DNA from: Caulobacter sp.
Lineage (GTDB): Bacteria; Pseudomonadota; Alphaproteobacteria; Caulobacterales; Caulobacteraceae
Length of the DNA stretch: 64,000 nucleotides
Assembly (NCBI GenBank): GCA_029866155.1
Contig: JARWZW010000049.1
Span: 1 to 64,000, forward strand
Direction of reading: 5' to 3'
In this document: positions 1-64,000 of the stretch, in pieces
Layout of the letters: each line of letters begins with the position of its first letter
Numbering within the stretch: the first letter of the stretch is position 1
Program-made: the position numbers and the translations under genes
The notes under the pieces: model-generated
The model's input: the letters and a program-made list of their open reading frames with translations, nothing else
The model's database searches: none
Told to the model about the DNA's origin: nothing

Positions 1-1094
1 TGGTGGACAAGGGCAATCACCGCCACTTCATGGTCAAGGAGATCTATGAACAGCCGGACGCCTGCCAGCATACCCTGACGGCCTATCTCGACCCGGTTCA
101 CGGTCGGGTCAGGGCCCCGGGCGGCGTGGACTTCGCCAGGGTCGAACGGCTCCAGATCATCGCCTGCGGCACGGCCTTCTATGCCGGGATGATCGCCCGC
201 TACCTGTTCGAGCGCCTTGCAGGCCTGCCCTGTGATGTCGAGATCGCCTCGGAGTTCCGCTATCGCGACCCTGCGGTCACCGCCGGGACCCTGGCTCTGG
301 CCGTCAGCCAGTCAGGTGAAACCGCCGATACCCTGGCCGCCCTGCGCTGGTGCAAGGCCAGGGGCCTGACGACCGCCGCCATCGTCAATGCCCACGAAAG
401 CACCATGGCCCGCGAGGCCGATATCATGTGGCCAACCCATGCCGGACCAGAGATCGGGGTCGCCTCGACCAAGGCCTTCACCAGCCAGATGACGGCCCTG
501 ACCGCCCTGGCGGTCGCCGCCGCGGCCGCCCGGGGCCGGATCGACAGCGCCGAGGAGGGCCGCCTGGCGCGAATTCTTCTGGAGGCGCCGCGACTGGTCG
601 GCCAGGCCCTGGAGGTCGAGGCCGCTGTCACGGCCCTCGCCCCCAAGATCGCCCGGGCCAGGGACGTGCTGTATCTGGGCCGCGGCTCCATGTCGCCCCT
701 GGCCTATGAGGGCGCCCTGAAGCTCAAGGAAATCAGCTATATCCATGCAGAGGGCTATGCCGCCGGCGAGTTGAAGCATGGCCCCATCGCGCTCGTGGAC
801 GAGGCCACGCCGATCATCGTCGTCGCCCCGACCGACAGCCTTTTCGACAAGACCCTGGCCAATGTCAGCGAAGTGGTTGCCCGGGGCGGCAAAGTGGTCC
901 TGATCACGGACGAGGCCGGCGCCGCCCATGCTCCGGACACGGTCGAACTCATTGTCGGCCCGACCTGCGACCCCCTGATCGCGCCTCTGGTCTATGCCGT
1001 GCCCATCCAGCTTCTGGCCTATCACGTCGCAGTCCAGAAGGGAGCGGACGTCGATCAGCCGCGCAATCTGGCCAAGTCCGTCACTGTCGAGTAG
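1..1094 (+). CDS. glmS: Glutamine--fructose-6-phosphate aminotransferase, C-terminal part (cut by window start)
   Basis: GlmS makes glucosamine-6-phosphate, the first step toward UDP-GlcNAc for peptidoglycan and LPS. What is visible is the linker (HFMVKEIYEQP, near residue 8) followed by two SIS sugar-isomerase domains, roughly residues 45-175 and 215-345, and the family C-terminus PRNLAKSVTVE. The N-terminal glutaminase domain with its catalytic Cys lies before base 1. The reading frame is open from the edge, and the GTG at base 3 is very likely an internal valine, not a start. galU follows 60 bases later on the same strand. The family call is secure; only the 5' end is missing. Confidence 0.95.
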   Translation, partial: VDKGNHRHFMVKEIYEQPDACQHTLTAYLDPVHGRVRAPGGVDFARVERLQIIACGTAFYAGMIARYLFERLAGLPCDVEIASEFRYRDPAVTAGTLALAVSQSGETADTLAALRWCKARGLTTAAIVNAHESTMAREADIMWPTHAGPEIGVASTKAFTSQMTALTALAVAAAAARGRIDSAEEGRLARILLEAPRLVGQALEVEAAVTALAPKIARARDVLYLGRGSMSPLAYEGALKLKEISYIHAEGYAAGELKHGPIALVDEATPIIVVAPTDSLFDKTLANVSEVVARGGKVVLITDEAGAAHAPDTVELIVGPTCDPLIAPLVYAVPIQLLAYHVAVQKGADVDQPRNLAKSVTVE

Positions 1095-1154
1095 AGGGCA
1101 AGGCCTCAGGGCGTTGAAGCCTCATCGTCCCCTCCCCAGCTCGTTCGGTGAACC

Positions 1155-2024
1155 ATGAAACCTGTTCGCAAAGCGGTCCTGCCCGTCGCCGGCCTCGGCA
1201 CCCGTGTTTTGCCCGGGGCCAAGACGACCCCCAAGGAAATGCTGAACATCGTGGACAGACCGATCCTGTCCTATGTCATCGCCGAGGGACGAGCGGCCGG
1301 CATTGAGCATTTCGTATTCGTCACCGGGCGCGGCAAGGAAGCGATCGAATCCTACTTCGATCACCATCCCGAACTGGAAAGCCAGCTTGAGGCCAAGGGC
1401 AAGCTGGAGATGCTGGAAACCATCCGCGCCGAACTGCCCCGTCCCGGCGAGATGAGCTTCGTGCGCCAGATGCAGCCCCTGGGCCTGGGCCATGCCGTCT
1501 GGTGCGCCCGCGACATCATCGGCGATGAACCCTTTGCCGTCATGCTGCCCGACATGCTGATGGATGCTAAGACGCCGGCCCTCGCACAGGCCGTGGCCGC
1601 CCATCGCCAGGTTGGCGGCAATATCATCGTCGTCGAGCCCTGCCCGCCCGGCGAAGCCCACAAATACGGCATCGTCGCCCTGGAGACCCAGGACGGACGG
1701 CTCAACCGCATGACCGGCATGGTCGAGAAGCCGCCAAAAGGCACCGAGCCGTCTAACCTGTTCATTTCGGGGCGCTACATCCTGCAGCCCGAGATTTTCA
1801 ACCTGCTAGGCGACCAGCAGAAGGGGGCCGGGGGCGAGATCCAGCTGACCGACGCCATGGCCCGGCTCATGGCCCTGGAGCCCTTCCACGCCCTGGAATA
1901 CGAAGGCGTCACCTATGACTGCGGCGACAAGATCGGCCTGCTGCGGGCTAATGTCGCCTATGCACTGAACCATCCGGAACTGGGCCCGGCGGCGCGTGAG
2001 GCGGTATCGGCCCTGCTGCGATAG
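1155..2024 (+). CDS. galU: UTP--glucose-1-phosphate uridylyltransferase
   Basis: Converts glucose-1-phosphate and UTP to UDP-glucose, the glucosyl donor for LPS and exopolysaccharide. The 289-aa length is normal for GalU. The N-terminal nucleotide-binding signature GLGTRVLPGAKTTPKEML lies near residues 13-30, and the MVEKPP motif of the family is near residue 190. It lies between glmS and two glycosyltransferase genes, so this stretch of the window serves cell-envelope sugar metabolism. The start is the ATG after a 60-base gap from glmS; no strong Shine-Dalgarno sequence is visible. Confidence 0.95.
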   Translation: MKPVRKAVLPVAGLGTRVLPGAKTTPKEMLNIVDRPILSYVIAEGRAAGIEHFVFVTGRGKEAIESYFDHHPELESQLEAKGKLEMLETIRAELPRPGEMSFVRQMQPLGLGHAVWCARDIIGDEPFAVMLPDMLMDAKTPALAQAVAAHRQVGGNIIVVEPCPPGEAHKYGIVALETQDGRLNRMTGMVEKPPKGTEPSNLFISGRYILQPEIFNLLGDQQKGAGGEIQLTDAMARLMALEPFHALEYEGVTYDCGDKIGLLRANVAYALNHPELGPAAREAVSALLR

Positions 2025-2064
2025 GCGCTATCTTGCAAACCGGTGACCAGGATGGGCAGGACCG

Positions 2065-2922
2065 GTGCGCAAACTTCTGATCTTCGGCTACGGTTTCAGC
2101 GGTCAGGCCCTGGCCCGCCGGCTGCTGCGGCATGACTGGGCAATTGCGGCCACCTCCCGCGACCCGGAACGCCTGTCCGAAATGCGGAAAGAGGGCATCA
2201 TCGCCCTTGATCCCGCTGACCGGACAGCCCTCACCTCTGAACTGAAGACCGCCCAGGCCATAGTGGTGACGGCGCCGCCGGGCCAGGGCGGCTGTCCGGG
2301 ACTCAATGCCCTGGTTCCCGCCCTGGCGGACGCAAGGGCCTTTCCGGACTGGATCGGCTATCTCTCGACCACCGGGGTGTATGGCGACCGAGAAGGCCGC
2401 TGGGCCTTCGAGACCTCGCCCCTGGCCGCACGCAGCCCGGAAGCCGCCCGCCGGGTGTCGGCAGAGCGGGACTGGCTGGAAGTGGGCCGGGGTATGGGCC
2501 TGACAGTGCAGATCTTTCGGCTTCCCGGCATCTATGGCACGGGACGGTCAGCCCTGGACCGGATGCGCGAGGGCTCAGGCCGCAACATCATCAAGCCCGG
2601 CCAGGTTTTCAGCCGCATCCATGTGGATGACATCGCCGGCGGGCTAGCCGCCTCCCTGGCGCGGCCAAGGCCCGGCGGCGTCTATAACCTGACCGACGAC
2701 GAGCCGGCGCCCTCCCATATCGTCAACGCCTGGGCCGCCCGGCTGCTGGGCGTTCAGCCGCCGGCCCTGACCCCCTGGGATCCGGACAGCCTGCCGCCTT
2801 CGGCGCGGCGCTTCTGGTCAGAGAACAAGCGGGTGTCCAACGCCCTCGCCAAGGCGGAACTGGGCTGGCGGCCCGCCTTTCCAACCTATCGCGAAGGTCT
2901 TGCGGCGATCCTGAGCCAGTAA
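2065..2922 (+). CDS. NAD(P)-dependent epimerase/dehydratase-like SDR protein
   Basis: A 285-aa Rossmann-fold protein with the dinucleotide-binding glycine pattern GYGFSGQ at residues 8-14. It resembles the YeeZ-like extended/atypical SDR group annotated as NAD-dependent epimerase/dehydratase. A FRLPGIYGTGRSALD segment near residue 165 and HVDDIAGG near 190 match the substrate-side loops of that group. The start is GTG, 40 bases after galU, so it may share that transcript. Its substrate cannot be read from the sequence; a nucleotide sugar is an inference from its neighbours. Confidence 0.8.
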   Translation: MRKLLIFGYGFSGQALARRLLRHDWAIAATSRDPERLSEMRKEGIIALDPADRTALTSELKTAQAIVVTAPPGQGGCPGLNALVPALADARAFPDWIGYLSTTGVYGDREGRWAFETSPLAARSPEAARRVSAERDWLEVGRGMGLTVQIFRLPGIYGTGRSALDRMREGSGRNIIKPGQVFSRIHVDDIAGGLAASLARPRPGGVYNLTDDEPAPSHIVNAWAARLLGVQPPALTPWDPDSLPPSARRFWSENKRVSNALAKAELGWRPAFPTYREGLAAILSQ

Positions 2923-2948
2923 AGGACGCCGCAGGACGGGCAGGTCGG

Positions 2949-3701
2949 CTAAAGGTCGCAGACCTCCTGCAGGGCGAGGATCAGCCTGGCGATGTCTTCG
3001 GGCCTCGACAGGCGATGGTCGCCATCCTTGATGAGGCTGAACACCAGATCCTGCGAGGTCAGGGCGTGGGCCAGTTTCAGGGCGTGGCTCCAGGGCACGT
3101 CCGGATCCTGTCCTCCCTGAAGAATTCGGATCGGAACCGTGATCTCGACGGGCCCCGGCAGGATTGACCAGCCCCGGCCGTCCTCCAGCAGACGCCGGGT
3201 GATAGGATAGCCATCCCCGTCATACTCCGAGGGCCTGATCCACTCGCCTTCAGCCGCAATGGCCGCCTTCGCCTCGGGCGACAGTTCCGGCTCCATCAGG
3301 GCCTCGGTAAAGTCAGCGGCTGGAGCAATCAGAATCAGGGCCTTGATTCGCTCCGGACGGGCTAGGGCGACAAGGCAGGCCAGCCAGCCGCCCATGGAGG
3401 ACCCGACCAGAACCAGGGGTCCTTCGGTCAACTGATCGATGGCGGCCAGACAGTCCTCGCGCCAGCGACTGATGGTCCCCGTTCGAAAATCGCCGGAAGA
3501 CTGGCCATGCCCCAGATAGTCGAACCGCAGTAAACTGCGCCCCTGGTTCACCGCCAGTTCCGCCAGGGCCTCTGCCTTGGTTCCGGTCATGTCCGAGTGG
3601 AAGCCGCCCAGCCAGACCGCAGTCGGCCCGTACCCCTCGACCTTGCGCCAGGCCAGCGCCTCCCCATCTGAGCGGGGCAGAAGTCCGGCGATCTCGGTCA
3701 T
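2949..3701 (-). CDS. Alpha/beta hydrolase
   Basis: A 250-aa cytoplasmic alpha/beta hydrolase. The nucleophile elbow G-S-S-M-G places the catalytic serine near residue 102. A GGQDPDVPW loop near residue 214 carries the candidate acid, and DGDHRLS near residue 232 carries the histidine. DYLGHGQSSGDF near residue 61 is the usual oxyanion-side region. It converges with the SDR gene and is divergent from the glycosyltransferase gene, with only 53 bases between the two starts. No signal peptide is visible. The substrate is unknown; carboxylesterase or thioesterase activity is possible. Confidence 0.85.
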   Translation of the reverse strand: MTEIAGLLPRSDGEALAWRKVEGYGPTAVWLGGFHSDMTGTKAEALAELAVNQGRSLLRFDYLGHGQSSGDFRTGTISRWREDCLAAIDQLTEGPLVLVGSSMGGWLACLVALARPERIKALILIAPAADFTEALMEPELSPEAKAAIAAEGEWIRPSEYDGDGYPITRRLLEDGRGWSILPGPVEITVPIRILQGGQDPDVPWSHALKLAHALTSQDLVFSLIKDGDHRLSRPEDIARLILALQEVCDL

Positions 3702-3754
3702 GGCGCACGGCCTCCAAGTCCACTAATTATTGACCCTGACGCCTTATCCATGGC

Positions 3755-4948
3755 GTGCGCCCACAGGAAGCCCCCTCTGCCTTGACCAGCCTGCCTCCGA
3801 ATTTCGCCCTTCTGCAGGTGGTGCCTGAACTCGAGACCGGCGGAGCCGAACAGACCACCCTCGATATCGCCCGCGCCGTTGTAGCTTCAGGCGGCAAGGC
3901 CATGGTGGCCACCCGTGGCGGTCGCATGGCGGCCCGCCTGGAGGCCGACGGCGGTCATCTGGCCTTGATGCCTGTGCAGTCGAAGAACCCGCTGGTGATG
4001 CTGGGAAACGCCGCCCGTCTGATCGACATCATCCGCCGCGAGAAGATCAGCCTGGTCCATGCACGGAGCCGGGCGCCCGCCTTCAGCGCCCTCTGGGCGG
4101 CCCATGCCACCGGCGTGCCCTTCATCGCCACCTATCACGGCATCTACAACGCAAAGACCCATCTCAAGCGCTGGTACAATGCGGTCATGACCCGCGGGGC
4201 CCTGATCATCGCCAACAGCGACTACACTCGCGATCACGTCATGGCAGAGCATGGCGTCGATCCCGAGCGGATCATCTCCATCCCCCGGGGCGTCGATCTG
4301 GCGCGCTTTGATCCGGGCAAGGTCACACCGGCCCGGATCCAGGCCCTGCGCGATCTTTGGGACCTCGGCCCTGCCGATGGCCGCACGATCTTTGTGCTGG
4401 GCGGACGGCTGACCCGGCTCAAGGGCCATCTCAGCATCATCCAGGCCGCCGCCCTGCTGAAGGCCTCCGGGCGCCAGGATTTCCTGATCCTGTTTGTCGG
4501 GGATGACCAGGGCCGCACGGACTACCGCCATGAAGTGGAGGCGGCAATCGCCGCGGCTGGCCTTGGCGACCAGATTCGCGCCGTTGGCCATTGCGACGAC
4601 ATGCCCGCCGCCTACCGGTTGGCCGATTTCGCCCTGCTGCCCTCCACCCAGCCCGAGTCCTTTGGCCGGGCTGCGGTTGAACCCCAGGCCATGGAGCGAC
4701 CGGTCCTGGTCTCGGACCATGGCGGCGCGCGGGAAACGGTCGTCGAGGGCGAGACCGGCTGGCGGCTGGAGGTCGGGGACGCCGAAGCCTGGTCCAGAGG
4801 TCTGAGGGCGGCGCTGGAAACAGGGGCTGAGCGCCGTCAGGCCATGGGCCTGGCCGGGGCGGCCCGCGCCAAAAAACTCTATTCAGTTGAAGCCATGTGC
4901 GCTGCCACGATGGCCGTCTATGCTCGCATCCTGGAGGTGAAGGCCTGA
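3755..4948 (+). CDS. Glycosyltransferase family 4 (GT-B fold), LPS-type
   Basis: A 397-aa GT-B glycosyltransferase. The N-terminal domain has VVPELETGGAEQTTLDIA, and the C-terminal donor-binding domain carries the E-x7-E motif (PESFGRAAVEP, first Glu near residue 301). It probably adds a sugar to the LPS core or a related surface glycan on the cytoplasmic face of the inner membrane. The chosen start is GTG; a TTG about nine codons later is an alternative. Its TGA overlaps the ATG of the following GT9 gene by one base, so the two are translationally coupled. Confidence 0.88.
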   Translation: MRPQEAPSALTSLPPNFALLQVVPELETGGAEQTTLDIARAVVASGGKAMVATRGGRMAARLEADGGHLALMPVQSKNPLVMLGNAARLIDIIRREKISLVHARSRAPAFSALWAAHATGVPFIATYHGIYNAKTHLKRWYNAVMTRGALIIANSDYTRDHVMAEHGVDPERIISIPRGVDLARFDPGKVTPARIQALRDLWDLGPADGRTIFVLGGRLTRLKGHLSIIQAAALLKASGRQDFLILFVGDDQGRTDYRHEVEAAIAAAGLGDQIRAVGHCDDMPAAYRLADFALLPSTQPESFGRAAVEPQAMERPVLVSDHGGARETVVEGETGWRLEVGDAEAWSRGLRAALETGAERRQAMGLAGAARAKKLYSVEAMCAATMAVYARILEVKA

Positions 4949-5916
4949 TGGCGAACTTTGAGAAAATCCTGGTCATTCAGGCCGGGACGATCGGCGAGTT
5001 CGTGTTGTCGCTGGCCGCCATGCGCCGTATCCGCCAGGCCCATCAGCGTGCGCGCATCACCCTGCTCACCGTTCCGGACTTCCAGGCCTTGGCCAGGACC
5101 AGTCCCTATTTCAACGAGATCGACACCAGCGGCGTCCCACAGGGCCCTGGTGAATGGCTGTCCCTGCGCAGGCGGATCAAACAGGCTCAGTATAGCCGGG
5201 TCTATGACCTCCAGGGCTCGGCCTGGACAGCGACCCTTTTCCAGATACTGCGGCCCTTCCCGCCCCCTTGGTCCGGTCCCGTCTCCGGGGCCAAGTACCG
5301 TCACCGCAATCCGCAGCGCGAAACCATGCATGTTCTGGAACGCCAGGCGGACCAACTTCATGTGGCCGGGATCTGGCCAAACGCCCCCACGGCGCCCGGC
5401 GACGCTCCGGCGCCCGACCTGTCCTGGATCCTGCGGCGTGCGCCCGAAGCGAGGCCGACGCCCGGCGCCCAGGCGCCCAAGTCCTTCGTCCTGCTGGTGC
5501 CCGGCGGCAATGAAAAGGCGCCCTATCGGCGCTGGCCGGTCAGCGCCTATGCCCAGTTGGCCGGAAAGCTGTTCGCCTCTGGCTATGACATCGTGATCAT
5601 CGGCGGCCCCCAGGAAAGCGCCCTGGCCCGCACCATCCAGAAGACTGTCGGCCGGGCGAGAGACCTGACCGGCCGCACCGATTTCGCCCAGATCGCCCTG
5701 CTGGGCGCCAAGGCCGTTCTGGCCGTTGGCAATGACACAGGCCCGCTTCATCTTATCGCCGCCGCCGGGGCCCCCACGGTCGCCCTGTTCGCCGGCGGAC
5801 CGGAAGAAGCCCTGGCCGGTCCGCGCGGCCATGTCGCCGTTCTGCATGCACCAGACCTGGCCAACCTGTCCGTGGACACCGTCGCCAACGCCTCCTGGTC
5901 ATTACTGCCGAGATAA
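4948..5916 (+). CDS. Glycosyltransferase family 9 (heptosyltransferase-like)
   Basis: A 322-aa GT9 protein of the ADP-heptose:LPS heptosyltransferase type. The family signature [17 protein letters not shown] lies near residue 260, and [16 protein letters not shown] near residue 185 is the donor-domain motif. The start is ATG overlapping the stop of the upstream GT4 gene as TGATG; a longer frame upstream exists but lies inside that gene. Coupling to GT4 supports joint work on the LPS core. Whether it transfers heptose or another sugar is inference. Confidence 0.88.
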
Positions 5917-5974
5917 CCGAAACGGACCAGCTGCACGCAGCCAAGCCAATCTTGACCCTTGCAGCCCACACCGC

Positions 5975-6005
5975 TTGATCAAGGGGGCTGGTGGGCTCAT
6001 ATACT
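5975..6005 (+). promoter_or_regulatory. Possible sigma-70-type promoter of infC
   Basis: TTGATC at 5975-5980 and TATACT at 6000-6005 are separated by 19 bases; reading the -10 as CATATA at 5998 makes the spacing 17. It lies 70-100 bases before the proposed infC start. This is a pattern match only, with no transcript evidence. Confidence 0.35.
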
Positions 6006-6061
6006 CTGCTGTGTTCCAGGAACGCTTCGGCGCGCCTCGACCTTTTTCGCCAACAGCCTCC

Positions 6062-6076
6062 GGAGCTTCGCCTATT
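6062..6076 (+). promoter_or_regulatory. infC: Ribosome binding site and ATT start codon of infC
   Basis: GGAG at 6062-6065 is followed by an 8-base spacer and ATT at 6074-6076. From ATT the protein reads [14 protein letters not shown] before the canonical IF-3 body, matching the RRP...PVKDGPR N-termini I recall for other alphaproteobacterial IF-3 proteins. The first in-frame ATG, at 6119, lacks a comparable Shine-Dalgarno sequence and would remove this conserved segment. An AUU start is known for infC in enteric bacteria, where it underlies autoregulation. Confidence 0.75.
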
Positions 6077-6607
6077 CGCCGTCCTAACAATACGCCGCCC
6101 GTCAAGGACGGGCCGCGCATGAACGAAGATATCCGCGTTCCCCGTGTCCTTCTGATTGATCAGAATGGCGAGAAGCAGGGCGAGATGCCCATCTCTGCGG
6201 CCCTTGAGGCGGCTGAGGAGGCGGGACTTGATCTGGTCGAGATCGTCCCCAATGCCAATCCGCCTGTCTGCAAGATTCTGGACTACGGCAAGTTCAAGTT
6301 CCAGGAACAGAAGAAAAAGAACGAAGCGCGGAAACGGCAGAAGATCGTCGAACTCAAGGAAATCAAGCTCCGCCCCAATATCGACATTCACGACTATGAA
6401 GTGAAGGCCAAGTCGATGACCCGCTTCTTCGAAGAGGGTGACAAGGTCAAGGTGACCCTCCGGTTCCGTGGCCGCGAAATGGCTCACCCCGAACTGGGCA
6501 TGAAGTTGCTCAACAAGGTGAAGGCCGACTTTGACGAACTGGCCAAGGTCGAACATGAGCCCAAGATGGAAGGCCGCCAGATGATCATGATCCTGGCGCC
6601 CCGCTAA
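6074..6607 (+). CDS. infC: Translation initiation factor IF-3
   Basis: IF-3 binds the 30S subunit, checks start-codon pairing and blocks premature 50S joining. From the ATT start the product is 177 aa, the usual size. The N-terminal domain contains [21 protein letters not shown], the linker is rich in lysine ([15 protein letters not shown]), and the C-terminal domain ends [11 protein letters not shown]. Starting at the ATG at 6119 would give 162 aa. infC is often followed by rpmI-rplT, but here an MFS gene follows. An ATT start suggests autogenous control as in Escherichia coli, because IF-3 discriminates against AUU; this is inferred for the present organism. Confidence 0.93.
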
Positions 6608-6628
6608 AGCTGGACAGGTTGCACTCTG

Positions 6629-6651
6629 CCGGTCGAGGTTCTCTCGACCGG
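6629..6651 (+). terminator. Hairpin downstream of infC, possible terminator
   Basis: A perfect 9-bp stem (CCGGTCGAG / CTCGACCGG) with a 5-base loop begins 21 bases after the infC stop. No T-run follows, so it could be an attenuating or RNA-protecting stem as well as a weak terminator. Confidence 0.5.
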
Positions 6652-6741
6652 AAGACTGCCTGAAGTCAAAGGGCCTGGCCGTCAGGCTTCCTGCCGGCTT
6701 TCAATTGCCGCTGGTGATCATGCCGCGTAAGGCCATTATCC

Positions 6742-7965
6742 ATGGCATCCCTCCAGGACAGTTCCAAAGCGGTCGAAGCCCCGGTCGAGGATTCCCGGGC
6801 GCTCTACATCCTGCTGGCGGTGATCTTCATCAACATCGCCGGTTTCGGCGTGGTCATCCCGCTTCTGCCCTTCTACGCCAAGAGCTTCGGCGCCCCCGCC
6901 TGGCAGGTCTTCCTGCTGTTTTCCGCCTACAGCCTCGGCAACTTTTTCGCCGAGCCTTTCTGGGGACGATTGTCCGACCGTATCGGCCGGCGACCAGTGC
7001 TGATGCTGACCATTTTCGGGAACGCCGCGACCTATCTCGCCCTGTGTTTTGCGCCCAACCTCTGGGTCGCCTTCGCCATCCGCTTCTGCGGTGGCATCCT
7101 GACCGGAAATATCTCGACCATCCAGGGCTATCTGGCCGACGTCACCCCGCCGGAAAAACGGGCAGGGCGACTGGGCCTGATGGGGGCTGCCTTCAGCCTG
7201 GGCTTCGTTACCGGTCCCTCGATCGGCGGCCTCCTGGCCGACGAGGCTGCGGGACTGGCGGGCTTTCGCCCGCCCCTGCTGGTAGCCTCGGCCTTTGCCA
7301 TGACCGCCGGGCTGGGGGTGGCGCTGTTTGTCCGGGAAACCCGCCACCGCCATTCCGACGCCCCCCGGCGCGGCCGCTTTGATGGCTTGAACCACGCTCT
7401 GGCCCATCCGGTCATCTGGCGGGTGCTGCTGGTCTCCCTGATTTCGATCTTCGGATTTGCCGGCATGGAGGCGACCTTCGGCCTTTGGGCAAAGGCAAAA
7501 TTCGATTGGGGGCCCAGGGAAATCGGCTTCTGTTTCCTGGCGATCGGCGTGACCGCCGCCCTCGCCCAGTCGATGTTAACGGGTTTTCTGGCCCGACGCC
7601 TTGGCGAGACCACGACCCTGATTATCGGCCTGGTGCTGATCGCCATCGGCTTCTCGATCCAGCCTCTGGTCAATGCCTGGCCCTTCGCCGTCTTCGGCAT
7701 GATCATCGTGGCCCTCGGACAGTCGCTCAGCTTTCCCAATATTGGCGCCATCCTGTCCAAGGCGGCGCCGGCTGATCGTCAGGGCGAAATGCTCGGCCTG
7801 AACTCAGCGGCGGGGGCACTTGCCCGGATCATCGGCCCCCTGGCCGCCGCGCCGCTCTTCACCCTGGTCAGTCCGGGAGCCCCGTTTGCGGTCGCTGCCG
7901 CCCTTTGCATTCCGGCCATCTTCATGGCCTGGCGCGTCTCCAGGGCGGTGCGCCGCAGCGCCTGA
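6742..7965 (+). CDS. MFS transporter, TetA/drug-efflux type
   Basis: A 407-aa major facilitator superfamily protein with about 12 hydrophobic segments. The loop 2-3 motif A reads GRLSDRIGRRPVL near residue 75. A charged central loop (RHRHSDAPRRGRFDG, near 200) separates the two six-helix halves. GFVTGPSIGGLLADE near residue 155 resembles the antiporter motif of drug:H+ exporters. It is likely an inner-membrane proton antiporter, but its substrate cannot be told. It converges with glnE, with 11 bases between stops. Confidence 0.85.
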   Translation: MASLQDSSKAVEAPVEDSRALYILLAVIFINIAGFGVVIPLLPFYAKSFGAPAWQVFLLFSAYSLGNFFAEPFWGRLSDRIGRRPVLMLTIFGNAATYLALCFAPNLWVAFAIRFCGGILTGNISTIQGYLADVTPPEKRAGRLGLMGAAFSLGFVTGPSIGGLLADEAAGLAGFRPPLLVASAFAMTAGLGVALFVRETRHRHSDAPRRGRFDGLNHALAHPVIWRVLLVSLISIFGFAGMEATFGLWAKAKFDWGPREIGFCFLAIGVTAALAQSMLTGFLARRLGETTTLIIGLVLIAIGFSIQPLVNAWPFAVFGMIIVALGQSLSFPNIGAILSKAAPADRQGEMLGLNSAAGALARIIGPLAAAPLFTLVSPGAPFAVAAALCIPAIFMAWRVSRAVRRSA

Positions 7966-7976
7966 TACCGGCCGAC

Positions 7977-10862
7977 CTAAAGGACCAGACTCTCATAGGC
8001 CGCCCGGGTTGTAGCCCGGGCCTTCGCCAACCGGGTTTTCAAGGCTTTGAAATCCGCTGCCTGTCCGGCCCGGGCCAGCAGGGCCCTGAAGGCCCGGGGC
8101 TCGCCATCCGGATCATCCTCGTCTTCCAGCGCCACCTTCAGCAGCTGCGCCAGATCCTGCTGCAGACGCCAGGATTCAATGAGATCGCCCAGCAGCCGGA
8201 CATTGGCCAGGCCTGCACTGGCCAAGGCTGCCAGCGCATCGCCGGTATTGGCATGCAAGGGGCCGCCTTCCGCCGCATGGAGGAGTTGCAGATACTGGGC
8301 GGCGAACTCCACATCGACCAGTCCGCCTGGGCTGAGCTTGAGGTCCCAAGGCCCCTGGGGCGGTCGCTCCCGGGCGATCAGGGCGCGCATCTCGCGGACG
8401 TCTGCGACCGTTTGCGCCCGGTCCCTGGGTCGGCGCAAGGCCTGCTCTAAGGCCTCTTCGGCCGATTGACGGAAGGATTCCGAGGTCGACCAGACCACCC
8501 GTCCCCGGGTCAGGGCCAGCATTTCCCAGGTCTCGGCTTCTTTTTCGTAATAGGTCTCGAAGGCCGCCAGGCTGACAGCCACCGGTCCCTTGCTGCCCGT
8601 GGGGCGAAGCTGCATGTCCACTTCATACAGCCCCCCCTCGCTGGTCGGTGACGACAGGGCCGCGATCATCCGCTGGGTGAACCGACCGTAGAAGGTCTCG
8701 GCGCCCCAGCCGCGCCTCGTCGACATGGCTGCCGGGTCGTCGGACCGATACAGGGTCATCAGATCGAGATCGGACCGCGCCGTCATTTCACGGCCGCCGC
8801 ACTTGCCGAGGGCGATCACCGCCACCTGACCCGGAAAATCCCCGGCCTGACGGGCTGTTTCGTCCAGCGCAGCCCTAGCGAGTCCCTGGATGCAGAGATC
8901 GGCCAGATCGGCAAAGGCCGCCCCGGCATCGGCTGCGGTCGCCGTGCCGCCGATCACCTGCACACCAACCCGGAAGGCCTGTTCCCGGTGAATACGGCGG
9001 GCGGCGTTCATCGCCGCCTCGAAGTCAGGAGCCTCCGCCAGAGCGAGATCGAGAGCCTCCCCCCCGGCCCTGGCCTCGATCGGGGCGAAGAAGCTGGGGT
9101 CCAGCAGAGCGTCAAGCGCGGCCGGTCGGCGGGCCAGGGTCCGCGCCAACTGCGGGGCAAAGGCCATGACCTGGACGATCAGCTCGAACAGCCGGGGCTG
9201 GGCCAGGAATAGCGACTGAACCTGAACCCCGGAACCGAGCCGCTCGAAAAAGTCGCTGAACCTGCGAAAGGCGGCGTTGGGCGCGCCGGTGGCGTTGGCG
9301 GCATCCAGCAGGCGCGGCGCAAGACGGGTCAGGAGCTCTCGCCCCCGCTCGGTCCGTGTGGCGGCGATCCGGCCATGGTGCCAGCTGCGGATGGCGCCGG
9401 AGACAGCAGCTGGCTCGTCGAATCCCATCCGCTTGAGCGTGGCCAGGGTTTCTGCGTCATCCTCGACACCGGTGAAGATCAGACTACCAAAGCGCGAGGA
9501 AAGGGGCTCCTCACCCTTGAACAGTTCGCCATAGATGGCGTTGACCCCCTTGAGGATCTTGCCCACGGCGGCATCGAAGACCTTCAGATTGCCATGTCCC
9601 CAGAGGGCGGCGACCCGGGCCCGTTCGCGGTCGTTCTCCGGCAGCCTGTGGGTCTGGTCATCCCCGATCATCTGGGCCCGATGCTCCAGGGCGCGCAGTT
9701 GCCCATAGGCCAGGCGGAGGGTGGCCGCCGCATCGCCCGTCACATGGCCGGCGGCTTCCAGGGCTGACAGCGCGTCAAGCGTGCGCGGCAGGCGCAGGCC
9801 CGGTTGGCGTCCGCCAAGGATCAGCTGCTGGGTCTGGACGTAGAATTCCACCTCGCGGATGCCGCCGCGGCCCAGCTTCAGGTCGGCCCCGGCGGCGGTC
9901 AGCCGGTCATCGACCTTATAGGCGTGGATCTGACGCTTGATCGAATGGATGTCTGCAATGGCTGCAAAATCGAGGTTGCGACGCCAGATGAACGGCGACA
10001 ACTCGTCCATAAACTCGCAGGCCGTCTGAAAGTCGCCCGCCACGGGCCTAGCCTTGATAAAGGCCGCGCGCTCCCAGTTCTGGCCGACGCTCTCATAATA
10101 GGCAAAGGCAGCCGGCACCGAAACCGCGAGCGGGGTCGAAGAGGGATCCGGCCTCAAGCGGAGGTCGACGCGGAAGACATAACCATCCGGCGTCCTGTCC
10201 TGCAGAATCCGGGCGACGGACTGGGCAATCCGGACGGCCACCGCCTCGGCTTCAGCGCCCGGCGCAAGGGGCAGGAGATCCGGCTCGTAGAAGATCGAGA
10301 TATCGATATCACTGGAATAATTCAGCTCCAGGGCGCCGTGCTTGCCCATGGCCAGGCAAAAAAGACCCGGGACCGGGCCTCGGTTCCCGTCCGTCACCGG
10401 CAGCAGCCGTCCCCGTTGGGTCTCGACTACCGCCGCCTGGGCGAGGGCCGCCTCGAGGGCTGCGTCGGCATAGGCGGACAGGGCGCCAGTCACCTGGTCC
10501 AGGTCCCAGACGCCGCTCAAGTCCGCCAGGGCGCAAAGCAGATGCAGGTCGGCCTTGCCTTGCCTCAGTCGCCGGGCGGCAAGGACTGCATCTGGCTCCA
10601 GGGCCTGTACACGGGCTGCCGCCACGAGACCCGCCAGCCGTGTCGCCGGAGCCTCCATAAGGGTCTGCAACAGGGAGCTCGGCCTCCGACGCGCCAGGCC
10701 CGACAGATAGGGAGAAGCTCCAAACACCGGCGACAACGCCCACCAGTAGGGCTCCAGGCTGCCTGCGCCAAGGGCGCCCTCCAGGACCTCACGCGTCCTG
10801 TCCGCCTGGGCCGTGTCGACGACAGGCCCGCAGGCGGCCAGGGCGGCGCCAAGGGCGATCAT
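7977..10862 (-). CDS. glnE: Bifunctional glutamine synthetase adenylyltransferase / adenylyl-removing enzyme
   Basis: GlnE adenylylates glutamine synthetase when nitrogen is plentiful and removes the AMP when it is scarce, under PII control. The product is 961 aa with the expected duplicated nucleotidyltransferase folds. The first has the acidic motif SDIDI near residue 186 (removal domain), and the second has SDLDL near residue 697 (transfer domain). The PII-uridylyltransferase-like helical segments GRGGIREVEF and SPGGLVDVEFAAQ lie downstream of each. Its ATG overlaps the TGA of the upstream histidine kinase by four bases. That places nitrogen control in one transcript with a two-component system. 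Confidence 0.96.
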   Translation of the reverse strand: MIALGAALAACGPVVDTAQADRTREVLEGALGAGSLEPYWWALSPVFGASPYLSGLARRRPSSLLQTLMEAPATRLAGLVAAARVQALEPDAVLAARRLRQGKADLHLLCALADLSGVWDLDQVTGALSAYADAALEAALAQAAVVETQRGRLLPVTDGNRGPVPGLFCLAMGKHGALELNYSSDIDISIFYEPDLLPLAPGAEAEAVAVRIAQSVARILQDRTPDGYVFRVDLRLRPDPSSTPLAVSVPAAFAYYESVGQNWERAAFIKARPVAGDFQTACEFMDELSPFIWRRNLDFAAIADIHSIKRQIHAYKVDDRLTAAGADLKLGRGGIREVEFYVQTQQLILGGRQPGLRLPRTLDALSALEAAGHVTGDAAATLRLAYGQLRALEHRAQMIGDDQTHRLPENDRERARVAALWGHGNLKVFDAAVGKILKGVNAIYGELFKGEEPLSSRFGSLIFTGVEDDAETLATLKRMGFDEPAAVSGAIRSWHHGRIAATRTERGRELLTRLAPRLLDAANATGAPNAAFRRFSDFFERLGSGVQVQSLFLAQPRLFELIVQVMAFAPQLARTLARRPAALDALLDPSFFAPIEARAGGEALDLALAEAPDFEAAMNAARRIHREQAFRVGVQVIGGTATAADAGAAFADLADLCIQGLARAALDETARQAGDFPGQVAVIALGKCGGREMTARSDLDLMTLYRSDDPAAMSTRRGWGAETFYGRFTQRMIAALSSPTSEGGLYEVDMQLRPTGSKGPVAVSLAAFETYYEKEAETWEMLALTRGRVVWSTSESFRQSAEEALEQALRRPRDRAQTVADVREMRALIARERPPQGPWDLKLSPGGLVDVEFAAQYLQLLHAAEGGPLHANTGDALAALASAGLANVRLLGDLIESWRLQQDLAQLLKVALEDEDDPDGEPRAFRALLARAGQAADFKALKTRLAKARATTRAAYESLVL

Positions 10863-12319
10863 GCTCGCCGAGGCAGGACAAGGGCGACCCGTAGGCCGGG
10901 ACCAGATCCGTCGACCATGCCCGGCCCTTCACTCAGCTCCAGCCGGCCGCCATGGGCCTCAGCGACCGCCGCCACCAGGGACAAGCCCAGGCCCGTGCCC
11001 GGTGCGTTCCGGCTGTTTTCCAGGCGCACAAAGCGCTCGACCACCCGGGCCCGGTCCTCTTCGGGAACGCCGGGGCCGGTGTCCGTCACCGAAAACTCGA
11101 CCTCGCCGGACGACCGCCGACGAAGCCGCAGCATGACCGCCCCTCCCGGCGGCGTGTATTTCACGGCATTGTCGAGAATATTGGCCAGGGCCTGGGCGAG
11201 GATGTCCTTGGCGCCATGCACGGTCAGGCGCGGAGTCAGCTCGGCCTGGAAATCCAGCCCCTTGTCTTCGCAGACCGCCTCATAGAGTTCCGCCATGTCG
11301 CTGGCCAGCAAGCCCGGATCAAAGGGTTTGGGGTCGGCGATCGTCCCCGCCGCCTGCAGACGCGCAATGGCCAGGACCGCGTTGAAGGTATTCAGCACAT
11401 TGTCAGCGTCCTCCAGGGCCTGGACCAGGGCCTGGGTCGGATCACCCTTGCCGGCCTCGACCTGGATCAGAGCCGTCTCCAGCCGGACCCGCAGCCGGGT
11501 CAGGGGCGAGCGAAGATCATGGGCAATAGCGTCGCCGGCATGCCGCAACCCGCCCATGGAGCGCTCGAGGCGGTCCAGCATGTCATTCAGTCCCTCGGCC
11601 AGTTCGTCATACTCGTCACGAACGCCGCGCACCCGGGCTCTGGCCTGGAGGTCGCCGCCCCTTACCGCTGCGATGGCTTCAGCCAGACCCTGCATATGTC
11701 CGGCGACATTCCGGCTCACCAGGGCGCCGCCTGACAGACCCAGGATGATGATCAAGGCGCCCGCGCCCCAGAGGGCCCTTGCGATACCCACGACAAAGGC
11801 CTCGCTTTCCCCGACATCGGCTCCAACGAACAGGATTTCACCGCCCGGAAGGCGCTTCTGCAGTCCCCTGGCCGGCCTGCGGGTCTCTGCGCCGTCGGCG
11901 TCGGTATCGGTCAGTATGAAACTGTCCCAGTTTTCCCCTTCGCCGGTCCGGTCCATGGGAGACAGTGGAATGGTCCCGCTGACCTTCTTTCCGGCCGCGT
12001 CCATCAGCAGATAGAGAAAGGGCTTCTCGCCCGCAGCTCTCTCGATGATGGCGGTGTTGAGGGCGCCCGCACCGCCCTGCCGGTAGGCCGCCTCCAGGGA
12101 GTTCATCTCCCGGACGATCTCGTTGTCCGCACGGCGACTGACCTCGCCGGCCGTCGCCACATAGATATAGCCGAGAAACGCGGCGGCGGCGGCGGCGAAC
12201 AGCGCGAGAAACAGCAGGGTCAGACGAAAGGTCGTGGTCCGGACAAGACGGGGAAGCCGCAGCCCGGTCCTTGCCACGGAGGCGGCCGATTCGCCGGTCG
12301 CGCTCTGAGGGCCGGGCAT
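10859..12319 (-). CDS. Membrane sensor histidine kinase (HAMP, HisKA, HATPase_c)
   Basis: A 486-aa sensor kinase. Two transmembrane segments (about residues 30-50 and 180-200) flank a periplasmic sensor region. A HAMP linker and a dimerisation helix with the phospho-acceptor histidine in AHDLRSPLTRLR (near residue 268) follow. The ATP-binding domain has the N box NILDNAVKYTP and G boxes DTGPGVPEED and GTGLGLSLV. It lies three bases after the OmpR-type regulator gene and overlaps glnE by four bases. The signal is unknown; the adjacent HtrA protease makes envelope stress a reasonable guess. Confidence 0.92.
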   Translation of the reverse strand: MPGPQSATGESAASVARTGLRLPRLVRTTTFRLTLLFLALFAAAAAAFLGYIYVATAGEVSRRADNEIVREMNSLEAAYRQGGAGALNTAIIERAAGEKPFLYLLMDAAGKKVSGTIPLSPMDRTGEGENWDSFILTDTDADGAETRRPARGLQKRLPGGEILFVGADVGESEAFVVGIARALWGAGALIIILGLSGGALVSRNVAGHMQGLAEAIAAVRGGDLQARARVRGVRDEYDELAEGLNDMLDRLERSMGGLRHAGDAIAHDLRSPLTRLRVRLETALIQVEAGKGDPTQALVQALEDADNVLNTFNAVLAIARLQAAGTIADPKPFDPGLLASDMAELYEAVCEDKGLDFQAELTPRLTVHGAKDILAQALANILDNAVKYTPPGGAVMLRLRRRSSGEVEFSVTDTGPGVPEEDRARVVERFVRLENSRNAPGTGLGLSLVAAVAEAHGGRLELSEGPGMVDGSGPGLRVALVLPRRA

Positions 12320-12322
12320 GGC

Positions 12323-12994
12323 CTAGGGATCCAGCCGGTAGCCCGCACCCCGGACCGTCTGCAGCATGGCCCGGTCAAACCCTTTGTCGATCTTGGATCG
12401 CAGCCGCGAGATATGGACGTCGATGACATTGGTCTGGGGATCGAAGTGATATTCCCAGACCTTCTCGAGCAGCATGGTGCGGGTGACCGACTGACCCGCA
12501 TGACGCATCAGGAACTCCAGCAACTGGAATTCCCGGGGCTGGAGGTCCACCTCTTTACCCGCCCGGCTGACCTCGCGGGTCAGGAGGTTCATCTCCAGGT
12601 CGCCGACCTTGAGCGTCGTGGAGACCGCGCCGGTTTCGCGGCGCCGGGTCAGGGCTTCCACGCGGGCGATCAGTTCAGCGAAGGCATAGGGCTTGACCAG
12701 ATAGTCGTCCGCGCCGGCCTTCAGACCCACCACGCGGTCGTCGATCTCGCCCATGGCCGAGAGGAAAAGGACGGGAGTTGCATCGCCTTCCCGGCGAAGG
12801 GTCTCGACAACGCTGACGCCATCCCGCTTGGGCATCATCCGGTCAACGATCAGCACGTCAAAGCCGCCTTGGCGCGCGGCCTCCAGCCCCAGTTCGCCAT
12901 CGGCCGCATGGGCGCATTCGAACCCGGCCTCGGCCAGGCCCTGCTGCATGGCCTCGGCAGCCTGGAGATCGTCTTCAATGATCAGGATACGCAT
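12323..12994 (-). CDS. OmpR/PhoB-family response regulator
   Basis: A 223-aa regulator. The receiver domain has the acidic pocket EDD at residues 7-9, the phospho-acceptor Asp in LIVDRMMP (D51) and the conserved Lys in YLVKPYAF. It is followed by a winged-helix DNA-binding domain ending RTVRGAGYRLDP. The start MRILIIEDD was chosen over an upstream in-frame ATG because the receiver fold begins there and a G-rich ribosome site (gggggga) lies just upstream. It is the first gene of the regulator-kinase-glnE run. Confidence 0.93.
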   Translation of the reverse strand: MRILIIEDDLQAAEAMQQGLAEAGFECAHAADGELGLEAARQGGFDVLIVDRMMPKRDGVSVVETLRREGDATPVLFLSAMGEIDDRVVGLKAGADDYLVKPYAFAELIARVEALTRRRETGAVSTTLKVGDLEMNLLTREVSRAGKEVDLQPREFQLLEFLMRHAGQSVTRTMLLEKVWEYHFDPQTNVIDVHISRLRSKIDKGFDRAMLQTVRGAGYRLDP

Positions 12995-13088
12995 CTCTGT
13001 CCCCCCCATCCGGACTGCTCCGGCGCGCCCGTAAGTCCGCCCTGTTCCCATCGAATCAGCCGGAACAAAACGGACCCCGTCGAGATAC

Positions 13089-13101
13089 TAGAGCATGTTC
13101 C
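13089..13101. repeat. Partial copy of the TAGAGCATGTTCC palindromic repeat arm
   Basis: The 13 bases are identical to the left arm of the inverted repeat at 41433-41479. Here, between htrA and the regulator gene, no matching right arm is visible. It may be a decayed copy of a dispersed intergenic repeat. Confidence 0.45.
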
Positions 13102-13138
13102 AACCCGATATGGGGCCAGATCCTGCCCTTTTGTGTCC

Positions 13139-14671
13139 CTAGCCGGCGACCTTGACCGGAATGAACTGGGTCGAACCGCCGACTGCAAAGCCCAGAAGGA
13201 CCGTCGGACGCCCCGCCTTTTTCGCAGCTTCCACGGCCGAGGCCACATCGACGGCGTTGCCAACCTTGCGGGTGTTGACGCTGACGATCACGGCGCCCCG
13301 GCGCACGCCCTGTTCGGCGGCGTCGGAGTCGGCCCGGACATTTTCCACCAGCACCCCGCCCTCGACATTGAGCCGGCCCTTGGTCACGGCGTCCACCGGG
13401 CCCAGGGCCATGCCCAGGACCACAGGACGCTGGACCGGGACCACCGGTGGGCTTCCGGATGGACCGGCAGCCGACGGATCACGCTGGGCCGAGGCCAGGT
13501 CCCGTTCCGACGGCCGGGTGCCGGTCTTGACCTCGATGGTCTTGCGGCGGCCATCCCGCAGGATGTCCATTTTCAGGCTGGCGCCCGGACGGGTCTTGGC
13601 CACTTCCCGGGTCAGGGCCGTGGAGGAGGTGATCGGGTTGCCATTGACGGCCGTGACGACGTCATCCCGCATCAGACCGGAGCTGGCGGCCGGGCCGCCC
13701 GGCGACAGATCGGCGACGATCGCCGCCTTGATCGGGCCCAGGCCCAGGGCCTCGCCCATGTCCGGGGTGAAGTTCTGGATGGTCGCGCCGATATAGCCCC
13801 GGGTGACCTTGCCGCCTGCGATCAGATCCTTGGCGACGCTTTCGGCCAGTTCTGCGGGAATGGCGAAGCCGATGCCGACGGATCCGCCCGTCGGCGAGAA
13901 GATCGCCGAATTGACCCCGATGACCCGGCCGTAGATGTCGAAGGTCGGGCCTCCGCTATTGCCCCGGTTGATCGGCGCATCGACCTGGATGTAGTCGACG
14001 AAGGGACCGTCATTGATGTCGCGCCCCAGGGCGGAAACAATGCCGGCTGTCGCCGTTCCGCCCAGTCCGAAGGGGTTGCCGACCGTGATCACCCAGTCGC
14101 CGACCCGCGGCTTGGCGGTGTTTTCGAAACTCACGAAAATGAAGTTGGAGCCGGCGACCTTCAGCACGGCGAGGTCGGTGCCCTCGTCACGGCCGACCAG
14201 GGTGGCCGATAATTCGCGGCCGTCCTTGAGGGTGACGGTGATTTCGTCGGCGCCTTCAACCACGTGGTTGTTGGTGACCATGTAACCATCCGAAGAGATA
14301 AAGAATCCCGATCCGGAGGACTGCTGGCGGGGGGCGCCGCCACCCTGCTCCTCGCCCTCTCCGCCGTCCTGGTCCGGCGCAGGGCTGAGCCCGAAGGGCA
14401 GCCCGGGAATCCGGCGCAGGGCCTTGGCGTCAACCTTGGACTTCACGTCGATGGAGACGACGGCGGGAGAGACCTTTTCAAAGATATCGGCGAAAGACAT
14501 CGGAGCGCCGGGAGGCGGTGCGAAGTTTACGGGCGTGGCGCGCACGGGCGCCGCCACGGCCGGCGCCGCATCGGCTGGAGCGATCCTCATTCCGACGCCC
14601 GCCATGGCAGCGGCGGCGACACCTACGCCAGCGATGGCGCCGACGACAAATCCAGACTTTCTCGATGCCAT
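13139..14671 (-). CDS. HtrA/Deg-family periplasmic serine endoprotease with two PDZ domains
   Basis: A 510-aa Do-type protease for quality control of envelope proteins. It has a hydrophobic N-terminal signal segment (about residues 7-30) and a trypsin-like domain with His in TNNHVVEGA (about 135), Asp in GTDLAVLK (about 167) and Ser in NRGNSGGPTF (about 239). Two PDZ domains follow. An insert (about residues 85-110) is rich in Asp, Gly and Gln. The start MASRKSGF was chosen because the signal sequence begins there and AGGAAA lies upstream; a longer frame exists. It precedes the two-component genes on the same strand, like the mucD/cpx arrangements elsewhere. Confidence 0.93.
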   Translation of the reverse strand: MASRKSGFVVGAIAGVGVAAAAMAGVGMRIAPADAAPAVAAPVRATPVNFAPPPGAPMSFADIFEKVSPAVVSIDVKSKVDAKALRRIPGLPFGLSPAPDQDGGEGEEQGGGAPRQQSSGSGFFISSDGYMVTNNHVVEGADEITVTLKDGRELSATLVGRDEGTDLAVLKVAGSNFIFVSFENTAKPRVGDWVITVGNPFGLGGTATAGIVSALGRDINDGPFVDYIQVDAPINRGNSGGPTFDIYGRVIGVNSAIFSPTGGSVGIGFAIPAELAESVAKDLIAGGKVTRGYIGATIQNFTPDMGEALGLGPIKAAIVADLSPGGPAASSGLMRDDVVTAVNGNPITSSTALTREVAKTRPGASLKMDILRDGRRKTIEVKTGTRPSERDLASAQRDPSAAGPSGSPPVVPVQRPVVLGMALGPVDAVTKGRLNVEGGVLVENVRADSDAAEQGVRRGAVIVSVNTRKVGNAVDVASAVEAAKKAGRPTVLLGFAVGGSTQFIPVKVAG

Positions 14672-14812
14672 TTTCAATTGTTTCCTGTGTTCCGTGACCG
14701 CGGAACGTTGTCCCAATATCTTAGAAGCGTAGCGACGATCCGCAACGACGCTCAAGTTATCTTTGCGTCACGGGTCGTGAGTTTGTTGCGGCAAGATCGC
14801 GGCGGCTTGGTG

Positions 14813-15259
14813 TCAATCGGGACGGATCTGGCTTAATTGCGCCAATCGAGCCTCTTCCTCTGGGCTGAGCGCCTCCGCAGGCCGGGCCTGGCGGGTCCGG
14901 GCGAAGAGCAATCCCAGCCCGAGGAGAATGACCGCTAAGGGAGCCAGCCAGAGTATCAGATTGGCCGCTGAAAAAGTCGGCTTGAGCAGGACAAATTCGC
15001 CGTAGCGGTCCACCAGAAAGCTGCGGACCTGGGCGTCGCTCATGCCGCCGGCGATCTTTTCGCGGACAACCTTGCGCAGATCGGCTGCCAGTTCGGCGTC
15101 GGAGTCGTCAATCGACTCGTTCTGGCAGACCAGGCAGCGAACCTCCTGGAACAGGGCCCTTGCCCGGGCCTCGCTGGCCGGGTCCGGCAGCCTGTCGGCA
15201 GGGTCGGAGGCCGCCGCTATGCAGAACAGGGCGCAGACCAGCAGGGCCATCCGCATCAT
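14813..15259 (-). CDS. ccmH: Cytochrome c maturation protein CcmH/CycL
   Basis: The thiol-reducing component that presents apocytochrome c haem-binding cysteines to the CcmF/H ligase. The 148-aa product has a signal peptide, the redox motif RCLVCQN (Cys 42 and 45) and one C-terminal transmembrane anchor (about residues 104-124). This is the short, single-domain CcmH form. Its ATG overlaps the ccmF stop by four bases, and it is the last gene of the cycHJKL-type operon. Confidence 0.95.
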   Translation of the reverse strand: MMRMALLVCALFCIAAASDPADRLPDPASEARARALFQEVRCLVCQNESIDDSDAELAADLRKVVREKIAGGMSDAQVRSFLVDRYGEFVLLKPTFSAANLILWLAPLAVILLGLGLLFARTRQARPAEALSPEEEARLAQLSQIRPD

Positions 15260-17235
15260 GTCGCTGCCGCCTTCGCACTCGCCTTACGCCCCACTCCGAA
15301 CCGCATGCGGCGATCGGACAGGGAAACTCCCCCGCCCAAGGCCATCAGCATCGGCCCCAGGAAAATCAGCTGAACCCAGGGGTTGAAATAGGCCCGCACC
15401 AGCCAGCCTGGCCGGCCGTCGGCCATGGCCCGCCGCTCTCCGAGGGTGATGTAGACCTGATCGAGACCCCGGGCGCAGATGGCGACCTCCTGTGTTGTCT
15501 GGCCGCCGGCTGGGTAGAAACGCCTTTGCGGACGGGCTTCACAGACAGGCCGGTTGGCCTTCAGCACGGTGATCACGCCCTCCTCCGCCAGGAAGTTGGG
15601 GCCATCGACCACCGAGGAACTTTTGAGCTCAAGTTCATACTTGCCGAGTGCGACCCGGCTGTTCGGCGCCATGACCTCGGCCAGCTCGATCTTCCAGGCG
15701 GTTTCGAAACAGGCGCCCAGAACAAACAGGCCCAGACCGCAATGGGCCAGGCTCGAACCCCAGGCGCCGCGCGGCAGACCGGTCAGGCGTCTGCGGACCT
15801 CTGGCCAGGGTGCGCGGAACAGCCTGACCCTCTCGACAATCTCGGCGGCGGCTCCGAACACCAGCCAGAACCCGACCGCCAGACCGGCGCTCGCCAGGGC
15901 CTTGCGGGGGCTTGCCAGCGCCAGGGCCAGGAGGCCGGCCCCGACCGCGAGCAGGGCGGCGACCCAAAGCCTTTGGGCGGCGCCGATGGCGTCGCCGCGC
16001 TTCCAGGCCAGCATCGGTCCGAATGGCAGGACAGCCATGCCAAGCAGCATGACCGGCGTGAAGGTCAAGTTGAAGAAAGGCGGGCCCACCGACACGGTGT
16101 TGCCATCCACCGCCTCGCGGATCAGCGGATAGAGGGTGCCCAGCAGAACGGTCATCGTCGCCGCGGTGAGCACGATGTTGTTCAGGACAATTGCGCTCTC
16201 CCGGCTGACAGGGGCGAAGAGGCCGCCGGGCGCCAGGGACGGCGCGCGCCAGGCGAACAGGGCGAAGGCAGCACCGGCTGTCACCCCGAGGATCGCCAGC
16301 AGCAACATTCCCCGGGTCGGGTCCACGGCAAAGGCATGGACGCTGGTCAGCACGCCGGACCTCACAAGGAAGGCGCCCAGCATCGAGAAGGTGAAGGCGC
16401 TAAGGGCCAGGAACAGGGTCCAGCCCGGCAGGGCGCCTCGCTTCTCGGTCACCACCGCCGAATGCAACAGGGCCGCCCCGATGAGCCAGGGCATGAAGGA
16501 GGCGTTTTCGACCGGGTCCCAGAACCACCACCCGCCCCAGCCCAGTTCGTAATAGGCCCAGAAGCTTCCAAGGGTGATCCCGACCGTCAGCAGGCTCCAG
16601 GCCGCCAGGGTCCACGGACGCACCCAACGCGCCCAGGCAGCATCGACACGGCCGCCGATCAGGGCCGCAACAGCCAGGCTGAAGACCACTGAAAATCCGA
16701 CATATCCGAGGTAGAGCAGGGGCGGATGGAAGGCCAGTGCAGGATCCTGCAGCAGCGGATTGAGCGACCGGCCCTCCAGCGGGACCTCTGACAACCGCAC
16801 CATCGGATTGGACGCAAAGACCGTATAGGCCAGGAAAAGAACGCCCAGACAGCCCTGGACCGCAATGGTCCGGGCTCTCAGATCCGCCGGCAGATCCCGC
16901 CCAAACCAGCCCACGGCGGCGCCAAAGCCGGTCAGCGCCAGGCACCAGAGCACCATAGAGCCTTCATGGCTGCCCCAGGCCCCGGCAACCCGGTAGAGCA
17001 ACGGCTTGGCAGAATGGGAATTGGCCACAACATTGGCCACCGAAAAATCACTTGTGACGAAGGCGTAGATCAGGGCGCCGAAGACGATGCAGAGCGCGAG
17101 GAAAACAGCGGTCGCCGCCCCTTCTCCCGCTCCCGCCAGCAGGGGGCGGTCTGAGCCGGCGACAGACAGCAGGATCTGGGCCAGTGAAAGGACAAGGGCC
17201 AGGACAAGGCAGAGCGAGCCTATCTCGACGATCAT
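15256..17235 (-). CDS. ccmF: Haem lyase CcmF/CycK
   Basis: The large membrane component that attaches haem to apocytochrome c. The 659-aa polytopic protein carries the tryptophan-rich WWD haem-binding motif GWGGWWFWDPVENASF near residue 235, with conserved histidines in flanking loops. The start MIVEIGSL was chosen because its ATG overlaps the ccmE stop as ATGA; the longer frame lies in ccmE. It overlaps ccmH by four bases. No ccmG (dsbE) gene lies between ccmF and ccmH, as in rhizobial cycHJKL operons. Confidence 0.96.
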   Translation of the reverse strand: MIVEIGSLCLVLALVLSLAQILLSVAGSDRPLLAGAGEGAATAVFLALCIVFGALIYAFVTSDFSVANVVANSHSAKPLLYRVAGAWGSHEGSMVLWCLALTGFGAAVGWFGRDLPADLRARTIAVQGCLGVLFLAYTVFASNPMVRLSEVPLEGRSLNPLLQDPALAFHPPLLYLGYVGFSVVFSLAVAALIGGRVDAAWARWVRPWTLAAWSLLTVGITLGSFWAYYELGWGGWWFWDPVENASFMPWLIGAALLHSAVVTEKRGALPGWTLFLALSAFTFSMLGAFLVRSGVLTSVHAFAVDPTRGMLLLAILGVTAGAAFALFAWRAPSLAPGGLFAPVSRESAIVLNNIVLTAATMTVLLGTLYPLIREAVDGNTVSVGPPFFNLTFTPVMLLGMAVLPFGPMLAWKRGDAIGAAQRLWVAALLAVGAGLLALALASPRKALASAGLAVGFWLVFGAAAEIVERVRLFRAPWPEVRRRLTGLPRGAWGSSLAHCGLGLFVLGACFETAWKIELAEVMAPNSRVALGKYELELKSSSVVDGPNFLAEEGVITVLKANRPVCEARPQRRFYPAGGQTTQEVAICARGLDQVYITLGERRAMADGRPGWLVRAYFNPWVQLIFLGPMLMALGGGVSLSDRRMRFGVGRKASAKAAAT

Positions 17236-17735
17236 ATGCCGGTGACCTTGCCGGGCTTCGGCGGCGAATAGGCCGGCCTGGGCCCTTCGCCGCGCCATTC
17301 CCCCTGTTCCTTCAGGGCCTTGGCCACTTCGCGCGGCATATATTTTTCGTCGTGCTTGGCCAGCACCCGCTTGGCGACGAAGACGCCGTCCGGCCGCAGG
17401 GACCCCTCGGCAACAACGCCCTGCCCCTCGCGGAACAGACTGGTGACTTCTCCGGAATAGACCACCGTCATGGCAGCCTTGCGGTCAGCCACGCGAAACT
17501 GCATGGCCCCGTCAGGCAACCGGTTGAGACTGCCTACCTCGACCAGCCCGCCCAGCTGGAAGGCCCGGCCGGCCGTCACCCCGGCCTCCTTCGCCTGGGC
17601 AGGCGTGTAGAAGAACGAGATATTGTCGCGCAGGCCGAACAGGGTCAGCCCGGCCGCGAGGGCCAGGACGGGCGCCACAGCCAGCAGGATGGTAAGCCGG
17701 CGACGGGCTGTGCGGGATTTTGGCCAGATACTCAT
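17232..17735 (-). CDS. ccmE: Haem chaperone CcmE/CycJ
   Basis: Carries haem covalently in the periplasm and hands it to CcmF. The 167-aa product has an N-terminal signal anchor (about residues 15-35) and an OB-fold domain. The haem-attaching histidine is in VLAKHDEKYMP, near residue 128, followed by the usual tyrosine. The C-terminus is proline-rich. The start was chosen because the ATG overlaps the ccmI stop by four bases, which excludes a 46-residue upstream extension. Confidence 0.95.
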   Translation of the reverse strand: MSIWPKSRTARRRLTILLAVAPVLALAAGLTLFGLRDNISFFYTPAQAKEAGVTAGRAFQLGGLVEVGSLNRLPDGAMQFRVADRKAAMTVVYSGEVTSLFREGQGVVAEGSLRPDGVFVAKRVLAKHDEKYMPREVAKALKEQGEWRGEGPRPAYSPPKPGKVTGI

Positions 17736-18841
17736 TGCGGCGCCTCCGACGCAGTCTTCAATCTTAGCAGCACGTCGGGTCGACCCTTGAACTGCTGTTG
17801 GGCACGAGCCATGGATGCGGCCTGTTTCTCGGTTTCGCCGAGGACGGCATAGGCCCGGATCAGCCGCGCCCATCCGTCAGGATCATCCGGCTGACCTTTC
17901 AGTCGGCTGGCCAGTCCCGCTACCATGTTGCGGATCGCGGCCCCGACCTCGCCAGACCCGGCATTTCCGGGTTGCGGACCGGATGGCGCCGATCCGTCAA
18001 CATCAAGCTTGCCGGTTTGCTGGACACTGGCGATTTCCGCAGCCAGACCCGCCCGGCGCGCATCGTCATCTGGCAGGTCGGAAAGCAGCGCCTTCCAGTC
18101 AGCCAGCCCGCCGGCAACATCCCCGGACTCAACCCTGGCCCGGGCCAGAAAATAGCGGGGCGCCGGCGCGCTGGGCTGAAGTTTCAGGGCCTCGCCAAAA
18201 GCGCGCCGGGCATCGACACCAATCCGGCCATCAGACAGGGTCATGAAGGCTTCGCCCAGAAGGCTCCACAGGACAGGATCACCCGGCTTGACGGCTACGG
18301 CCTGCCGAAGCGCCTTGGCAGCACCGTAAGGATCGCCGGCTCCCTGGCGCGCCAGTGCCAGATTGCGAAGTAGTTCCGGGTCCGCAGGACGCTCCCGGGA
18401 AACCTCCGTGAGCACCGCCGCAATCTGCCCCGCTGTCAGGGTCGAGGGGTCGGCAGCCCGCCAGGCAGCCACTCGCGAGCCGAGTGTGGCGTCGGGCGTT
18501 CCGGGGCTTCCGACAAACAGGTAAAGAGCTACGGCCGCCGCCGGCGCCAGCACGGCCGCCGCCAGAACGACCCGGTCGCCGCCGGATTTCCGCTGTCGAG
18601 CAGGTCGTTCGGCGGCCGACAACAGGCGTCTCGCCGCCTCGGCTCTGGACCCGTCACGCTCAACGGAGTCCAGCAGGCCGCGGGCGACAAGGTCGTCTAT
18701 CTCGCTCATCTGGCGGCGCAAGAGCGACACCGCCGGGTCTTCGACTACGGACGAAGCCTGACGCATCTTTTGCGCAGAAAGAAGTACAAGGCCGCCAGCT
18801 GCGGCTGACAGACCGGCGGCGATCACCCAGAAAAAGATCAT
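17732..18841 (-). CDS. ccmI: Cytochrome c maturation protein CcmI/CycH
   Basis: An apocytochrome c chaperone that delivers substrate to the CcmF/H ligase. The 369-aa product has two transmembrane helices (residues 1-22 and about 88-106) bounding a cytoplasmic loop with a leucine-rich segment. A periplasmic TPR domain with at least three repeats follows (for example GDPVLWSLLGEAFMTL and PDGWARLIRAYAVLG). It is the first gene of the ccmI-ccmE-ccmF-ccmH operon, in which every junction is a 4-base overlap, implying tight co-expression. Confidence 0.92.
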   Translation of the reverse strand: MIFFWVIAAGLSAAAGGLVLLSAQKMRQASSVVEDPAVSLLRRQMSEIDDLVARGLLDSVERDGSRAEAARRLLSAAERPARQRKSGGDRVVLAAAVLAPAAAVALYLFVGSPGTPDATLGSRVAAWRAADPSTLTAGQIAAVLTEVSRERPADPELLRNLALARQGAGDPYGAAKALRQAVAVKPGDPVLWSLLGEAFMTLSDGRIGVDARRAFGEALKLQPSAPAPRYFLARARVESGDVAGGLADWKALLSDLPDDDARRAGLAAEIASVQQTGKLDVDGSAPSGPQPGNAGSGEVGAAIRNMVAGLASRLKGQPDDPDGWARLIRAYAVLGETEKQAASMARAQQQFKGRPDVLLRLKTASEAPQ

Positions 18842-18984
18842 GCCTCGCTGTTAGCGGAAAACCCGCTTGCTTGCGAGATGACATTCTGAGCGGGGCCAGG
18901 GCGTAGGGTCCTTGCCCTTCCAGAAAAAGGTCTCCGGATGGCCGTTCAGCCATAACTCGGGATTTTGACGAGCGGCCCTGTCGA

Positions 18985-20298
18985 TCAGGCAGCCGCCAAC
19001 CGGCGCCGGACCAGTTCGGCGGATTTCTCGTCCTGGACCAGGCTCAGGATCTCTGCTGCAGACTCGACAAAGGCCCGAATGAGGCGACAGCTTTCTGGAT
19101 CGCCGGTTTTCATCAATTCCAGAAGATCCGCGATGTACGGCTCCGTGTGTTTTTCGACGGAATCCAGCACCCGGGTCCGGGTGGAGCCAAATCCGCCGCT
19201 GTCTGCATCCGACCGGATCTCGTCGGCGAAGGCCAGCAGGCTTAGCGCCCGTGTCAATTCACTGCTGTCGGGCGGATCTGCGATCTTGGGAGCGGAACCC
19301 GACAGGCGCGCGCTGTAGCGGATCGCCTGGACTGGAAGCGCCTTGCCGACCGCCTTTTCGATCTCCCTGAGATGAACTTCAACAGTCGCAGCCAGATTGC
19401 GCTTCTGCTGACCGAGTCTTTGACCCCAAGCGCCGTCCTTGTTGAGCTGGATTCCCGAATCCAGTTCGGCGACGGTCACCATCGCCTTGCGGACCCATCG
19501 ACCTGCGGCGCGTCCAGCGGCAATGCCGCCCTGGCCCTTGTAGTCCTTGATCTCGGCGATACAGGCGTCGATCTGATCCAGAAGGCGTGCACCAAAGCTG
19601 GAAAGCTCAGTTTCGGCCATGTACCGCTCGCTGGGACGATCCATGACAGCAGAGATCACCCTCAGGATCTGATCCGGCTCGGGCAGCAGCGAAGCCAGCA
19701 TCTGGAAGTACTGCAGGCCCGCGTCGGCCGAAAGCACCGAACAGTCCCGATATCCAAGCCGAGCCGCGACACGCTGCTCCGGCCCCATGCGCGCCACCCA
19801 GTCAGGCAGAACCGCCACATACCGCCGGACAGTAGGCGCCAAGGTCAGGAAGCCGGACAGTTTCGCCACAGCGTCCGCATCCAGAGCCCTGAACGTTTGC
19901 TCTCCCTCGGTCCTGGCCAGGGCCTCTGCAGCCAGATTGCACAGACGATCGAACGGCTCGACATTGAGAGTGTCGGGATCCCAGACTTGGGTCATGCTAA
20001 CGGCCCCGGCTACGTCCGTCGGAAAGGTCGCCTTGAGAAAGCGCCAGAGGGCGCCCAGGGCCGAGGTCGGGAACATCGCTCCGGCCCCCTGGAAAAGGCC
20101 AACCACCGGCGCCAGAACAATGTCGCGGACAGCCCGGTCCCGAACCTCCTGGTCCATCATGCGCCAGACAGCCGCCATGGCGTCATCATAGGTCGCCTGC
20201 GTCGCGAGGCTCTGCTCAAGTCGAAACAGCACGCTGTTGGGCGCGCGTTCGATCAGCATTCGGAGCGTCGCGGCCTTGGTCGGCGCCAGCTCGGTCAT
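18985..20298 (-). CDS. Conserved-looking protein of unknown function, 437 aa
   Basis: I do not recognise the family. The frame is long, uses codons like its neighbours, and has no signal peptide or membrane segment, so it is probably cytoplasmic. It is mainly alpha-helical by eye, with hydrophobic helices such as DIVLAPVVGLFQGAGAMF (about residue 60) and a cysteine-poor body. The C-terminal third (LLELMKTGDPESCRLIRAFVE) looks like a helical bundle. It lies upstream of ccmI on the same strand, separated by 143 bases, and downstream of a two-component operon. No function is proposed. Confidence 0.8.
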   Translation of the reverse strand: MTELAPTKAATLRMLIERAPNSVLFRLEQSLATQATYDDAMAAVWRMMDQEVRDRAVRDIVLAPVVGLFQGAGAMFPTSALGALWRFLKATFPTDVAGAVSMTQVWDPDTLNVEPFDRLCNLAAEALARTEGEQTFRALDADAVAKLSGFLTLAPTVRRYVAVLPDWVARMGPEQRVAARLGYRDCSVLSADAGLQYFQMLASLLPEPDQILRVISAVMDRPSERYMAETELSSFGARLLDQIDACIAEIKDYKGQGGIAAGRAAGRWVRKAMVTVAELDSGIQLNKDGAWGQRLGQQKRNLAATVEVHLREIEKAVGKALPVQAIRYSARLSGSAPKIADPPDSSELTRALSLLAFADEIRSDADSGGFGSTRTRVLDSVEKHTEPYIADLLELMKTGDPESCRLIRAFVESAAEILSLVQDEKSAELVRRRLAAA

Positions 20299-20384
20299 GT
20301 CGCGTGCCTGAAGGTTACGGGGCGAGTAACGATGAGGACAATAGAGCCCGCAATGTTAAGGAATACCAAAAGGCATTCAGTGAC

Positions 20385-21797
20385 TTAGAGTTCCGCTCTG
20401 GGTAGGCGCAAAACAACACGCAACCCACCAAGCGGTGAGTCCTCAAGCGTCAGCCCTCCACCATAGGCTCTGGCCAGTTCATCAACAATGGCGAGGCCAA
20501 GTCCCGAGCCCGGCGCAGACTCGTCAAGGCGGGCGCCCCGCTTGAGCACTTCACCACGGCGCTCGGCCGGCAGACCCGGGCCGTCATCGTCCACCGTGAT
20601 GCTGAACCATTGCGGATCCAGTTCCTGCGCCGACACCCGGATGTTACGACGACACCATTTACCGGCATTTTCCATGACATTGCCGGCGATTTCCTGGAAA
20701 TCCTGCTTCTCTCCGCGAAAACAGAGGCCGTCCGGAGCGGTCCAGTCGATGCTCACCGACTTGCTCTGGAAGATGCGTTCCAGGGTGCGCGCCAGTTCGT
20801 CCAGCACATCCTCGACGTCGGTTCGCTCGCCAAGGGTCTGGGAGCGAGCCGCAGCCCGGGCGCGGCGCAGGTGATGCTCGACATGGGCCCTCATGGCCTC
20901 CGCCTGCCGCTCGACGATATCGGACAGGGCGCCCGGCTGTTGGCGGGCCTCGGTCAGCATCACCGACAGCGGCGTCTTCAGGGCATGGGCCAGGTTGCCG
21001 ACATGGGTCCTCTGACGTTCGACGACATCCTGATTGTGGGCGACCAGGGCGTTGAGCTCGCCGGCCAAGGGGGCCAGTTCGGCTGGATAGGCTCCGGTCA
21101 ACCGATCTGATTTGCCCTGGCGGACCTGCGCCACCTCGCGGCGGAGGCGGAACAGGGGCTGCAGTCCGATCCGGACCTGAAGATAGACCGCAGCGATCAG
21201 GCCTGCGCCCAGGATAACCAGGGATCCGACGATGATCACCACGAACCGCGCTGTGGCGGCGTCTATGGACTCACGGTTCTCGGCGGCTAGAAACAGCAGC
21301 GGCGCAGTCCGGCCAGGAATGCTGCCAAGCTGGGCCCCTGCATGCAGAGGCTTGCCGAGCGGGTCGACCATATCGAAGAAGATAGTCTCGCCTGGTCGTC
21401 GACGGGCCGCCGCAATGACAGACGGCGGCGGGGCCATGTTGCTGTCCCAGAGCGACCTGGACTTGACGACGGAGGACACGCGGGCCCCCGGCCCGAGCTG
21501 CGCAATCTCCCAATAGAAGCCGCTGAACGGCCTGAAGGCGCGGGCGTCTGTCATGGGCGGTGCATAGACCTGTCCATCGGCCACGGTCGTCTCCGCGAAC
21601 AGACCCTTGATGGACTCCTCAAGACCGGCCTCGAACCGGTCCACGGCTGCCCGCCGGAAGAGCTCGTTCAAGCCAAAGCCCGCCGCGACCAGCATGGCAA
21701 CGCTCCAGATCGCAGCCAGCATGACCAGCCGCATGACCAGGGATGAGCGCCCCAGGCTTGGGAACAGCGCCCGTCTGGTCTGGGCTGTCAGACTCAC
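20385..21797 (-). CDS. Membrane sensor histidine kinase, PhoQ-like
   Basis: A 470-aa kinase with two transmembrane helices (about residues 22-45 and 190-210) enclosing a periplasmic sensor. A HAMP-like linker follows, then the phospho-acceptor histidine in NLAHALKTPLSVML (near 271). The HATPase domain has VMENAGKW, DDGPGLPAERR and GSGLGLAIV. Its ATG overlaps the stop of the OmpR-type regulator by four bases. With the PepSY gene ahead of the regulator, the order is PepSY-regulator-kinase, typical of envelope or divalent-cation sensing systems; the ligand is not known. Confidence 0.92.
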   Translation of the reverse strand: MSLTAQTRRALFPSLGRSSLVMRLVMLAAIWSVAMLVAAGFGLNELFRRAAVDRFEAGLEESIKGLFAETTVADGQVYAPPMTDARAFRPFSGFYWEIAQLGPGARVSSVVKSRSLWDSNMAPPPSVIAAARRRPGETIFFDMVDPLGKPLHAGAQLGSIPGRTAPLLFLAAENRESIDAATARFVVIIVGSLVILGAGLIAAVYLQVRIGLQPLFRLRREVAQVRQGKSDRLTGAYPAELAPLAGELNALVAHNQDVVERQRTHVGNLAHALKTPLSVMLTEARQQPGALSDIVERQAEAMRAHVEHHLRRARAAARSQTLGERTDVEDVLDELARTLERIFQSKSVSIDWTAPDGLCFRGEKQDFQEIAGNVMENAGKWCRRNIRVSAQELDPQWFSITVDDDGPGLPAERRGEVLKRGARLDESAPGSGLGLAIVDELARAYGGGLTLEDSPLGGLRVVLRLPRAEL

Positions 21798-22471
21798 GTC
21801 CCGGACTCGCCCTCAAGCGCCATGATCCGGTAGCCAAGGCCCCTCACTGTCTCGATCCGGTCCGGCCCGATCTTCTTGCGAACCCGGCCGATGAAGACCT
21901 CGATGGTATTGGAATCGCGGTCGAAATCCTGATCGTAAAGATGTTCAACCAGTTCGGTCCGGCTGATGACCCTCCCCTGATGCATCATCATGTAGTGAAG
22001 CAGCCGGTATTCCAGCGAGGTCAGTCGCAGCGGTTCGCCATTGACGCTGGCGCGGGCGGCGCGAGGATCGAGCCGCATCCCGCCGCAGGACAGACTGGGC
22101 GAGGCATGTCCTGCCGACCGACGGACCAGAGCCCTCAGACGCGCCAGCAGTTCCTCGGTGTGAAAGGGTTTGGTCAGATAGTCGTCAGCGCCAGCGTCGA
22201 AGCCTGCGACCTTCTGGCTCCAGTTGTCGCGGGCCGTCAGGATCAGGACCGGGGTTGCAACATTTTCCCGGCGCCACCGTTCCAGAACCGAAACCCCGTC
22301 CATCTTGGGCAGCCCAAGATCGAGGATCACGGCATCATAGGGTTCGGTTTCACCCAGAAAATGCCCCTCTTCGCCGTCGGCGGCGTGGTCGACGGCATAG
22401 CCGGCGTCATCCAGGGCCATCTTGAGCTGGCGCGACAGATCGGGATCATCCTCGACGAGCAGTATCCGCAT
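21794..22471 (-). CDS. OmpR-family response regulator (PhoP-like)
   Basis: A 225-aa regulator. The receiver domain has EDD at residues 8-10 and the phospho-acceptor D51 in VILDLGLPKMDG. The conserved Lys lies in YLTKPFHTEE. A winged helix with IEVFIGRVRKKIGPD and ETVRGLGYRI follows. It starts 12 bases after the stop of the PepSY gene and is coupled by a 4-base overlap to the kinase, so the three form one transcription unit. Confidence 0.93.
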   Translation of the reverse strand: MRILLVEDDPDLSRQLKMALDDAGYAVDHAADGEEGHFLGETEPYDAVILDLGLPKMDGVSVLERWRRENVATPVLILTARDNWSQKVAGFDAGADDYLTKPFHTEELLARLRALVRRSAGHASPSLSCGGMRLDPRAARASVNGEPLRLTSLEYRLLHYMMMHQGRVISRTELVEHLYDQDFDRDSNTIEVFIGRVRKKIGPDRIETVRGLGYRIMALEGESGT

Positions 22472-22483
22472 TCCGCTTTCCTG

Positions 22484-22816
22484 TCAGAACTGGCCAGTGG
22501 CGGCGTCGACCATGTAGTCCTGAGAGCGACCACCTGGAAACCTCAACCGCATCCAATAGTATTTCCGCCCGCCCATGATTCTGGGATCGGAATTCACATA
22601 TTCCCCGCCAGTGGCCCGCTCGACCATCCGGATCAGCCGGGTCAGGGGAATCTCCGGCTCGGCCTGACGCTCGTAGCCGCCCCGGCGGTCATCGCGCCGG
22701 TCTTCCTTGGACCTGTCCTGTCGCTCCAGACGGTCCCCACGGGACTGCGCCTCGGCAAACGCGGGTATGGCGCTGCTGACTAGGACGAGGGCGAGAAGGG
22801 CGATGAAGCGGCTCAT
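22484..22816 (-). CDS. Small exported PepSY-like protein
   Basis: A 110-aa periplasmic protein. It has a signal peptide (cleavage probably after AFA, residue 21), a charged Arg/Asp-rich stretch (residues 25-50) and a C-terminal beta-alpha-beta PepSY-like unit with YYWMRLRFPGGRSQDYMVDA. Proteins of this type often precede PhoPQ-like systems and may modulate the sensor. It is the first gene of the three-gene operon. The PepSY assignment rests on pattern only. Confidence 0.75.
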   Translation of the reverse strand: MSRFIALLALVLVSSAIPAFAEAQSRGDRLERQDRSKEDRRDDRRGGYERQAEPEIPLTRLIRMVERATGGEYVNSDPRIMGGRKYYWMRLRFPGGRSQDYMVDAATGQF

Positions 22817-22914
22817 GAGGGGTTTCTAGAGACTGCGCGCTGAATGGCGGCTGAATAATACTGTTATCTGCGCCTGCTAGGTTTGCGTCATCGCCCTTCT
22901 CGCCGGAAGGGACA

Positions 22915-23847
22915 TTATTTCCGCTTGGCGACATAAGGATGCTTGGTGCGCCATTCCTGGGCGATCGATTGTAGCTCGGCGCCCTGAATATCCGGCAGGG
23001 TCACCACCAGCCGTGCGACCAGATCCCCACGCCGCCCCTTGGCGTCGATGAAGCCACGACCCTTGAGTCGAAGCTGCTGTCCGCTATTGGATCCCCTCGG
23101 TACGGTCAGGCTGACCGCGCCGTCGGGGGTTGGCGCCTCGACCTTTCCGCCCAGAACCGCGTCCGGGACGCTGACCGGCAGGTCCATGACAAGGGAGTCG
23201 CCGTCCCTCTGATAGATAGGATGAGGCTTGAAACCGATCTCGATCAGGGCATCGCCCGGGCCGCCGCGGCCGGCTGCACCCTGGCCCTTCAGCCGCAGCA
23301 CCTGGCCGTCCTGTGCCCCCTTGGGAATGGCGACCTCGAGGGTTCGACCGTCCGAGAAGGCAATGCGCTTCTTGCCGCCCTGGATGGAGTCTTCCAGATC
23401 GATTTCCAGCTTGGCCCGCAGATCCTGGCCCCGGGCGGAGAACCCGCCGAAGCCGCGCCCGGAAGTTTCCCGCTGACCAAATATGTCCCCCAGCACGTCG
23501 TTGAGATCGACACCTGAGTCGAAATTGCCTGGCCTTGGCGACCAGCCTGCTCCGCCCCGGCCGCCAAAACCGCCGGCATCGCCGCCGAAGCCGCCCCGGC
23601 CACCAAAACCGGGATGCTGCTCATGGCCATCGGCATCGATCTCGCCACGATCAAATTTCTTGCGCTTCTCGACATCTCCAAGGATGTCGAAGGCGCCCGA
23701 CACCTTCTTGAAGCGCTCCTCTGCAGCCCCGTCACCGGGGTTGGCGTCCGGATGGAACTGCTTGGCCAGCTTGCGAAACGCCTTGCGGATGTCGTCGGCT
23801 GACGCCGTTCGCGCCACGCCCAGTTCCAGATAAGGATCGCGCGCCAA
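22915..23847 (-). CDS. DnaJ-class J-domain co-chaperone without zinc finger (CbpA-like)
   Basis: A 310-aa Hsp40. The J domain (residues 5-70) carries the HPD tripeptide in QFHPDANPGDG, which stimulates DnaK ATPase. A Gly/Phe-rich linker (about residues 78-115, repeated GGFGG) follows, then two beta-barrel peptide-binding domains beginning DLRAKLEIDLEDSI. It lacks the CxxCxGxG zinc repeats of DnaJ, so it is a type II (CbpA-like) co-chaperone. It is unlinked to dnaK here. Confidence 0.92.
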   Translation of the reverse strand: MARDPYLELGVARTASADDIRKAFRKLAKQFHPDANPGDGAAEERFKKVSGAFDILGDVEKRKKFDRGEIDADGHEQHPGFGGRGGFGGDAGGFGGRGGAGWSPRPGNFDSGVDLNDVLGDIFGQRETSGRGFGGFSARGQDLRAKLEIDLEDSIQGGKKRIAFSDGRTLEVAIPKGAQDGQVLRLKGQGAAGRGGPGDALIEIGFKPHPIYQRDGDSLVMDLPVSVPDAVLGGKVEAPTPDGAVSLTVPRGSNSGQQLRLKGRGFIDAKGRRGDLVARLVVTLPDIQGAELQSIAQEWRTKHPYVAKRK

Positions 23848-23940
23848 GGAAGCCTCTTTCAGTGAACCTGTCCGGCTCCTTACCTAAGCGAAACTAGGCT
23901 CGGCGCAAGGGCAATAGTGACATTTTTGCCACGGGATCGC

Positions 23941-24483
23941 TCAGCCATCGCCATTGCGGTCAAGGTTCAAGACCCGATGCAGCTTCGGGGTTCCATCCTG
24001 GGGGCCCGGATCCTCGTATTCGTCATCCCCATGATCCAGCATCAGGTCCCAGGCGGTAAAGTCCAGGGCGTCCTCGGGTTGGGCAAGGGTCGATTCGCTG
24101 ATGGTCTGGTCGCGAATGGAAACGCCGGCCTTGTGGACGCTTTCGGGATCACCGGTCACCAGGGGATGCCAGGCCGGCAGGGATCGCCCTTCATGCAGAC
24201 GGCGATAGGCGCAGGACAGGGGCATCCACGCCAGTCGCTCGATATTGTGAGGGGTCAGCTTGACGCAGTCCGGCACATGCTGCTTGCGATTGGCGTAGTC
24301 GCTGCAGGTGCAGGCAGACGACTCGAACAGTCGACAATGAACCCGCGTCGGGATCACTTCGCCGGAATCTTCGTCCTCGAAGCGAACAAGGCAGCAAAGG
24401 CCGCAGCCGTCGCATAGGCTCTCCCACTCGGCCACAGTCATCTGGCCCAGCGTCTTGTATTCCCAGAAGGGTTTGCGCGGCAT
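23941..24483 (-). CDS. YcgN-family cysteine-cluster protein (UPF0260)
   Basis: A 180-aa protein of the YcgN/YkgJ type. It has the N-terminal cysteine cluster LCDGCGLCCLVRFED (about residues 22-36) and further cysteines in VHCRLFESSACTCSDY and VPDCVKL, together a likely metal or iron-sulfur site. The conserved LPAWHPLVTGD and SIRDQTIS segments fit the family. It is divergent from the penicillin-binding protein gene, 50 bases away. The role of the family is not established. Confidence 0.88.
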   Translation of the reverse strand: MPRKPFWEYKTLGQMTVAEWESLCDGCGLCCLVRFEDEDSGEVIPTRVHCRLFESSACTCSDYANRKQHVPDCVKLTPHNIERLAWMPLSCAYRRLHEGRSLPAWHPLVTGDPESVHKAGVSIRDQTISESTLAQPEDALDFTAWDLMLDHGDDEYEDPGPQDGTPKLHRVLNLDRNGDG

Positions 24484-24533
24484 GGTCCAGCGTCCTAAAC
24501 CGATCAGGCTTCAATCGCTAGGTTTGTCATTCC

Positions 24534-26780
24534 GTGTCTGATGACTGGTCCCTCGAACCGTACCGCTTTTCGGAACCGGACGCACCGAGACCGGTCGCGA
24601 CGCTGAGTCAACCGCGTGGCGAACCCCCGCCCGAGAAGTCCGAGCAGCGGCCGGCCGACAGGTCGCGTCAGGAACGGAAGGCCGCCCCCAAGATCTTTGG
24701 CCGGGCGCCCCGCGAAAAGCCACCCGCCCGAATGGCCCGCCCCCCGGGCTCCGGTCCGTCATTCTCCTTCGACCGGCTCTGGCGCCTCGCAGCACGGCTG
24801 AAGTGGCTCTGGATCACCCTGGCGATCCTTTTTGCCCTCGGGGCCGTCGTCGCCACCGCCGGCGGCGTCTATATTTGGCAGAAATATCTCACTGACGTTC
24901 CGGCCATGCCGGAGCGCAGCGCCCTGTTTGCCGTCAACCGGGCTCCCGGCATCCGCTTCCTGGACCGCCAGGACCGGCTGATCGCCACGCGAGGCCCCCG
25001 TTATGGCCAGCGCATCACCCTGACCCAGTTGCCGGCCCATGTGCCCAAGGCCTTCCTCGCCGCCGAGGATCGCCGCTTCTACGAGCATGGCGCGCTGGAC
25101 TTTTACGGTATCGCCCGGGCGATGTGGATGAACTGGCGCGCCGGCCATACGGTGCAGGGCGGCTCGACCATTACCCAGCAGCTTTCGAAGGGCCTGTTCC
25201 TTTCGCCGGAACAGACTCTCAAGCGCAAACTGCATGAAGCGGTCATGGCCCGACGCCTGTTCAAGGTCCTGACCCGCGACGAGATCCTGGAACTTTATCT
25301 CAACCGCATCTATTTCGGGGCCAACACCTTTGGCGTCGACGGCGCAGCTCGGTCCTATTTCGGCAAGCCTGCAGCCGAACTGACCATCGCCGAGTCGGCC
25401 CTTCTGGCGTCGCTGCCCAAGGCCCCGTCCCGCCTGGCTTTGAACAAGAATATGGGCGCCGCCCTGGAGCGCTCTCACCTGGTGCTCGACCGGATGCGGC
25501 GTGAGGGCTGGATCACAGCGGCCCAGGAAAAGCAGGCCATCGACAATCCCCCCGGGCTGGCGGCGGGAGCGCTACTGGACGAGGGCGATATCGGCTATCT
25601 GCTGGACTACGCCACCGCCGAGGCGGTCAAGATCGCCGGGGCCAATGCTCCCGACCTGACCGTACGCCTGACCATCGACAGCCGCCTTCAGTCCGTCGGG
25701 GCGGACACGGTCCGCAAGGTCCTGGCCGCTGACGGGGTTCGCGCCAAGGCGTCCCAGGCCGCCCTGCTTTCCCTCGGAACGGACGGCGCGATCCGCGCGA
25801 TGATCGGTGGCGTTGATTTCGACGCCGCCCCATTCAACAGGGCCGTCCAGGCCCGGCGCCAGCCAGGTTCAACCTTCAAGCCCTTTGTCTATGCCGCCGG
25901 TCTCGAAAAGGGACTCCTGCCCAAGGACATCCGGATCGACGGACCGGTGAAGTTCGGAGACTGGGAGCCGGAAAACCACGGCGGCGACTATCGCGGCCCC
26001 GTGACCATCGAGACCGCCCTCGCCAAGTCGATCAACACCGTGGCGGTCAAGGTGGGACAGGAAGTCGGTGGCCCGGCCATCGGTGAAATCGCTCGCCGGT
26101 TCGGGTTTTCCAGCATCCCCGGACGGCCAGACCTTTCGGTGTCCCTCGGCTCCTATGAGGTTAACCTGCTCGAGCTGGTCAGCGCCTTCCAGGTATTCCA
26201 GCAGGCCGGCCAGCGGGTCGAGCCATACATCATCGAGAGTATCGTTTCCCAGGCTGGCGAGCCCATCTACAGCCGCTCGGCGAAGGCGGCGTCGCCAGTC
26301 TATGACATCGCCTATGCCAGCATGATGGTTAACATGCTCAAGGGCGTGATGGATCACGGAACCGGAACGCGGGCTGCGTTCGGTCGTCCGGCGGCGGGCA
26401 AGACCGGCACCAGCCAGAACTATCGCGACGCCTGGTTCGTCGGCTTCACCCCCGATGTCGTCACCGGTGTCTGGGTGGGCAATGACGACGACACCCCGAT
26501 GGAACGGGTCGCCGGCGGCGGCATGCCCAGCACCATCTGGCGGCAGTATATGGTGGCGGCGCATCAGGGTCTGCCTGCCAGGGACTTCGAATGGCTTCTG
26601 CCTGACCCGGAGCCTGAAACCGAACCAGACCCGCGCAACGGCTTTTATGAGGGCATCGCCTCGGACTTCAGCCGGCTGGCGGGGGAACTGGAGGTCCTCA
26701 CCCGGGAGCCCGATCCCGACGCCGAGCAGGTCCCGGGCGCCCCAGGCCCTGCGACAGAGCCCGAGGAAATCCCATTCTGA
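24534..26780 (+). CDS. Class A penicillin-binding protein (PBP1A family)
   Basis: A bifunctional peptidoglycan synthase of 748 aa. A basic, proline-rich cytoplasmic tail (residues 1-80) precedes a transmembrane helix (about 90-115). The glycosyltransferase domain has the catalytic Glu in EDRRFYEHG (near 178) and GGSTITQQLSKG. The transpeptidase domain has SxxK as STFK (near 444), SxN as SIN and KTG as GKTGTSQ (near 622). An acidic, proline-rich tail closes the protein. The start is GTG. All catalytic motifs are intact. Confidence 0.94.
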   Translation: MSDDWSLEPYRFSEPDAPRPVATLSQPRGEPPPEKSEQRPADRSRQERKAAPKIFGRAPREKPPARMARPPGSGPSFSFDRLWRLAARLKWLWITLAILFALGAVVATAGGVYIWQKYLTDVPAMPERSALFAVNRAPGIRFLDRQDRLIATRGPRYGQRITLTQLPAHVPKAFLAAEDRRFYEHGALDFYGIARAMWMNWRAGHTVQGGSTITQQLSKGLFLSPEQTLKRKLHEAVMARRLFKVLTRDEILELYLNRIYFGANTFGVDGAARSYFGKPAAELTIAESALLASLPKAPSRLALNKNMGAALERSHLVLDRMRREGWITAAQEKQAIDNPPGLAAGALLDEGDIGYLLDYATAEAVKIAGANAPDLTVRLTIDSRLQSVGADTVRKVLAADGVRAKASQAALLSLGTDGAIRAMIGGVDFDAAPFNRAVQARRQPGSTFKPFVYAAGLEKGLLPKDIRIDGPVKFGDWEPENHGGDYRGPVTIETALAKSINTVAVKVGQEVGGPAIGEIARRFGFSSIPGRPDLSVSLGSYEVNLLELVSAFQVFQQAGQRVEPYIIESIVSQAGEPIYSRSAKAASPVYDIAYASMMVNMLKGVMDHGTGTRAAFGRPAAGKTGTSQNYRDAWFVGFTPDVVTGVWVGNDDDTPMERVAGGGMPSTIWRQYMVAAHQGLPARDFEWLLPDPEPETEPDPRNGFYEGIASDFSRLAGELEVLTREPDPDAEQVPGAPGPATEPEEIPF

Positions 26781-26922
26781 CCCCTTGAATCGCTGACGGG
26801 AGAAAACAGACACGTAAACATCTTGTTAACGGCGACGGACCGCGCTTTGCTCTGTACCGGGTGACCGACCTCCGGACTGTGCCGGGATGGGACGGTCTGG
26901 CTTCTCCGGAGACAGGGTCCGC

Positions 26923-28302
26923 ATGTTCGAGTTCGGTCGCGAGATAAGACGCGCCCTTCAGGGGGGCGGCGTCCGTACGCCCCGTGATGGCCTGACTGGC
27001 GGGGATGCAGCCCTGCTGGACCTCCTGGACCTACGAATGCTGCGGTCCGAGGGCCGCGCCGCAGATATCGCCGCGGGCCGGGTCGGCGTGCGTGATCCGG
27101 CTGCCCGGCAACTGGAAGCCGCCAGAATCTGGCGTGAAGTCGCGCGCCGCAGTGGCGACCCGGTGGTCCTCCGGAAGGCGGCGTCCCTTGCCCAGTCCGC
27201 CGCCGCAACCTTTGAACGGGCCCGGCGCGGCCCGGCCACGGCCGCTGCCAAGGTGGAGCAGGCCTATTGCGCGCTTCTGGGCTCGGAACTGTTTGGCGAC
27301 GAGGGACTGGAAGCGGCGGTGGCCGCGACGCTGACCGCCGTCAAGGCTCAATCGGGGCCTGTGGGGGCCCTGGCCCTGGCCGGACTGGCCGGTCTGGCCG
27401 GTCGCCAGGCCCTGCGCTCGGCCGCCCCGTCCGAAGCCCTGGCCGCGGCGGCGCAATTCGACCCGGCCCTGCAACGGCTGACCGCCGCGGGCCGGGACAG
27501 CTCGGGCTACCGCCTGGCCGCAGCCGAGCACCGCGCCGTAAAGGCCGACGTGATGGCGGGCTGCGGCGCCCGCCTGAAGGACCACACCATGGTCGATGCG
27601 GCCCTGGCCGAGCTGAAACTGGCGATCGCATCCGTCGACGCGGACTTCGAGCCGCTGCTTTTCGCGAGGCTGACAGCCCAGTCGGGTTCCATCCGCTCGC
27701 TTCGGGCGGAATTGACCGGCGACGCGGCAGATGCCGCCGGGGCGGTCCAGGGGCTCACCGACGCCCTGGAAGCCCTCGACCGTGATCAGAGCCCGCTGGA
27801 CTGGACGCGGCTTCAGGCCATGCTCGGTCAGGCCCTGAGAATTCTCGGTGAGACGACGGATTCACCCAGGGCTTTCGAACAGGCCCTGCGTTGCTTCGAC
27901 CGGGCCGCCCTGGGCCTCAAGGAACAGCCTGCCCTCGCCCTGCGGGCCGTAGCTGCCAATCAGCGATCGGCCTGCCTGGGAAGGCTGGCCGAGCTGACGG
28001 GCGACCTGGCCGTGCTGGACGCTGCAGAGGCCTCCCTGAAAACTGAATTGCTGGCGGCCCGACCGACGGAAGACCCGATGTCCTGGGCGATCATCCAGCT
28101 AAGCCTTGCCCGCCTCTATGAACTCCGGGGCGAAATCACCGGCCGGTCCAGGGATCGGCTTCAGGCCAGCGCCCTTGCCTATGACGCAGCGCTGGAGGTG
28201 TTCGCCGAGCAGGGCCTGCGATCGCTCACGGACCTGGCCGCCAGCGGCCTTGAGCGTATTCGCTGCCGGTCCGAAGGCCTGCGCCGGTCCTCTGCGACCT
28301 GA
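26923..28302 (+). CDS. Alanine-rich helical-repeat protein of unknown function, TPR-like
   Basis: A 459-aa alanine-rich, all-helical protein without signal peptide. Its spacing of small and aromatic residues resembles degenerate TPR or SEL repeats, for example SWAIIQLSLARLYELRGE and DWTRLQAMLGQALRILGE. The start MFEFGREI was chosen because a purine-rich GACAGGG lies just upstream; an ATG 12 codons earlier is possible. Its stop directly abuts the stop of the convergent DUF2336 gene. The number of repeats is uncertain, and it may be a scaffold. Confidence 0.78.
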   Translation: MFEFGREIRRALQGGGVRTPRDGLTGGDAALLDLLDLRMLRSEGRAADIAAGRVGVRDPAARQLEAARIWREVARRSGDPVVLRKAASLAQSAAATFERARRGPATAAAKVEQAYCALLGSELFGDEGLEAAVAATLTAVKAQSGPVGALALAGLAGLAGRQALRSAAPSEALAAAAQFDPALQRLTAAGRDSSGYRLAAAEHRAVKADVMAGCGARLKDHTMVDAALAELKLAIASVDADFEPLLFARLTAQSGSIRSLRAELTGDAADAAGAVQGLTDALEALDRDQSPLDWTRLQAMLGQALRILGETTDSPRAFEQALRCFDRAALGLKEQPALALRAVAANQRSACLGRLAELTGDLAVLDAAEASLKTELLAARPTEDPMSWAIIQLSLARLYELRGEITGRSRDRLQASALAYDAALEVFAEQGLRSLTDLAASGLERIRCRSEGLRRSSAT

Positions 28303-29400
28303 TCAGGCCGCGACCAGGTCGCTGGATTGACGCCGCATCCGCCAGAAGCGGATCGTGCGCTGGGCGACCTCTTCCGGCAGATCGGCATAAAGCTGGCCAT
28401 ATTCACGGGCCCGGCCCATGGCGTCGGCTTCCCGATCGAGGATCAGGACCGCGAAGGTCAGGAACAGGCTGGCGTCAAAGCCCGCCGCCTTGCAGATAAT
28501 CGCCAGGGCGTCGAGTTCCCGGCGCTCGACGATCCGTCGGGCGGTATGGAAATCGATCCTCGCCAACAGGGCTAGGGATGCGAGAAACCGGGTCGTGCGG
28601 CGATCCCGCAAAAAGGCCGCAAGCGTGCGGGGACCAAGCTCCCCCTTGGCATGAAGCGCCCTGACCTCAGCCTCGGCCACGGCATAGTCGGCCGGAAGGG
28701 CCCCATCCTGGGTGGCCAGCCGCTTGCGGCCGCACTCGAGGGCCTTTTCCAGATCTGCCGGATCGATTTCAGCGTTCCGGGCCAGAATCCGCTCGCGCAG
28801 CCGAGCCTCGGCGACAAAATACATCTCGTTCAACAGGTCAACCGGCAAGCTCCGGCGCTCGATGACCGCTTCCTGCAGACCCGGGCTGGCCACCGCACGA
28901 TCAACGATCCGCTCATGGGCCTCCCGGGACAGGTCAGCGCCATCATTGCGGATCAGCACGGTCAGGGTGGTGTCATCACCGCGCTGGACAATGACGTCAG
29001 AGACCGAAGCCGGCACGTGACTCCGGCCCGAAATCGCCATCAGGTGATCCTGGCCCTGGCTCCGGGCGACATCGAGCAACACTTCATCCGACAGGGCGTT
29101 GGACCGCGACAGCAGAGCGCCGGCCACCGAGATGTCATCATGAACCAACCGGCGGAGCAGACCCGCCGGAGCATCCTCGCGTCGAGCCATCCGTTGGGAA
29201 AGGTCGGCCCGGACGACGGTCTCCATGTCATCCGACAGTTGGGTCAGGATCTGGTCAAACAGCACCATCTCGCCAGGAGCATGGGCGTCCCGCGCAAAGA
29301 AGGCGTCCGTCAGTCCACGCAGAAGTTCGCGGCGGCGCTCGCTCGAGGCCTCCTGGGCCAGGTCGATCAGCTCACGCAAACGGGCAGGATTGGCGCTCAT
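28303..29400 (-). CDS. DUF2336 domain protein (first copy)
   Basis: A 365-aa protein of the alphaproteobacterial DUF2336 family, all-helical with HEAT-like repeats. Typical signatures are LVHDDISVAGALLSRS near residue 85 and the C-terminal FWRMRRQSSD. The function of the family is not established. Its ATG overlaps the stop of the upstream gene for a proline-rich exported protein by four bases, so the two are co-translated. A second family member lies at 43826-45070. Confidence 0.85.
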   Translation of the reverse strand: MSANPARLRELIDLAQEASSERRRELLRGLTDAFFARDAHAPGEMVLFDQILTQLSDDMETVVRADLSQRMARREDAPAGLLRRLVHDDISVAGALLSRSNALSDEVLLDVARSQGQDHLMAISGRSHVPASVSDVIVQRGDDTTLTVLIRNDGADLSREAHERIVDRAVASPGLQEAVIERRSLPVDLLNEMYFVAEARLRERILARNAEIDPADLEKALECGRKRLATQDGALPADYAVAEAEVRALHAKGELGPRTLAAFLRDRRTTRFLASLALLARIDFHTARRIVERRELDALAIICKAAGFDASLFLTFAVLILDREADAMGRAREYGQLYADLPEEVAQRTIRFWRMRRQSSDLVAA

Positions 29401-30047
29401 CGTTTGTCCTTGGGGGCAGGTCGAACGGGTCTTGGGTCCTGGACGGGTTCGTTCTCGGCAGGCTCGGCGTCAGCCCCGGGCTGACCGGTCAGAATGTCGG
29501 GAGACAGAGCAACTTCCGCACGGCCCTTGTAGGCGCTCTGCGGCAACGGGGCCAGAATACGATCGGGCGTCCCGCCAAACTCGCGGGCAACGGAATAGGA
29601 CCGGGCTGAACCGCTGCCATAGCCATAACCATAGCCGGCATCCGGCTTGCTGCTGGCTGGAGGTGGAGCCTGGGCCTTGGGAGCCGAGGGTGGAATCGGC
29701 GTCGGCATGGGGGCGGGCTGAATGATCGGAGCGGGCTGCGGCGGTGGCCTAAGGGTCGCAAACGGCGCTGCAAAACTCTCTGGCGCAGGGTTGAAAGTTC
29801 GGGAGGATGGCGTCGCAGCCAGCGGTCTTGCAGTCGTTACTGCCGGTAGAACCTGCGCGGCGAATTCAGGTGGAGCAGGCTGTACCTTGCCCGGCCAGGT
29901 CAACCGGCTTTGTGCAGGAAGGCCGGCGACTGGATCAGCCCTTACGCCCCTTGTCACCTCGGCAGACCTCACCGCGCCATAGCGGTCCTCCGACGCCAGG
30001 GCGGCGCAGGGCAGGCTGACCAGCAGAAGGACAAGGCGAAGATGCAT
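29397..30047 (-). CDS. Proline-rich exported protein of unknown function
   Basis: A 216-aa product with a clear signal peptide (residues 1-18, ending AALA). The mature part is low-complexity and proline-rich (residues 75-135), followed by a Gly/Tyr run GYGYGYGSGSARSY and a basic C-terminus. Such composition suggests a disordered periplasmic or envelope-spanning protein. It is coupled by a 4-base overlap to the DUF2336 gene, so the two may work together across the inner membrane; this is inference. Confidence 0.75.
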   Translation of the reverse strand: MHLRLVLLLVSLPCAALASEDRYGAVRSAEVTRGVRADPVAGLPAQSRLTWPGKVQPAPPEFAAQVLPAVTTARPLAATPSSRTFNPAPESFAAPFATLRPPPQPAPIIQPAPMPTPIPPSAPKAQAPPPASSKPDAGYGYGYGSGSARSYSVAREFGGTPDRILAPLPQSAYKGRAEVALSPDILTGQPGADAEPAENEPVQDPRPVRPAPKDKR

Positions 30048-30102
30048 GGGTGCTCGAACGGATGGGCGTCCCCATACCTAGCAAAAGCCACTTAACCCTG
30101 CC

Positions 30103-30870
30103 CTAACGCCCCGCCCACCAGGACAGGATCTTTCGCTCCGCCAAGGACACCAGCCCATAGAGCAGGGTCGCCATGGCAGCCAGCGCTACCAGGGCGGCAA
30201 AGACCCGCGCTGTCTGCAGCCGGTTGGCCGACTCGATGATCCGCCAGGCCAGTCCCTGGGCTCCGCCGGACCCTGCGACAAATTCGGCAACCACAGCGCC
30301 GATCACGGCCAGAGCCGTAGCGACCTTGTGACCCTCCACCAGGAACGGCACAGCCGAGGGCAGTCGCAACCGGATGAGTTTCTGCCAGCGACTGGCGCCA
30401 TAGAGATCGAACAGCCGCCCCAGATCGGGATCTGCCGCCCGCAGACCCGCCGCCGCCCCGGAATAGATCGGGAAGAAGGCCACGATCGTCGCCAGGATGG
30501 TGATGGCCCGGCCGGGATGATCCAGACCGGTCCAGATCATGACCAGGGGGGCGATGGCCACGACCGGCGTGACCTGGACCGTGACCGCAATCGGCTGGAC
30601 TGCCTGCTCGATCAGGGGGTTCAGGCCTCCGATCAAGGCCAGCGCGCAGGCGCAGAGACTGGCGATCACCAGAGCCGTCAGGGCCATGGAGAGGGTCGTC
30701 CAGGCGGCGGCCGCCAAGGGCGACCAGTCGCTCGCCAGGCTGGCGGCGATCGCAGAGGGCGCGGGCAGAAGATACACCGGCACGGACATCAGCCGGCAGG
30801 CCAGTTCCCAGCCGACCAGAATGATCGTCACCAGGGTCAGGGGCGCCAGAATCCTCGCAATCCGGTTCAT
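30103..30870 (-). CDS. ABC transporter permease, NitT/TauT type
   Basis: A 255-aa inner-membrane permease with about six transmembrane helices. The EAA-like cytoplasmic loop reads GASRWQKLIRLRLPSAVPF near residue 150, as in SsuC/TauC/ThiX proteins. Its ATG overlaps the ATPase gene stop by four bases. Together with the ATPase and a lipoprotein-like binding protein it forms a complete importer. Substrate candidates from the family are sulfonates, nitrate, riboflavin or a thiamine pyrimidine precursor. Confidence 0.9.
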   Translation of the reverse strand: MNRIARILAPLTLVTIILVGWELACRLMSVPVYLLPAPSAIAASLASDWSPLAAAAWTTLSMALTALVIASLCACALALIGGLNPLIEQAVQPIAVTVQVTPVVAIAPLVMIWTGLDHPGRAITILATIVAFFPIYSGAAAGLRAADPDLGRLFDLYGASRWQKLIRLRLPSAVPFLVEGHKVATALAVIGAVVAEFVAGSGGAQGLAWRIIESANRLQTARVFAALVALAAMATLLYGLVSLAERKILSWWAGR

Positions 30871-31610
30871 GCCGCAGCCTTGAGGCTGGCGGCCAGCAGC
30901 CGGGAAACAGTTTCCACGGTTTCTCGGAAGGCGGCGCTGGTGCGATAGCCCTCAGGCCTCGGCAGGTCGCCCGGCGTCCGGATGTCGCCGACAATCCGTC
31001 CAGGCCCGGGGCTCATGACCAGCACCCTCTGGGCCATATAGACGGCCTCCTCGACATTATGGGTGACGAAGAGGATGGCGGGTCGCGATCTGAACCACAG
31101 GCCCAGCACGTCGTCCGCCAGGGTGCGTCGCGTGATTTCATCAAGGGCCGCAAAAGGCTCATCCAACAGCAGCAGCCGGGGATCGGTGGCCAGGGCCCGG
31201 GCCAGGGACACCCGCATGGCCATGCCGCCAGACAGCTGCGCCGGCCTGGCGCCCGCCGCCCCTTTCAGCCCGACCTGGGCAAGGCAGTCCTCGGCCCGCT
31301 GTCGGGCCGCCTCTCCGCTCAGTCCCGACAACTTCAAGGGAAGGGCGACATTGTCCAGGGCGGTCAGCCAGGGCGCAAGGGTCGGGGCCTGGAAAACAAG
31401 CGAGGTCTGGCCCTTTCCGATCGATCGCTCAACACTGCCGGCGCAAGGCTGTTCAAGTCCCGCCAGCAGGCGCATGGCGGTAGATTTTCCGCAGCCGGAT
31501 GGACCGACCAGGGCGACCACCTCTTCGGCCGCAAGGGTCAGATCGATCGGTCCCAGGGCCGGACCGCGACTATAGTCCACCCGGACGGAACGAAGCTCGG
31601 CGATCATCAT
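30867..31610 (-). CDS. ABC transporter ATP-binding protein, NitT/TauT type
   Basis: A 247-aa ATPase with Walker A GPSGCGKST (near residue 38), signature LSGGMAMRVSLARA, Walker B LLLLDEPFAALD and the switch histidine in FVTHNVEEAV. It is the middle gene of the importer operon, 12 bases after the binding-protein gene and overlapping the permease by four bases. All motifs are intact. Confidence 0.92.
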   Translation of the reverse strand: MMIAELRSVRVDYSRGPALGPIDLTLAAEEVVALVGPSGCGKSTAMRLLAGLEQPCAGSVERSIGKGQTSLVFQAPTLAPWLTALDNVALPLKLSGLSGEAARQRAEDCLAQVGLKGAAGARPAQLSGGMAMRVSLARALATDPRLLLLDEPFAALDEITRRTLADDVLGLWFRSRPAILFVTHNVEEAVYMAQRVLVMSPGPGRIVGDIRTPGDLPRPEGYRTSAAFRETVETVSRLLAASLKAAA

Positions 31611-31622
31611 CGGCGCGGAATC

Positions 31623-32612
31623 TCAGCCCTTGAGAAAATCGAGCGAATAGGCCCGGCGATAGTCCAGACCCTTGTCATAAATCCCCTGATCAGAGGCGAC
31701 CTTGAAGAAGTCGGCCCAGCGCTGGTCAGTCATCGCGCCGATGCCGAGCTTGTCCGAGTCGCCGCTTTCAACGATGCCATACTGGTTCATCATGGTCCGG
31801 GCATGGGCCAGAAGTTCCGGGGTCATTTCCGGATTATCCTTCAGGATCAGGGCGTCGCCGGCGGCCGCATCCCCCTTCAGATAGGATTTCCAGCCCACCG
31901 CCGTAGCCTGGATGAAGGCCCTGACCGCTTCCGGCTTGCTGGCCAGCAATGCGTCTGTCGCCAGAAGCATGGTCGCATAGCCGGGGTAGCCCTCATCGGC
32001 CAGCAGGAAGACCGCAGGCTTGATGCCGGCTTCCTTTTCGATCGTGTAGGGCTCGCTGGAGAGATAGCCCTGCTGGACCGAGCGTTTGTCCGCCAGGAAG
32101 GGCGCTGAACTGTAGTTGTAGCTGCGCAGCTGGCCGTCGTTGAATCCGTACTTGGCCTTCAGCCAGACCCAGAAGGCCTCGCGCGACGCCGAGGCCAGCA
32201 GGATCGGCCGACCCTTCATGTCGGCGATCGAACGCACGCCCTGATCGGGATGGGCTAACAGGACCTGCGGATCCTTCTGCATGAAGGCGGCGACGGCCTT
32301 CACCGGAATGCCCTCCTTGGCCAGGTTCAGGACGATGAAGCTGTTGGATCCCATCCCCAGTTCGATGGCGCCGGCAGCGAGGAGCTGGGGCACATTGACC
32401 CCGGGACCACCCTGCAGAATTTCCACATCCAGGCCGCGCTTCTGATACTCGCCTGTCGCCAGCGCCTGATAGAAGCCGCCCTGCTCGGCCTGGGCTTTCC
32501 AGTCAGTGGCGAACCGGATTCGGGTTCGGCCTTCGGGTTCCTTGGCCTTTGGGGCGCAGGCGGCGGCCAAGGCGACCAGGCCGGCCGAAAGGACAAAGCG
32601 GCGATTGGTCAT
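31623..32612 (-). CDS. ABC transporter substrate-binding protein, NMT1/ThiY-like
   Basis: A 329-aa binding protein. The N-terminus has the twin-arginine-like NRRFVL and a lipobox-like LAAAC (Cys 19), suggesting a membrane-anchored lipoprotein. ATDWKAQAEQGGFYQALATG near residue 33 and KRGLDVEILQGGPGV are typical of the NMT1/THI5-like family, which binds thiamine precursors, riboflavin, nitrate or sulfonates. The start was chosen because AGGAGGGG lies directly upstream. No TPP riboswitch is visible ahead of it, so thiamine-related uptake is not supported by regulation. Confidence 0.88.
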   Translation of the reverse strand: MTNRRFVLSAGLVALAAACAPKAKEPEGRTRIRFATDWKAQAEQGGFYQALATGEYQKRGLDVEILQGGPGVNVPQLLAAGAIELGMGSNSFIVLNLAKEGIPVKAVAAFMQKDPQVLLAHPDQGVRSIADMKGRPILLASASREAFWVWLKAKYGFNDGQLRSYNYSSAPFLADKRSVQQGYLSSEPYTIEKEAGIKPAVFLLADEGYPGYATMLLATDALLASKPEAVRAFIQATAVGWKSYLKGDAAAGDALILKDNPEMTPELLAHARTMMNQYGIVESGDSDKLGIGAMTDQRWADFFKVASDQGIYDKGLDYRRAYSLDFLKG

Positions 32613-33087
32613 GGACCCCTCCTGAAACAGGGGTATGAGGGTAGGCCGCCGGGTCGCCGACGCCAAGGCTGGGGACCCGTCAAATTTGCGGTTGCGCCAA
32701 ATCGGCGGGCGGGTGCTACGTCCGGTTCACCGGCAGCATCACCCTCCCATCGGGGACCACGAGCGTCCTGGTGGCCCAAAGCTCTGGAGGGACGGCCTGC
32801 AGGACGGGTCCCGCGGCCCTTTCCGTCCGGTACCAAGGGGATTTCCGCTTGTCTCCCTGCAGCCCCTGCGCCCTGAGCCTTCCGCTCGCCCGGCCTTCCG
32901 GAGGCCCGCCTCGCCTGCGCCGCAGTTTCTTGTGGGCGACCGGAGGGTGCGGCCGGATTGCCCTGCGGCAATCCGCTGGGCGGGCCCCCTACCGGAGAGT
33001 TTATGGAAAACCGCTGTGTCGTTGGTGGACAGGCTGTGGATCGCCTCTGGCCCAGAATTGAAATCAAGGTCCTGGACCTGCCCACTG
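32613..33087. other. Gene-free 475-base interval with strong hairpins; candidate structured RNA or eroded gene
   Basis: No convincing protein gene lies here. It contains several inverted repeats: 32711-32744 (GGGTGCT...AGCATCACCC around CCGGttcaCCGG), 32889-32907 and a perfect 9-bp stem at 32954-32975 (CGGATTGCC ctgc GGCAATCCG). On the minus strand a frame without a start codon runs through most of it and ends in a peptide reading VVPDGRVMLPVNRT. I compared it by eye with rnpB, tmRNA, SRP RNA, TPP and cobalamin riboswitches and found no match. It may encode an uncatalogued ncRNA; the strand is unknown. Confidence 0.4.
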
Positions 33088-34896
33088 CTATTGCGCAGCC
33101 AGCTGTTCCCGCTTCTCTTCAAGGGCCAGCCATTCGTCCTCGCAGCGCGCCAGTTCAGCCCGGCGATCGCCAAGCGTCTTCATGGTCCGGTCGAAGGTGG
33201 CGACATCACGGGCGTACAGTCCGGGATCGGCCAGCACAGCCTCAATCCGGGTGATCTCTGCCGGCAGGGAGGCAACCAGCCCTTCCAGTTCTTCCAGTCG
33301 GCGCTGATCCTTGTACGTCAGTTTCGCAAGCTTCTTCACCGGCGCTGCGGGCCGGGGCTCGACCGCCCGTGACGGAGAGACCGCATCGGCGACAAGGGGC
33401 CCTGTCGCTGAAAAGAACCCCGGGTTCTGGGTCATGAAGTCGGACCAGCCGCCCGGGGTTTCCACCACCCCGCCCCGTCCATCCAGCCCGATCGTCGAAC
33501 TGGCCAGCCGGTCGATGAAATCGCGATCATGGCTGACCAGCAGCAATGTGCCGACATAGGCGGCCAGCAAATCCTCGAGCAGATCCAGGGTTTCCATATC
33601 CAGGTCGTTGGTCGGCTCGTCCAGGACCAGAAGATTGGCGGGCGTTGCCAGGGCCCGGGCCAGCAGCAGCCGAGCCCGCTCGCCGCCCGACAGGGTCGAG
33701 ACCGGCTGGCGCAGCTGGCTGTCCCGGAACAGGAAGTCCTTGGCATAGCCGGCGATATGCCGGGGCTGGCCGCCGACCATAACCTGGTCGCCGCCGCCCG
33801 GCGCCAGCGCCTCCCAGAGGGTGGCGTTGATGTCGAGATCGGCCCGGGCCTGGTCGATATAGGCGATCTGCAGGTTGGTCCCGAGGACCACCTCGCCCGC
33901 GTCGGGGGCGATCTGGCCCAGCAACAGCTTGACCAGGGTGGTCTTGCCTGCGCCGTTGGGACCGACGATGGCGATCCGGTCGCCCCGTTGGATTCGCGTC
34001 GAGAACCCCTGGACCAGCACCTTGTCGCCGAAGGCTTTGCTGAGGCCCTTGGCCTCGGCCACCCGCTTGCCGGAGGTGCTGGCGACGCTCATGTCCATAG
34101 AGAGCGACTTGCGGGAATCCCGCATGGCCGTCGCCTTCTCTTCGCGCATGGAAACCAGTCGCCGACGCCGTCCTTCATTGCGCGCGCGCCGCGCGGTCAC
34201 GCCCCGCTGCATCCAGTGCTCTTCCCGCACCAGGGCGGCGTTCAGGCGCCGCATTTCCTCGGACTCGGCCTCCAGCTGCCGGTCAGCCCAGTCGTCAAAA
34301 TGGGCAAACCCCTTGTCCAGCCGGCGGACCCGGCGGCTTTCGAGCCAGAAGCAGCGGTTGGTGGTGCGCTCCAGGAACGCCCGATCGTGGCTGACGATCA
34401 GGGCAGCTCCGCGACTGCTGCGCAACATCCGTTCCAGGGTCTCGATCGCCAGGATGTCCAGGTGGTTGGTCGGCTCGTCCAGCAACATCACATCCGGCGC
34501 TTCGGCGAACATCCGGGCCAGGGCGGCGCGCCGGATTTCACCGCCCGATAGACCGCTGGTCCCTCTTTGCGGATCCAGGCCCAGTTCCTCCAGCGTCGCC
34601 TCGGCCTCGTGCGGAAGGGCGCCACCGGTGGTCGCATAGGCCAGCAGGGTCTCGCCCTCGATACGGGGCTCCTGGGGCACGACGCTGATGCGGGCCGCCG
34701 GAGAGGCAAAGCGTTCGCCGGCGTCGGCGGCGATCTGGCCGGTCAGCAACCGCATCAGGGTCGACTTGCCGGCTCCGTTTCGGCCAACCAGGCAGGCGCG
34801 CGCGCCCGGCTCCAGCGCGAGATCGGCGCCGTCGAACAGGGTGGAGGCGCCGTCGACGAGACGGACATCCTTGAGGGCAAGAATGGGAGGACGCAT
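33088..34896 (-). CDS. uup: ABC-F family ATPase, Uup-like
   Basis: A 602-aa soluble protein with two ABC domains: Walker A motifs GRNGAGKST (near 40) and GPNGAGKTT (near 315), and signatures LSGGE in both. The inter-domain linker is rich in Arg and Glu. The C-terminal region (from about 520, KKLAKLTYKDQRRLEELEG) forms the coiled-coil extension typical of Uup. ABC-F proteins of this type act on ribosomes or branched DNA intermediates rather than in transport. The Uup label rests on the C-terminal extension; EttA-like function is less likely. Confidence 0.88.
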   Translation of the reverse strand: MRPPILALKDVRLVDGASTLFDGADLALEPGARACLVGRNGAGKSTLMRLLTGQIAADAGERFASPAARISVVPQEPRIEGETLLAYATTGGALPHEAEATLEELGLDPQRGTSGLSGGEIRRAALARMFAEAPDVMLLDEPTNHLDILAIETLERMLRSSRGAALIVSHDRAFLERTTNRCFWLESRRVRRLDKGFAHFDDWADRQLEAESEEMRRLNAALVREEHWMQRGVTARRARNEGRRRRLVSMREEKATAMRDSRKSLSMDMSVASTSGKRVAEAKGLSKAFGDKVLVQGFSTRIQRGDRIAIVGPNGAGKTTLVKLLLGQIAPDAGEVVLGTNLQIAYIDQARADLDINATLWEALAPGGGDQVMVGGQPRHIAGYAKDFLFRDSQLRQPVSTLSGGERARLLLARALATPANLLVLDEPTNDLDMETLDLLEDLLAAYVGTLLLVSHDRDFIDRLASSTIGLDGRGGVVETPGGWSDFMTQNPGFFSATGPLVADAVSPSRAVEPRPAAPVKKLAKLTYKDQRRLEELEGLVASLPAEITRIEAVLADPGLYARDVATFDRTMKTLGDRRAELARCEDEWLALEEKREQLAAQ

Positions 34897-34956
34897 GGGG
34901 AGGCAGTGAGTAGCTGTATGTAGCGGTCAGGTCGAGGCCTGTCGGTCGCTGTCGAC

Positions 34957-36546
34957 TTAACCCCGTTCGCGGGTCCTTAGGAACGAGACCTTCGGATAGC
35001 GTTCGGCGACATAGCTGATCTCCCAGGCCGACTTGCCGAGGAAAATGGCGGACTCGTCGATGTCCGTGGCCATGGCGGTCCGGTGCTTGGAGCCGAAGTC
35101 GTCGATGTCGGCAGAGGTTCCCGCCAGCCATCTGGCCTCGGAATAGGGGGCCGCCTCGAAGATCACATCCAGCTGGTACTCATTGGCCAGACGATCGGCC
35201 ATGACCTCGAACTGCAGCTGGCCTACTGCGCCGACCACGAAGTCAGACCCCAGGATCGGGCGAAACAGCTGGGTCACGCCTTCTTCCGCCAGGCCCTCGA
35301 GCGCCCGTTTGAGGTGCTTGGCCTTGAGTGGGTCCTTGACCCGTACTCGGCGCAGGATCTCGGGCGCGAAGTTGGGCAGTCCGGCAAATCGCAGGGTTCC
35401 CGTCTCCGACAGGCTGTCGCCAACCCGCAGGACGCCGTGGTTCGGGATGCCGATCACGTCACCCGCAAAGGCCTCTTCCGCCAGTTCGCGATCCGAGGCG
35501 AAAAACATGATGGGCGCATTGACGCTCATCTGTTTGCCCGTCCCCTGGGATTTGAGCTTCATGCCGCGCGAGAACCGGCCCGAGGTCAGGCGGAAAAAGG
35601 CGATCCGGTCCCTGTGATTGGGGTCCATATTAGCCTGGACCTTGAAGACAAAGCCCGAAACCTCGGGATCACCCGGCGCGACTTGGGTCGCGGCGCCCCC
35701 ACGCTGGGCCGCCACGGCCTTGGGGGGCGGCGCATAGCTGCCCAGAACCTGAAGCAGCTGGGCGACGCCGAAATGGCGCAGGGCCGAACCGAAGATGACC
35801 GGCGTCATATGGCCCTCAAGGAAGGCCTGAGGGTCGAAGGGTTTTGAAGCCTCCTGAACCAGCATGGCGCCTTCCGAAACCTCGTCCCGCTCTTCCGGCT
35901 CGAGAAGTCCGTCCAGGGCGTTCGAGTTCAGAGGCAGGGGCGCAGGATGGCCCTCCTCGCGATTGCGACCGAAGGGGATAAAGGTCTGGGTCCGCAACTC
36001 GACCATGCCCTTGAACCGCCCGCCCGAGCCGGCCGGCCAGAACAGGGGAGCCGGATCAAGCGCCAGCTTGGTGGCGATCTCGTCCAGCAAGGCGAAGGGA
36101 TCCTGGGCCTCGCGGTCCATCTTGTTGATGAAGGTGACGATGGGTATGTCGCGCAGGCGGCAGACCTCGAACAGTTTCAGGGTCTGGGGTTCGATCCCCT
36201 TGGCGGCGTCCAGGACCATGACCGCGGCGTCGGCTGCCGTAAGGGTTCGGTAGGTGTCTTCCGAAAAATCCTCGTGGCCCGGCGTGTCGAGCAGGTTGAA
36301 CATCAGACCGTCGTGATCGAAAGTCATGACGCTGGCGCTGACGCTGATGCCCCGCTCTCGCTCGATCTTCATCCAGTCAGACCGGGTACGTCGGTTCTCC
36401 CCCCGCGCCCGCACCGCTCCGGCGGCCCGGATAGCGCCGCCGGCCAGCAGCAGGTTTTCCGTGAGCGTGGTCTTGCCGGCGTCAGGATGGCTGATGATGG
36501 CGAAGGTGCGCCGACGGGCGGCCTCAACGGCAGGCGAATTGGACAT
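34957..36546 (-). CDS. prfC: Peptide chain release factor 3
   Basis: A GTPase that recycles RF1/RF2 from the terminating ribosome. The 529-aa product has G1 SHPDAGKTT, switch regions ending RGISVSASVM, G3 DTPGHEDF and G4 NKMD, then the RF3-specific domain with QLQFEVMADRLANEY. The start MSNSPAVEAARRR was chosen because it fits family N-termini; an ATG 12 codons upstream is possible. No strong ribosome site is seen. Length and motifs are normal. Confidence 0.95.
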   Translation of the reverse strand: MSNSPAVEAARRRTFAIISHPDAGKTTLTENLLLAGGAIRAAGAVRARGENRRTRSDWMKIERERGISVSASVMTFDHDGLMFNLLDTPGHEDFSEDTYRTLTAADAAVMVLDAAKGIEPQTLKLFEVCRLRDIPIVTFINKMDREAQDPFALLDEIATKLALDPAPLFWPAGSGGRFKGMVELRTQTFIPFGRNREEGHPAPLPLNSNALDGLLEPEERDEVSEGAMLVQEASKPFDPQAFLEGHMTPVIFGSALRHFGVAQLLQVLGSYAPPPKAVAAQRGGAATQVAPGDPEVSGFVFKVQANMDPNHRDRIAFFRLTSGRFSRGMKLKSQGTGKQMSVNAPIMFFASDRELAEEAFAGDVIGIPNHGVLRVGDSLSETGTLRFAGLPNFAPEILRRVRVKDPLKAKHLKRALEGLAEEGVTQLFRPILGSDFVVGAVGQLQFEVMADRLANEYQLDVIFEAAPYSEARWLAGTSADIDDFGSKHRTAMATDIDESAIFLGKSAWEISYVAERYPKVSFLRTRERG

Positions 36547-36612
36547 GATGCGGGAAGTAGCGGGGGGCGAGCTTCTTGTCACCCCGGGCGATCATGCCGG
36601 CGAAGAGCCGGA

Positions 36613-37056
36613 TCAGGCCGCCATGCGGCGCCAGACCTGTCGATCGGCCTCAACCGGCGAGAGGGCCGCCGCCTTCTGGCGCTCGTACAGCAGTCCCATC
36701 ACGTCAAAACTGACATCGGCATAGCGCACGGCCACCTGGGTCTCGGCGCAGTTGGCGAAGGGCGCCACAAACAGAGCGGCGTTGATGGTCGGTTGCTTCA
36801 GGACGATCAGCGAAGCCAGACGCCGGGCCTTTTCCGGGGAAGTCCGTTGCAACAGCGGTTCCTCTGCAAAGATCTCCCGTCCCAGTTTCTCGACGAAGGC
36901 CATGCTGACCGCACGGAACCGCTGGGCGGCCACCGGAGGAGTCACATCCAGGGATTCGAGATTGAGAACGACGTCGTTGAGCAGGAAGAGCAAGGGCAAT
37001 TCTCGGGTTGGGGAGACAATCCGCAGAATGGCACGATCAGCTTTCACCTCTGTCAA
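36613..37056 (-). CDS. Small conserved-looking protein of unknown function
   Basis: A 147-aa cytoplasmic protein I do not recognise. The N-terminal half is hydrophobic beta-like (ELPLLFLLNDVVLNLE) and the C-terminal half is helical. The start is uncertain: TTG at the given position or GTG three codons later (37047). It begins 9 bases after the stop of the DUF1491 gene and is probably co-transcribed with it. Codon use matches its neighbours. Confidence 0.65.
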   Translation of the reverse strand: MTEVKADRAILRIVSPTRELPLLFLLNDVVLNLESLDVTPPVAAQRFRAVSMAFVEKLGREIFAEEPLLQRTSPEKARRLASLIVLKQPTINAALFVAPFANCAETQVAVRYADVSFDVMGLLYERQKAAALSPVEADRQVWRRMAA

Positions 37057-37065
37057 GGAAGGCGG

Positions 37066-37398
37066 TTAACGGGTCTCAACGGTTTCCGTCAGGAAGTGAC
37101 GACCGTCGCGATCCTCGATTTCCACGACCCAGACATCGGGGTCGATCCGCGCCGTCCGGGCGATATAGGCGTCCAGTTCCGCCTCATCGTGACTGGAAAC
37201 AGGTTCCATCCAGATCCGCTCGCCGTCGCCCCTTGTGGCTTCACTGAACAGCCGTGCGCTGTTGTTCCCGCGATTGACCGCCTTGACCAGCACAGCCCCC
37301 GCCCTGGCGTCGCCCTTGCGGGAGACGGCGCCGAAAGCGCCGCCAAGTTCAGCGCGCCGGATCAGCGCGGCAACCCAGATGTCCGACGACAAAAGCAC
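37066..37398 (-). CDS. DUF1491 family protein
   Basis: A 110-aa protein with the alphaproteobacterial DUF1491 pattern: an N-terminal SSDIWVAALIRRAEL, a central GAVLVKAVN, and DPDVWVVEIEDRDGRHFL near the C-terminus. The GTG start at 37398 was chosen because GAAGGGG lies 9 bases upstream and the product then begins where family members do; a TTG 12 codons upstream lacks a ribosome site. Function unknown. Confidence 0.75.
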   Translation of the reverse strand: MLLSSDIWVAALIRRAELGGAFGAVSRKGDARAGAVLVKAVNRGNNSARLFSEATRGDGERIWMEPVSSHDEAELDAYIARTARIDPDVWVVEIEDRDGRHFLTETVETR

Positions 37399-37488
37399 GG
37401 GCGAGGCCCCTTCGCTAACCGGATTGCAAGGCAATCCACCCTATCCTTGGTTTCATCCGATTTACAGCCAGACGGACCGATCCAGAGA

Positions 37489-38418
37489 ATGTTGGAACTG
37501 AGCGTCAGGGCGTTTGCTCCATCCGCTATAGGCCTTGCCCTCCTCTCGGCGGCGACGGGCCTGTTCGGCGCGACCCAGGCCGAGGCCGGCGGCGGCGCGG
37601 CGAGCCTGCTCTACGAGCGCACGGTGATGACCGCCGCCAATGGTCGCTGCCGGCTGTTCACACCCCAGATCGCCGCGGCCCTCGACGCCTCCCGCATCCA
37701 GGCGCGAGGCGCCGCCCTGCGCTCCGGCGCCCGCTCGGACGACCTAAGGGAAGTCGAGCGTCGGGCCCGCTCCAGGGCCGATACGGTCGACTGCAGCTCC
37801 AAGGACATGAGCACCGCTGCAGACCGGGTTCGCAAAGGGTTCGAGGGCTATACCCGGATGATCAAGATGATCTATCCCGGCGATGTGGCCGGCTGGACAG
37901 CGGATCGGTCGGTGTCCCGTGACGGGATCCGCTGGATGCTGCTCCAGACGGGCGCCTTCGGCTGGGATCGCCTTCGGTTTGGCCTGACCGGCCAGCATGG
38001 CGAGCCGTCCCTGACGGCCGTGGGCATTTTCGCCGACGGCGCCAAGCCCTATGCCGCCCGCCTGGTCATCCGGGACCTGCAACGCACCAGCGGCCCCTAT
38101 CTGGACCACCGGTCACGGGGCGTGGGGGGCAAGCTCTCGCTGCCCTCCAGGGTTCCCCCTCGTTCGGCCACCCGGGTGTTCACCGCCGAAGCGCGAGCGA
38201 CCGCAGAACCCATGCTGCTGTTCGGCGAAAGCCGTGGCGGCTGGCGTTTCCGCTTCTCGCCGGCCGCCGGCCGGGCAATGGCCGAGCTGGACCCGCGGGA
38301 GGCCGTTGTGGTGGAGTTCCTGTTTGACGGACAGGGCGGCGGCGGGGTCCGCCAGGCCTATGTCGAGGTCGGCGACTTCGCGGCCGGTCGGGCCTTTCTG
38401 GCCGCCAGTCAGCGCTGA
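37489..38418 (+). CDS. Exported protein of unknown function, 309 aa
   Basis: A secreted or periplasmic protein with a signal peptide (residues 1-31, ending TQAEA). The mature part begins with an Arg/Ala-rich helical region with Cys in NGRCRLF and TVDCSS. A beta-rich C-terminal half with GFGWDRLRF-like aromatic segments and a final VEVGDFAAGRAF follows. I do not recognise the family. A much longer open frame upstream is antisense to prfC and was not used. Its last 10 bases overlap the 3' end of the convergent DivJ-like kinase gene. Confidence 0.75.
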   Translation: MLELSVRAFAPSAIGLALLSAATGLFGATQAEAGGGAASLLYERTVMTAANGRCRLFTPQIAAALDASRIQARGAALRSGARSDDLREVERRARSRADTVDCSSKDMSTAADRVRKGFEGYTRMIKMIYPGDVAGWTADRSVSRDGIRWMLLQTGAFGWDRLRFGLTGQHGEPSLTAVGIFADGAKPYAARLVIRDLQRTSGPYLDHRSRGVGGKLSLPSRVPPRSATRVFTAEARATAEPMLLFGESRGGWRFRFSPAAGRAMAELDPREAVVVEFLFDGQGGGGVRQAYVEVGDFAAGRAFLAASQR

Positions 38419-39929
38419 GGCGTAAAGGCGACTACGTTGTCTGCCGAGGCCGCCACCGGTTCCGGCTCGCTGGCTGTGAGCAGGACGGGAAGCCTCACCG
38501 TCACGGTCGTGCCCTCCCCCATGGCGCTTTCAATATCCATGTCGCCGCCATGCAGACGGGCGAAGGAACGCACCAGGGACAGCCCAAGACCCGTGCCCAG
38601 CGCCCTCCGTTCGGTGTTTCCCGCCTGTTCGAAGGGACGACCGAGCCTGTCCAGATCCTCGCGGGAGATCCCGACCCCGCTGTCGGCGACCACCAGTTCA
38701 AAGGCCCCATCCCGCCCTTGGGCTGTCACCGTGACGGCGCCGCCCTTGGGGGTGAACTTCAGGGCGTTCGAGACCAGGTTCAGGACAATCTGCTTGAGCG
38801 CCCGCCTGTCAGCGTCAATCTCCAGGGCCCTGGCTGGCAACAACCCCCTTAGCTGGACACCCGCCCCGTCGGCCTGGAGCCGCATAAGCCGCAGGGCCGC
38901 CGAGATGGCCTCGCGGGCGTCGAACGCCTCCCGCGACAGCTCAAACCGGTCGGCCTCGATTTTCGACATGTCCAGCACGTCATTGATCAGGTCCAGCAGA
39001 TGGGACCCGGCCTCATGGATCAACTGCCCGTATTCGCCATAGCGGTCGGGCATGGGGCCGAACAGCCTGGACTTCATGATGTCCGAGAAGCCCATGATCG
39101 CATTGAGCGGCGTGCGCAGTTCATGGCTCATATTCGCGAGGAAGCGGGACTTGCCCGAGGCCAGGGCTTCGGCGTCGGCCCGGGCCTGCTCCAACGAAGC
39201 TTCGCGGGCCCGCTCGGTGGTGGCCTCCCGCACTATCACCAGCAGCATGTCATCGTCCGTGCGCCTGAGACTTGCGGCCAGCCAGCGATCCTGGGCTGTC
39301 AGGGGAGCAAAGCCGATCTCGGCCGACCCCGTTTCGATGGCCGTGCGGATGGCGCCCATCATTTCGTTTCGGTCGGTCGACAAACCCACAAGGCCGGCCT
39401 GGCGCAGGTCTTCGAGATCGACGCCTTCCGGAGCCCGGCCATGCAGAGATCGCACCCGGCCATGGGGATAGAGGACGATCAGCAGATGCGGCAGCCCGGA
39501 CAGCAGCTTGCCGAGACGCGCGCCATCGGCGGCCAGCCGGTCTGCCTGCTCCAACTGCTTGCGCCTTGCCAGGACCAGTCCGACGCCCAGGCTGAGAGCA
39601 ATCACCGCCAGGCCAAGCAGGCCTAGGCCCATGGCCAGAACGCCGGCCGGCGGTGACGGGGCGATGCCCAGCAACGCCACCAAGGCCGCCAGGGCTGCAG
39701 CGGCAACCGACAATGTGGCGCCGCCCGCCAGGACCCGCCCCCCGGACGCCAGCAGGGCCGCAACCAGCGGCGCCAGACACAGCACGCCCAGCGGTCCGGC
39801 CAGACCGCCGGACAAGACACAGCCCGACGCCCCCGCCACGGCGGCCGCTGCGAGCATCAGCCATGACCGGCCCGTGCGCGCGCCACCGACCTCTGCGTTC
39901 AGGAACTGTTCGGGGCGATCTTCGATCAA
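38409..39929 (-). CDS. divJ: Membrane histidine kinase, DivJ-like
   Basis: A 506-aa kinase. The N-terminal third is a block of four to six hydrophobic helices (residues 22-120), followed by a PAS-like region. The HisKA domain has the acceptor His in FLANMSHELRTPLNAIMGFSD (near 269). The ATPase domain has LVSNALKFTPKGG, DSGVGIS and GTGLGLSLV. The architecture and the C-terminal DNVVAFTPQR resemble, as I recall, Caulobacter DivJ, which phosphorylates DivK and sets stalked-cell fate. The apparent start is TTG. PleC or another DivJ/PleC paralogue remains possible. Confidence 0.65.
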   Translation of the reverse strand: MIEDRPEQFLNAEVGGARTGRSWLMLAAAAVAGASGCVLSGGLAGPLGVLCLAPLVAALLASGGRVLAGGATLSVAAAALAALVALLGIAPSPPAGVLAMGLGLLGLAVIALSLGVGLVLARRKQLEQADRLAADGARLGKLLSGLPHLLIVLYPHGRVRSLHGRAPEGVDLEDLRQAGLVGLSTDRNEMMGAIRTAIETGSAEIGFAPLTAQDRWLAASLRRTDDDMLLVIVREATTERAREASLEQARADAEALASGKSRFLANMSHELRTPLNAIMGFSDIMKSRLFGPMPDRYGEYGQLIHEAGSHLLDLINDVLDMSKIEADRFELSREAFDAREAISAALRLMRLQADGAGVQLRGLLPARALEIDADRRALKQIVLNLVSNALKFTPKGGAVTVTAQGRDGAFELVVADSGVGISREDLDRLGRPFEQAGNTERRALGTGLGLSLVRSFARLHGGDMDIESAMGEGTTVTVRLPVLLTASEPEPVAASADNVVAFTPQR

Positions 39930-40121
39930 AAGAAGTCTGACGTCCTTCGCCGCAGAGTCGACGGTTAAAAAGCTTAGCTTTGATCGCGATCAGGCAGAAG
40001 CCGTATCAATCGCTGCGCGACCTTCGCTCTCCTGACCAAGTTTTGCTGAAACGGAATCGTAAGCGAGACCTGCAATAGCTGTCAGCCTGAGCAATCGAAC
40101 CGCGAGGTTCGCAAAAGGGCA

Positions 40122-40922
40122 ATGATGACTCAAACGGCTCGCCGGCCTGTCCTGGACCCTGAAACCGCGCCCCCTGCCGAGGACGCGCCGGGTCCTGTCG
40201 CCAGGAAGAAGACGCGCCGTCAGATGCTTCTCGACGACCAGAAGCGCTCCTTCCTGAGGATGGTCAGCCACGAGCTTCGCACCCCGTTGAACGCCGTCAT
40301 CGGCTTTGCCGAGATCCTGTCCTGCGAACTCTACGGCCCCCTGGGCGCGCGACAGTACAAGGAATATGCCGAACATATCCGCCAGAGCGGGCACAAGCTT
40401 CTGACTCTGGTGAATCAGGTGCTGGAGATTGCCCGGCTGGAAGGACACGCCGTGGACCTGGATCTCCGCCCGGAGCCCCTGGACCACGCGCTTGAAGATG
40501 TCCTCGAACAACTCCGCGCCGAGATTCGCCAGACCGGCGTGATCGTCGATATCGGCGATGAAACCGCGCTTCCCAAGGTTATGGCGGATGGCCGGGGTCT
40601 TCGGACCATCCTGTTCAATCTGTTGAACAACGCCGTGACTTGGTCGCCGCCCGGTGGACAGATCAGTGTCTCGGCCACGGACCGCAGCGGCGTTGTGGAA
40701 ATCACCATTTCTGACCGCGGGCCGGGGGTCGATCCCGCCGATGTTCCGCGACTGCTGCGGCCCTTCGAACAGGGGCAGTCCGCCCTGACCCGTTCCACCC
40801 ACGGCACCGGTCTGGGCCTGCCGATCGTAGACGCCCTCTGCAAGGCCATGTCGGGTACTCTAAGCATCCGTTCAGCGCCGGGTCAGGGCCTGAGCGCCAC
40901 GGTCGCCTTGCCCTCCGCCTGA
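40122..40922 (+). CDS. Soluble histidine kinase (HisKA-HATPase only)
   Basis: A 266-aa cytoplasmic kinase with no sensor or membrane domain. The acceptor His 50 lies in FLRMVSHELRTPLNAVIGF, and the ATPase domain has LLNNAVTWSPPGG, DRGPGVDP and GTGLGLPIV. AAGGG precedes the ATG. It is divergent from the DivJ-like kinase, with 192 bases between starts, and its HisKA domain is of the same DivJ/PleC subtype. It may depend on a partner protein for signal input. Confidence 0.88.
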   Translation: MMTQTARRPVLDPETAPPAEDAPGPVARKKTRRQMLLDDQKRSFLRMVSHELRTPLNAVIGFAEILSCELYGPLGARQYKEYAEHIRQSGHKLLTLVNQVLEIARLEGHAVDLDLRPEPLDHALEDVLEQLRAEIRQTGVIVDIGDETALPKVMADGRGLRTILFNLLNNAVTWSPPGGQISVSATDRSGVVEITISDRGPGVDPADVPRLLRPFEQGQSALTRSTHGTGLGLPIVDALCKAMSGTLSIRSAPGQGLSATVALPSA

Positions 40923-40944
40923 GGTCGGGGTAGAGCGCCCGACG

Positions 40945-41376
40945 ATGAGCGCCTCGATCGAAACAGACCTTCAGGATCTGAAAGACGAATTCGAAATCCT
41001 CTCCGACTGGGAGGAGCGCTATCGTCACATCATCGATCTGGGAAAGGCCCTGCCGCCCATGGGCGATCACGAGCGGTCGGAAGCCAACCGGGTGCGCGGC
41101 TGCGCCAGTCAGGTCTGGCTAATGACCGAACTGCATGAAGGCCGGATCGGCTATCGCGGCGATTCAGACGCCCACATTGTCCGCGGCCTGATCGCCCTGC
41201 TGCTTCGGCTCTATTCCGGTCGGACGGCGGAGGAGATTCTGGCCTTCGACGCCCGGGCTGCCCTGGCCAGCCTGGGCCTTGACGGGGCCCTGTCGACCCA
41301 GCGCACCAACGGCCTTGCATCCATGGTCGAGAGAATTCGACGGGACGCGGCGGACCAACTTCAGATCCGGGTCTGA
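40945..41376 (+). CDS. sufE: SufE-family sulfur acceptor protein
   Basis: SufE accepts persulfide sulfur from the cysteine desulfurase SufS for iron-sulfur cluster assembly. The 143-aa product has the acceptor Cys 53 in NRVRGCASQVWL and the usual N-terminal DWEERYRHIIDLGK. It starts 22 bases after the soluble kinase gene. The suf operon itself is not in this window. Confidence 0.93.
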   Translation: MSASIETDLQDLKDEFEILSDWEERYRHIIDLGKALPPMGDHERSEANRVRGCASQVWLMTELHEGRIGYRGDSDAHIVRGLIALLLRLYSGRTAEEILAFDARAALASLGLDGALSTQRTNGLASMVERIRRDAADQLQIRV

Positions 41377-41432
41377 GAGGTCACCGGCTGAAAAGTCGGG
41401 GCCGGGACGGTCCAGGCTCTAAATCAGAACGT

Positions 41433-41479
41433 TAGAGCATGTTCCGATAGCCGCTTCGCACTTATCGGAAAATGCTCTA
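41433..41479. repeat. Palindromic intergenic repeat (17-bp arms) beside the IS element
   Basis: The left arm 41433-41449 (TAGAGCATGTTCCGATA) and the right arm 41463-41479 match in reverse complement at 16 of 17 positions, around a 13-base loop. It resembles the dispersed TAGAGCAT...ATGCTCTA repeats I recall from Caulobacterales and Rhizobiales. It follows sufE and may act as a bidirectional terminator. Its last bases are part of the CTAG at the IS boundary. Confidence 0.8.
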
Positions 41480-41480
41480 G
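41477..41480. repeat. Left CTAG target-site copy of the IS element
   Basis: CTAG directly precedes the left terminal inverted repeat and is repeated at 42316-42319 after the right one. IS427-group elements are known to target CTAG/TA. Confidence 0.7.
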
Positions 41481-41493
41481 GCTTGACACTCAA

Positions 41494-42245
41494 TCAGGTC
41501 CACCAAGTGACGACGGCGGCGATGTAGACGGAGGCGGCGAAGACGGCTGCTAGCTTGTCATAGCGTGTGGCGATGCGCCGCCAGTCCTTTAGTCGGCAGA
41601 ACATCCGTTCGATGAGGTTTCGCTCACGGTAAAGCGGTCGGTTGAAAGGGTGTGGGTGCTTGCGGGTCGGATTGTTGGGGATGACGGGCAATGTGCCGCG
41701 CTCGATGAGGAACTGGCGTAGGCCATTGCTGTCGTAGGCGGTGTCGGCGGCGCAGAGCGCGGCGTGCGGAAGCGGTCCGAGCAGAGCCAGAGCAGCGCGC
41801 ACGTCGCCGAGCTGACCGGGTGTGATCTCGAAGGCTATTGGCCGGCCCGAACCGTCGACGACGGCGTGGATCTTGGTCGTGCGCCCGCCGCGCGAGCGCC
41901 CGATCGCCTGGACCTGGTCCCCCCTTTTCCGCCCGCTGCCGAGCGATGGGCCTTGGAGGTGGTCGAGTCGATCAGTTGCGCCTCACCGGGAGCGACCTCC
42001 ACCAACGCTCCAAAGAGCCGCCGCCAGACGCCCTGCATCGTCCAACGTCGGAAGCGGTTGTAGATCGTGGTGGGCGGTCCGTATCGGACAGGGCAATCCT
42101 GCCAGCGACATCCGCTCTTGAGCACATGGACAATACCGCTGATGACCCTGCGATCATCCACGCGGCGCGCACCAGGCCGGTTCTTCGGCAAGAACGGCTC
42201 GATTTTCGCCCACTGCTCGTCGCTGAACCAAAACTCGCTGGCCAT
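41494..42245 (-). CDS. IS5-family transposase, expressed by -1 frameshift
   Basis: The first frame (42245 to about 41925) starts at ATG after a strong GGAGGAAGG and encodes the N-terminal helix-turn-helix part (FWFSDEQWAKIEPFLP) up to STTSKAHRSAAGGKGG, including the first catalytic Asp (DST). A -1 shift on AAAAGGGGGG opens the frame continuing AIGRSRGGRTTKIHAVVD and then DTAYDSNGLR (second Asp) and RNLIERMFCRLKDWRR (the catalytic Glu and DDE-type end). Without the shift, the first frame ends after 136 aa. The joined product, about 250 aa, is the normal size. Confidence 0.9.
41919..41928 (-). promoter_or_regulatory. Programmed frameshift site AAAAGGGGGG in the transposase
   Basis: On the minus strand the run of four A and six G lies exactly where the reading frame must move by -1 to keep the DDE domain. 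Homopolymeric A/G slippery runs are used by several IS5 groups for transposase control. Confidence 0.8.
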
Positions 42246-42298
42246 GATCCTTCCTCCTGCTGAGTGTGAATCATGCTTCGCGAATTCAGATCAATAGT

Positions 42299-42315
42299 CT
42301 GATTGGGTTTTGACC
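42299..42315. repeat. Right terminal inverted repeat of the IS element
   Basis: The reverse complement reads GGTCAAAACCCAATCAG, against GCTTGACACTCAATCAG at the left end (41481-41497): 12 of 17 bases agree. Confidence 0.8.
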
Positions 42316-42819
42316 CTAGGCCGCCCTGATGCCGCTGAAGGTCGTCCGCCGTTCTGAATGCAGGCCGATGACGGCATCATAGCCCAGGATCATGTCGACA
42401 TTGACGCCATCCGACGCCAAGGGGAGGCGCAGCCAAAGGGTCGAGACATGGGCTGCGCCGCGCCAGGCAAGATTGTGGCTACCGACCCGCGGCCGGCGAT
42501 CCTGAACCACCGCGTCCAGTTCCGTCCGCCAGTAGTCTCTGGCGCCGCCGCTATAGACTTCGCCCAGGGTCAGGCCGGTGATTTCACGACCATAGACGGG
42601 GAACAGGCCCGTGCCGGCGAGCCTCAGCCGGTAGTCAAGGCCTGGACCATCCCGCAGCACATCAATCAGGCTGACAGTCGGCAGCAGACGCTTGAAGGCC
42701 TCAGGACTGATGTCCCCGCGTGCGGGCAAGCGTCCGCATCGGCGCAATGCGGCCCAGTAGCTGAACAGCTCTTCGTGGGCGCGGGCAGCAATCGCCGATG
42801 CGCCCAGTTGCGCGACCAT
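42316..42819 (-). CDS. PAS_5-type PAS domain protein
   Basis: A 167-aa alphaproteobacterial single-PAS protein of the PAS_5 type, with YWAALRRCGRLPARGDISPEAFKRLLP at the start (residues 21-47) and DYRLRLAGTGLFPVYGREITG following. Such proteins are thought to bind small signals; some act in cell-cycle or polar regulation. AGGA lies 8 bases before the ATG. Its TAG stop lies within the right CTAG of the IS element, so the gene is complete although an insertion sits on its last codon. Confidence 0.82.
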   Translation of the reverse strand: MVAQLGASAIAARAHEELFSYWAALRRCGRLPARGDISPEAFKRLLPTVSLIDVLRDGPGLDYRLRLAGTGLFPVYGREITGLTLGEVYSGGARDYWRTELDAVVQDRRPRVGSHNLAWRGAAHVSTLWLRLPLASDGVNVDMILGYDAVIGLHSERRTTFSGIRAA

Positions 42820-42978
42820 CTACAGAATCCTTAACAACCCCTTGGAATCACCTGTGATTCACTATCGCTTAACCCCCGAATCGGGAGCAAGCGGAAATCG
42901 AGGCCACAGCAAAGATTCTGTGAATGAGTCAACAATGAATCTTCGGGACCCACTGGCGCCGGTCCCAGAGTCAGAAAA

Positions 42979-43005
42979 GCCCGCCGGCGCGAAACGCCGG
43001 CGGGC
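42979..43005 (-). terminator. Rho-independent terminator of mucR
   Basis: An 11-bp perfect stem (GCCCGCCGGCG / CGCCGGCGGGC) with a 5-base loop. Read on the minus strand it is followed by TTTT. It lies 30 bases after the mucR stop. Confidence 0.88.
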
Positions 43006-43034
43006 CTTGAATCCTGCATCAGGTCGACTTGAGT

Positions 43035-43451
43035 CTAACGGCGCTTCTTGGCCTGACGTCCGCCCTGGCCGAGGCCCATTTGCTTGGCCAGATCAGAACG
43101 GGCCTTGGCGTAGTTCGGCGCGACCATGGGGTAATCCTTGGCCAGGCCCCATTTGGCCCGGTAATCTTCCGGGCTCATGTCGTACTTGGTCCGCAGGTGG
43201 CGCTTCAGCGACTTGAACTTGCGGCCGTCCTCCAGACAGATAAGGAAATCGGGCGTGATCGAACGCTTCACGGGGACCGCCGGCTCCTTCGGAACGATCT
43301 CGACCGTCTCAACGCCGGTTACAACACCGCTCAGCGCCTTGTGGACCGATTGGATCAGGTTCGGAATTTCGCTCGCCGCAACTGTGTTGTTGCCCAGATA
43401 GGCCGACACGATATCGGTCGTCATTTCGATAATGGCGGATTTGTCTTCCAT
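43035..43451 (-). CDS. mucR: MucR/Ros-family transcriptional regulator
   Basis: A zinc-finger-type regulator of 138 aa that in alphaproteobacteria controls exopolysaccharide, motility and cell-cycle genes by binding AT-rich DNA. The N-terminal oligomerisation part reads EMTTDIVSAYLGNNTVA, and the DNA-binding part CLEDGRKFKSLKRHLRTKYD. The finger positions are Cys 72, Asp 75, His 85 and Lys 89, so the last expected His is a Lys. The start MEDKSAII is preferred; an ATG five codons upstream (43466) and one further up are alternatives. It has its own terminator. Confidence 0.9.
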   Translation of the reverse strand: MEDKSAIIEMTTDIVSAYLGNNTVAASEIPNLIQSVHKALSGVVTGVETVEIVPKEPAVPVKRSITPDFLICLEDGRKFKSLKRHLRTKYDMSPEDYRAKWGLAKDYPMVAPNYAKARSDLAKQMGLGQGGRQAKKRR

Positions 43452-43825
43452 GTCGCTCTGTTCCATTTTGGCTGACTTGCCCGGGACCTTGCCCCCGGCG
43501 AATGTTCGGTTAAATGGGGCATAGTCTGTGTCGAGTTTCAATACAACCCCGCATCAGATATTCAAAGTGACAGTACAGGCCGATTTTGGATTTCAATCCC
43601 CGAAAGCGGACCAAGCAGTTTCAGATGCCGGAAATGGGTTCATTTTTTGATTGTACCCCGGGCAGACTGAAGACAGCCTGGCCGGGCTGCGGGGCGCCAG
43701 GGCACTTTCAAATCAGAATCAGCTTCCGGGGTTCGCCCGGTCCAGAAAGACCGGGCGCTGGATCAGGGACAAGAAATGCTCGGCGCGCACCCGGCGAAGG
43801 GCGAGCTGGTCCGTTCGAGTATGTG
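43452..43825. other. Intergenic region upstream of mucR
   Basis: These 374 bases separate mucR from the second DUF2336 gene. The part at 43500-43660 is more AT-rich than its surroundings and is the likely mucR promoter and possible autoregulatory site. I see no convincing gene, RNA or terminator. Confidence 0.5.
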
Positions 43826-45070
43826 CTATCGGCCGAAATCGCGACCCAGGGCCAGCATGGCGGCGCGTTGGGGCGTGGAGAAGCTGTCGACCGCAGCCTC
43901 TTCCCCCTCCCGGATCGCCCGCACGAGATTGGGAGTCAGGGCCGAGGACAACGCCCAGTTCCAGTAGCGGAGAACGGTTTGCGCGCGATCGACCGCGATG
44001 GAGTCGAAAACGGTCAGCACCCGCTCCAGCGCCGGCGAGATATTGCCGGCCGCATCCGTTTCCGGCCTGCGCAATCCCCGCCAGAGTGAGCGCACCGCCG
44101 CGCGGGGCAGGCCCGTCGCCTTGCAGAGGATCGCGAGGGACTCCCCGCCCGTATCGGTGAGAATCTTGGCGCCGGTCATCGGCTTGATACCCGACAGATA
44201 GCTGATTTCTTCGGTCAGTTCGCGGGACAGCCCCCGTTCAGCTTCCTGCACCGCCTCGTCCAGGCTGCCGAACCGGCTGCGGGCGATGGCGCTGCGATTG
44301 CGTTGTCTACGCTCGATGAACTGCAGAGCCTTGCGGGTCAGAGGATCCCGCCACCCCTCCTCCGCCGCCATGCTGAATACGTCGCTTACGGCGTCCTGAA
44401 GGACTTCTCGCGAGACGGCGAACCGCTGCAGAATAGCGCGCCGGCTGTCGGCGTCAGCCCACCAGAAGACGATATAGGCATGACTCGGCCGCAACTCCTG
44501 ACGTTTGAGCAACAGGGAGGCATGCCTGAGGTTTTCCCGGCTGGACGCCACGATCATCTCGATTGCGCCATGGCTCAACCTGGCCAGGTCGTTACGCAAC
44601 AGGGCCTCGATGACGGGATCTTCCCGTTGCTGGACCAGCACATCGGCAACCGTTTCACCCACGCCGCGCCGCTGGGCGATCATGCGGCGGTGGTCCATGT
44701 CGGAGAACAGTGCGCAATCGATCAGATCGGCGTCCCCAAGGGAGGGGCAGTTTTCCAGTAGGGCTCCTGCGACAGAGATATCGTCCCGCAAAAGCATGCG
44801 AGCCAGTGCCGAAGGAATATCCGCAAGATTGGCCAGTCGCCGCGCGACCTTGGCCCGTTCCTCTGGCGCAGCTTCACGCAGCACCTCGATCAGCAGGTCG
44901 GCCGTCATGGCCCGCTCGAAGGCGTTGACCCGGCTGGCCGGAAGGCAGACCACGTCGGCCAGGCGCTTCAGCAGGCTGGCCCTGGAGCGCACGGAAGCCG
45001 GCGACGCCGGGGCGTCGTCCAAAGACCCGGCGCCGGGGGACGGGGTGCGCGAAAGGGCGGGCTCGCTCAT
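43826..45070 (-). CDS. DUF2336 domain protein (second copy)
   Basis: A 414-aa paralogue of the DUF2336 protein at 28303-29400. It shares LLRDDISVAGALLENCPSL (about residue 95), the repeated helical layout and a C-terminal YWNWALSSAL segment. A Pro/Ser/Ala-rich N-terminal extension (residues 1-30) is absent from the first copy. GGAG lies 5 bases before the ATG. It stands alone between intergenic gaps. Family function unknown. Confidence 0.85.
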   Translation of the reverse strand: MSEPALSRTPSPGAGSLDDAPASPASVRSRASLLKRLADVVCLPASRVNAFERAMTADLLIEVLREAAPEERAKVARRLANLADIPSALARMLLRDDISVAGALLENCPSLGDADLIDCALFSDMDHRRMIAQRRGVGETVADVLVQQREDPVIEALLRNDLARLSHGAIEMIVASSRENLRHASLLLKRQELRPSHAYIVFWWADADSRRAILQRFAVSREVLQDAVSDVFSMAAEEGWRDPLTRKALQFIERRQRNRSAIARSRFGSLDEAVQEAERGLSRELTEEISYLSGIKPMTGAKILTDTGGESLAILCKATGLPRAAVRSLWRGLRRPETDAAGNISPALERVLTVFDSIAVDRAQTVLRYWNWALSSALTPNLVRAIREGEEAAVDSFSTPQRAAMLALGRDFGR

Positions 45071-45261
45071 GTTGGCTCCGGCTGCAGGGGACAGATTATG
45101 TCCGGTGCATTAACTAGCCGTGACGAACCCGCCAGATCGGCCAGGGTATGGCCCGATAGACGTGAGAAGTCCATCGGACCGAACCAGTCCCTGACCTGTT
45201 GAACCAGAGCCTGTTTCAATGTTCTGACCGCTTGGATCAAAAAGGGACAGGCGCCCGGGTC

Positions 45262-46137
45262 CTATTGGAACTCGGGCTCGACCCATTCCGGCCAGATATC
45301 GGGCAGGTCGGAGGAAACGCTGTTGGGGTACTGCGGCGCACGCTTCTCGAGGAAAGAGGTCACGCCTTCCTTCGCATCGCCCTGGGCGCCCCGGAACATG
45401 ATGGCCCGGCTGTCGGACTTGTGAGCTTCCATGGGATGGGACGCGCCGGCGTTGCGCCAGAGCATCTGGCGGGTCAGGGCGATACTGACGGGCGCAGTAT
45501 TGTCGACGATCTCGCGGGCCAAGGCGCGCGCCGCCGGCAGCAGGTCATCAGGCTCGTGCAGCGACCGGACCAGACCACCGTCAAGGGCCTCCTGGGCGCC
45601 GAACACCCGGCCGGTATAGCACCATTCCAGGGCCTGCTGCATGCCGACCAGCCGCGGCAGGAACCAGGAGGACGCCGCTTCGGGCGTGATGCCGCGACGG
45701 GCGAACACAAACCCGAACTTGGCGGCCGTGGAGGCCAGGCGGATGTCCATCGGCAGCTGCATGGTGACGCCGATGCCCACGGCGGCGCCATTGATGGCCC
45801 CGATGACCGGCTTCAGGCAGTCATAGATTCGCAGGGTCAGGCGACCGCCGCCATCGCGATAGACGCCGTTGACCTTGCCTGACTCACGGGTGTCGTTGCC
45901 CTGTTTGGCGTAGTCAAACGTCGCGCCGCCGCTGCCGAGATCTGCGCCCGCGCAGAAGGCCCGGCCGGATCCGGTCACGATCACCGCCTTGACCGCGTCA
46001 TCGGCGTCGATAGCGTCAAAGGCGTCGATCATCTCGAGCATCATCTGGCCGGTGAAGGCGTTCATCCGGTCAGGCCGGTTGAGCGTTATGGTCGCGATGC
46101 CGTCTTCAACGGAATAGAGGATGGTTTCGTAGTTCAT
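45262..46137 (-). CDS. Crotonase-fold enoyl-CoA hydratase/isomerase family protein
   Basis: A 291-aa crotonase. ATITLNRPDRMNAF near residue 14 and the oxyanion loop GRAFCAGADLGSGG near 60 are clear. At the first catalytic position of enoyl-CoA hydratases the sequence is AAVGIGVTMQLPMD, without the usual Glu; the second region reads GITPEAASSWFLP and keeps a Glu. This pattern points to an isomerase-like, hydrolase-like or altered activity. AGGAG precedes the ATG. It ends the minus-strand arm of a divergent acyl-metabolism locus, 216 bases after the P450. Confidence 0.9.
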   Translation of the reverse strand: MNYETILYSVEDGIATITLNRPDRMNAFTGQMMLEMIDAFDAIDADDAVKAVIVTGSGRAFCAGADLGSGGATFDYAKQGNDTRESGKVNGVYRDGGGRLTLRIYDCLKPVIGAINGAAVGIGVTMQLPMDIRLASTAAKFGFVFARRGITPEAASSWFLPRLVGMQQALEWCYTGRVFGAQEALDGGLVRSLHEPDDLLPAARALAREIVDNTAPVSIALTRQMLWRNAGASHPMEAHKSDSRAIMFRGAQGDAKEGVTSFLEKRAPQYPNSVSSDLPDIWPEWVEPEFQ

Positions 46138-46353
46138 TTTGCGACTCCTAGGGGCGGTTCAGTGTTTCCTGACGCCCAAGCAATCCTATGGACCCCACGG
46201 AAAGCAAGACGCCCTCATGACTTGGGCTCCATTACGATCCCGATCGGGCGCGATCCCTGGAGATGGCGTGCTTCAGCCCTCGTATCGGGTGCCTGCTGTC
46301 CTTGATATCTAGGCCGCGACGACGCCTCGCGACGGGTCCACGGCCTGTGATCT

Positions 46354-47694
46354 TCAGGCCGCCCGCTGCCCGGGCGTGAAACTGACGCCCAGGCTCCGGA
46401 TCGCATGGACGAAATTGTTCGGCGCAATATCGATCTCGCCGTTCCAGCGGATATCAGGGAACCGGCCCAGCATCTGGCGCCAGGTCTCTTCCAGCTGCAG
46501 CTGGGCGACCCGCTTGCCGATACAGACGTGGGGACCGTAGCCGAAGGCGATATGCTTGTCAGCATTGGCGCGGGTGACATCCAGGCGGTCAGGATCGGCA
46601 AACACCGTCTCGTCCCGGTTGGCGGCTCCGTAATACATGACCACCTTCTGCCCCTCGAGGATGGTCTGGCCGTTGACCACCGCATCCCGGGTCGCCGTGC
46701 GGCGCATGTAGATCACGGGGCTGACCATGCGGATGAACTCGTTGACGGCGCCGGGAAGCAGGCTGGCGTCATTGATCAGCTTCTGCCGCTCGGCCGGATG
46801 TTCGGTCACCAGCTTCATGGACCCGGACAGGGTGTTGCGGGTGGTGTCATTGCCGGCAAAGACGATCAGCAGCCAGGACCCGTCCAGATACTCGTCTGAC
46901 AGCAGCTCCCCCTCGACCTGGGCGCGGGCGATGGCGCTCATGAGGTCCGGCTGGGGGTCGGCACGGCGCTTGTGGAGCATGGCCCGGCCATACTCGAACA
47001 TCTCTTCGACATTGCTGTTGAAGTCCTGGATGAACTGCATCAGCTCCAGGGTCGGCTGGGCCGGCGCGGCGGCCTGCTCCGCCGCCAGGTTCTGGGCCAT
47101 TTCCAGATAATGCATCCATTTCAGGAATTTCGGCCGGTCCTCTGCCGGCACGCCGAGGATCTCGCACAGGGTGAACAGCGGCAACTGCGAGGAAAACGCC
47201 TCGACCATGTCGCATTCGCCCCGCGCCGCCATGGCGTCCAGCAGACGGGTCACCTCAGCTCGGACCTTCAGGGTCAGATCCCGCAGGTAGCCCGGGGTGA
47301 AATAGGGCATATGCTCTCGGCGCAACTGCATGTGGTTTGGTTCGTCCATGTTGATCATGGCGTCCATCGAGGCCCGGTACAGCAGGGCATGCCGGCTTTC
47401 GGGCTTGCCAATGGCCATCAGGATTCCACCCCGCGCCGAACTGAACGTCTCCGGGTCACCATTGACGGTCATGACATCGGCATGGCGGGTCACGGCCCAG
47501 AACCCCGGGCCGCCCAACGGCTCCGGATGCCACATGACCGGCGCCTCGGCCCGCATCCGGGCGAAATCGGCATAAGGCTGGCCCTGCATGAAGCGGCCGA
47601 TGTCCGCCAGATTGACTCCCTCCAGGGTCGGATAGGTCAGGGAACCACCGGGACCGGCACGGCCCTCGACGACGGTCTGGCTAAGCAGCTGCAT
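46354..47694 (-). CDS. Cytochrome P450
   Basis: A 446-aa soluble bacterial P450. The I-helix oxygen-activation motif is FAGNDTTRNTLSG (about residue 278), ExxR is EFIR in the K helix, and the haem-thiolate loop FGYGPHVCIGKRVA places the axial Cys near 389. The start MQLLSQTV was chosen because GGAG lies 6 bases upstream; the longer frame has no signal. It needs ferredoxin partners that are not in this window. With the acyl-CoA ligase and hydratases nearby, a lipid, terpenoid or steroid substrate is likely, though not shown. Confidence 0.93.
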   Translation of the reverse strand: MQLLSQTVVEGRAGPGGSLTYPTLEGVNLADIGRFMQGQPYADFARMRAEAPVMWHPEPLGGPGFWAVTRHADVMTVNGDPETFSSARGGILMAIGKPESRHALLYRASMDAMINMDEPNHMQLRREHMPYFTPGYLRDLTLKVRAEVTRLLDAMAARGECDMVEAFSSQLPLFTLCEILGVPAEDRPKFLKWMHYLEMAQNLAAEQAAAPAQPTLELMQFIQDFNSNVEEMFEYGRAMLHKRRADPQPDLMSAIARAQVEGELLSDEYLDGSWLLIVFAGNDTTRNTLSGSMKLVTEHPAERQKLINDASLLPGAVNEFIRMVSPVIYMRRTATRDAVVNGQTILEGQKVVMYYGAANRDETVFADPDRLDVTRANADKHIAFGYGPHVCIGKRVAQLQLEETWRQMLGRFPDIRWNGEIDIAPNNFVHAIRSLGVSFTPGQRAA

Positions 47695-47773
47695 GGGAGT
47701 CTCCGGCCCGTTTGTTCGGTATTGGGGGTCTAGACTAGGTTGTTCCAGCCGGGCGCCAAGCCGTGACCCCACG

Positions 47774-48505
47774 TCAAAGGCAAAGTCTGTGAGCCGCCAG
47801 CCGGTCATAAAAGGGGCGGGCGGCGTCGGCGATGGCCTGAAGATGGCCGGCAAGCGCCGGTCGGGCTTCGCTGACCGGCGGTGCAAAGCCCGTCGACCGT
47901 TCAACGGCGTCATACCAGGCCGGGGCCCAGACCCCATCGCTGTCGCGAGGGCCGGGCGGCCAGGCCAGCATGGTTTCCGAAAAGGAAATTTGCAACGCCT
48001 CGCACAGCCGGTTCAGCATGGCCCGGGGCGAGGTCAGCACATCGCGCCCCTCGACAACAGGCGGGGCGTGGCCCAGCCGGTCGCATTCACGATCAAAAAG
48101 CTCGGCCTGTCGTTCGAAGCCGATGTCGGCCAGGGTCACATCCTCCCGCTTGACGGCATAGCTGGCCAGGACCGGCTCAGGCTGGCGGATCAGGAAGGCG
48201 TTGCGACAATGGGCCGTCCAGTCGATATCCGCGCCTGGTGGAATATGGTGGGTCATGTGCTTCTGATAGAAGACCTCGGTGCCACTCGGGCCAGGCCCTG
48301 AAAGTGTGCGGATGACCGCGCTCCGGTCAGTGGGCTGCGAGGCCAGGACGGCATCCCGCATCGGATGGTCGAGGCCCGTCTCCAGCAGGTAGGCGGCGTA
48401 GAAGGGCTCGTCGACCACCGCCGTGTCCGGGCGATTCTCGAAGCTGCGCATCATGGCCGTAGAGATGTTGCGGGGGCCTGACCACATGGCGATCCGGATG
48501 GTCAA
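47774..48505 (-). CDS. Sulfotransferase-like P-loop protein
   Basis: A 243-aa protein with the P-loop-like WSGPRNISTAMMRSFENR near residue 8, the position of the PAPS 5'-phosphosulfate loop in sulfotransferases. TAVVDEPFYAAYL and a C-terminal GVWAPAWYDAVERSTGF follow. The same motifs occur, as I recall, in the N-terminal part of plant branched-chain aminotransferase-like proteins. Its ATG overlaps the stop of the class IV aminotransferase-like gene by four bases. Actual sulfotransferase activity is untested for this subgroup. Confidence 0.8.
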   Translation of the reverse strand: MTIRIAMWSGPRNISTAMMRSFENRPDTAVVDEPFYAAYLLETGLDHPMRDAVLASQPTDRSAVIRTLSGPGPSGTEVFYQKHMTHHIPPGADIDWTAHCRNAFLIRQPEPVLASYAVKREDVTLADIGFERQAELFDRECDRLGHAPPVVEGRDVLTSPRAMLNRLCEALQISFSETMLAWPPGPRDSDGVWAPAWYDAVERSTGFAPPVSEARPALAGHLQAIADAARPFYDRLAAHRLCL

Positions 48506-49413
48506 AGGCCGGCCTCACGATCCTTCAGCGCTTCATACAGGCCCCTTAACCGCGCGGTGAGCGGACCCGGAAGTCGTTCGCGCAGGACCCGCCCATCGAT
48601 CTGGCGCACCGGCGTCAAGCCACCGAAGGTGCCAGTCACGAAGGCCTCATCCGCGGCAGCAGGATCCTCCGCCGGATAGTCGCCCAGGGCGATGGGAATG
48701 TCGTTCGACCGGCACAGGGCGATGACATTGGCCCGGGTCACCCCGTTAAAACAGTAGTCACCTCGCGAGGTCCTGACCTGGCCATCCTTGACCCAGAAGA
48801 GGTTGGTGGCGTTACAGCTGGAAACAAAGCCGTGCGGATCCAGCATGATCCCCTCGTCGGCCCCCAGTCGGATGGCCTCCTGCAGGGCGATGATCAGATT
48901 CAGCCGGCTGTGGGAGTTCAGCCGCATGTCGAACATCGAGGCGGGACTGCATCGGATCGATACCGTCGCCAGGGTCAGGCCCTCCGTGACGATGGCGGGA
49001 CTAGGCGATTTCCATTCGGCCAGGATCACCACGGTCGGATTGCCCAGGGCATTGCGCGGGTCCTGGTTGGCCGCCGCCTTGGGACCCCTGGTCACCATCA
49101 GGCGCAGATGGACCCCATCTGTCATCTCATTGGCCGCCAGAAGCTGGTTCAGGGCCTCGACCACGCCCTGCCGGGAGAGGCCAATGTCCAGGTCGATGGC
49201 CGCAGCGCCCGCGAACAGACGGTCCAGATGGGCGTCCAGAAAGACCAGCGTCCGCTTGTGGAGCCGCAGCCCTTCCCAGACCCCGTCACCGACCACGAAG
49301 CCTGCATCGAAGATCGAGACCTTCGCTTCCGATTTCGGAACAAGCGCCCCGTTGAGCCAGACCAGGGCGGTCGCGTTGCGTGGATCAGCGGCGAAATCCT
49401 GACTGCCGGCCAT
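48502..49413 (-). CDS. Class IV aminotransferase-like protein lacking the PLP lysine
   Basis: A 303-aa fold-type IV (BCAT/D-amino acid transaminase) protein: DAGFVVGDGVWEGLR near 38, a Glu in the SSCNATNLFWVKDG segment and GVTRANVIALC near 230. The segment that should carry the Schiff-base lysine reads SPASMFDMRLNSHSRLNLI, with Arg 164 in the place I expect for Lys and no lysine anywhere in it. It may therefore not be a working transaminase. GAGGA precedes the ATG. It is coupled to the sulfotransferase-like gene and divergent from the acyl-CoA ligase. Confidence 0.85.
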   Translation of the reverse strand: MAGSQDFAADPRNATALVWLNGALVPKSEAKVSIFDAGFVVGDGVWEGLRLHKRTLVFLDAHLDRLFAGAAAIDLDIGLSRQGVVEALNQLLAANEMTDGVHLRLMVTRGPKAAANQDPRNALGNPTVVILAEWKSPSPAIVTEGLTLATVSIRCSPASMFDMRLNSHSRLNLIIALQEAIRLGADEGIMLDPHGFVSSCNATNLFWVKDGQVRTSRGDYCFNGVTRANVIALCRSNDIPIALGDYPAEDPAAADEAFVTGTFGGLTPVRQIDGRVLRERLPGPLTARLRGLYEALKDREAGL

Positions 49414-49596
49414 GATAGTCCTCGAACCATTGAAGCCCGCTCCTTAGCGGTTCCGGCCGACCACACCAAATCTGCAGGCGAAACGCCACGTCATTCCTTA
49501 ACGGCGCCCCCTTGAGCCCGCCGTCTGGACGCGCTTCTATCCGACAACTCAACTGAACAACGATAACCGCCCAAGCCGGTGGATCCGAGGAAGCCC

Positions 49597-51135
49597 ATGC
49601 ACCCGACCATTTTCGCCCAGAGCCACCCCGACCGCGCCGCCTATATCATGGCCTCGAACGGCGAGACGGTGACCTACAGGGAGCTGGACGAACGCTCCAA
49701 CCAGGGGGCCCAGCTATTCCGGTCCCTGGGACTGGGGGTCGGCGACGTGATCGCTGTCTTCATGGACAACAATCCCCGCTATTTCGAGATCGCTTGGGCC
49801 GGACAGCGGTCAGGCCTCTACTACACTTGCATCTCGTCCAAACTGACGGCCAGCGAGGTCGAATACATCCTCAAGGACTGCGGCGCGAAGGTGCTGATCA
49901 CGTCGGCGGCCATGGGCGCCGTGGCGGACGAGGTCGCCGCCCTGGCGCCGGACCTCAAGCTCTACATGGTCGGTGGGACACGCGGCCCCTATGAAAGCTT
50001 CGAGGACGCCCGCGCCGCCATGCCCGCCACGCCGATCGCCGATGAGACGGCCGGCTCAGACATGCTCTACTCTTCCGGCACAACCGGACGGCCCAAGGGC
50101 GTCAAGCCCGCCCTGACCGGCGCCCCGATCGATGCGCCCAACGCCCTGCAGATGATGACCCAGGCCCTGTTCGGCTTCCCGGACGGCTGCGTCTATATCT
50201 CTCCTGCCCCGCTGTACCATGCAGCGCCCCTGCGCTGGTGCATGAGCGTCCACAAGCTGGGCGGGACTGTCGTGGTGATGGAGCGGTTCGACCCCGAGAA
50301 CGCCCTGGCCCTGATCGAAAAATACAGGGTTCAGTGCGGCCAGTTCGTGCCGACCCATTTCGTCCGGATGCTGAAACTGCCGGAAGAGGCGCGCAGCCGC
50401 TACGACCTGTCCTCAATGACCTCGGCGGTGCATGCTGCGGCCCCCTGCCCTGTGCCGGTCAAGGAACAGATGATCGCCTGGTGGGGCCCGATCATCCACG
50501 AATACTATGCCGGAACCGAGGGCAACGGCTTCTGCTACATTGGCTCGGCCGACTGGCTGAACCACAAGGGATCCGTCGGCAAGGCTGTGATGGGCGAGCT
50601 TCGCATCTGCGACGAGGAGGGCGATTCCCTGCCGCCGCGGGCCGAAGGTCAGGTCTATTTCGAGAATGGACCGCCGATCAACTACCACAACGACCCGGTC
50701 AAGACCGCCGAGAGCTACAACAAGCACGGCTGGACCAGCCTGGGCGATGTCGGCTGGATGGATGAGGACGGGTTTCTCTATCTGACCGACCGCAAGAGCT
50801 TCATGATCATCTCGGGGGGCGTGAACATTTACCCGCAGGAGATCGAGAACATCCTGGTCACCCATCCCAAGGTGACTGATGCGGCTGTGGTCGGCGGCCC
50901 CGACGAGGAAATGGGCGAAAAGGTCATCGCGGTCATTCAGCCTGCGGACCTGTCAGCCTCCCGCGAGGAACTGGCCGCCGAATTGATGGCCTACTGCCGC
51001 GCCAATCTCAGCCATGTGAAGACCCCCCGGGTCTTCGACTTCATGGACGAACTGCCCCGCCACGCAACGGGCAAGCTCTACAAACGCCTGATCCGCGACG
51101 CCTATTGGGGCAAGTCGGACTCGAAGATCGTCTGA
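49597..51135 (+). CDS. Acyl-CoA synthetase (AMP-dependent ligase)
   Basis: A 512-aa adenylate-forming enzyme that activates a carboxylic acid to its CoA thioester. Motifs: YSSGTTGRPKGV (P-loop, about 158), EYYAGTEGNGF, LGDVGWMDEDGFLYLTDR and the catalytic Lys in ATGKLYKR near the C-terminus. The start MHPTIFAQ was chosen because GAGGAAG lies directly upstream; a GTG six codons earlier is weaker. It heads the plus-strand arm of the divergent locus and is followed by a MaoC hydratase gene. Medium- or long-chain, or a cyclic acid; the substrate cannot be read. Confidence 0.92.
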   Translation: MHPTIFAQSHPDRAAYIMASNGETVTYRELDERSNQGAQLFRSLGLGVGDVIAVFMDNNPRYFEIAWAGQRSGLYYTCISSKLTASEVEYILKDCGAKVLITSAAMGAVADEVAALAPDLKLYMVGGTRGPYESFEDARAAMPATPIADETAGSDMLYSSGTTGRPKGVKPALTGAPIDAPNALQMMTQALFGFPDGCVYISPAPLYHAAPLRWCMSVHKLGGTVVVMERFDPENALALIEKYRVQCGQFVPTHFVRMLKLPEEARSRYDLSSMTSAVHAAAPCPVPVKEQMIAWWGPIIHEYYAGTEGNGFCYIGSADWLNHKGSVGKAVMGELRICDEEGDSLPPRAEGQVYFENGPPINYHNDPVKTAESYNKHGWTSLGDVGWMDEDGFLYLTDRKSFMIISGGVNIYPQEIENILVTHPKVTDAAVVGGPDEEMGEKVIAVIQPADLSASREELAAELMAYCRANLSHVKTPRVFDFMDELPRHATGKLYKRLIRDAYWGKSDSKIV

Positions 51136-51230
51136 GCCCGTCAGGGCAAGCCTGGCTTGAGAGCGATGGCCGCCCGTGGCATGTCGCCTCTCAAGGCCAT
51201 GAAACCGGAACTCCAGGAAGGAATATCGCG

Positions 51231-51677
51231 ATGAAAGAAGTTGCGTACAACGATCTGCACACCTTGGTCGGCCAGGAAGTGGGCGTCAGCGACTGGGTCG
51301 AAATCACGCAGGAGCGTGTGAACCAGTTCGCCGAGGCCACGGGCGACCACCAGTGGATACACGTCGATGTCGAACGGGCGACCCGTGAAATGGGCGGCCC
51401 CATCGCCCACGGCTACCTGACCCTCTCCCTGATCCCGTTCCTCGGCGCCGGCCTGCTGCGCGTCAGCGGCGTGACCCGGGGCATCAACTACGGCTCGGAC
51501 AAGGTGCGCTTCACCAATATGGTCCGCGTCGGAAAGAAGGTGCGCATGCGCCAGAAGCTGCTGGCCGTCGAGGCCAAGGCTGGCGGCCTGCAGATGAAGA
51601 ACGAATGCACCATCGAGATCGAGGGTGAAGAGCGTCCGGCCTGCGTCGCCGAGACGATTTCGGTGATCTACGGCTGA
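51231..51677 (+). CDS. MaoC-family hot-dog-fold dehydratase/hydratase
   Basis: A 148-aa (R)-specific enoyl-CoA hydratase-like protein. The hydratase-2 catalytic stretch ATGDHQWIHVD (Asp and His, about residue 36) and GPIAHGYLTLSLIP are present, and KVRFTNMVRVGKKVR follows. The start MKEVAYND is supported by AGGAAGGA; the frame is open upstream into the ligase gene. It is likely co-transcribed with the acyl-CoA ligase and ends at a strong terminator. Confidence 0.92.
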   Translation: MKEVAYNDLHTLVGQEVGVSDWVEITQERVNQFAEATGDHQWIHVDVERATREMGGPIAHGYLTLSLIPFLGAGLLRVSGVTRGINYGSDKVRFTNMVRVGKKVRMRQKLLAVEAKAGGLQMKNECTIEIEGEERPACVAETISVIYG

Positions 51678-51710
51678 CCTGAGCCCGCTGAGGACATCGA
51701 CCGGAAACAG

Positions 51711-51755
51711 GGCCTCCCGGCCGCGCCGATGGCGCGGGCGGGAGGCCTTTTCTTT
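51711..51755 (+). terminator. Rho-independent terminator after the MaoC gene
   Basis: A 9-bp outer stem GGCCTCCCG / CGGGAGGCC, with further pairing in the loop region (GCGC), followed by TTTTCTTT at 51748-51755. It also lies at the 3' end of the convergent PilZ gene. Confidence 0.92.
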
Positions 51756-52122
51756 AGTCGCCCTGGGAGCGGCCGGCCATTTCACTGGCCAACCGGCGCA
51801 ACAACCGGACAGATTCGTCAGCCTGGGATGTCATATCAACGTCAGAAAGGAATTCGACCGCTAGAATTTCGGCGCGCCTCCAGGCTGTCCTGGCCTCGTA
51901 GCACCGGCCAGATTGTTTCATCAGGATCCGGAAGGTGGGCGGCAGGGGCGTAAAGGGCGGCAGGGAAAGTCTAGCGCCCACGTCGCTGATATCCCGCACC
52001 GTGGCGGCAAGCGTCAGATCGTGAGGACCGTAGACCACAGTGCAGGCCAGAAAGCAGCGATGGCGGGTCGCCTTGCGCTCGACAAATTCCGGCGAAGCCG
52101 GCTGCGACAGTTCAATACTCAT
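51754..52122 (-). CDS. PilZ domain protein
   Basis: A 122-aa single-domain PilZ protein, a likely c-di-GMP receptor. It has the N-terminal arginine motif in ERKATRHRCF (RxxxR) and the D-x-S-x-x-G motif in VRDISDVGARLSL. Both ligand-contact motifs are intact. It converges with the MaoC gene at the terminator. No partner domain indicates its target. Confidence 0.87.
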   Translation of the reverse strand: MSIELSQPASPEFVERKATRHRCFLACTVVYGPHDLTLAATVRDISDVGARLSLPPFTPLPPTFRILMKQSGRCYEARTAWRRAEILAVEFLSDVDMTSQADESVRLLRRLASEMAGRSQGD

Positions 52123-52907
52123 GACCGTTTTCCAGCCCGGACGCCTGTTCTCGCAGACTGTCCCATGACCCGATCATCCGCCTACAGGATGAAGAAACAT
52201 CAAAGACCAGCACGGCGCCCCCGCGACCGGTTGGCGCGCCGCCCCCCTTTGATGGATCAGGCGACAGCCTGTCGGGTTGCCTCGGCCGGACGCGGTGGCG
52301 GCCTCAGGCAGAAGCTGTAGTCGCCATCAAATGGAGTCAGATGCCAGGATCCCGGCGGGGCCTCTGCCGAAGGATCGCCATACAGCAAATGAATATGGTG
52401 ACGGGCATCCAGCCGCCTTGGGTAGCGGCGCCAAGGACTCCAGGGCGGCATTGACCACCGACATTCGAACACGGGCCGCGCCCATTTTCCGCCCTGAACC
52501 GGTCAGGCCGTGCATCGACGCCGGAATCGCCCGGACCTCGAGATCCCTTCTGGCGACAAGGTCGGCGATCTCCAGGGTCGGCTGATCCAGCTGGGTCTCT
52601 TTGGAGAAATAGGCCGGCAGATCGCCGGCCAGTCTACTGTTCGCTTCAAGGCCCAGCAGGACGGCCTGGTCAGTCCCGGCCGGCATGGCCCGGGCATCAG
52701 CCAGTCCAGGCCAGACTGGGAGCGAACCGGCTACCAAGCCCAATCGCACAGGGGCCGGTGGCCGGCCCGTCCGACAGCTCCAGTTCGCGAATAAGCACTG
52801 AGGACCTGCCCGGTCTGCTCCGAAGGCCAGGCTGGTGACCTTGGCGCCCAGACGGCTCCGCCGGATGACGGAACCGCTTCCCTAACCCCAAATGTGCTCA
52901 GAGACGC
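52123..52907. other. 785-base interval without an intact gene
   Basis: Between PilZ and CsbD. Most of it is occupied by the start-less minus-strand frame at 52327-52881 described separately. The rest (52123-52326) shows no supported gene, RNA or terminator. Confidence 0.5.
52327..52881 (-). pseudogene. Possible decayed coding frame of unknown origin
   Basis: A 184-codon open frame with coding-like composition (for example RLGAKVTSLAFGADRAGP and QPTLEIADLVARRDLEVR), bounded upstream by TAG at 52882-52884. No ATG, GTG or TTG precedes residue 45; the only candidate start is a GTG at 52749. A different minus-strand frame at 52257-52472 (HLTPFDGDYSFCLRPPP) also looks protein-like and could be the tail after a frameshift. 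I do not recognise the family. Confidence 0.35.
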
Positions 52908-53126
52908 TTAGGACCGGGCTTTCGCCGCTTCGTCCATCCGCTTTTCAAAACTGTGGATCTCGGCCTCGGCCCTGTCGGTGGCGTAGCCGTAGCGTTCCTG
53001 GATCTTGCCCAGAAGCTGATCTCGCTTGCCGGCGATCACGGTCATGTCGTCGTCCGTGAGCCTGCCCCACTGTTGTTTCACGTTGCCGGTCATTTGCTTC
53101 CAGGCGCCTTCGATGCGGTCCCACAT
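52908..53126 (-). CDS. CsbD-family small stress protein
   Basis: A 72-aa charged helical protein of the CsbD type: WDRIEGAWKQMTGNVKQQWG at the N-terminus and GKRDQLLGKIQERYGY following. Members are abundant in general stress responses; the molecular role is unknown. AGGAG lies 7 bases before the ATG. Confidence 0.92.
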   Translation of the reverse strand: MWDRIEGAWKQMTGNVKQQWGRLTDDDMTVIAGKRDQLLGKIQERYGYATDRAEAEIHSFEKRMDEAAKARS

Positions 53127-53297
53127 GGCGGATCTCCTTCACAGATTGACGAAGCACGCGACCTTCGCAGCTCCTGCCAGTGAAAACCCCTTCCAGGCCG
53201 AGGAGTTGCATGCGGGATCGGATTGACCCGCGCCCGGCTGGCGGACAAGTTGGTGCTCCCGTCGCGCTTGGCGTCGACCCCCACAGCAGGAATCTCC

Positions 53298-55466
53298 ATG
53301 AACAGGCGCGAAGTCCTGGCGGCCACCGCCGCCGCCGCCATTCTTCCAGGTCAAGCCATGTCCGCCAGTCCCTCCGCGCCCAAGCCTCCCGTCGTGAAAA
53401 AGGTCCCGAAGCGAATCGAGCAGCTGGGCCGGGTCCGGATCGACAACTATGCTTGGATGAAGGACGACAACTGGCAGGCCGTGCTGCGCGATCCGTCCCT
53501 GATCAAGGCGGACGTCAAGGACCACCTGACGGAAGAGAACACCTACACCCGTGCCATGCTAGCCGGCACGATCAGCCTCCAGGCCGACATGTTCGAGGAG
53601 ATGAAGGGCCGCATCAAGGAGGACGATTCCTCGGTCCCGTCCCCCGACGGTCCCTGGGACTATTACAGCCGCTATGAGAAGGGCGGCCAGCACCCCCTGT
53701 TCTGCCGCCGGCCCCGGGGCCAGTCCGAGGGTGAGGAAGTGTTGCTGGACGCTGACGCCCTGGCCGAGGGCAAGGCCTATTCCGAGGTCAACGCCGCTGA
53801 ACACAGCCCGGACCACAAGCTCTTCGCCTATGCCGAAGACTCGCAGGGCTCAGAGTATTATCAGATCTTCGTCAAGGACCTCGAGACCGGAAAGGTGCTC
53901 GATGGGCCGATGGAGAGCGGTTATGGCGACGTCACCTTCTCGCCGGACAGCCAATACATCTTCTGGACCCACCGCGACGAGAACGGCCGTCCGGACAAGG
54001 TGTTTCGACGCCCGGCGCGTGGCGGCGCCGGCAGCGATGTCATGGTGCATGAGGAAACCGACGAGGGCTTCTTCATGGGCGTCGGCACCTCGGCCTCTAA
54101 CGCCTACATCGCCATCGCCTGCGGCAATCAGGAAACCAGCGAAGTCTGGCTGATCCCGGCCGAGACCCCCACGGCGGCGCCCACCCTGTTCGCCGCCCGT
54201 TCCGGAGGCGTCCTTTATGACGTCGAGCATTGGGATGGTCAGTTCATCATCCGGACCAATGCCGACGGCGCCGTGGACTTCAAGCTCTGCACCGCCGCTC
54301 CGGGCGCCACCGAACGCGCCGCCTGGAAGGACTGGATCGCCCACAAGCCCGGACGGTTCATCGTCGGCGTCGGGGCCTTCAAGGACCATCTGGTCCGGCT
54401 GGAGCGGATCAGCGCCAACAACCAGATTGTCATCACCTCGCGGGCCGACAGGTCCGAGCGCCCGATCGCCGTGGACGAGGAGGCCTATGTCCTGGGCCTG
54501 GAAGGCAGCTACGAATTCGACACCCCGGTGATGCGCTACACCTACCAGTCGCCGACCACGCCCAAGTCCTGGTTCGATTATGATATGACCAGCGGGGCCC
54601 GGACCCTGCGCAAGACCCAGGTCATCCCTTCGGGTCATGACCCCGCCAACTATGTCGCAAAGCGGCTCTACGCCAAGGCGGCCGACGGCGCCGAGGTGCC
54701 GATCACCGTCCTGATGAAGAAGGGAACCAGGCTGGACGGCTCCGCGCCCCTGCTGGTCTATGGCTATGGATCCTATGGCCTGCCCACCGAGCCCAACTTC
54801 TCGATCCGCAATTTCAGCCTCATCGACCGGGGCTGGATCTGGGCCATCGCCCATATTCGCGGCGGCTCGGAAAAGGGCTGGGGCTGGTTCCAGGACGGGC
54901 GGAAATTCAAGAAAAAGAACAGCTTCACGGATTTCATCGCCTGCACAGAGCATCTGCACCGCAATGGCTTTGGCAAGCCGGCCCGCACCGTGGCCTATGG
55001 CGGCTCGGCGGGCGGCCTTCTGATGGGCGCCGTAACCAACATGCGGCCGGACCTCTATGCCGGGATCATCGCCGCCGTGCCGTTCGTCGACGTGATCAAC
55101 ACCATGAGCGACACGTCCCTGCCGCTGACGCCGCCGGAATGGCCCGAATGGGGCAATCCTATCGAGGACCCGGTCGCCTATGACTACATGGCCAGCTACA
55201 GCCCCTACGACAATGTGGCCCGCAAGGCCTATCCGGCGGTCCTGGCCACCGGGGGCCTGTCCGATCCCCGGGTCACCTACTGGGAGCCCGAGAAATGGGC
55301 CGTCAAGCTGCGGGAACACACCACCAGCGGCCGTCCCGTCCTGCTGAAGATCAATATGGATGCCGGTCATGGCGGCGCCTCGGGCCGTTTTGATTTCCTG
55401 AAGGAGATCGCCCTGGACTACGCTTTCGCCGTCTGGGCGGTGGACAAGGGATGGACCAGGGCGTGA
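53298..55466 (+). CDS. Exported S9A prolyl oligopeptidase/oligopeptidase B
   Basis: A 722-aa serine peptidase that cuts short peptides, of the PtrB type. The N-terminus NRREVLAATAAAAIL is a twin-arginine-like signal, so it probably acts in the periplasm. A seven-blade propeller domain (about residues 60-440) precedes the hydrolase domain, with the nucleophile in YGGSAGGLLMG (Ser near 570), Asp in GLSDPRV and His in DAGHGG (near 690). The start MNRREVL was chosen because AGGAA lies upstream. The GNAT gene begins inside its last codons (16-base overlap). Confidence 0.92.
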   Translation: MNRREVLAATAAAAILPGQAMSASPSAPKPPVVKKVPKRIEQLGRVRIDNYAWMKDDNWQAVLRDPSLIKADVKDHLTEENTYTRAMLAGTISLQADMFEEMKGRIKEDDSSVPSPDGPWDYYSRYEKGGQHPLFCRRPRGQSEGEEVLLDADALAEGKAYSEVNAAEHSPDHKLFAYAEDSQGSEYYQIFVKDLETGKVLDGPMESGYGDVTFSPDSQYIFWTHRDENGRPDKVFRRPARGGAGSDVMVHEETDEGFFMGVGTSASNAYIAIACGNQETSEVWLIPAETPTAAPTLFAARSGGVLYDVEHWDGQFIIRTNADGAVDFKLCTAAPGATERAAWKDWIAHKPGRFIVGVGAFKDHLVRLERISANNQIVITSRADRSERPIAVDEEAYVLGLEGSYEFDTPVMRYTYQSPTTPKSWFDYDMTSGARTLRKTQVIPSGHDPANYVAKRLYAKAADGAEVPITVLMKKGTRLDGSAPLLVYGYGSYGLPTEPNFSIRNFSLIDRGWIWAIAHIRGGSEKGWGWFQDGRKFKKKNSFTDFIACTEHLHRNGFGKPARTVAYGGSAGGLLMGAVTNMRPDLYAGIIAAVPFVDVINTMSDTSLPLTPPEWPEWGNPIEDPVAYDYMASYSPYDNVARKAYPAVLATGGLSDPRVTYWEPEKWAVKLREHTTSGRPVLLKINMDAGHGGASGRFDFLKEIALDYAFAVWAVDKGWTRA

Positions 55467-56008
55467 TCCTGCGGGACGCCCTGCCGTCGGACGCCGGCGC
55501 CCTGGCCGCCATCTATGGCGACGCCTGCCTGAACGGCTTCGGCACGTTCGAGGAGGCGCCGCCGCCAGCCGCCGAGATGCTTCGGCGGCTGGAAGAGGTG
55601 AAGGCCTGTGGCCTGCCCTATCTGGTCGCCGAGCGGGAGGGGACTGTGGTCGGGCTGTGTTACGCTAGGCCCTTCCGGCCCCGCTCAGCCTATCGGTTCA
55701 CGGTTGAGGACAGCGTTTATGTGGCGCCTGAGGCCCATGGGACCGGCGTCGGCCGGTTCATGCTGCAGGCGCTGATCACTCGCTGCGAGTCGCTCGGCCT
55801 TCGCCAGATGACCGCCGTGATCGGCGACAGCCTGAACGCCGGCTCCATCGGCCTGCATGCGTCCCTGGGCTTTGACCATGTCGGCGTGCTGACGTCGGTC
55901 GGGTTCAAGCTCGGCCGGTGGGTCGATGTGGTGTTCATGCAGCGGGCCCTCAACGCCGGCGATGCGACGCTTCCGGATGCTGAAGGGCTTTATCTGTCTG
56001 AGACTTGA
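55451..56008 (+). CDS. GNAT N-acetyltransferase, phosphinothricin-acetyltransferase type
   Basis: A 185-aa acetyltransferase with the acetyl-CoA-binding motif in YVAPEAHGTGVGRFML (Q/R-x-x-G-x-G/A type) near residue 95. SLGFDHVGVLTSVGFKLGRWVDVVFMQ is characteristic of the Pat/Bar subgroup, which acetylates phosphinothricin or methionine sulfone-like amines. Its ATG overlaps the S9A peptidase gene by 16 bases. The natural substrate is unknown. Confidence 0.9.
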   Translation: MDQGVILRDALPSDAGALAAIYGDACLNGFGTFEEAPPPAAEMLRRLEEVKACGLPYLVAEREGTVVGLCYARPFRPRSAYRFTVEDSVYVAPEAHGTGVGRFMLQALITRCESLGLRQMTAVIGDSLNAGSIGLHASLGFDHVGVLTSVGFKLGRWVDVVFMQRALNAGDATLPDAEGLYLSET

Positions 56009-56049
56009 AGCTGTGCCGGTCCGGCTTGAAAGGACGGACAGTTGGACGT

Positions 56050-56123
56050 TGGCTGGGGAACTAGGACTCGAACCTAGAATGACGGTACCAAAAACCGGAG
56101 TGTTACCATTACACCATTCCCCA
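56050..56123 (-). tRNA. tRNA-Gln (TTG), CCA encoded
   Basis: Read on the minus strand: acceptor TGGGGAA pairs with TTCCCCA, the D-arm is ATGGTGTAATGGTAACAC, the anticodon loop TTTTGGT gives TTG, and the T-arm TAGGTTCGAGTCCTA is perfect. The 3' end is GCCA, with CCA at 56050-56052. Length 74. Confidence 0.96.
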
Positions 56124-56256
56124 GCAGGAACGCCCGGAGGGACGTGAACGCCCCGCGAGGAGGGGGGAGATAGCGCAGCCGGGCGGACGATGCAACGGGG
56201 TGCGTGACAGTCCTTGCGGGGTTTGATCGCCTCCTCTATACAGCCGCTCCTCAAGT

Positions 56257-56333
56257 CGGAGTGTGGCTCAGTCTGGTAGAGCACCGCGTTCGGGACGCGG
56301 GGGTCGCAGGTTCAAATCCTGCCACTCCGACCA
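56257..56333 (+). tRNA. tRNA-Pro (CGG), CCA encoded
   Basis: Acceptor CGGAGTG pairs with CACTCCG. The anticodon stem CCGCG/CGCGG carries the loop TTCGGGA, giving CGG. The T-arm is GCAGGTTCAAATCCTGC, and the 3' end is ACCA with CCA at 56331-56333. Length 77. Confidence 0.97.
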
Positions 56334-56464
56334 TTTTCCCATCATGGCGATTCGTTTGGTTTTACGCGAGATGCCGGCTGCGGCCGGGGATTTGTTGCGT
56401 CGTGTTCATTTGACCGCAACGCCGGAACCGCTAGCGTAGAAACAACCAAACCCCGGGGTTTTTG

Positions 56465-58264
56465 ATGAAGCAGTTCCTGTTGACCGTGGCCGGCGTCTTT
56501 GTCGGGCTGCTTCTTTTCGTCGTGATCATTCCGGTGGTGCTGATCGGCGGGCTGATCGGGTCCGCCATGAAGAGCGCCGAGGGCCCGGCGACACCGGCCG
56601 CTGCGGTCCTGGAGTTGGACCTGCGCAGCGGCCTGACCGACCAGGACCCCCAGAATCCCTTTGCTGTGTTCGGCGGCGGCGGCCAGTCGGTCATGTCCGT
56701 CATCCAGACCCTCAAGGCCGCCGGCGCCGACAGCAAGGTCAAGGGCGTCTTTATCCGCCTGCCGGAGGGCGGCATGGCCCCGGCGGCGGCCGATGAGCTG
56801 CGCCAGGCCTTCCTGCGCTTCCGGGCGACCGGCAAGCCGATGCTGGCCCACAGCCAGGGCCTCTACCCCTCGGGGGCGGTCACATCGACCTATATGCTGG
56901 CGGCGGCCTCTGGCGAGGTCTGGATGCAGCCGGAAAGCGCCTTCCAAGCCACGGGCATGCAGGTCGAGGACATCTTCTTCAAGCGTCTGTTCGACCGGTA
57001 CGGCGTCAAGGCCGAATTCGAGCAGCGCCGCGAGTACAAGAACGCCGTCAATCCCTACCTCCATGACAACTACACGCCGGCCCATCGCGAGGCCCAGCTG
57101 TCCTGGATGGGGTCCATCTATCGCACCGCCCTGGTCAGCGCCGCAGGCGATCGCAAGATGGCGCCCGAGGCGCTGATCACGGCCATCGAGGCTGGCCCCT
57201 GGTCGGCCGATCAGGCCAGGTCCAGGGGACTCATCGACAAGGTCGGACAGGTCAAGCAGGCCTCGGACTATATGCTGGCCAAGGCCGGCAAGGGCGCCAA
57301 GCTGGTCGATTTCGACGACTACGCCGTCAAGGCCGCCGCCGCCCCGAAGATGGGCGGCAACAGTTCAACCGTCGCTGTCATCGGGGCCGAGGGCGCCATC
57401 ATGACCGGCAACGGCGATGGCGGAAATCCCTTCTCCGGCGACGACACGGTCTGGTCCGACACGGTTTCGGACGCACTCTATGCGGCGGCGGCCGACAAGT
57501 CGGTCAAGGCCGTGGTTTTCCGCGTGTCTTCGCCAGGCGGTTCGGACACGGCCTCGGAACAGATCCTGGCCGGCGTGAAGGCCGTAAGGGCCGCCGGAAA
57601 GCCGGTCGTGGTCAGCATGGGCAACTATGCGGCCTCCGGCGGCTACTGGATCTCGTCCCAGGCAGATTCGATCATCGCCCAGCCCACGACCCTGACCGGC
57701 TCTATCGGCGTCTATGGCGGCAAGTTCGCGCTGGGCGACGCCCTGGGGCGGTTCGGGGTGGATATCCGCAAGAGCCAGGTCGGCGGCGACTATGCCGGCG
57801 CCTTCGGGTCCCAGGAGGGGTTCAACCCGGCACAGCGCGCCGCCTTTGCCGGCTGGATGGACAGCATCTATGAGGGGTTCGTGGCCCGGGTCGCCGAGGG
57901 TCGCAACATGACCCCGGACAAGGTTCGCGAGCTCGCCAAGGGCCGTGTCTGGACCGGCGCCCAGGCCAGACAACTGGGCCTGGTGGATCGTCTCGGCGGA
58001 TTCTATGACGCCGTGGATGAAGCCAAGCGCCTGGCCAAGATCAAGGGTGAGGTGAAGCTGAAGTTCATTGGCGGCGCCGGCTCCCCGTTTGAGGCCCTGG
58101 AAAAGGCCTTCGGCGCCAGCTCCGCTTCGGTTCGGACCCTCGCTGCTGCGGCCTGGGTGTTTGGCGACCCCAAGGCTGAGGCCGCCATGGACCGCCTGAC
58201 CGAGATCCGCCTTCGGGAACGGGGCGCTACCGTCCTGGCCCCGACCACCAGCCTGACGCAGTAA
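56465..58264 (+). CDS. sppA: Signal peptide peptidase SppA, long (67K) type
   Basis: A membrane-anchored serine-lysine peptidase that degrades cleaved signal peptides. The 599-aa product has an N-terminal anchor helix (about residues 5-30) and two S49 domains in tandem, as in E. coli SppA. The general-base Lys is in RREYKNAVNPY (near 192) and the nucleophile Ser in MGNYAASGGYWIS (near 391). The start is ATG right after a G-rich stretch; a TTG one codon earlier was ignored. Confidence 0.94.
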   Translation: MKQFLLTVAGVFVGLLLFVVIIPVVLIGGLIGSAMKSAEGPATPAAAVLELDLRSGLTDQDPQNPFAVFGGGGQSVMSVIQTLKAAGADSKVKGVFIRLPEGGMAPAAADELRQAFLRFRATGKPMLAHSQGLYPSGAVTSTYMLAAASGEVWMQPESAFQATGMQVEDIFFKRLFDRYGVKAEFEQRREYKNAVNPYLHDNYTPAHREAQLSWMGSIYRTALVSAAGDRKMAPEALITAIEAGPWSADQARSRGLIDKVGQVKQASDYMLAKAGKGAKLVDFDDYAVKAAAAPKMGGNSSTVAVIGAEGAIMTGNGDGGNPFSGDDTVWSDTVSDALYAAAADKSVKAVVFRVSSPGGSDTASEQILAGVKAVRAAGKPVVVSMGNYAASGGYWISSQADSIIAQPTTLTGSIGVYGGKFALGDALGRFGVDIRKSQVGGDYAGAFGSQEGFNPAQRAAFAGWMDSIYEGFVARVAEGRNMTPDKVRELAKGRVWTGAQARQLGLVDRLGGFYDAVDEAKRLAKIKGEVKLKFIGGAGSPFEALEKAFGASSASVRTLAAAAWVFGDPKAEAAMDRLTEIRLRERGATVLAPTTSLTQ

Positions 58265-58285
58265 GCGCTTCCGAAGGCTCATCGG

Positions 58286-58780
58286 CATCCCGGACGGCCC
58301 GCAGCAGGGCCGATCCGGGATCCAGGATGCGAAACGGGATCGGGCCAACTACCGAACCCGGAGCCCCGGCCCTGCCAGGCCCCGCACCGCCGGGCTGACG
58401 GGCTCCGATCGGGATGACCTTGCATTCTGACGGTTCATCCCGGACAGCCACAGCAATCAAGCCATGACCAGGCCCACCACACCCGTGATCCCGGACGGCC
58501 AGAAGGGGCGTTCCGGGGCCCAGGGTCGATCATGCAGGATAGGGAAGCTGCCCAATCCCGCTTCCGGGCGCCGCCGCTCCACGCCGCAAAGCTGAGGCCG
58601 GGGGGACGCAGCATTCTGACGGGTCATCCCCAACCGCCTCAGCGCTCAAGCAAGGACCAGACCCAGCACGCCCGTCAATCCGAGCGGCCCGAAGGGGCGA
58701 TCCGGGATCCAGGGTTGACCAGGCAAGGATTGGGACGCTGCGAACCTGGCGCCCCTGCCGTTCCCGGTCCCGGTGCTTGA
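58286..58780. repeat. Diverged tandem repeat, about 2.5 units of 190-200 bases
   Basis: The core ATCCCGGACGGCC...GATCCGGGATCC, itself an inverted repeat, recurs at 58286-58323, 58487-58520 and 58677-58710. Between cores, GCATTCTGAC recurs at 58422 and 58611 (189 apart), and CAGGGTCGATCA / CAGGGTTGACCA follow the second and third cores. The core resembles dispersed CCGGAC-type palindromes common in Caulobacterales intergenic DNA. Confidence 0.75.
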
Positions 58781-58819
58781 TCACTACTGGCAGCCAGCGT
58801 GGAAACCTAGGAAACGCCC

Positions 58820-58855
58820 CAAAGAAAAAGGGCGGCGAGGTTGCCCTCGCCGCCC
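58820..58855 (-). terminator. Rho-independent terminator of the TonB-dependent receptor gene
   Basis: A perfect 11-bp stem (GGGCGGCGAGG / CCTCGCCGCCC) with a 4-base loop, followed on the minus strand by CTTTTTCTTT. It lies 25 bases after the receptor stop. Confidence 0.93.
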
Positions 58856-58880
58856 TTCCCTTGACCTTGAGAGGTCGCGA

Positions 58881-61800
58881 CTACCAGCGCTTGGTGATGC
58901 TGATGAAGCCGCGGCGACCGCGCACGTCGTACAGGTTCAGAGCCGCGGTACCGATGCGGAACTGACCAGCCGACTGGGACGGAGGCGCCTCGTCGAACAG
59001 GTTCTGGACGCCGACCTGGAAGGTCCAGTCATCCATGCGCTTGCGGACGGAGAGCGAGTGGTAAGCAGTGAACTCGTTGAACTGCTTGTAGTAGACATTG
59101 ATCGGCAGGACCGACAGAGCGCCCGGGGTGGCGAGACCACCCGTCGCGGACAGGAAGCTCGTGCAGACGCCGGTCGTGCGCACGCCACCCGTGGGGGTGA
59201 AGTTGCAGGTGTTGCTGTAACGGGTCGACGGGAAGACGTCGCCACCGAAGTCTTCGGTGTCGGACTGCTTGCCGATCAGGTCGGAAGCCCAGAACACCGT
59301 CCAGTCGCCGCGGTCGAACCGGAGGCTCATGTTACCGGTGAAGTCAGGCTCGCTCGTCTCGCCGTTGCTGTCTTCAACGGCCGCGCCACCGAGGAGAACC
59401 GTGGTGTCACGGGTCGTCCAGGTGAACTGGCTGTCGAAGGTCAGGCGACCAATGTCGAACTCATGCTCATAGCGGACCGTAAGATCGATACCGCGGTTCA
59501 CCTGCTCAGCAACGTTCACGTAGCTGTTGTTGATGGTTATGATTTCGTTCGGACGCAGGGCGGCCGTGGACGGGTTCCGCGAGAACAGCGTGCAGAAGGG
59601 CTCGGCGGCGAAGTTGTTCGAGGTGTAGCACTGCCGAACAATGTTGGCCGAACCGAACTGGCGAATTTCATCGTTGACCAGGAAGTCGAAGTATTCGACG
59701 GCCACGGACAGGTCGATGAAGCTCGGGGTCCAGATCACGCCGACGGTGTAGGCGTCGGAGGTTTCCGCATCGAGGATGCCGAGACCGCCACCGGTGACGA
59801 CCAGGGCGCTGGAGGTGCCGGCGCCGGTGTAGCCGGTGGGCACGCCAGCTGCGGCGCAGTTAGCCTGGATCAGCGGGTTGGGATCGTCTTCCCAGGTGAT
59901 GCAGGAGTCGATCGCGCCCTGGTTGGTGAAGCTGGTCTGGTTGGCCAAGTAGAGTTCGTACAGGGCCGGAGCGCGGAACGAGGTGCCCTTGCTGGCGCGG
60001 ATGCGCCAGTCAGGGGTGATCTGCCAGTTGAGGCCGATCTTGTAGGTCGAACCTTCGCCGTAGCTGTCATACTGGGTGTAACGGCCGGAAGCCTGGAAAT
60101 CGAGGCTTTCGATGCCCGGCAGGCCCTTCAGGACCGGCACTTCGAACTCGGCGAAGAGTTCGTTGACCGTGTCGTCACCGGCCGTGCGGCCAGCCGAGGT
60201 GGAACCCCAGAGGTTGCCGCTCTTTTCGTTGAACCCGGGGGTGTCGTCGATCTCGTCCTTGCGCCAGGTCGCACCGAAGGCGGCGCCAACCGGGCCGGCC
60301 GGCAGGTCGAACAGGTCGCCCGACAGCGTGGCTTCGATCAGGTCCTGCTTGTAGGTGGTGTTGCCGGTTTCCTTAGCGAACAGGAAGGCCTTTTCGGCGG
60401 CGTTGAAGTTGCCGGCCAGGATACGGGCCGAGGACCAGTCGATGCCGCCCGGGAGATCCGTGCAAGAGAAGCCGGAGATGTTGACGGCGGCCGGGTTACA
60501 GGCGGCGGCGCCGGTGATGGCCACGACGCGGTCGTTATAGATGATGTCAGTCGTGTAGTCGGCATCAGAGTCGCTGTGCTGGTAGAAGACATCCCAGCTG
60601 AAGCGGCCCAGATCGCCACGCAGGCCGCCAACGGCGCGCCAGTAGTTGACTTCCTGCGACCGGTCGGAGGTCAGCGGGATGATCGGCAGCAGGGACAGAC
60701 CCAAGGGGTTGTAGCCGGCCTTGAACGCCGCATTGACACCGCCGTTGGCGCCGGAAACCGACGGGAAGAACTGGCGGGCGCCGAGCTGCTCGGATTCACG
60801 CTTGTTGTAGAGGAACTCACCGTACAGCTCGAGGCCGGGGGTCAGGTCGTAACCGGCCGTGGTGTAGAAGCTGGTGGTGGTGTTGGGGCTCAGGATCGAT
60901 GCGCGAGCGAAGGCCGGAGCGTCCTGGTGGGCATAGGGGAAGGTCGCGGGGAAACCGGCGCGGGCCTGGCGGACCAGGTTGAAGCCGGCGACCACCGGGG
61001 CGTTGTTGCCCTGCTGGCCCGTGGCGTAGGTCACGCCGGCGTCGGGGTACATCAGGTCGCCGAACTGCGCCGTACGGATGACCCGCGAGAACAGGTTGAA
61101 GCACTTGAACTTGTCAGACGCGCCCTGGCCGGGGTCGGTGTTGCCGTAATCGACGCGGGCGCCGGTCGTGGCGTTCTGCAGGTAGTCGGCGGCGCAGGCC
61201 GTATCGTCGCGTTCGCCGCGGCTCAGGATCTTGCTGTCGCGCCAGTCAACCGAGGCGTTGATATAGCCGCGGTCGAAGGTCTTGCCCCAGGAACCGCTGA
61301 GCCGGTACTGCTCGCCGCCGCTTTCGAACGGCATGTTGCCGTAGGCGTTCAGCTCGATACCGTCGAAGTTCGACTTGGTGATGATGTTGATGACGCCGGC
61401 GACGGCGTCGGAACCGTAAACCGAGGAAGCGCCGTCCTTCAGGATCTCGAAGCGCTCGACGATCGAGTTGGGGATGACATTCAGGTCGACCGGGCCAACG
61501 GTGCCGCGGGTGCCGGCGGGGCCGACGCGACGGCCGTTCAGCAGGACCAGGGTGCGGGTGGCGCCCAGGCCGCGAAGCGAGATGGTGTTGGCGCCGGGGC
61601 CGCCGTCGGTGACGAAGCCGGTCAGCTGGTTGTTGACCTGGAAGGAGCCGCTGGCGATCGAGGACTGCTGCAGGATTTCAGCGGTATCGACCAGACCCTC
61701 GAGGGTCGAGGTTTCCGAAGTGATCACCTGGATCGGGGAGGAACTGGTGAACTCCGAGCGCTTGATGCGCGAACCGGTGATGACCAGGGCCGAAACGGCG

Positions 61801-61940
61801 CCATCTTCTTCGGCTTCTTCATCGTCAGCCGCCGCGGCGGGCGCCGGCGTCTGGGCGAAGGCGACAGTCGGCCCAACCATCATCGACGCGGCCAAGCCGG
61901 CGATAAAGGTGGTTCCGAGCAAAAACTTGCGATCCAACAT
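58881..61940 (-). CDS. TonB-dependent outer-membrane receptor
   Basis: A 1019-aa receptor for energy-driven uptake across the outer membrane. A signal peptide (residues 1-29, ending AFAQ) and an acidic linker precede the plug domain (SALVITGSRIKRSEF, LNGRRVGPAG, GSDAVAGVINIITK). A 22-strand barrel ends in ITKRW with a terminal aromatic. The start MLDRKFLL was chosen because GGGGAAAG lies upstream; an ATG 14 codons earlier is less likely. It is of the long oligopeptide/oligosaccharide type seen in Caulobacterales. The divergent S9 peptidase suggests peptide uptake, as an inference. Confidence 0.94.
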   Translation of the reverse strand: MLDRKFLLGTTFIAGLAASMMVGPTVAFAQTPAPAAAADDEEAEEDGAVSALVITGSRIKRSEFTSSSPIQVITSETSTLEGLVDTAEILQQSSIASGSFQVNNQLTGFVTDGGPGANTISLRGLGATRTLVLLNGRRVGPAGTRGTVGPVDLNVIPNSIVERFEILKDGASSVYGSDAVAGVINIITKSNFDGIELNAYGNMPFESGGEQYRLSGSWGKTFDRGYINASVDWRDSKILSRGERDDTACAADYLQNATTGARVDYGNTDPGQGASDKFKCFNLFSRVIRTAQFGDLMYPDAGVTYATGQQGNNAPVVAGFNLVRQARAGFPATFPYAHQDAPAFARASILSPNTTTSFYTTAGYDLTPGLELYGEFLYNKRESEQLGARQFFPSVSGANGGVNAAFKAGYNPLGLSLLPIIPLTSDRSQEVNYWRAVGGLRGDLGRFSWDVFYQHSDSDADYTTDIIYNDRVVAITGAAACNPAAVNISGFSCTDLPGGIDWSSARILAGNFNAAEKAFLFAKETGNTTYKQDLIEATLSGDLFDLPAGPVGAAFGATWRKDEIDDTPGFNEKSGNLWGSTSAGRTAGDDTVNELFAEFEVPVLKGLPGIESLDFQASGRYTQYDSYGEGSTYKIGLNWQITPDWRIRASKGTSFRAPALYELYLANQTSFTNQGAIDSCITWEDDPNPLIQANCAAAGVPTGYTGAGTSSALVVTGGGLGILDAETSDAYTVGVIWTPSFIDLSVAVEYFDFLVNDEIRQFGSANIVRQCYTSNNFAAEPFCTLFSRNPSTAALRPNEIITINNSYVNVAEQVNRGIDLTVRYEHEFDIGRLTFDSQFTWTTRDTTVLLGGAAVEDSNGETSEPDFTGNMSLRFDRGDWTVFWASDLIGKQSDTEDFGGDVFPSTRYSNTCNFTPTGGVRTTGVCTSFLSATGGLATPGALSVLPINVYYKQFNEFTAYHSLSVRKRMDDWTFQVGVQNLFDEAPPSQSAGQFRIGTAALNLYDVRGRRGFISITKRW

Positions 61941-62338
61941 GATGAGCACTTTCCCCAGCAGCCCGTTGACACTCGCGGCCATACGGATGGCCGCCCGCAG
62001 AACCCGAAAGACTCTGCGCGATGAACCGACCCTATGCAGCTTGAGGCGACCTCACAACAATGATGACAGGATTGAGGCCATTCGTCATTCCGGCGTTACA
62101 ATCTCGCCACAGTTGGTGCGCCCCTGGGGCGGGCATTTCTCGCTTGTTGCACGATTGGGCCCGCGGTCTGGGTCACCGGGGCATTTCGCACTAGCCGAAT
62201 GTGGTTTTCCGGATAGATTGCATCGCATTAGCGCTGGGTGAATTGCGGCGCCCGGATTGTGCCGGGAGGGGCCTGGTGAGCGGCGTCATGGCCCTCGCCA
62301 ACCCGATCCGCCTCACCCTACAGACATCGGGGTATAGA
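61941..62338. promoter_or_regulatory. Divergent promoter region between receptor and S9 peptidase genes
   Basis: 398 bases between two divergent starts. It must hold promoters for both genes, but I see no clear consensus pair, operator, riboswitch or small RNA; a TTGACA at 61965 points toward the peptidase without a matching -10. Confidence 0.4.
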
Positions 62339-64000
62339 GTGAGACCAGTCCTTCAATTCCTCCATCGCACGGCGATGGCGGTCTTGGCTGTCGGGGCCTG
62401 CGCCACGGCCGCCGCGGCCCAGGCGCCCAGCTACCGCCTGCCAACCGCCGATGATTTCGGCCGGGAGGCGGCTATCCGCAATGTCTCCCTCTCGCCTGAT
62501 GGCAAGCATATCGCCGCGGTCATGTCTCCGGATGGCCTGACAGCCTATGTCGCCGTCTGGAAGACCGACTCCGTCGACAAGGCTCCGGTGACCGTCGGCT
62601 GTGGCGATCGCAACCGCTGCATGGGTGTCAGCTTCATCAAGAATGACCGGCTGGTCATCAATATCCGCCAGCAGATCAACAGCGGCGCCATCAAGGGCCA
62701 CCTGTTCCGGTCCTTCATCACCAAGCTGGACGGCAGCTCCCAGGTGGCCGTGGACGGCTCCAAGGACCCGAATAATTTCGAAAGCGTCCGGGTCGTCGAT
62801 TCCCTGCCCCGCGATCCGCGCCGCATCCTGGTGACCGTGACCAGCGGCTCCAACGCCGGCAGCTATTATAAAGTCGATGTCTATTCCGGCTCGCGCCAGA
62901 AGGTCTTCCAGGGCTCGGACAAGTTCTTTGAAGAGCGCCGCGACCTGAACGGCGATTTCCGGGCCCGCCAGTCTCTCGGCTACGAGAACGGCGACGCCTA
63001 TATCGCCCAGTGGATCCGCGAGGGCGACAACTGGGTCGAACATTTCCGCTGGTACGCCAAGAACCGCGAACCGACCGAAGTCGTCGGCTTCACCGCCGAT
63101 CCGAACATCCTTTATGTCCGCACCAACAACGGCGGCGACAACACCTCCATCTATGAATACGACATCAAGGCCCGCAAGCTTCTCGAGCAGGTCTTCGCCT
63201 TCAAGTCGTTCGACGCCCAAGGCGTGGTTCAGTCCCGGTCCGCCAACACCTATGGCGACCTGCTGGGCTTCTTCTACGGAGCCGACACGACACACGTCTA
63301 CTGGACCGACGAGAAGCTGGCCTCCCTGACCAAGGGCGTCCGCAAGGCTCTGGGCGTGCGCAATGTTCCCGTTCAATGGACCGACATCGCCACCGGCGAG
63401 AAGATCCGCTACGCCACGGCCGATGGTTTCGACGTCGAGCTGTCCGACTGGTCCGATGACTTCAAATACGCCATCGTCACCAAGGTCGGCCCGCGCCAGC
63501 CGGTGGAATACTACCTTCTGACCGACAGCGGCCAACTGTCCAAGCTGGGCGCCTCGCGTCCCTGGTTTGACACCACGGCCCTGGGGGATGTGCGGCTGGT
63601 TCAGTACGCCGCCCGCGACGGCCTGATGATTCCCGGCATCCTGACCACGCCCCGCAAGGACCTCTATGGTCCCGGCCCCTACCCCACCCTGATCGTTCCC
63701 CATGGCGGCCCCTGGGCCCGGGACGACCTGGACTGGGATCCCACCGGCTGGAACCAGTATTTCACCGCCCGCGGCTATGCGGTCCTGCAGCCACAGTATC
63801 GCGGCTCGGACGGCTGGGGTCAGAAGCTCTGGCGCGCGGGCGACCGCGAATGGGGCCAGAAGATGCAGGATGACAAGGACGACGGCGCAAAGTGGCTGAT
63901 CGCTCAGGGCATCGCCAATCCCGACCGCATCGCCATGCATGGCTACAGCTATGGCGGCTACGCGGCCATGGCAGCCTCGGTCCGGCCCAATGGGCTTTAC
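62339..64000 (+). CDS. Exported S9 family peptidase (acylaminoacyl/dipeptidyl type), cut by window end
   Basis: 554 codons are visible and the frame is open at base 64000. GTG starts a signal peptide (residues 1-28, ending AAAAQ). A beta-propeller domain follows (SLSPDGKHIAAVMSPD at about 50 and similar WD-like turns), then a hydrolase domain with LIVPHGGPWARDD, QPQYRGSDGWGQ and the nucleophile elbow HGYSYGGYAAM (Ser near 536). The Asp and His of the triad would lie beyond the window. It is divergent from the TonB-dependent receptor. Confidence 0.92.
   Translation, partial: MRPVLQFLHRTAMAVLAVGACATAAAAQAPSYRLPTADDFGREAAIRNVSLSPDGKHIAAVMSPDGLTAYVAVWKTDSVDKAPVTVGCGDRNRCMGVSFIKNDRLVINIRQQINSGAIKGHLFRSFITKLDGSSQVAVDGSKDPNNFESVRVVDSLPRDPRRILVTVTSGSNAGSYYKVDVYSGSRQKVFQGSDKFFEERRDLNGDFRARQSLGYENGDAYIAQWIREGDNWVEHFRWYAKNREPTEVVGFTADPNILYVRTNNGGDNTSIYEYDIKARKLLEQVFAFKSFDAQGVVQSRSANTYGDLLGFFYGADTTHVYWTDEKLASLTKGVRKALGVRNVPVQWTDIATGEKIRYATADGFDVELSDWSDDFKYAIVTKVGPRQPVEYYLLTDSGQLSKLGASRPWFDTTALGDVRLVQYAARDGLMIPGILTTPRKDLYGPGPYPTLIVPHGGPWARDDLDWDPTGWNQYFTARGYAVLQPQYRGSDGWGQKLWRAGDREWGQKMQDDKDDGAKWLIAQGIANPDRIAMHGYSYGGYAAMAASVRPNGLY

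Follow-up and report, generated by a model that had tools for sequence, protein, structure and literature searches.

A sulfotransferase-like protein is coupled to a lysine-less aminotransferase-like protein in Pseudomonadota and Planctomycetota

Genomes that encode a sulfotransferase-like protein of the Sulfotransfer_5 family (ST) almost always encode a distinct subfamily of class IV aminotransferase-like protein (AT) as well, and most often the two genes are neighbors. In Pseudomonadota and Planctomycetota, the two phyla that we sampled, this coupling is genuine, widespread, and almost without exception. We examined the pair in the window, by which we mean the whole 64,000-nucleotide stretch of Caulobacter sp. 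DNA that was analyzed. Because AT is found in nearly every genome with ST that we sampled, the pair is probably an uncharacterised two-part enzyme system. The lysine to which PLP would be bound is missing from AT, which is therefore, judging from its sequence, very unlikely to be a conventional aminotransferase. We favor the view, as a reasonably probable one, that ST and AT form a two-protein metabolic module that acts on a single metabolite, with AT as a partner that is not a transaminase.

The gene pair and its distribution

In the window, the open frames on the minus strand place AT upstream and ST downstream (Table 1). The two genes were predicted to overlap by four bases, and they do, as TTGA, with both frames running as predicted. 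The overlap is not due to chance, because a four-base overlap recurs in 66 of 79 related loci with AT and ST on the same strand (36 with ATGA, 26 with GTGA, and 4 with TTGA, choosing the possible start of ST that is nearest to the stop of AT). We took them from 289 related loci, of which we used the best 80; in the 80th, AT is on the opposite strand. The closest locus among the best 80 of 289 is L002, in a record titled Brevundimonas vancanneytii, whose ST is 85% identical to the ST of the window. Judged against L002, both genes are under purifying selection: dN/dS is about 0.10 for ST (dN 0.080, dS 0.80) and about 0.07 for AT (dN 0.048, dS 0.68).

Table 1. Positions of the two genes, their overlap, and selected residues in the window
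Feature	Position	Strand	Details
ST, Sulfotransfer_5 family sulfotransferase-like protein	47774-48505	-	243 aa, TTG start; PF19798, 236 bits
AT, class IV fold aminotransferase-like protein without Schiff-base lysine	48502-49413	-	303 aa, ATG start; PF01063, 142.4 bits
TTGA overlap, 4 bases	48502-48505	-	TGA stop of AT and TTG start of ST
ST residues 8-17, WSGPRNISTA	48455-48484	-	Presumed PAPS 5'-phosphosulfate loop; P11, R12, and S15 in 41/41
ST residues 82-87	48245-48262	-	K82 and H87 in 41/41; candidate catalytic residues, role inferred
ST residues 107-115	48161-48187	-	Presumed PAPS 3'-phosphate site; R107 in 41/41, S115 in 40/41
AT Asn166	48916-48918	-	Position of the Schiff-base lysine, by profile alignment to 5mqz/5cm0
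AT Arg65	49219-49221	-	With T226, T260, and T262, putative old PLP phosphate cup, by analogy

Of 398 Pseudomonadota genomes drawn for the search, 38 passed the cut-off for ST, and 37 of these had a strong match; all 37 contain the AT subfamily. The remaining genome (G344), which we left out of the 37, passes the cut-off only through a 62-bit paralogue of ST and has no partner from the AT subfamily. There is no match to ST in 4 of the 41 Pseudomonadota genomes that contain AT, so AT also works without ST. Among 149 Planctomycetota genomes, ST was found in 21, and so was the AT subfamily (20 by profile search, plus G519, whose AT is cut by the end of a contig); none of the 149 has the AT subfamily without ST. 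Across both samples, and with G344 set apart, the AT subfamily is present in all 58 genomes with a strong match to ST, which points to an undescribed reaction.

The AT subfamily is well delimited: its members score 417-489 bits, and no class IV protein outside it that this profile picked up exceeds 290 bits (scoring the best 5 candidates per genome in Pseudomonadota and the best 15 in Planctomycetota). Another 13 matches from Planctomycetota, at 273-290 bits, are of the canonical type, and the lysine is kept in all 10 that we read. The p values from Fisher's exact test (5e-48 for Pseudomonadota and 5e-26 for Planctomycetota) should not be taken literally, because the test treats related genomes as independent. 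The distances between ST proteins are correlated with those between AT proteins (Mantel r = 0.51, 0 of 10,000 permutations, 35 genomes), which ancestry alone could also give.

The second phylum, which we reached through genome G398, was identified as Planctomycetota from the record title of locus L014 and with PLA46, a 16S probe for that phylum. Nine genomes of the G398 draw had a 16S match, and 7 of these contain the exact PLA46 sequence; the exceptions, G436 and G497, had 3 mismatches, and there was no match in G399, which was reached through locus L020. Neither EUB338-II nor EUB338-III had an exact match in the 16S tested. SBP_bac_10 was uninformative as a marker for Planctomycetota, with weak matches in 4 of 22 genomes. 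Because G398 itself may be contaminated, we also counted the Planctomycetota with ST without it (20 genomes). The ST loci of G398 and G399 (L014 and L020) are in records titled Planctomycetia and Phycisphaerales, and their ST proteins are about 70% identical to the ST of the window. The contigs that carry them are probably contaminants from Caulobacterales or mis-binned. The copy of ST in G399 has an in-frame TAG.

The original prediction came with a proposed survey of adjacency, and we find the pair linked far beyond close relatives, across two phyla. In the best 80 of the 289 related loci, which are of the alphaproteobacterial type, AT lies upstream of ST on the same strand within 200 bp in 72, within 1 kb in 5, and within 3 kb in 2, so that 79 of 80 have the order AT-ST. 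Across the 37 Pseudomonadota genomes with a strong match to ST, AT is a near neighbor in 28, and there is no AT in the stretch that was read around ST in the other 9 (3.7 kb, widened to about 13 kb in all but one of these genomes). All nine Pseudomonadota genomes with ST and AT apart belong to one family (f15). In loci from this family that have ST without a linked AT (L122-L129), an MsrA-like gene, identified by reading, is beside ST in 8 of 8.

In Planctomycetota, AT is within 200 bp of ST in 16 of the 20 genomes besides G398 (15 as ST-AT and 1 as AT-ST); in 2 others the distance is 2-3 kb, and in the last 2 AT is outside the stretch. The order is ST-AT in 17 of the 18 Planctomycetota loci that show both genes, which is the reverse of the order in the window. 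Since the order differs between these groups, the coupling outlives rearrangement. Genomes in which the two genes are separated still have both of them (9 of 9 in Pseudomonadota, 2 of 2 in Planctomycetota), with one gene from the AT subfamily elsewhere in each genome. The order to which G505 belongs has four further genomes with ST; AT adjoins ST in three of them and was not found within the 3.7 kb read around ST in the fourth (G551). We found no bacterial ST-AT fusion in the loci that we read: in G551, G554, and G557, which have long open frames around ST, either the matches to ST and AT are in different frames or AT is absent.

The two proteins

The original prediction described ST as sulfotransferase-like, and this agrees with its predicted fold, which is that of PAPS sulfotransferases, and with its conserved positions, which are the expected ones. 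ST matches nearly the whole PF19798 model, far above the cut-off of 23.2 bits. Its AlphaFold 2 model (pLDDT 88.2, pTM 0.88) has only sulfotransferases or sulfotransferase-containing proteins among the 50 structural matches listed, of which the best is 4gox (Z = 14.2 over 208 residues, 3.5 Å); for TPST1, Z is 13.5. With Foldseek, the sulfotransferase domains from olefin synthase (4gox) and curacin synthase (4gbm) come first, the further matches include retinol dehydratase, and adenylate kinase and other P-loop kinases appear further down. These two domains and the tyrosylprotein sulfotransferases share the fold and the probable PAPS sites of ST, but they are only 12-17% identical to it, and they are parts of synthases or act on proteins. 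By sequence, the only match to ST in the PDB is not significant (E = 0.84).

The motifs that had been quoted for ST (WSGPRNIST, VVDEPFYAA, and GVWAPAWY...STGF) are all found in the protein from the window. By analogy with other sulfotransferases, we take the WSGPRNISTA loop and R107/S115 to be the sites that bind PAPS. The conservation of these positions (Table 1) was counted across 41 sequences of the main group, leaving out 4 rows of paralogues from the 45. Given its modeled fold and these positions, ST is expected to be a sulfotransferase, with PAPS as the presumed donor.

PAPS is formed by APS kinase. A strong match to APS kinase is found in 36 of the 37 Pseudomonadota genomes with ST, versus 268 of the 361 others, and in 21 of the 21 Planctomycetota genomes with ST, versus 73 of the 128 others (rows with E above 1e-20 were considered weak, and the counts were made by hand). 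One genome (G032) contains both ST and AT and has no match to APS kinase.

We know of Sulfotransfer_5 (PF19798), the family that contains ST, as a domain model. It is named in two papers of the open-licence PMC literature, whose passages on it offer no function and no link to aminotransferases. No NCBIfam family matched ST (E up to 0.01). Four divergent Sulfotransfer_5 paralogues (in L113, L119, L120, and L121) are 25-29% identical to the ST of the window, and no match to AT was found in the 8.6-8.7 kb around them. As for viral relatives, there were two pattern matches, and neither was confirmed.

The partner of ST had been described as aminotransferase-like, but a function as an aminotransferase is not supported. 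AT does belong to the aminotransferase fold: its match to PF01063 (Aminotran_4) is well above the cut-off of 28.5 bits, the family models of NCBIfam group it with branched-chain aminotransferases (with no match above any curated cut-off), and its AlphaFold 2 model (pLDDT 87.4) has the class IV fold, with Z from 30.7 to 39.6 to the 50 structures listed. But where class IV aminotransferases have their Schiff-base lysine, the 55 members of the subfamily that we read have asparagine (37) or histidine (18) and never lysine, while the lysine is kept in all 26 class IV proteins outside the subfamily that these searches yielded. These 55 are from the 61 subfamily genes that we found; among the other six, those from G222, G334, and G247 have asparagine, and those from G147, G259, and G339 were outside the column count. 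In a 35-row alignment, whose rows partly overlap the 55, the column has 19 asparagines and 16 histidines. Because the lysine is absent from all 55, we rejected an ordinary transaminase as our main reading, and the aminotransferase label of AT is very probably wrong as to function.

Other positions that would contact PLP vary together with the lost lysine. Members with asparagine have lysine or arginine in place of the old tyrosine and threonine or serine in place of the old glutamate (the N1 position), and members with histidine have leucine or glutamine along with glutamate. The AT of the window has arginine and serine. The putative phosphate cup (R65, T226, T260, and T262) does not vary in any of the 35 rows, and 38 columns overall are invariant in these sequences from both phyla; by the anatomy of branched-chain aminotransferases (BCATs), many of these columns presumably lie around the active site. 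Because the cup is invariant and selection is purifying, AT appears to be repurposed rather than decaying.

The nearest known structure is 7z79, an aminotransferase-like protein from Variovorax paradoxus. It belongs to the same subfamily (52-54% identity) and has asparagine at the position of the lysine; among the 50 structures listed, it is the closest to the AT model (Z = 39.6 over 297 residues). By sequence, it matches AT with 326 bits, and the next PDB entry besides its mutant has 166 bits. That mutant, 9j32, is N174K, which falls in the same column of the sequence alignment as Asn166 of AT. Since this mutant was made, the missing lysine had already been noticed by others, whose work is known to us from titles and sequences. 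The genomes whose stretch around the lysine column is most similar to that of 7z79 are G222 and G334, where AT occurs without ST, after ABC transporter genes. BCATs of fold type IV, from Geoglobus (5cm0/5e25) and Archaeoglobus (5mqz), share the fold (Z = 35.4-35.8) and the phosphate cup with AT, but they keep the Schiff-base lysine, where the AT of the window has asparagine, along with the changes at the tyrosine and glutamate positions.

In the open-licence PMC literature, 7z79 has only an unrelated mention. Searches of that literature for Variovorax or a lysine-less transaminase gave other enzymes only; PMC12429042 has passages that mention Variovorax, and PMC11673721 has none. With a structure from Variovorax and a wide set of bacterial pairs, the roles of AT and ST can be tested directly.

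Possible roles of the pair

If ST and AT form a module, then AT would bind or convert a small molecule that is amino-acid-like or bears a phosphate; the old phosphate cup would hold that phosphate, or else a cofactor that forms no Schiff base. ST would take a sulfo group from PAPS and attach it to that small molecule or to the product of AT. In this scheme, we infer the PAPS donor, the shared substrate, the cofactor, and physical contact between the two proteins.

The genes around AT in genomes without ST bear on its ligand. In three of the four AT-only genomes (G222, G334, and G247; loci L251, L252, and L253), AT comes immediately after the gene for the ATPase of an ABC transporter of the polar-amino-acid type, which suggests an amino-acid-like ligand for AT. 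By reading, two genes for permeases and one for a solute-binding protein are also nearby; in L251, Pfam identifies the ATPase, one of the permeases, and SBP_bac_3, and in L253 it identifies SBP_bac_3. These three AT proteins share the same stretch, LRLNSHS, which lacks the lysine, and the AT of the fourth genome (G280, locus L250) has asparagine in that column. An MmgE/PrpD gene is near AT in L251 (by Pfam) and L252 (by reading), and a gene for a P5CR-like reductase is in L253.

One alternative to such a module is that AT is a pseudoenzyme, a non-catalytic partner that binds a ligand and either presents the substrate to ST or regulates it. The loss of the lysine would fit this, as would the loss of the O3' tyrosine and the N1 glutamate in alphaproteobacteria, and so would the near-strict dependence of ST on AT. 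Against it stand the four Pseudomonadota genomes that have AT without ST, and the 38 columns that are invariant across both phyla, many of them presumably near the active site. We consider this possible but unlikely. It is also conceivable, though we are doubtful, that ST creates a sulfate ester as a leaving group and that AT, with non-covalently bound PMP or PLP, eliminates the sulfate. Sulfate is a leaving group in the olefin synthase, curacin, and retinol dehydratase enzymes, and these are the matches near the top of, or elsewhere in, the Foldseek results for ST. The kept phosphate cup of AT is compatible with elimination, as is the N1 glutamate, which is present in 16 of 17 rows from Planctomycetota. 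There is also a precedent for histidine in place of the lysine: ColD is a PMP-dependent dehydratase with this replacement. But alphaproteobacterial-type AT proteins (37 of the 55) have serine or threonine at the N1 position, and the best Z values hardly differ from one sulfotransferase to another, so the ranking by fold says little about the chemistry of ST.

A more conventional idea is that two ordinary enzymes act in sequence, first a transaminase that relies on a different lysine and then a sulfotransferase. A lysine is indeed present at the old tyrosine position in 33 of the 55 AT proteins, and the fold resembles that of true BCATs (Z of about 35). That lysine, however, is replaced by arginine in the window and by leucine or glutamine in the members with histidine, and no column of the 35 rows has an invariant lysine across both phyla, which makes this idea very improbable. 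Finally, the adjacency might reflect chance or mere inheritance, with no functional relation: kin do share gene order, and ancestry alone can make distances correlate. Given that the pair is found in two phyla and in both orders, and that both genes are kept where they are apart, we find this barely credible.

Returning to the module that we favor, a broader version of it would be that sulfation primes a metabolite for a reaction of the PLP/PMP fold other than transamination, such as sulfate elimination, by a new couple of proteins that is shared by two phyla and fused in plants. This is speculative, and we would not expect it to hold.

Relatives in plants and neighboring genes

We believe that the Arabidopsis proteins At3g05190 and At5g27410 have an ST-like domain fused ahead of an AT-like domain and that histidine replaces the lysine in the latter; in the window, these are two genes. 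As a lead, a provisional plant sequence that is not a database entry matches the ST profile in its first half (216 bits) and the AT profile in its second half (359 bits). Among the loci that we compared, the AT half of this provisional sequence is most similar to L159 from Planctomycetota (64% identity, versus 43% for the best other), and the ST half is most similar to L160, also from Planctomycetota (42% versus 37%). ST and AT are adjacent in L160 and L167 and are 2.1 kb apart in L159. If the provisional sequence is correct, then the pair in plants would be a fusion that resembles, of the two bacterial phyla compared, the pair from Planctomycetota. If the plant fusion is right, the same chemistry would occur in land plants, where it would be open to genetics.

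In the open-licence PMC literature, we did not find the locus names At3g05190 or At5g27410, any link of branched-chain aminotransferase-like or class IV aminotransferase proteins with sulfotransferases (fused or in plants), or a paper that pairs D-amino acid transaminase with Arabidopsis in this connection. A 2025 survey of plant sulfotransferases (PMC12506393) searched with PF19798 along with other models, and its main text never uses the word aminotransferase.

We also looked at the neighboring genes for a conserved third gene as a clue to the pathway and rejected this idea: the top identified family, the M24 peptidases, is present in 21 of 92 larger loci. Among the larger loci in L002-L081, an M24 (creatinase/prolidase-like) peptidase is near AT-ST in 20 of 72 (for example, L070:3806-5080). 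Annotation of individual clusters was limited to those from more than 14 loci, and several of these larger clusters resembled antisense frames of ST and AT. Within the window, genes for a P450, an enoyl-CoA hydratase, a FadD4-like acyl-CoA ligase, and a MaoC-like protein flank the pair (45262-51677). We do not consider these to be members of the module but local context, because only 4-5 of the 72 larger loci have relatives of them close to the pair. In the 20 Planctomycetota loci, the most common further neighbor is a sulfatase-type protein, which is found in 4.
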